Virus record (IMG/VR): IMGVR_UViG_3300030102_003269
Span: 1 to 20,419 of that record
From: a virus
Length of the DNA: 20,419 nt
Strand: one strand, 5' to 3'
Shown: one piece after another, positions 1 to 20,419 of the stretch
Position numbering within the stretch: the first letter of the stretch is position 1
How the letters are laid out: each line of letters begins with the position of its first letter
Translations under genes and position numbers: made by a program
Notes under the pieces: model-generated
The model's database searches: none
Seen by the model: only the letters and a program-made list of their open reading frames with translations
What the model was told of the DNA's origin: nothing

Positions 1-54
1 GCACCCTAACTCATGACACTTCTTTAACATTTCCTCAGTCTCAGATGTTGTCAT
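1..54 (-). CDS. Partial CDS running off the left edge, unknown product
   Basis: An ATG at 54-52 is preceded by a strong GGAGG six bases upstream. It opens a frame that stays open to the window edge and reads MTTSETEEMLKKCHELGC. It overlaps the 3' end of the next gene upstream by 14 bases, matching the packing of this leftward operon. Only 18 codons are visible, so no function can be given. The good ribosome binding site and position are the support; the length is too short to exclude chance. Confidence 0.55.
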   Translation of the reverse strand, partial: MTTSETEEMLKKCHELGC

Positions 55-301
55 GTATTCCCTCCAAGTCTTTTTCCTCTGGCTTGTCATCTTTTGTCTT
101 TAGATACACGACATCAGATATATGTTTAAGCACCCACATAGTACCTATGCCACCAAAGCCAAAGATTATGGCAGATGATTCTAGGACATCATACAAACCA
201 TAGTTTGCTATACCCTCAAACATCATACCTGCGGTAAAGAATACAAGACCCCAAATTAAAAACAATCCTGCCACATCAAAAATTGTTTTAATCTTCTTCA
301 T
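41..301 (-). CDS. Small two-helix membrane protein, unknown function
   Basis: An 86-residue protein with an MKKIK start. Two hydrophobic stretches (about residues 10-30 and 42-59, the second glycine-rich) look like transmembrane helices, and they are followed by a charged, lysine/glutamate-rich tail (about residues 68-82). A strong AGGAGG site lies just upstream of the ATG, and the start abuts the stop of the gene before it. It is one of a row of translationally coupled small genes at the end of the leftward operon. A holin or spanin role cannot be inferred from this alone. No family is recognised. Confidence 0.75.
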   Translation of the reverse strand: MKKIKTIFDVAGLFLIWGLVFFTAGMMFEGIANYGLYDVLESSAIIFGFGGIGTMWVLKHISDVVYLKTKDDKPEEKDLEGIHDNI

Positions 302-493
302 TTACACCTCCTCTTTTTGTTTAATTAAATCTAACAACTCATGAGCCAAATCCAACCTACCTCTTAACATATCGTAGTGTGATGAGTGTAAACGGACGTC
401 AGACTTAGCTTTCTCTATTGCCCTCATAACATCTTGGTTCATGACAACTTCTCTCTCTAACAACTTCACTATCACTTCGAGTAATTCAACCAT
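302..493 (-). CDS. Small helical protein, unknown function
   Basis: A 63-residue protein that is leucine-, glutamate- and lysine-rich with a heptad-like pattern, so probably all-helical or a short coiled coil. It contains a central KSDVRLHSSHYDMLRGRLD segment. Its ATG overlaps the stop of the upstream 50-residue gene by one base (TGATG), and an AAAGGAAA site sits inside that gene. This indicates translational coupling. No cysteines or enzyme motifs are visible and the family is not recognised. Confidence 0.75.
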   Translation of the reverse strand: MVELLEVIVKLLEREVVMNQDVMRAIEKAKSDVRLHSSHYDMLRGRLDLAHELLDLIKQKEEV

Positions 494-645
494 CAGTATT
501 TCCTTTCAGGTAAAGTGTCCTCATCAACTTCTTCATCATCTGCATAAAATTTATATGTAGCATATTCTGAATGAGGACTTTCTTCATTTAATCGTACCCA
601 TTGAACCGGGCATTGGTTAAGCCAATCATAAAATTCGTCAGTCAT
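493..645 (-). CDS. 50-residue acidic protein, unknown function
   Basis: A short gene read directly from the minus strand. It starts MTDEFYDWLNQCPVQWVRLN and ends in an acidic tail (DDEEVDEDTLPERKY). The ribosome binding site is AAAGGAGA, spaced normally before the ATG at 645-643. Its stop overlaps the start of the next gene by one base, and the upstream gene ends 11 bases away. The position fills an otherwise empty slot in a tightly packed operon. No known family is recognised. Confidence 0.7.
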   Translation of the reverse strand: MTDEFYDWLNQCPVQWVRLNEESPHSEYATYKFYADDEEVDEDTLPERKY

Positions 646-656
646 ACTTTCTCCTT

Positions 657-860
657 TCATTCTGTCGTCCAACCTACAACAAGAAAGTCAATGTCCTCGA
701 GACCATGACTTTCTATAACTTCCTCAGGTAAGTAATCTGCTAATCGGTCAGTTTTACCACCGAACCAAGCCATACTGTCTTCTGCTTCCATAGGTTTCCA
801 GCCTTTACGTTTAATCAGGTCTATGAAAGCCTTTACTATCTTTTTATCTTCCTCAGTCAT
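657..860 (-). CDS. 67-residue protein, unknown function
   Basis: Begins MTEEDKKIVKAFIDLIKRKGW, a charged amphipathic helix, followed by a region with acidic and aromatic residues (MAWFGGKTDRL) and the end FLVVGWTTE. The start overlaps the stop of the 148-residue gene by four bases (ATGA), a classic coupled arrangement, with AAGGAGAAAG upstream. Soluble and acidic overall. No family is recognised. Confidence 0.75.
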   Translation of the reverse strand: MTEEDKKIVKAFIDLIKRKGWKPMEAEDSMAWFGGKTDRLADYLPEEVIESHGLEDIDFLVVGWTTE

Positions 861-1303
861 ACTTTCTCCTTCTTACTAGGTCTGTTTAAATCAAAGTCAA
901 AGTATTCGCCCTCATCTTCATCGTAGTAATACTCATCGCCATTCTCATCGCATGGAGTCATCTTTGGTGCGAGGTTACGGAAACTACCCCACCCATCATC
1001 AGGGACTTCGATTCTGTAATCATAGAATTGTTCTTCTATGTATTCGGGTATGACTCTTTCAAAAAACTGTCGAGCAGAATCATAACAGTCTCTAACAAAC
1101 CAACCATTTAATTGGTCTAAATCTCTAACCTTTACGATGGTGTCTAACGGAACAGTTACATCCCCAAAGTCTTCTGTATTAAGATGGATTGTCCCAGTTA
1201 TACGAACAAGTATGTACTTGTTCTCTTTAGAGTAATTACCAAACGTAACAACCGATTTTGGATTATCTAAACACTCCTCAATGTGTTGTTGTATCTTACT
1301 CAT
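857..1303 (-). CDS. 148-residue acidic protein, unknown function
   Basis: A soluble protein with a beta-rich first half (YILVRITGTIHLNTEDFGDVTV) and a very acidic C-terminal region (about residues 118-138, many Asp, Glu and Tyr) ending in the basic tail SKKEKV. It overlaps both neighbours by four bases, so it is co-translated in the leftward operon. AAGGAGAGCAA precedes the ATG, the same leader used by several genes here. No catalytic motif is visible. The acidic tail could mimic nucleic acid or bind a basic partner, which is only a possibility. Confidence 0.8.
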   Translation of the reverse strand: MSKIQQHIEECLDNPKSVVTFGNYSKENKYILVRITGTIHLNTEDFGDVTVPLDTIVKVRDLDQLNGWFVRDCYDSARQFFERVIPEYIEEQFYDYRIEVPDDGWGSFRNLAPKMTPCDENGDEYYYDEDEGEYFDFDLNRPSKKEKV

Positions 1304-1596
1304 TTGCTCTCCTTCCTTTTTAGTATATCAATCTCAGCTTTAGCATTTTCAATACAAGCTTCTGCATCGTACATACTACCCTCGTACGTATCATGGTCTG
1401 ACTCAACTATATCTCCTTCTTTGTTCACAATGTCGTAGCCATACTTTTTTACTCCTGCTACCATGTTGCAACTTTCAAAAGGAACATCCATATATGTAGA
1501 TATGAATATGTCATAACCTCTATACTCAACAAGTTCTCCCGAATTTATCTTGAGGTCTCGTATGTGGTTTGTTACAGAGTCTTTGTCTTTACTCAT
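1300..1596 (-). CDS. 98-residue protein, unknown function
   Basis: A soluble, mixed alpha/beta-looking protein. The centre reads VEYRGYDIFISTYMDVPFE, suggesting beta strands, and the C-terminal helix (YDAEACIENAKAEIDILKRK) is amphipathic. This pattern is common in small phage proteins of the DUF-type 'Y-GYDI' class, but no specific family can be named. It starts 19 bases after the VWA gene ends and uses AAGGAGAGCAA. It overlaps the following gene by four bases. Confidence 0.75.
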   Translation of the reverse strand: MSKDKDSVTNHIRDLKINSGELVEYRGYDIFISTYMDVPFESCNMVAGVKKYGYDIVNKEGDIVESDHDTYEGSMYDAEACIENAKAEIDILKRKESK

Positions 1597-1615
1597 TTGC
1601 TCTCCTTTAGTTAAA

Positions 1616-2875
1616 TTAAACTTCTACATCTACGTGAACACTCGTGCCATTGCTTGCTTGGATATGCTTGTCGGTAATACCCCAGAAGACAGGACAGTTC
1701 CAACCACTACCCCAGTTCGGTACATGACCATCTGTGAACATAATGACTGACTGTGGTTTCATCTTGTTGTCGTTTATGTATCTGGACACACACGATGGGT
1801 TAGTACAACCACCACCTGCGACTTTTGTAGATGCGATTAGATTTTCTAGTTCGCTTTGTTGATACGTTTCGACAGGTGTGTAAACTTCTCCATCCCAGTA
1901 CATCAAGTCAATCTTCTCTGGTGCGATGTCTTTACAGATAGCGGATATCTCTCCGAGGAACGCAGATATTTCTTGCTGACTGACTGAGCCTGATGTATCT
2001 ACACCAATCACAATCGGTCCTGCGTTTTCACTAACAAGAGATGGCATGATGATGTCCTGTGAAACCCACCTACGGTTTGGTTTGCGCCACGAGGAAACAT
2101 CTTTACGTGAGTTGTAATTACTGATGAATGACCGGAGCATATCTCGCCAGTTAATCTTAGGCTCAAGTATCTCTGTCACACTTCTCGCTACCTTTGCTGA
2201 CACCATCTCTGCATATGCTTTACCTTGTCGCAATGCTTCTTCGATGCGTTGGTCTAGTGCTTCCTGTGCGTTGGGGTCATCAGACCTTGCTTTCGCTTCT
2301 TCCCACATATGGTCATCAAGTGTCTGTCCTTTACTGCTACCGCTTTGGTCTTGGTCACCCTGTTCAGAGTCACCACTAGTGGCTTCTCCATTTCCTCCTC
2401 CTTGTTTAGATTTACTGCCGTTGAAGATATCATCGAATATCTTTTTAGTATCCAACACTCGACCATCTTGGTAATACTTGTCGTCACATATCCCACCCTC
2501 GATAGGCTCTAAAAACTTCTCCGATGGGTCAATCTCATACTTCATTGTGAGATTAATGACGTTGTCAGTAGCCAGATTGGTAGACATAGCGCACTTAAGA
2601 AACAAGGCTCTCCATACTGTCATATGCTTGAACGCCACGTGCATGACCTCGTGCATAATCAAGTACCGCAACTGTGCATCAGTAAGTTTGCGTATGAACT
2701 CGATGTTGAGATAAACATTCAAACCATCAGTCGCACCTGTTTTTATCTTGTGGTCTTTGTCTACTGCATGAAACAGACACATCATAATCACAGCGGAAAA
2801 CATGACCGTACGTGGGTCATTCATCAATACGACTTTCTGTTTGGTTATTCTCCTAATAGCTTGTTGCTTTGTCAT
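1616..2875 (-). CDS. VWA-domain protein with metallopeptidase-like N-terminus (DUF2201/COG3864-like)
   Basis: A 419-residue protein with two recognisable parts. Residues about 1-125 carry HEVMH at 75-79, the HExxH zinc motif of the DUF2201 N-terminal metallopeptidase-like domain. Residues about 155-185 form a Gly/Ser/Gln-rich linker. Residues about 287-419 form a von Willebrand factor A-type domain with the MIDAS motif DTSGS at 293-297, a candidate metal-binding Thr358 and Asp382 in FTDG. Proteins of this type usually work with a MoxR/CobS AAA+ ATPase, and one lies two genes upstream on the same strand. The protein is thus probably the substrate-binding or adaptor part of a remodelling complex, as ViaA is for RavA. 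Protease activity is not shown. The layout is complete, with no broken motif. Confidence 0.88.
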   Translation of the reverse strand: MTKQQAIRRITKQKVVLMNDPRTVMFSAVIMMCLFHAVDKDHKIKTGATDGLNVYLNIEFIRKLTDAQLRYLIMHEVMHVAFKHMTVWRALFLKCAMSTNLATDNVINLTMKYEIDPSEKFLEPIEGGICDDKYYQDGRVLDTKKIFDDIFNGSKSKQGGGNGEATSGDSEQGDQDQSGSSKGQTLDDHMWEEAKARSDDPNAQEALDQRIEEALRQGKAYAEMVSAKVARSVTEILEPKINWRDMLRSFISNYNSRKDVSSWRKPNRRWVSQDIIMPSLVSENAGPIVIGVDTSGSVSQQEISAFLGEISAICKDIAPEKIDLMYWDGEVYTPVETYQQSELENLIASTKVAGGGCTNPSCVSRYINDNKMKPQSVIMFTDGHVPNWGSGWNCPVFWGITDKHIQASNGTSVHVDVEV

Positions 2876-2888
2876 AACTTCTCCTTTC

Positions 2889-3812
2889 TTATTGACCTAG
2901 ACCATACTTACTTACAACATCTTCAAGTGAACGCTTTGTAGCATGACGGACACTATCACTATCACGACACATCTTCGCATCACGCCCATTAACAGCTTGT
3001 CGTAAGTCAGATATTAACTTCGTAATATTCGGGTCATCAGTTAGATTCAAAGAGTCACCGATATCACAGATGTCGTGTATATTACCCAACAACGTGGCTC
3101 TAAATATCTTATGATTCTTGAGTCCTTGCTTAGTCTTAATAGGCACAGGTTCATCTTCAAGACCCTTGATTGCATTTTTAACTACCTCTTGGATTCTACC
3201 TACCACATCTTCCATTGACGTTGTCAACTTTTCTGTCATGGTAGCTATCATATCGGACTCTAACTTCTGTCTGACTTCCTCAGTAGCTTGGACATGAAAC
3301 GAACCATTAGGAACAGGACACTCCTCTAGTCTGTATCTAAACTTGCGCTTGATTTCTTGTGCGCTTGGATACTCTCCACGTGTGACAAGATTATTCAGTA
3401 AGAATATAGAAGACGTCACGGACTCCTCATAGTTTGTCTCATCTGTAAAGTCATCAATCAGTTTCTCAAGCTTATCTAGCATGGGGTTTATCTGCTCACA
3501 AAATGGTATGTAATTGCTAAACTTCATGATTCTCCAACCACCCTTTTCAAACACGTTTGTATTCGTGTTAACAAAGTCACGAACCACATTGATTTGCTTA
3601 CCTATTGCTTTAAACCTTTCGCATTGGGGGAATAATATCTTGTTGTAATTACCACCTTTGGTCTTGGTTTGTTTCTGCTCATCAATCTCTGCGGATACAT
3701 TCTTATCTAGCTTTCTACCTGTGTATGCGGACACATTTAGTTTCACAAGAATACAACGCTTGAAAAGATTAGATGTAGCTTGAGGTGTTACGGTATCAAA
3801 TATCTTTGACAT
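2889..3812 (-). CDS. DUF3150-like partner protein between AAA ATPase and VWA genes
   Basis: A 307-residue soluble, mostly helical protein. The N-terminal part reads LVKLNVSAYTGRKLDKNVS, and a central region is rich in charged helices (about residues 190-225). Phage and integrative-element loci that carry a CobS-like ATPase and a CobT/VWA-like protein commonly encode a DUF3150 protein as the third member. The size, position and N-terminal 'L..S.W.G.K.L'-like pattern fit that family. The assignment is by context and visual resemblance only. It lies 53 bases after the ATPase gene, and one of the 21-bp palindromes falls in that gap. AAGGAGAGCATT precedes the ATG. Confidence 0.7.
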   Translation of the reverse strand: MSKIFDTVTPQATSNLFKRCILVKLNVSAYTGRKLDKNVSAEIDEQKQTKTKGGNYNKILFPQCERFKAIGKQINVVRDFVNTNTNVFEKGGWRIMKFSNYIPFCEQINPMLDKLEKLIDDFTDETNYEESVTSSIFLLNNLVTRGEYPSAQEIKRKFRYRLEECPVPNGSFHVQATEEVRQKLESDMIATMTEKLTTSMEDVVGRIQEVVKNAIKGLEDEPVPIKTKQGLKNHKIFRATLLGNIHDICDIGDSLNLTDDPNITKLISDLRQAVNGRDAKMCRDSDSVRHATKRSLEDVVSKYGLGQ

Positions 3813-3840
3813 AATGCTCTCCTTATTAAGATTAAAAAAT

Positions 3841-3861
3841 TGTAGAAGTCAGACTTCTACA
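3841..3861. repeat. Palindrome copy 1 (TGTAGAAGTC half-sites, 1-bp centre)
   Basis: Half-site TGTAGAAGTC, a single central A (T on the other strand), then its exact reverse complement. It lies between the AAA ATPase and DUF3150-like genes. On the minus strand it is followed by a run of six T residues and then the DUF3150-like gene's ribosome binding site, so as RNA it could act as a hairpin terminator or attenuator inside the operon. Confidence 0.93.
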
Positions 3862-3865
3862 CAGA

Positions 3866-4984
3866 CTACTTAGTGAAAATCCAATTCATCTCCATTGCAC
3901 GTTTCTGGAACGTGTCGTTGTCGATTGCGATTTCCTGCTTCTTACTACTCATGATTGACCGATAGAATACAGCTTCCCACTCGTCCTTGAACTTGTCACG
4001 CATCATGTACTGACACAATGCTGTGAGTGTATCCTCTGCTGTTGTGACAATAGCTTTAGTCATCAACATACATTGAACCATCGTGTCTTCAGGGATAGGT
4101 GCGGTCTTAGGATTAGATAACAGATTACCCCAGTCTGGTAACTTGTAACCCATCTTGACCTCGGTCATCAGGTCTACACCACTAAGCGTACCAATTGCGC
4201 CACACAGAGATGCGGTCAACTCTTCCTCACTTATTTTTTGTTTAACTTTGACGATGTCACTTGCCACCTCAAGTGTGAACGGACACACAAACGCATCTAC
4301 ACTAGGTTCTCTGCTTGGGTTGAAAATACGCTTACTATCAGACCCATCTAGGTATGACTCCAAACAGTCGGGATGATTACGCACAAACATAATGACCTCT
4401 GGTGCAATATCATTATCCAAAGCATACTCCATCCAACTATCAGGCTCGACAAACTCCTTGCCATTCTCATCTACACCAATACCTGCGTGTGGCTTACGTA
4501 CCAACACCTTTACAGTACGTCTACGTTGATGAGCCTTGAGTGTATCCATCAACCCATCACTCGCACAGTTTGTAGTGGCAAGCACGAACGAACCCTCTGG
4601 CAGATAATTCATACCTTGTCTACGTTCTTGGAGGATTGGTAGTATGCCGTTGAGTGTACCCTGTGGTGCTTTACCCAACTCATCAAACATAATTAACTGT
4701 GGCTTGTCGTCCTGAAAACCCAACAAGTGATTCGGTGCAAAGACTGTGACGTGCATACCATTCATTTCGACAACACGTGGCATTTGAATGTCACCCACAT
4801 CTAGCGTAGTACAGTCAATAATGTTGTATCCCATCTTGTCGCCATAGTAATTCATTAGCGAATAAAAGATAGCAGACTTACCAATACCTGTCTCGCCCTC
4901 GAACAAAAACGTACGCTCATGACCCAATACTTTGACTAGGTTACTCGCACCACGCAAACTTACAGAATGATTGTATCCAATCAT
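3866..4984 (-). CDS. MoxR/CobS-like AAA+ ATPase
   Basis: A 372-residue AAA+ ATPase. Walker A is GETGIGKS at 30-37, Walker B LIMFDE at 97-102, sensor 1 lies in ATTN near residue 139, and an arginine-rich AHQRRR stretch at 151-156 could supply arginine fingers. The order and sequence style (GDIQMPR, APNHLLGF, LQERRQG, LPEGSFVLATTN) fit the MoxR/CobS clade, which uses ATP to remodel partner proteins through VWA-domain adaptors. The two downstream genes are the expected partners. CobS in the narrow sense belongs to cobaltochelatase, but no cobN-like gene is seen, so a cobalamin role is not supported. Its start is supported by AAGGAGAG. A promoter and hairpin sit directly upstream. Confidence 0.9.
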   Translation of the reverse strand: MIGYNHSVSLRGASNLVKVLGHERTFLFEGETGIGKSAIFYSLMNYYGDKMGYNIIDCTTLDVGDIQMPRVVEMNGMHVTVFAPNHLLGFQDDKPQLIMFDELGKAPQGTLNGILPILQERRQGMNYLPEGSFVLATTNCASDGLMDTLKAHQRRRTVKVLVRKPHAGIGVDENGKEFVEPDSWMEYALDNDIAPEVIMFVRNHPDCLESYLDGSDSKRIFNPSREPSVDAFVCPFTLEVASDIVKVKQKISEEELTASLCGAIGTLSGVDLMTEVKMGYKLPDWGNLLSNPKTAPIPEDTMVQCMLMTKAIVTTAEDTLTALCQYMMRDKFKDEWEAVFYRSIMSSKKQEIAIDNDTFQKRAMEMNWIFTK

Positions 4985-5014
4985 TTGACTCTCCTTAATT
5001 TAATATTAAAAAAA

Positions 5015-5036
5015 CGTGTGAAGATGTATTCACACG
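5015..5036 (-). terminator. Hairpin plus U-tract ahead of the AAA ATPase gene
   Basis: Arms CGTGTGAA (5015-5022) and TTCACACG (5029-5036) enclose a six-base loop. On the minus strand seven T residues follow (5014-5008). This has the form of an intrinsic terminator. It lies 30 bases before the AAA ATPase start and just downstream of a predicted promoter, so it could end transcription from the upstream phosphatase gene or act as a leader attenuator. Confidence 0.65.
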
Positions 5037-5055
5037 AACTTCACTACATACACAT

Positions 5056-5084
5056 ATACTATATGTATACATTTACAATGTCAA
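5056..5084 (-). promoter_or_regulatory. Predicted sigma70-like promoter for the AAA/DUF3150/VWA operon
   Basis: On the minus strand a perfect TTGACA (5084-5079) is followed by a 17-base spacer and TAGTAT (5061-5056), four of six matches to TATAAT. The start of transcription would be near 5048, just before the hairpin at 5015-5036. The surrounding intergenic DNA is very AT-rich. Not tested experimentally. Confidence 0.55.
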
Positions 5085-5110
5085 TATCCAATCATTTGAA
5101 CCCTCCCTTA
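5075..5110 (-). repeat. Decayed duplicate of the AAA ATPase gene start (mini-ORF MIGY-stop at 5081-5095)
   Basis: The minus strand here reads a GGGAGG site, then TTCAAATGATTGGATA, closely matching the true ATPase start region at about 4972-4998 (GGAGAGTCAAATGATTGGATA). The same first codons M-I-G-Y appear, followed at once by a stop. Similarity continues weakly into about ten further bases. This is most simply a partial duplication about 110 bp upstream of the working start. Confidence 0.7.
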
Positions 5111-5144
5111 TATGATAAATAATGAATCACAATAAACATCATCC

Positions 5145-5600
5145 TTAAAAATTACCATCTGCTACTTGATGACACACCAACCCATGCTTACGCCACATAT
5201 CGACAACTTTGTTGCGGTCATCGAACACCATGACAACGTCATAGTGTGGCTTGATTTGGTTCAGGTATATTTCTTCCTTAACTATCGCATCACTTCGGTT
5301 GTCATCATCTGGTCGCATCAATAAACCTATTACCATAAGTACGTGCTTACTTAATTTTTCCTCTAACCAACGCTCAGTAAGCTTTCGATACTTTTCTGGT
5401 CTACCAGACACAAAAATCAAGGGATAACCATCACACAGGGTAATCGCTGTTAATATATCCGCAGTTGTTTCAATGAGTGTGTCCTCAGACTGTTTCGCAT
5501 AGAAAGACTTGTAATCTTTTTTCTTTCCCATAACGTGCGGTCGTCTGTGGTCTATGTTGGCAATAGTGCCATCAATGTCACAAATAATTATTTCTTCCAT
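5145..5600 (-). CDS. HAD-fold polynucleotide 3'-phosphatase, T4 PseT C-terminal-domain-like
   Basis: A 151-residue protein matching the phosphatase half of T4 polynucleotide kinase. HAD motif I is DIDGT at 8-12 (nucleophile Asp8, acid/base Asp10). Motif II is the Ser65 region in FVSGRPE, the conserved Lys is in IVKEEIY near 108, and motif IV is FDDRNKVVDMW starting at 126. The end (GLVCHQVADGNF) also fits that family. The expected reaction is removal of 3'-phosphate from RNA or DNA ends, as in nucleic-acid repair after cleavage by host nucleases. The N-terminal kinase domain of T4 Pnk is absent and no ligase gene is seen in the window. The start follows GGGAGATGAGAG and lies three bases after the upstream stop. 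Confidence 0.88.
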   Translation of the reverse strand: MEEIIICDIDGTIANIDHRRPHVMGKKKDYKSFYAKQSEDTLIETTADILTAITLCDGYPLIFVSGRPEKYRKLTERWLEEKLSKHVLMVIGLLMRPDDDNRSDAIVKEEIYLNQIKPHYDVVMVFDDRNKVVDMWRKHGLVCHQVADGNF

Positions 5601-5603
5601 CTC

Positions 5604-5840
5604 TCATCTCCCATATAAATCTCTGTATGCTTCAATGACTTCCCTTGCGGACAGGTTAAGTTTAGCCATCAACTCTCTTACTATGTGTTTATCCTTTGAG
5701 GATATTGGTTCAAACATCTCTTCAACATCTTCAGGGTGTATGCCAAAGCGTTGTGCTACTTTCAACGCTACATCTACTGGTACATGACTGAAAGACAGGG
5801 TTGGATTAATTGTACCTTTGGGGTTCAGTTTTGATTTCAT
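5604..5840 (-). CDS. 78-residue protein, unknown function
   Basis: A small soluble protein with a basic start (MKSKLNPKGTINPTLSF) and a helical C-terminal two-thirds, including LMAKLNLSAREVIEAYRDLYG. The last part resembles a helix-turn-helix-sized helical bundle, but no DNA-binding motif can be defended. AAGGAGAGCG lies upstream of the ATG. The gene begins ten bases after the zinc-ribbon gene and runs directly into the phosphatase gene, so the three are probably co-transcribed. Confidence 0.75.
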   Translation of the reverse strand: MKSKLNPKGTINPTLSFSHVPVDVALKVAQRFGIHPEDVEEMFEPISSKDKHIVRELMAKLNLSAREVIEAYRDLYGR

Positions 5841-5850
5841 TACGCTCTCC

Positions 5851-6030
5851 TTATTTTTTGTGAACAGTTTTTAAATCATCGGTGTTTGTGATTAGCTGTG
5901 GTGCGCCTTTGTTGTAGGCACACGCTACTGTGCGTGTAGGCTCGACGAAACACGCAGGGCAATACTGATACCCTGCGTTCCATCTGCGCTTCGCTACTCG
6001 GACACCACACCTACACGTATACCTACGCAT
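5851..6030 (-). CDS. 59-residue zinc-ribbon-like protein
   Basis: Read from the minus strand: it starts MRRYTCRCGVRVAKRRWNAG and continues YQYCPACFVEPTRTVACAYN. Cysteines at 6, 8, 24 and 27 give CxC-x15-CxxC, a plausible single zinc site, in a basic N-terminal half. This suggests nucleic-acid or protein binding, with no specific family recognised. Its start overlaps the end of the upstream 75-residue gene by eight bases, and it ends just before the next gene's ribosome binding site. No strong Shine-Dalgarno is obvious, so coupling to the upstream gene is likely. Local GC is higher than in its neighbours. Confidence 0.72.
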   Translation of the reverse strand: MRRYTCRCGVRVAKRRWNAGYQYCPACFVEPTRTVACAYNKGAPQLITNTDDLKTVHKK

Positions 6031-6250
6031 GATAGTATTTCGCTTTGATAGGTTTCAGCGGTATCACTCTTTTCACACCCATCTCATTCAGAAACACATC
6101 ACGCTCGGACATGACGAATGGTACGTTGCCATCGTGCGTAGTCGTTCCTCTACGTTCGATTACTTTCACTTTATCAAGTGCTTTTACTGCTTTGGTCATG
6201 GCTTTCATCTGAGCCAACTGTTCAGGGTTTACAAAATCTTTGAATGTCAT
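6023..6250 (-). CDS. 75-residue protein, unknown function
   Basis: The start MTFKDFVNPEQLAQMKAMTK was chosen because GAAGGAGAGCATT immediately precedes this ATG (6250-6248). A longer in-frame extension to 6367 would run through one of the palindromes and has no ribosome binding site. The protein has an N-terminal helix and a basic middle (KALDKVKVIERRGTTTHDG), and ends IPLKPIKAKYYHA. No family is recognised. It is the first gene downstream of the strong leftward promoter at 6837-6865, with a leader of nearly 600 bases. Confidence 0.72.
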   Translation of the reverse strand: MTFKDFVNPEQLAQMKAMTKAVKALDKVKVIERRGTTTHDGNVPFVMSERDVFLNEMGVKRVIPLKPIKAKYYHA

Positions 6251-6321
6251 AATGCTCTCCTTCGAATAAAAATAAATAAAAACAAATTGACACAAACAGA
6301 GTGTCGATGAACACTTAGGTC

Positions 6322-6339
6322 GTAGAAGTCGACTTCTAC
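6322..6339. repeat. Palindrome copy 2 (no centre base)
   Basis: A perfect 18-bp palindrome of GTAGAAGTC and its reverse complement; the outermost T/A pair seen in other copies is lost on the left side. The centre is GTCGAC with no spacer. It lies in the leader of the 75-residue gene. Confidence 0.93.
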
Positions 6340-6367
6340 ACGTGGACACATAAATGCTCATCGCCAC

Positions 6368-6728
6368 CCTGTTTTCAAAATGGCTAGTTCCTCTGCTACT
6401 TCTCCGCAGTTCATGGTATTGAGGTTAGGAACAAAAGACGTCAAGATGCTGTAGTGCCAACACGACAAACTCGACACAACAAATCGTGCTACAACAAAGT
6501 GACGTACGGAGGTACTCACAACGAACTACAAACAAAGGGAGGATAACCAGAAAGAAAGCTTACTCCGGCAAACAAGAGACAGAGGACTAAACCGCCCGAA
6601 ACACAAAGCGTCAAAGTCTTGAAACCAGTTTTACCAATGAAGAGCGGATATCGAAAGAGTCCGCATGTGGCTGAATAACCAGTAATAGCCTGTATGAATG
6701 TAGAAGCGATGCCCCTACTCCGTACCCT
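6368..6728. other. Gene-free stretch with local stem-loops
   Basis: No reading frame longer than about 30 codons and no ribosome-binding-site-supported start is present on either strand. The plus strand is purine-rich, opposite to the surrounding minus-strand genes. Short stem-loops can be drawn, for example GTGA-c-GTAC/GTACTCAC around GGAG (6499-6519), CACGA/TCGTG with GTAG/CTAC near 6451-6492, and GCGGA/TCCGC around a GAAA-containing loop near 6644-6664. It could be a non-coding RNA or a long leader of the leftward transcript. No known RNA family is recognised. Confidence 0.4.
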
Positions 6729-6751
6729 GTGTAGAAGTCTGACTTCTACAC
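6729..6751. repeat. Palindrome copy 3 (1-bp centre)
   Basis: GTGTAGAAGTC, a central T, and its exact reverse complement, 23 bp in all. It lies 30 bases from copy 4, in the same leftward leader. A lone half-site TGTAGAAG also occurs at 6699-6706. Confidence 0.94.
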
Positions 6752-6781
6752 GAAAGGCGTTTCCAAATTTTTAAAGAGCGA

Positions 6782-13843: not shown

Positions 13844-14797
13844 ATGGCTGAAGAGCAAAACTTACCTAACGAAGAGGATGTTAAGAAACCTGAAGCTGCT
13901 TTAGAGGCAAAGGCGTCTGATGTTGAGATAGAGATTGAGGATGATACTCCTGAAGAGGATCAGAACCGGAAAAATCTACCCAAAGAGTTAGTCCAGAAAT
14001 TAGAGTCTGATGAACTTGATGATTACGATGACAAAGTAAAAGACAAGATCTATCAGCTCAAAAAAGTCTGGCACGATGAGCGTCGTGAAAAAGAGCGGAT
14101 AGCAAGAGAGAATGCAGAAGCTATAAGAGCAGCTCAAAAGTTAAGAGAAGAGAATAAGCAATTAAGAGCTAATTCTGAAAACAATCAGACAGAGTACTTG
14201 AAAGCTATTGAGTCTGCTGCTGATTATGAATTGTTAGCTGCGAAACAAGCTTATAAAACTGCTCATGATGATGGCGATACTGACAAGATGACAGAAGCCC
14301 AGCAGAAGATAAGCGAAGCTACATATAAAAAAGAAAAAGTAAACCAATACAAAACTTCTTTACAAAATAAAGAAAATGATGTAAAACAAGAAGATAAAGA
14401 TGCACCCGCTGCTCTACCACCTGACGCAAAGGCTGTGGAATGGCAGAAACAAAATGACTGGTTCGGACAAGACGAAGAAATGACGAGCCTTGCGTTGGGG
14501 TTACATGAAAAGTTGGTAAGACAAAACGGCAGTTCTTACGCAACAACAGACGAATACTATAAACGAATTGACGAAACCATGAGGAAGAGGTTTCCAGAGC
14601 ATTTCGACGTTGAAGAAGTAGAGACGAAAGAACCTACTAAATCAAAACCTGCGGCAGTAGTTGCTCCAGTAACACGAACAACTTCATCAAAGAAGATACG
14701 ATTGACAACGTCACAAGTAAATTTAGCGAAAAAGTTGGGGTTGTCGCCAGAGCAATATGCTAAAGAAATGATTAAATTGGAGAATAGAAATGGCTGA
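13844..14797 (+). CDS. Scaffold-like protein
   Basis: A 317-residue, highly charged, helical protein with an acidic N-terminal region (including DVEIEIEDDTPEE at 26-38), a long coiled-coil about residues 65-120 and a basic, Ser/Thr-rich C-terminus (SSKKIRLTTSQVNLAKKLGL). This composition and the position three genes before the capsid gene fit a head scaffolding protein, which guides capsid assembly and then leaves. The start MAEEQ at 13844 has GGAG six bases upstream; an ATG at 13838 is directly against the GGAG and is less likely. It overlaps the next gene by eight bases. Confidence 0.75.
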   Translation: MAEEQNLPNEEDVKKPEAALEAKASDVEIEIEDDTPEEDQNRKNLPKELVQKLESDELDDYDDKVKDKIYQLKKVWHDERREKERIARENAEAIRAAQKLREENKQLRANSENNQTEYLKAIESAADYELLAAKQAYKTAHDDGDTDKMTEAQQKISEATYKKEKVNQYKTSLQNKENDVKQEDKDAPAALPPDAKAVEWQKQNDWFGQDEEMTSLALGLHEKLVRQNGSSYATTDEYYKRIDETMRKRFPEHFDVEEVETKEPTKSKPAAVVAPVTRTTSSKKIRLTTSQVNLAKKLGLSPEQYAKEMIKLENRNG

Positions 14798-15239
14798 AAA
14801 CAGATTATCTCGTGAATTACAAAATAGAGCTTCAAAGGAAAGACCAAAAACTTGGACTCCTCCTTCTACGTTACCGGATGTTATTCCGTTACCCGGATTT
14901 GACTATCACTGGAAAAGAATAGCTATATTAAACGATCCTGATCCTAGAAATATATCTATGGCTCTTAGAGAAGGGTATGAAATGGTTAAAGCAGAAGAGC
15001 AACCACATATGAAAATAGTGGCTGACTCTAATTCCAGATATCCCGGTTGTATAGAAATAGGTGGACTTGTACTTTGTAAAATTCCTACGGAGATTGCTAA
15101 CCAAAAGAAAGGCTATTATTTAGAGAAAGCTGACCAACAAATGCAATCTGTAGATAATAATCTTATGCGACAAAGCGACCCAAGAGCGCCGATATTTAAG
15201 GAACACAAATCCACGGTGTCTTTTGGAAAAGGTAAATAA
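14790..15239 (+). CDS. 149-residue head-region protein, unknown function
   Basis: Begins MAENRLSRELQNRASKERPK, then a proline-rich stretch TWTPPSTLPDVIPLPGFDYHW. The centre is a mixed alpha/beta fold with ISMALREGYEMVKAEE and IEIGGLVLCKIPTEIA, and the end is Lys/Ser-rich. Genes of this type often lie between scaffold and capsid genes in marine phages, but no function is known to me. Translation is probably coupled to the scaffold gene through the eight-base overlap. Confidence 0.8.
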   Translation: MAENRLSRELQNRASKERPKTWTPPSTLPDVIPLPGFDYHWKRIAILNDPDPRNISMALREGYEMVKAEEQPHMKIVADSNSRYPGCIEIGGLVLCKIPTEIANQKKGYYLEKADQQMQSVDNNLMRQSDPRAPIFKEHKSTVSFGKGK

Positions 15240-15259
15240 TTTTTAATTGGAGAAATTAG

Positions 15260-15919
15260 ATGGCAACCACTGCTTCATATAAAGGGTTGGTTCCAGTCAA
15301 TATGATTGGCGGCTCACCCTATAATGGCGGAGCTAGAAGGGAGTACAAAGTTGCTTCCAACAACAGTGCCGCTATGTTCACTGGTGATCTCATTGCATTA
15401 ACAACTGCAGGGCTACCTGCTGCTTTAACTGCCACTCCTACAGCCGAAGATATCAATGCTGGTGCTGATGCACAAGCTGGTACTATGGGTGTTATGACTG
15501 GTTGTAGATATGTTGATGCTAATGGCGTTCAGCAATTCGCCCAGTACCTACCTATTAATTCTATTACAGGTGGGTTTTCTGATGTCCATATATTTGTTAA
15601 TGATGAACCACGTCAGTTGTATAGAGTTGTTGGAAGTGAAGCTTTAGGCACATTCAATAGCGGTACAGACGGATCAGGGTTTCCGGGAGCGATTGGTAAA
15701 AATGCTCAATTAGGTAACTTCTCTTCTGGAAGTACAACAACTGGTAATTCAGGAGTGAACCTTCTTGTAGGCACTAATGGTGCTGGTTTACTAACTACTA
15801 ATACATTCGCAGTGAGAGTTGTTGATGTAGTTAGAGGTACTGAAAGCGAAGCTTATCCTGAGTTTATCGTTAAGTTCAACGTTGGCGTACACTCGTATGA
15901 CAACTCATTAGGCATATAA
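15260..15919 (+). CDS. Putative virion structural or decoration protein
   Basis: A 219-residue protein, rich in Gly, Ala, Thr and Asn with few charged residues, and beta-rich. It begins MATTASYKGLVPVNMIGGSP and contains a Gly/Ser/Thr-rich loop (about residues 135-175) and the strand-like AVRVVDVVRG and EFIVKFNV near the end. It lies directly upstream of the major capsid gene with a good GGAGAAA site, the usual position of a capsid decoration or head-stabilising protein. Function inferred from composition and place. Confidence 0.72.
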   Translation: MATTASYKGLVPVNMIGGSPYNGGARREYKVASNNSAAMFTGDLIALTTAGLPAALTATPTAEDINAGADAQAGTMGVMTGCRYVDANGVQQFAQYLPINSITGGFSDVHIFVNDEPRQLYRVVGSEALGTFNSGTDGSGFPGAIGKNAQLGNFSSGSTTTGNSGVNLLVGTNGAGLLTTNTFAVRVVDVVRGTESEAYPEFIVKFNVGVHSYDNSLGI

Positions 15920-15931
15920 GGAGATTTTTAA

Positions 15932-16849
15932 ATGGCGATTTCAAGATCACAATTACTAAAAGAACTCCTTCCCGGCTTAAATGCTTTGTTTGGTTTAGAG
16001 TATGCCAAATATGGTGAAGAGCATAAGGAGATCTATGAGCAAGAGACTTCTGAGCGTTCGTTTGAAGAAGAGACAAAGCTTTCTGGCTTTGGAGCAGCCC
16101 CAGTAAAATCTGAAGGCGCAGCTATTGAATACGATAACGCACAAGAAGCATTTACAGCTCGCTATACGCACGAAACTGTTGCTATGGGCTTTGCAATAAC
16201 CGAAGAGGCTTCTGAAGATAATCTTTATGATAGTCTTGGCGCTCGTTATACAAAGGCTTTGGCTCGTGCTATGGCTTACACAAAGCAGGTTAAAGCTGCT
16301 GCAGTTCTAAACAAAGGCTTTACTGGAACAGGTAATCCTACCTATGGTGACGGAAAAGTATTGTTTGCAACTGATCACCCACTAGTTTCTGGTGGAACAA
16401 ACAGCAACCGTCCTACAACAGGCGCAGATTTAAATGAAACATCTCTTGAAGATGCGGTAATTCAGATTGCGGCTTGGACAGACGAGCGTGGTTTATTAAT
16501 TGCAGCTAAACCAAGAAAGCTAATTATTCCTCCTGCACTTCAGTTCGTGGCAACACGTATACTTGAAACACAGCAGAGAGTAGGAACAGCAGATAACGAT
16601 ATTAACGCTATTGTGACAACTGGAGCTATTCCAGAGGGTTACACAGTTAATCATTATCTAACTGATACTAACGCTTTCTTCTTAACAACTGATGTACCTA
16701 ATGGATTGAAGCACTTTGTTCGTGCGCCTATGGCGACTTCTATGGACGGAGACTTCGATACAGGTAACGTACGTTACAAGGCTCGTGAGCGCTATTCATT
16801 TGGCGTATCTGATCCTTTGGGTATGTTTGGTTCTCCGGGAGCTTCGTAA
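15932..16849 (+). CDS. Major capsid protein (HK97 fold, Mu gpT-like)
   Basis: A 305-residue protein beginning MAISRSQLLKELLPGLNALF. The order of segments resembles Mu gpT-type major head proteins: an acidic, helical N-terminal arm (KEIYEQETSERSFEEE), YDNAQEAFTARYTHETVAMGFAIT, a long helix LGARYTKALARAMAYTKQVKA, LFATDHPLVSGGTN, and the IIPPALQFVATRIL region. The protein should form the icosahedral shell with an HK97 fold. It is preceded by AAGGAGA and followed by a strong terminator, as expected for a highly expressed gene. Confidence 0.9.
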   Translation: MAISRSQLLKELLPGLNALFGLEYAKYGEEHKEIYEQETSERSFEEETKLSGFGAAPVKSEGAAIEYDNAQEAFTARYTHETVAMGFAITEEASEDNLYDSLGARYTKALARAMAYTKQVKAAAVLNKGFTGTGNPTYGDGKVLFATDHPLVSGGTNSNRPTTGADLNETSLEDAVIQIAAWTDERGLLIAAKPRKLIIPPALQFVATRILETQQRVGTADNDINAIVTTGAIPEGYTVNHYLTDTNAFFLTTDVPNGLKHFVRAPMATSMDGDFDTGNVRYKARERYSFGVSDPLGMFGSPGAS

Positions 16850-17229
16850 GAAGGTTCCACTTGGGAAAGGGAGCGTTTGCCGACTGCTCCCTTTTTCTTT
16901 TTCTTATCTACCCTTTCTTGATGGTGAAGCTTTCTATGACAGTTAGCGCATAACACCATACACTTCTTTATTTCTTCGTAGGCATCTTTAAAATTGTGAT
17001 TTGACACTAATTTATTAACTGGCCTATTATCTTTACTTCTTTTTATATGATGAAAATCTATAGTGGATATGTGTCTTTCTCCACATATTTCACAAGATAA
17101 AGATTCTTTAAATTCTAACCATTGTTTTTTAATTCTTTTTTTCCTTTCTTTATTTCTCCTAAGGTATGTATCTTTATTTTTTAAGTAGTGATCTCTTTTA
17201 TATTGCTTTCTTTTTTCATCATCTGTCAT
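16792..17229 (-). CDS. HNH endonuclease
   Basis: A 145-residue protein with a basic N-terminal helix region, then CEIC at 46-49, the HNH core DFHHIKR at 59-64, and CANCHRKLHH at 94-103. The two CxxC pairs bind zinc, and His60/His61 with later Asn/His residues form the nicking site. Such free-standing HNH nucleases are typical mobile passengers of phage genomes. Its final 36 residues are encoded across the capsid terminator and the 3' end of the capsid gene in antisense, overlapping it by 58 bases. The start overlaps the GNAT stop by four bases. Confidence 0.88.
   Translation of the reverse strand: MTDDEKRKQYKRDHYLKNKDTYLRRNKERKKRIKKQWLEFKESLSCEICGERHISTIDFHHIKRSKDNRPVNKLVSNHNFKDAYEEIKKCMVLCANCHRKLHHQERVDKKKKKGAVGKRSLSQVEPSYEAPGEPNIPKGSDTPNE
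16866..16900 (+). terminator. Intrinsic terminator after the capsid gene
   Basis: Arms AAAGGGAGC (16866-16874) and GCTCCCTTT (16886-16894) with an 11-base loop, followed by T-rich TTTTTCTTTTTC. It lies 17 bases after the capsid stop. The same bases are coding for the C-terminal part of the opposite-strand HNH gene. Confidence 0.88.
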
Positions 17230-17654
17230 AGTCTTTTAGCCCAATAGATTGAATTTTCATTACCCCAAGGGGAGCTTGGATATATTATTTTGTACTTACA
17301 CCGTATTAAGGAATTACTGGATGCGGGATTGTCAGTTGACGTATCCGTTATAATCCATGTATATCCTTTTTTTCTACTAAACCGTTCTCTTCTACGAATT
17401 AGTAATTTTTGTATACCCAAACCTCTATTATCTGGATGCACACAGCAGCGAGATAAATATGCTGTATCTAACCATTGTCGTGATGGAGTAATTAAACCAA
17501 ACGCTATTAGTATTTTGTTTTCATATACTAAAAACCATTCTCCTTCTGGTTCCTCAGACGGTGTAACTGGGTCATCAGCAGGTAGAGACAGTTTTTGTAA
17601 GAATATTAGTTGATTTACTTGTTTTTGGTTTAAATCTAAAGAGTTAACTCTCAT
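17226..17654 (-). CDS. GNAT-family N-acetyltransferase
   Basis: A 142-residue protein with strands WFLVYENKILIAFGLI, the acetyl-CoA pyrophosphate loop in VHPDNRGLGIQKLL at 72-85, and a C-terminal NSLIRCKYKIIYP segment typical of GNAT motif B. It transfers acetyl from acetyl-CoA to an amine; the substrate is unknown and could be a host protein or a small molecule. It forms a two-gene minus-strand unit with the HNH gene inside the rightward late genes, suggesting acquisition as a cassette. No strong ribosome binding site precedes its ATG. Confidence 0.85.
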   Translation of the reverse strand: MRVNSLDLNQKQVNQLIFLQKLSLPADDPVTPSEEPEGEWFLVYENKILIAFGLITPSRQWLDTAYLSRCCVHPDNRGLGIQKLLIRRRERFSRKKGYTWIITDTSTDNPASSNSLIRCKYKIIYPSSPWGNENSIYWAKRL

Positions 17655-17668
17655 GATAATTTGTTGTG

Positions 17669-17697
17669 TTGCATTTGATGTATTTTAATGGTATAAG
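17669..17697 (+). promoter_or_regulatory. Predicted rightward promoter downstream of the HNH/GNAT cassette
   Basis: TTGCAT (17669-17674), a 17-base spacer ending in TGG, then TATAAG (17692-17697): a five-of-six -10 with an extended -10 TG. It would restart late transcription beyond the antisense cassette and drive the virion genes from 17790 on. Confidence 0.55.
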
Positions 17698-17719
17698 AAG
17701 TAAATATCTAGGGTTAATC

Positions 17720-17776
17720 TACACACTTAACTGACCTAGCAGACGTAGTAGAGAAAGTGTGTATATGTGCTACTAC
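17720..17776 (+). promoter_or_regulatory. 5'-leader with two competing inverted repeats
   Basis: TACACACTT (17720-17728) pairs exactly with AAGTGTGTA (17755-17763). GTAGTAG (17745-17751), inside that loop, pairs exactly with CTACTAC (17770-17776), which lies just before the GGAGA ribosome binding site at 17780. The two pairings interlock (pseudoknot or alternative folds) and could tune translation of the next gene. Speculative. Confidence 0.45.
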
Positions 17777-17789
17777 ACAGGAGATATAA

Positions 17790-18260
17790 ATGGGTACAAC
17801 TACCTTTTCTGGTCCAGTTAAGGCCGGAACAATCAAAGACACAACAGGCACGACTGTAGGCACTGACGTAAATAACGTCGGTTTTGTTTTAATGGCTCAG
17901 TCAGCAGTAATTGATATTGTTGGCGCAACTGCTGAAACTACAGTTGGTGTTATCCCAGCAAATTCTAAAATTACAGAAGTGCAGTTAAATATTGTAGAGG
18001 CTTCTAATAACTCTGCAGCAGCTACAGTTTCTGTTGGTTTTTCAGGAGCTACAACAGCTTTACTAAATGGAACAAACGCTAAAGCCGCAGCTTTGACATA
18101 TAGCACAGGCATGGCTACAGCTTCTATTAATATTGGTACTGGTGATCGTACAGTCATTGCTACATTTAACCCAACAGGTATAGTGGATGGTGATGAGGGT
18201 ATTGCTGACGTAACTGTTAAATATTTACAAAACGCTAATCTAAATGTAACCGATTCTTAA
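17790..18260 (+). CDS. Putative virion protein, beta-rich
   Basis: A 156-residue protein, very rich in Thr, Ala, Gly and Val. It starts MGTTTFSGPVKAGTIKDTTG and contains SAVIDIVGATAETTVGVIP and ASNNSAAATVSVGFSGATTA. Low charge and alternating strands are typical of phage surface proteins such as decoration proteins, head fibres or tail fibre adaptors. It leads the group downstream of the new promoter, and a GGAGA site precedes the ATG. No defined family is claimed. Confidence 0.75.
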   Translation: MGTTTFSGPVKAGTIKDTTGTTVGTDVNNVGFVLMAQSAVIDIVGATAETTVGVIPANSKITEVQLNIVEASNNSAAATVSVGFSGATTALLNGTNAKAAALTYSTGMATASINIGTGDRTVIATFNPTGIVDGDEGIADVTVKYLQNANLNVTDS

Positions 18261-18271
18261 AGGAGTAAGAC

Positions 18272-18577
18272 ATGAGTTTTGCATCTGACGTAAAAGCTCT
18301 TACTACAAAGGATACGGGTCAAAAGATTAGTGGTAGAACCAGAATACAAGGTATTCAGTATGTGCATAATTCTAGTGCTGATTTAACTCTTAGTAATGGA
18401 GCGACCTCTACAGGCACAACTTTATTACAGTTAACATCACACAGCGCATTAGGCACAGAGGATGTATTCATACCTGACAACGGTATATTGTTTGATTCTG
18501 GTATGCACCTAACTAATAGTAATACTGCAGCAATTACTAGTATTACCGTATTCTATGTAGGTGGTGGCGAGACCTAA
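18272..18577 (+). CDS. Small beta-rich virion-type protein
   Basis: A 101-residue protein, Ser/Thr/Gly-rich, with strands such as RIQGIQYVHNSSADLTLSNG and the ending AITSITVFYVGGGET. Composition and length resemble small beta-sandwich decoration proteins. It starts 12 bases after the preceding gene with AAAGGAG, and the two are probably made together. Function by composition and context only. Confidence 0.75.
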   Translation: MSFASDVKALTTKDTGQKISGRTRIQGIQYVHNSSADLTLSNGATSTGTTLLQLTSHSALGTEDVFIPDNGILFDSGMHLTNSNTAAITSITVFYVGGGET

Positions 18578-18579
18578 TA

Positions 18580-18879
18580 ATGGCAGAAAAAAAGAAACGT
18601 AAGGGAATGGGGATTAGAACCTCTGTGAAGTCGGGTAATTTTCGCCCGACTAAGCAAGGTGCAGGTATGACTAAAAAAGGTGTAGCCGCATACCGTAGAG
18701 CTAACCCCGGTTCCAAACTTCAAACTGCTGTTACAGGTAAAGTTAAAAAAGGTTCTAAAGACGCAAAAAGGCGCAAGTCATTCTGCGCCCGTTCTGCAGG
18801 ACAAATGAAACAATTCCCCAAAGCAGCAAAAGACCCTAATAGCCGTCTACGGCAAGCTAGAAGAAGGTGGAAGTGTTAA
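18580..18879 (+). CDS. Basic DUF6321-like phage protein
   Basis: A 99-residue protein, extremely rich in Lys and Arg. It starts MAEKKKRKGMGIRTSVKSGN and carries GMTKKGVAAYRRANPGSKLQ, SKDAKRRKSFCARSAGQMK and DPNSRLRQARRRWKC, the pattern of small basic proteins seen in marine phages and, as I recall it, named DUF6321. Such a protein could bind DNA or act inside the virion; the role is not established. Two cysteines (SFCAR and the last residue) are notable. The ribosome binding site is weak. Confidence 0.8.
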   Translation: MAEKKKRKGMGIRTSVKSGNFRPTKQGAGMTKKGVAAYRRANPGSKLQTAVTGKVKKGSKDAKRRKSFCARSAGQMKQFPKAAKDPNSRLRQARRRWKC

Positions 18880-19142
18880 TGGAAAAAGAGGAAATACAAA
18901 AAATTTTTAGTAAAGACATAAACAGCAAAGTTGCCGTTCAAGGTAATGAGATAAAACATATGCAGCAAGATATGGATGACATGAAAGCTGACATAGAAGA
19001 AATAAAAAAGTCTTTAGTTGAAATTCACGCTGTATTATCAGAGGCTAAGGGTGGTTGGAAAACATTGATGTGGGCAGCGGGTGCGGGTAGTGCCGTGACT
19101 GCTTTTATTATTGCAATACAACAAATTTTTTGGGGGAAGTAA
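18879..19142 (+). CDS. Coiled-coil protein with one C-terminal membrane helix (XhlA/holin-like)
   Basis: An 87-residue protein: an N-terminal soluble part, a coiled coil at about 25-55 (IKHMQQDMDDMKADIEEIKK), then GGWKTLMWAAGAGSAVTAFIIAIQQIFWGK with a single transmembrane helix. This layout resembles haemolysin XhlA-type and some holin-associated proteins, so a lysis role is possible. No endolysin gene is seen in the window. The ATG overlaps the preceding stop by one base, with AAGGTGG eight bases upstream; an earlier GTG at 18867 is less likely. Confidence 0.7.
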   Translation: MEKEEIQKIFSKDINSKVAVQGNEIKHMQQDMDDMKADIEEIKKSLVEIHAVLSEAKGGWKTLMWAAGAGSAVTAFIIAIQQIFWGK

Positions 19143-19143
19143 A

Positions 19144-19602
19144 ATGGCACAAACAAGAGGTAAAACAGGTACACAATCTGGTAAAAGAGATACTCGTAAT
19201 ATAAAAAGAAAGATAAGAAAACTTCAGAAACAGTTAGAGGGTAAAGGCGATAGTGGTGTTACCACAGCTTATGGAGAAGTAGAAGAGTCTTATTCACCTT
19301 ATGGTGAAAGCATAAAGGGATTTAAAATGAAAAGGGGGCCAAAAGGCCAAGTACAGGGAGATGAGTACGTAAAAATAAGAGACCCCAAAGTCCCAGAAGA
19401 TGCAGGTTTTACAACAATAGATGCTAATAGGTTTGGAATTGACACGAGATTTTCACCGAAAATTGGTAAAACCACCACAATGGATAAGAAGAAAAAAGGC
19501 ATGAAAGCCGGAGGTAAAGTAAAAGCTAAGAAAAAAACAACCAGAAAATTTAGAGGCGATGGTATAGCTAGAAAAGGTAAAACGAAAGGGAGATTTGTAT
19601 GA
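19144..19602 (+). CDS. Basic protein with shared C-terminal RGDGIARKGKTKGRFV tag (1 of 3)
   Basis: A 152-residue, Lys/Gly-rich protein. It begins MAQTRGKTGTQSGKRDTRNI; GGGGGAAG precedes this ATG. The middle (about residues 40-120) is neutral to acidic with EESYSPYGESIKGF and FTTIDANRFGIDTRF. The C-terminal region MKAGGKVKAKKKTTRKF leads into the 16-residue terminal peptide RGDGIARKGKTKGRFV, repeated with minor changes in the next two proteins. Probably a virion or assembly protein by place; the tag has no known function that I can name. Confidence 0.8.
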   Translation: MAQTRGKTGTQSGKRDTRNIKRKIRKLQKQLEGKGDSGVTTAYGEVEESYSPYGESIKGFKMKRGPKGQVQGDEYVKIRDPKVPEDAGFTTIDANRFGIDTRFSPKIGKTTTMDKKKKGMKAGGKVKAKKKTTRKFRGDGIARKGKTKGRFV

Positions 19603-20081
19603 CAGGACTTATTAGAGGCGGGATACTCTTAGGTAAAGCTATTAAAGCAGGAAGAAAGGCTTTAAAAAAACGCCGAAAAGAAAAAGAAGATAAAGAGTTA
19701 ATAAAAGAATTTAAAGCCAGAGATGCTAAAGAGGCTAGACAGTTAAAAAAACTAGATGACGAAGCTAATAAAAAGGCAAGAGAAGAAATAGCAACTCCTG
19801 AATACAAAAGACAACGCAAAAGAGATTTAGACGCTACGACATTAAGGATGTTTAGAAAATCTAAAGAAAACCCTACTGGAGCAAAAAATCTAGAAGAAGC
19901 TAAACAAATGGCTAAAGAAACGGATGATTTTGTAGCGGATACTCTCTCTAACAAACGAAAATCTGATTTTAGATATAAAAAAGGCGGTAAAGTAAAAGCA
20001 AAAACTAAACCAAAAGCAACCAAAAAATTTAGAGGTGATGGTATTGCGAAAAGAGGTAAGACAAAAGGAAGATTTGTATAA
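19599..20081 (+). CDS. Basic coiled-coil protein with the shared C-terminal tag (2 of 3)
   Basis: A 160-residue protein. A short hydrophobic, glycine-containing N-terminus (MTGLIRGGILLGKAIKAGRK) is followed by a long charged helix rich in Lys, Glu and Arg (about residues 18-65), then a helical middle and the end KKGGKVKAKTKPKATKKF plus RGDGIAKRGKTKGRFV. The start overlaps the previous stop by four bases (ATGA). The N-terminus is similar to that of the third tagged protein, suggesting shared ancestry. Possibly an internal or ejected virion protein, which is inference. Confidence 0.8.
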   Translation: MTGLIRGGILLGKAIKAGRKALKKRRKEKEDKELIKEFKARDAKEARQLKKLDDEANKKAREEIATPEYKRQRKRDLDATTLRMFRKSKENPTGAKNLEEAKQMAKETDDFVADTLSNKRKSDFRYKKGGKVKAKTKPKATKKFRGDGIAKRGKTKGRFV

Positions 20082-20374
20082 TGGCTGAAAAAAAGAAAAA
20101 GTCTAGTCAAGTTGCTCTTGCACCAATTATAAGAGGGGGTGCTATGTTGGGGGGTGCATTTGGTGCGGGTAGAGCGGCTGAAGAATTATATCGAAAATAT
20201 TTTTCAGATGACGAAGAAGAAAAAAAAGAAGAAAAACCAAAGAAAAAGAAAAAGCCAATAAAGAGACTTCCAGATGGGGTAGAATCTATAAAAGTTAAAA
20301 AAGGCGGTTTAATAAAAGTTAGACGAGGTGATGGTATTGCAAAGAGAGGTAAAACAAAAGGACGTATGATTTAA
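20081..20374 (+). CDS. Small protein with Gly-rich hydrophobic N-terminus and the shared C-terminal tag (3 of 3)
   Basis: A 97-residue protein. It starts MAEKKKKSSQVALAPIIRGG and continues AMLGGAFGAGRAAEELY, a glycine-zipper-like hydrophobic segment that could associate with membranes. A strongly acidic then strongly basic middle follows (DDEEEKKEEKPKKKKKP), and the end is RGDGIAKRGKTKGRMI. Compared with the second tagged protein, both ends match but the central helical region is missing. The ATG overlaps the preceding stop by one base. Confidence 0.8.
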   Translation: MAEKKKKSSQVALAPIIRGGAMLGGAFGAGRAAEELYRKYFSDDEEEKKEEKPKKKKKPIKRLPDGVESIKVKKGGLIKVRRGDGIAKRGKTKGRMI

Positions 20375-20388
20375 AAAGGAGGTTTAGG

Positions 20389-20419
20389 GTGGCGTATTTA
20401 ATTAGTAACATTCCATATA
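20389..20419 (+). CDS. Partial CDS cut by the right edge, GTG start
   Basis: AAAGGAGG lies seven bases before a GTG that opens a frame reading MAYLISNIPY to the window end. The excellent ribosome binding site and position after the previous stop support a real gene. It resembles the start of a tail-region protein I recall from marine phages, but ten codons are too few to name it. Confidence 0.65.
   Translation, partial: MAYLISNIPY

Follow-up and report, generated by a model that had tools for sequence, protein, structure and literature searches.

A recurring C-terminal ending at a fixed place among head-and-neck genes suggests an undescribed virion address tag in short-tailed aquatic phages

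More than 100 unrelated small proteins of a large group of short-tailed aquatic phages carry a recurring ending, and their genes occupy a constant position within the head-and-neck block, which suggests an undescribed virion address tag. The ending has a fixed register relative to the stop codon, is modular with respect to the bodies that bear it, occupies a defined genomic slot and is of one class within a genome. We infer incorporation into the virion, a partner and a docking site, and put the probability that the tag is a virion docking peptide that brings in basic, disordered accessory proteins at roughly 0.58.

The window, the whole 20.4 kb stretch analysed here, is a linear IMG/VR virus record in which three consecutive ORFs end in a 16-residue motif (consensus RGDGIA[RK][KR]GKTKGR[FM][VI]; Table 1), as the original prediction had stated for three adjacent proteins. 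The motif is found three times on the plus strand and not at all on the minus strand, and a reversed control pattern has no match in the window. Between any two of the tails 5–7 of the 16 codons differ synonymously and 2–4 non-synonymously, so that the peptide is conserved and not the DNA; this, together with a terminal register beyond chance, agrees with the selection on the last 16 residues that had been proposed. The bodies were said to differ outside the peptide, and this holds in that they are unrelated, except that the first two tagged genes also have part of the spacer in common (GGKVKAK...K(K)F), which relates this pair over about 30 residues. K/R residues exceed D/E residues in all three proteins (42/16, 53/24 and 29/13 for proteins 1, 2 and 3), none of which matched a family in Pfam and PHROGs profile searches.

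Table 1. Tagged genes, their C-terminal tags and neighbouring features of the window.
Feature	Position	Strand	Description
Terminase large subunit (module marker)	9233..10759	+	phrog_38, E 1.7e-103
Portal protein (module marker)	10769..13288	+	phrog_1216; 40–42% identity to HTVC027P, HTVC023P, Pag-Yong1
GroES-like co-chaperonin, head module	13466..13834	+	PF00166, phrog_3188
Probable scaffold	13838..14797	+	phrog_28737 (function unknown); name inferred from position before MCP, acidic and helical character
Major capsid protein (MCP); upstream edge of tag interval	15932..16849	+	phrog_371, PF25209, PF10124
DUF6321 protein, recurring neighbour of tagged genes	18580..18879	+	PF19846, E 4.8e-13
Coiled-coil protein, hydrophobic C-terminal segment	18867..19142	+	same place in L151
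Tagged protein 1	19144..19602	+	152 aa, basic, no family; alternative start TTG at 19111
Class A C-terminal tag 1	19552..19599	+	RGDGIARKGKTKGRFV; stop codon 19600-19602
Tagged protein 2	19599..20081	+	160 aa, basic, no family
Class A C-terminal tag 2	20031..20078	+	RGDGIAKRGKTKGRFV
Tagged protein 3	20081..20374	+	97 aa, no family; Gly-rich hydrophobic stretch near N-terminus
Class A C-terminal tag 3	20324..20371	+	RGDGIAKRGKTKGRMI
Next gene start (GTG), VAYLISNIPY...	20389..20419	+	cut by window end after 31 bases

The genes of the window follow the order terminase, portal, GroES-like co-chaperonin, probable scaffold, MCP, DUF6321 protein, coiled-coil protein and the three tagged genes. In relatives the adaptor, which matches Pfam SU10_adaptor, lies 3' of the MCP gene, and the window ends before this position; the last, truncated gene of the window has likely homologues after the tagged genes in HTVC023P and in a phage contig (L151), and in relatives it precedes the adaptor. 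The closest isolates by MCP (64–73% identity) and portal (40–42%) are Planktothrix phage Pag-Yong1, phage DSL-LC04 and the pelagiphages HTVC023P and HTVC027P. Homologous MCP and portal genes and a matching gene order place the window in the HTVC023P/Pag-Yong1-type group; the HTVC023P type has been placed with Podoviridae (PMC9599517). The Cys/Arg-rich DUF6321 module of the window (KSFCAR...DPNSRLRQARRRWKC) also closes several long phage families that otherwise differ, as a C-terminal module matching the profile ends of phrog_10346, 3477 and 30733, and, as a regular neighbour of tagged genes, may be a second terminal module of similar kind. Directly 3' of the MCP gene and on the opposite strand, positions 16792–17654 encode a GNAT acetyltransferase and an HNH-like ORF (recognised by eye), which are probably an insertion in the head operon.

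The original prediction had proposed searching for the motif and counting its copies per genome. A DNA pattern for the tag matched at least 120 stretches of viral contigs, which were then translated with a relaxed motif. Among the copies listed from these contigs, 203/234 have the stop exactly three residues past the motif, and in the remaining copies it follows after 9–15 residues; two to five copies are present in 71 of the 124 loci listed, counts that include the window and three loci overlapping it. The bodies of the listed tagged proteins fall into about 107 unrelated families, with disorder-prone residues making up 84% of tagged bodies versus 71% of head markers. A slightly wider pattern matched only twice in 85,000 prokaryote genomes, once in a phage contig with the gene order of the window (L151) and once in a short contig bearing several tags (L152). 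At least one of these two contigs is clearly of phage origin; we therefore reject a cellular origin and regard the tag as essentially confined to phages.

Loci selected by MCP alone, irrespective of the tag, show the same register. A canonical tag is present in 26 of the 41 such loci that hold both MCP and adaptor, and all of their canonical tags (41/41) lie between these two genes on the same strand. Core matches in the MCP-selected loci fall 15–17 residues from the stop in 66/102 cases, as compared to a mean of 0.95 and a maximum of 2 for shuffled ORF ends, which rejects a chance origin of the terminal motif. Most MCP-selected loci that lack the canonical tag have divergent endings in the MCP–adaptor interval (e.g. 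KVRGAGIARKGVRPAKMR and RGAGCATKGTKFSGTY). Divergent endings are also carried by the Pag-Yong1 protein UMO75986.1 (GRDGCAKRGRTKGRFI) and HTVC023P gp51 (RGGGAAVRGMGFKGVF). Free loss of the peptide from homologues had been named in advance as evidence against a conserved signal, and loss is seen in part: no tag could be recognised among the proteins read in the MCP–adaptor interval of two loci (L220 and L257) or in that of the isolates CRP-901 and HTVC027P, the latter read in all but a small part. At positions 2001–2810 of another locus (L271), an orthologue 74% identical to a tagged protein has the tag replaced by a different tail (KVRKGMATPEGKIIDAMNKIRGK).

The peptide originally noticed is real, and it represents a single class (A) within a larger tag family. 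Members of the family are 16–17 residues long and combine a common core, R[GA]xGx[AC]x[KR]G, with one of four class-specific ends: KTKGRxx (A), VRPAKMR (B), xxFxGVx (C) and xMARGPMA (D). The last residues of the four classes have nothing in common, and class A in addition conserves D3-G4-I5-A6. The distance from the stop is fixed in 125/130 class B and 111/112 class C matches among those listed, and the DNA patterns for these two classes did not demand it. With the core R[GAMCSDT]xGx[ACV]xxG alone, 632 of the 798 matches listed lie at a distance of 15–17 residues from the stop, including 466 at distance 16 and 153 at distance 17, in a set for which most loci had themselves been picked by a tag pattern.

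Each class has its own slot in the loci listed. Classes A and B lie between MCP and adaptor with one to five copies per locus, class D follows the adaptor as a single copy in 130/130 loci, and class C mainly adjoins the portal gene. The MCP-selected loci give the same picture, with 39/44 class A copies between MCP and adaptor, the other five after MCP where the locus ends before the adaptor, and 24/24 class D copies after the adaptor. Class A copies are confined to the MCP–adaptor interval in five near-full contigs of 46–67 kb. In four of them a single D or D-like copy immediately follows the adaptor (in one case with a C-like end), and in the fifth (G003) no D or D-like copy was recognised.

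Tags within a genome nearly always belong to one class. Ninety-nine of the loci listed contain at least two class A or B tags; 82 of them are all A, 16 all B and one is mixed, while the MCP-selected set comprises 29 A-only, 4 B-only and no mixed loci. A conserved N-terminal body, SKKQHNFMAAVANNPxFAKKxGVPxSVG, is joined to an A-type end wherever it was classed in A genomes (59 cases) and to a B end in B genomes (eight cases), with no crossing; ten further endings on this body, one of them visibly B, fall outside the regular expressions for the classes, which were written after inspection of the data. Unrelated genes of one genome thus have the same class and orthologous bodies bear the class that prevails in the genome around them, which is what reading of the tag by a single genome-encoded partner would predict. 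Trees built for MCP, scaffold, adaptor, GroES and portal show two to three changes of class and pick out no single partner; class is confounded with phage lineage. The suggestion of a signal read by one partner thus gains from the terminal position, the peptide-level selection, the location in the head-neck block and the class common to a genome.

A link to the virion comes from the body of one tagged family, whose N-terminal domain of about 40 residues corresponds to phrog_16759 and also begins two families called virion structural protein. This type of domain occurs in the jumbo-phage proteins PHIKZ165.1 of phiKZ, GAP32_317 and CBB_322; PHIKZ165.1 lies close to gp163 and gp164, which are annotated as structural. 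Mass spectrometry of CBB virions identified CBB_322 from 30 peptides, at a coverage of 43.57% (PMC5259590, Table 4). The jumbo-phage proteins have the N-terminal domain of the tagged family but not its C-terminal tag, and the similarity, which concerns one tagged family, indirectly favours a virion location of the tagged proteins. In Shewanella phage vB_Sb_QDWS (L266, 8001–9848), a SKKQxxFMxxxAxNP-type domain forms the N-terminus of a 616-aa protein in which a NUDIX-like stretch was recognised by eye and whose gene closely follows that of the portal; the domain is thus portable between virion-region proteins.

We propose that the peptide is a C-terminal docking tag on basic, mostly disordered accessory proteins that would be made together with the late head-neck genes. 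The last 16 residues would bind a phage-encoded head or connector component, most likely at the portal, adaptor or nozzle, and the protein would thereby be built into the virion; the basic body may then extend along the DNA and be ejected together with it. The core positions R1, G2, G4, A6, K/R8 and G9 would provide a shared binding register, and the last seven to eight residues a class-specific fit. An AlphaFold model of a class D protein alone gave no confident fold (pLDDT 53.9), which is compatible, if weakly, with a linear motif. The model of another tagged family (L070) reached a pLDDT of 41.5 and lent no support to an enzyme-like C-terminal part that had been suspected there. A wider scheme, which we put forward tentatively as possible though doubtful, is a virion address code, in which the common core would be joined to endings that each designate one station, whether inner head or neck, post-adaptor or portal, and that matching, co-evolving phage receptors would read; the accessory proteins of a genome would share a class, and new bodies would be recruited by gaining the tag.

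Short C-terminal docking segments have counterparts elsewhere. Encapsulin cargo-loading peptides are short and C-terminal and dock cargo on an HK97-fold shell, a likeness by description to the tag in a different context. In Escherichia phage T7, the C-terminal loop of gp7.3 (residues 84–98 of 99) attaches to the nozzle gp12 where this meets the adaptor, and the mostly positive N-terminus, located around the DNA inside the channel of portal and tail, is not resolved (PMC11784390). The tagged proteins resemble gp7.3 in being small and basic and in combining an unstructured part, judged here from composition and one low-confidence class D model, with a short C-terminal segment (the last 15–16 residues are docked in gp7.3). 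Unlike the tag family, gp7.3 is one protein per phage and its gene lies upstream of portal. A comparison of gp7.3 with the tag family showed no sequence similarity, with no core match and a best score equalled by half of the shuffles, and we therefore suggest that the tagged proteins may work like gp7.3, not that they belong with it.

The tag could instead direct proteins to the prohead core, as in T4, by binding the scaffold or the inner surface of the capsid, in which case many copies would be packaged alongside the DNA and the variable bodies would be injected counter-defence or take-over proteins. T-even internal proteins are diverse small proteins with only a short capsid targeting sequence in common (PMC3012670), and the hypervariable bodies with one conserved short terminal tag that we find within a single phage are similar. 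The MCP gene lies immediately upstream, and in DSL-LC04 another protein is annotated for DNA transfer, which makes the tagged proteins look accessory. The capsid targeting sequence of T4, however, is N-terminal and its packaging is proven in another phage type, whereas the present tag is C-terminal and its packaging presumed, and no tagged body has a known injected function. We regard prohead targeting as unlikely, and a neck site as more likely than the inner head, given that the slot extends no further than the adaptor and that classes C and D have portal and adaptor as their neighbours. Both tag and bodies are basic, and an Arg/Gly/Lys-rich end could hold or condense packaged DNA with no protein receptor at all; but charge-driven binding would need neither the exact terminal register nor D3-G4-I5-A6 nor the genome-wide sharing of a class, and the alternative ends differ beyond charge, which makes simple nucleic-acid binding quite improbable.

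Peptides at the C-terminus often serve as signals for proteases or for sorting, and a host protease, membrane or nucleoid component might read the tag. The hosts of the relatives are very different (SAR11, Roseobacter and cyanobacteria), the class tracks phage lineage with two to three changes, and the A, B, C and D endings lack common last residues, all of which leave a host-directed tag very improbable. We give equally little credence to a by-product of recombination, in which shuffling would place different bodies on one 3' end, and this end would spread with little function. It would account for the fast turnover of bodies around a common end and for the orthologue with another tail (L271), but not for tag identity (0.77) exceeding body identity (0.54) in related pairs. 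Moreover, tails compared within loci have a codon identity of 0.47 at their shared residues, and those compared between loci 0.43, so that the tails of one genome are neither recent copies nor gene-converted, and recent duplication or gene conversion of the tails is rejected.

Terminal docking peptides are already known as a kind; what appears new, as far as could be found, is a family of C-terminal endings built on one core, with classes tied to particular slots and a single class in each genome. Pfam, PHROGs and NCBIfam hold no model covering the tag itself, and a PDB sequence search returned no match for the tail, the MCP profile or the adaptor. The class A and B motif strings were not found in phage papers, in a search that covered a minority of the subscription journals. 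A tblastn search of phages with the bare 27-residue tail, a query probably too short or filtered, gave no match, and neither did whole tagged proteins as queries; the tagged protein of Pag-Yong1, used as a query for related loci, found no relative. If the docking reading is true, the rule of 16–17 terminal residues with the core RGxGxAx[KR]G gives a virion role to many unannotated small proteins of widespread aquatic phages, and it becomes directly testable which small proteins such phages carry and inject. This kind of short C-terminal tag would also offer a means of loading short-tailed phage particles with proteins.

A second recurring body motif, FxxAFxxARxxGxxxFxWNGKxYxT, is found on both class A and class C endings (L010, L012, L016, L027, L042, L118, L079 and L389). 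Elsewhere in the window, the minus strand encodes a DUF2201 metallopeptidase/VWA protein and an AAA ATPase (positions 1616–2875 and 3866–4984), a MoxR-VWA-like pair in a phage genome.
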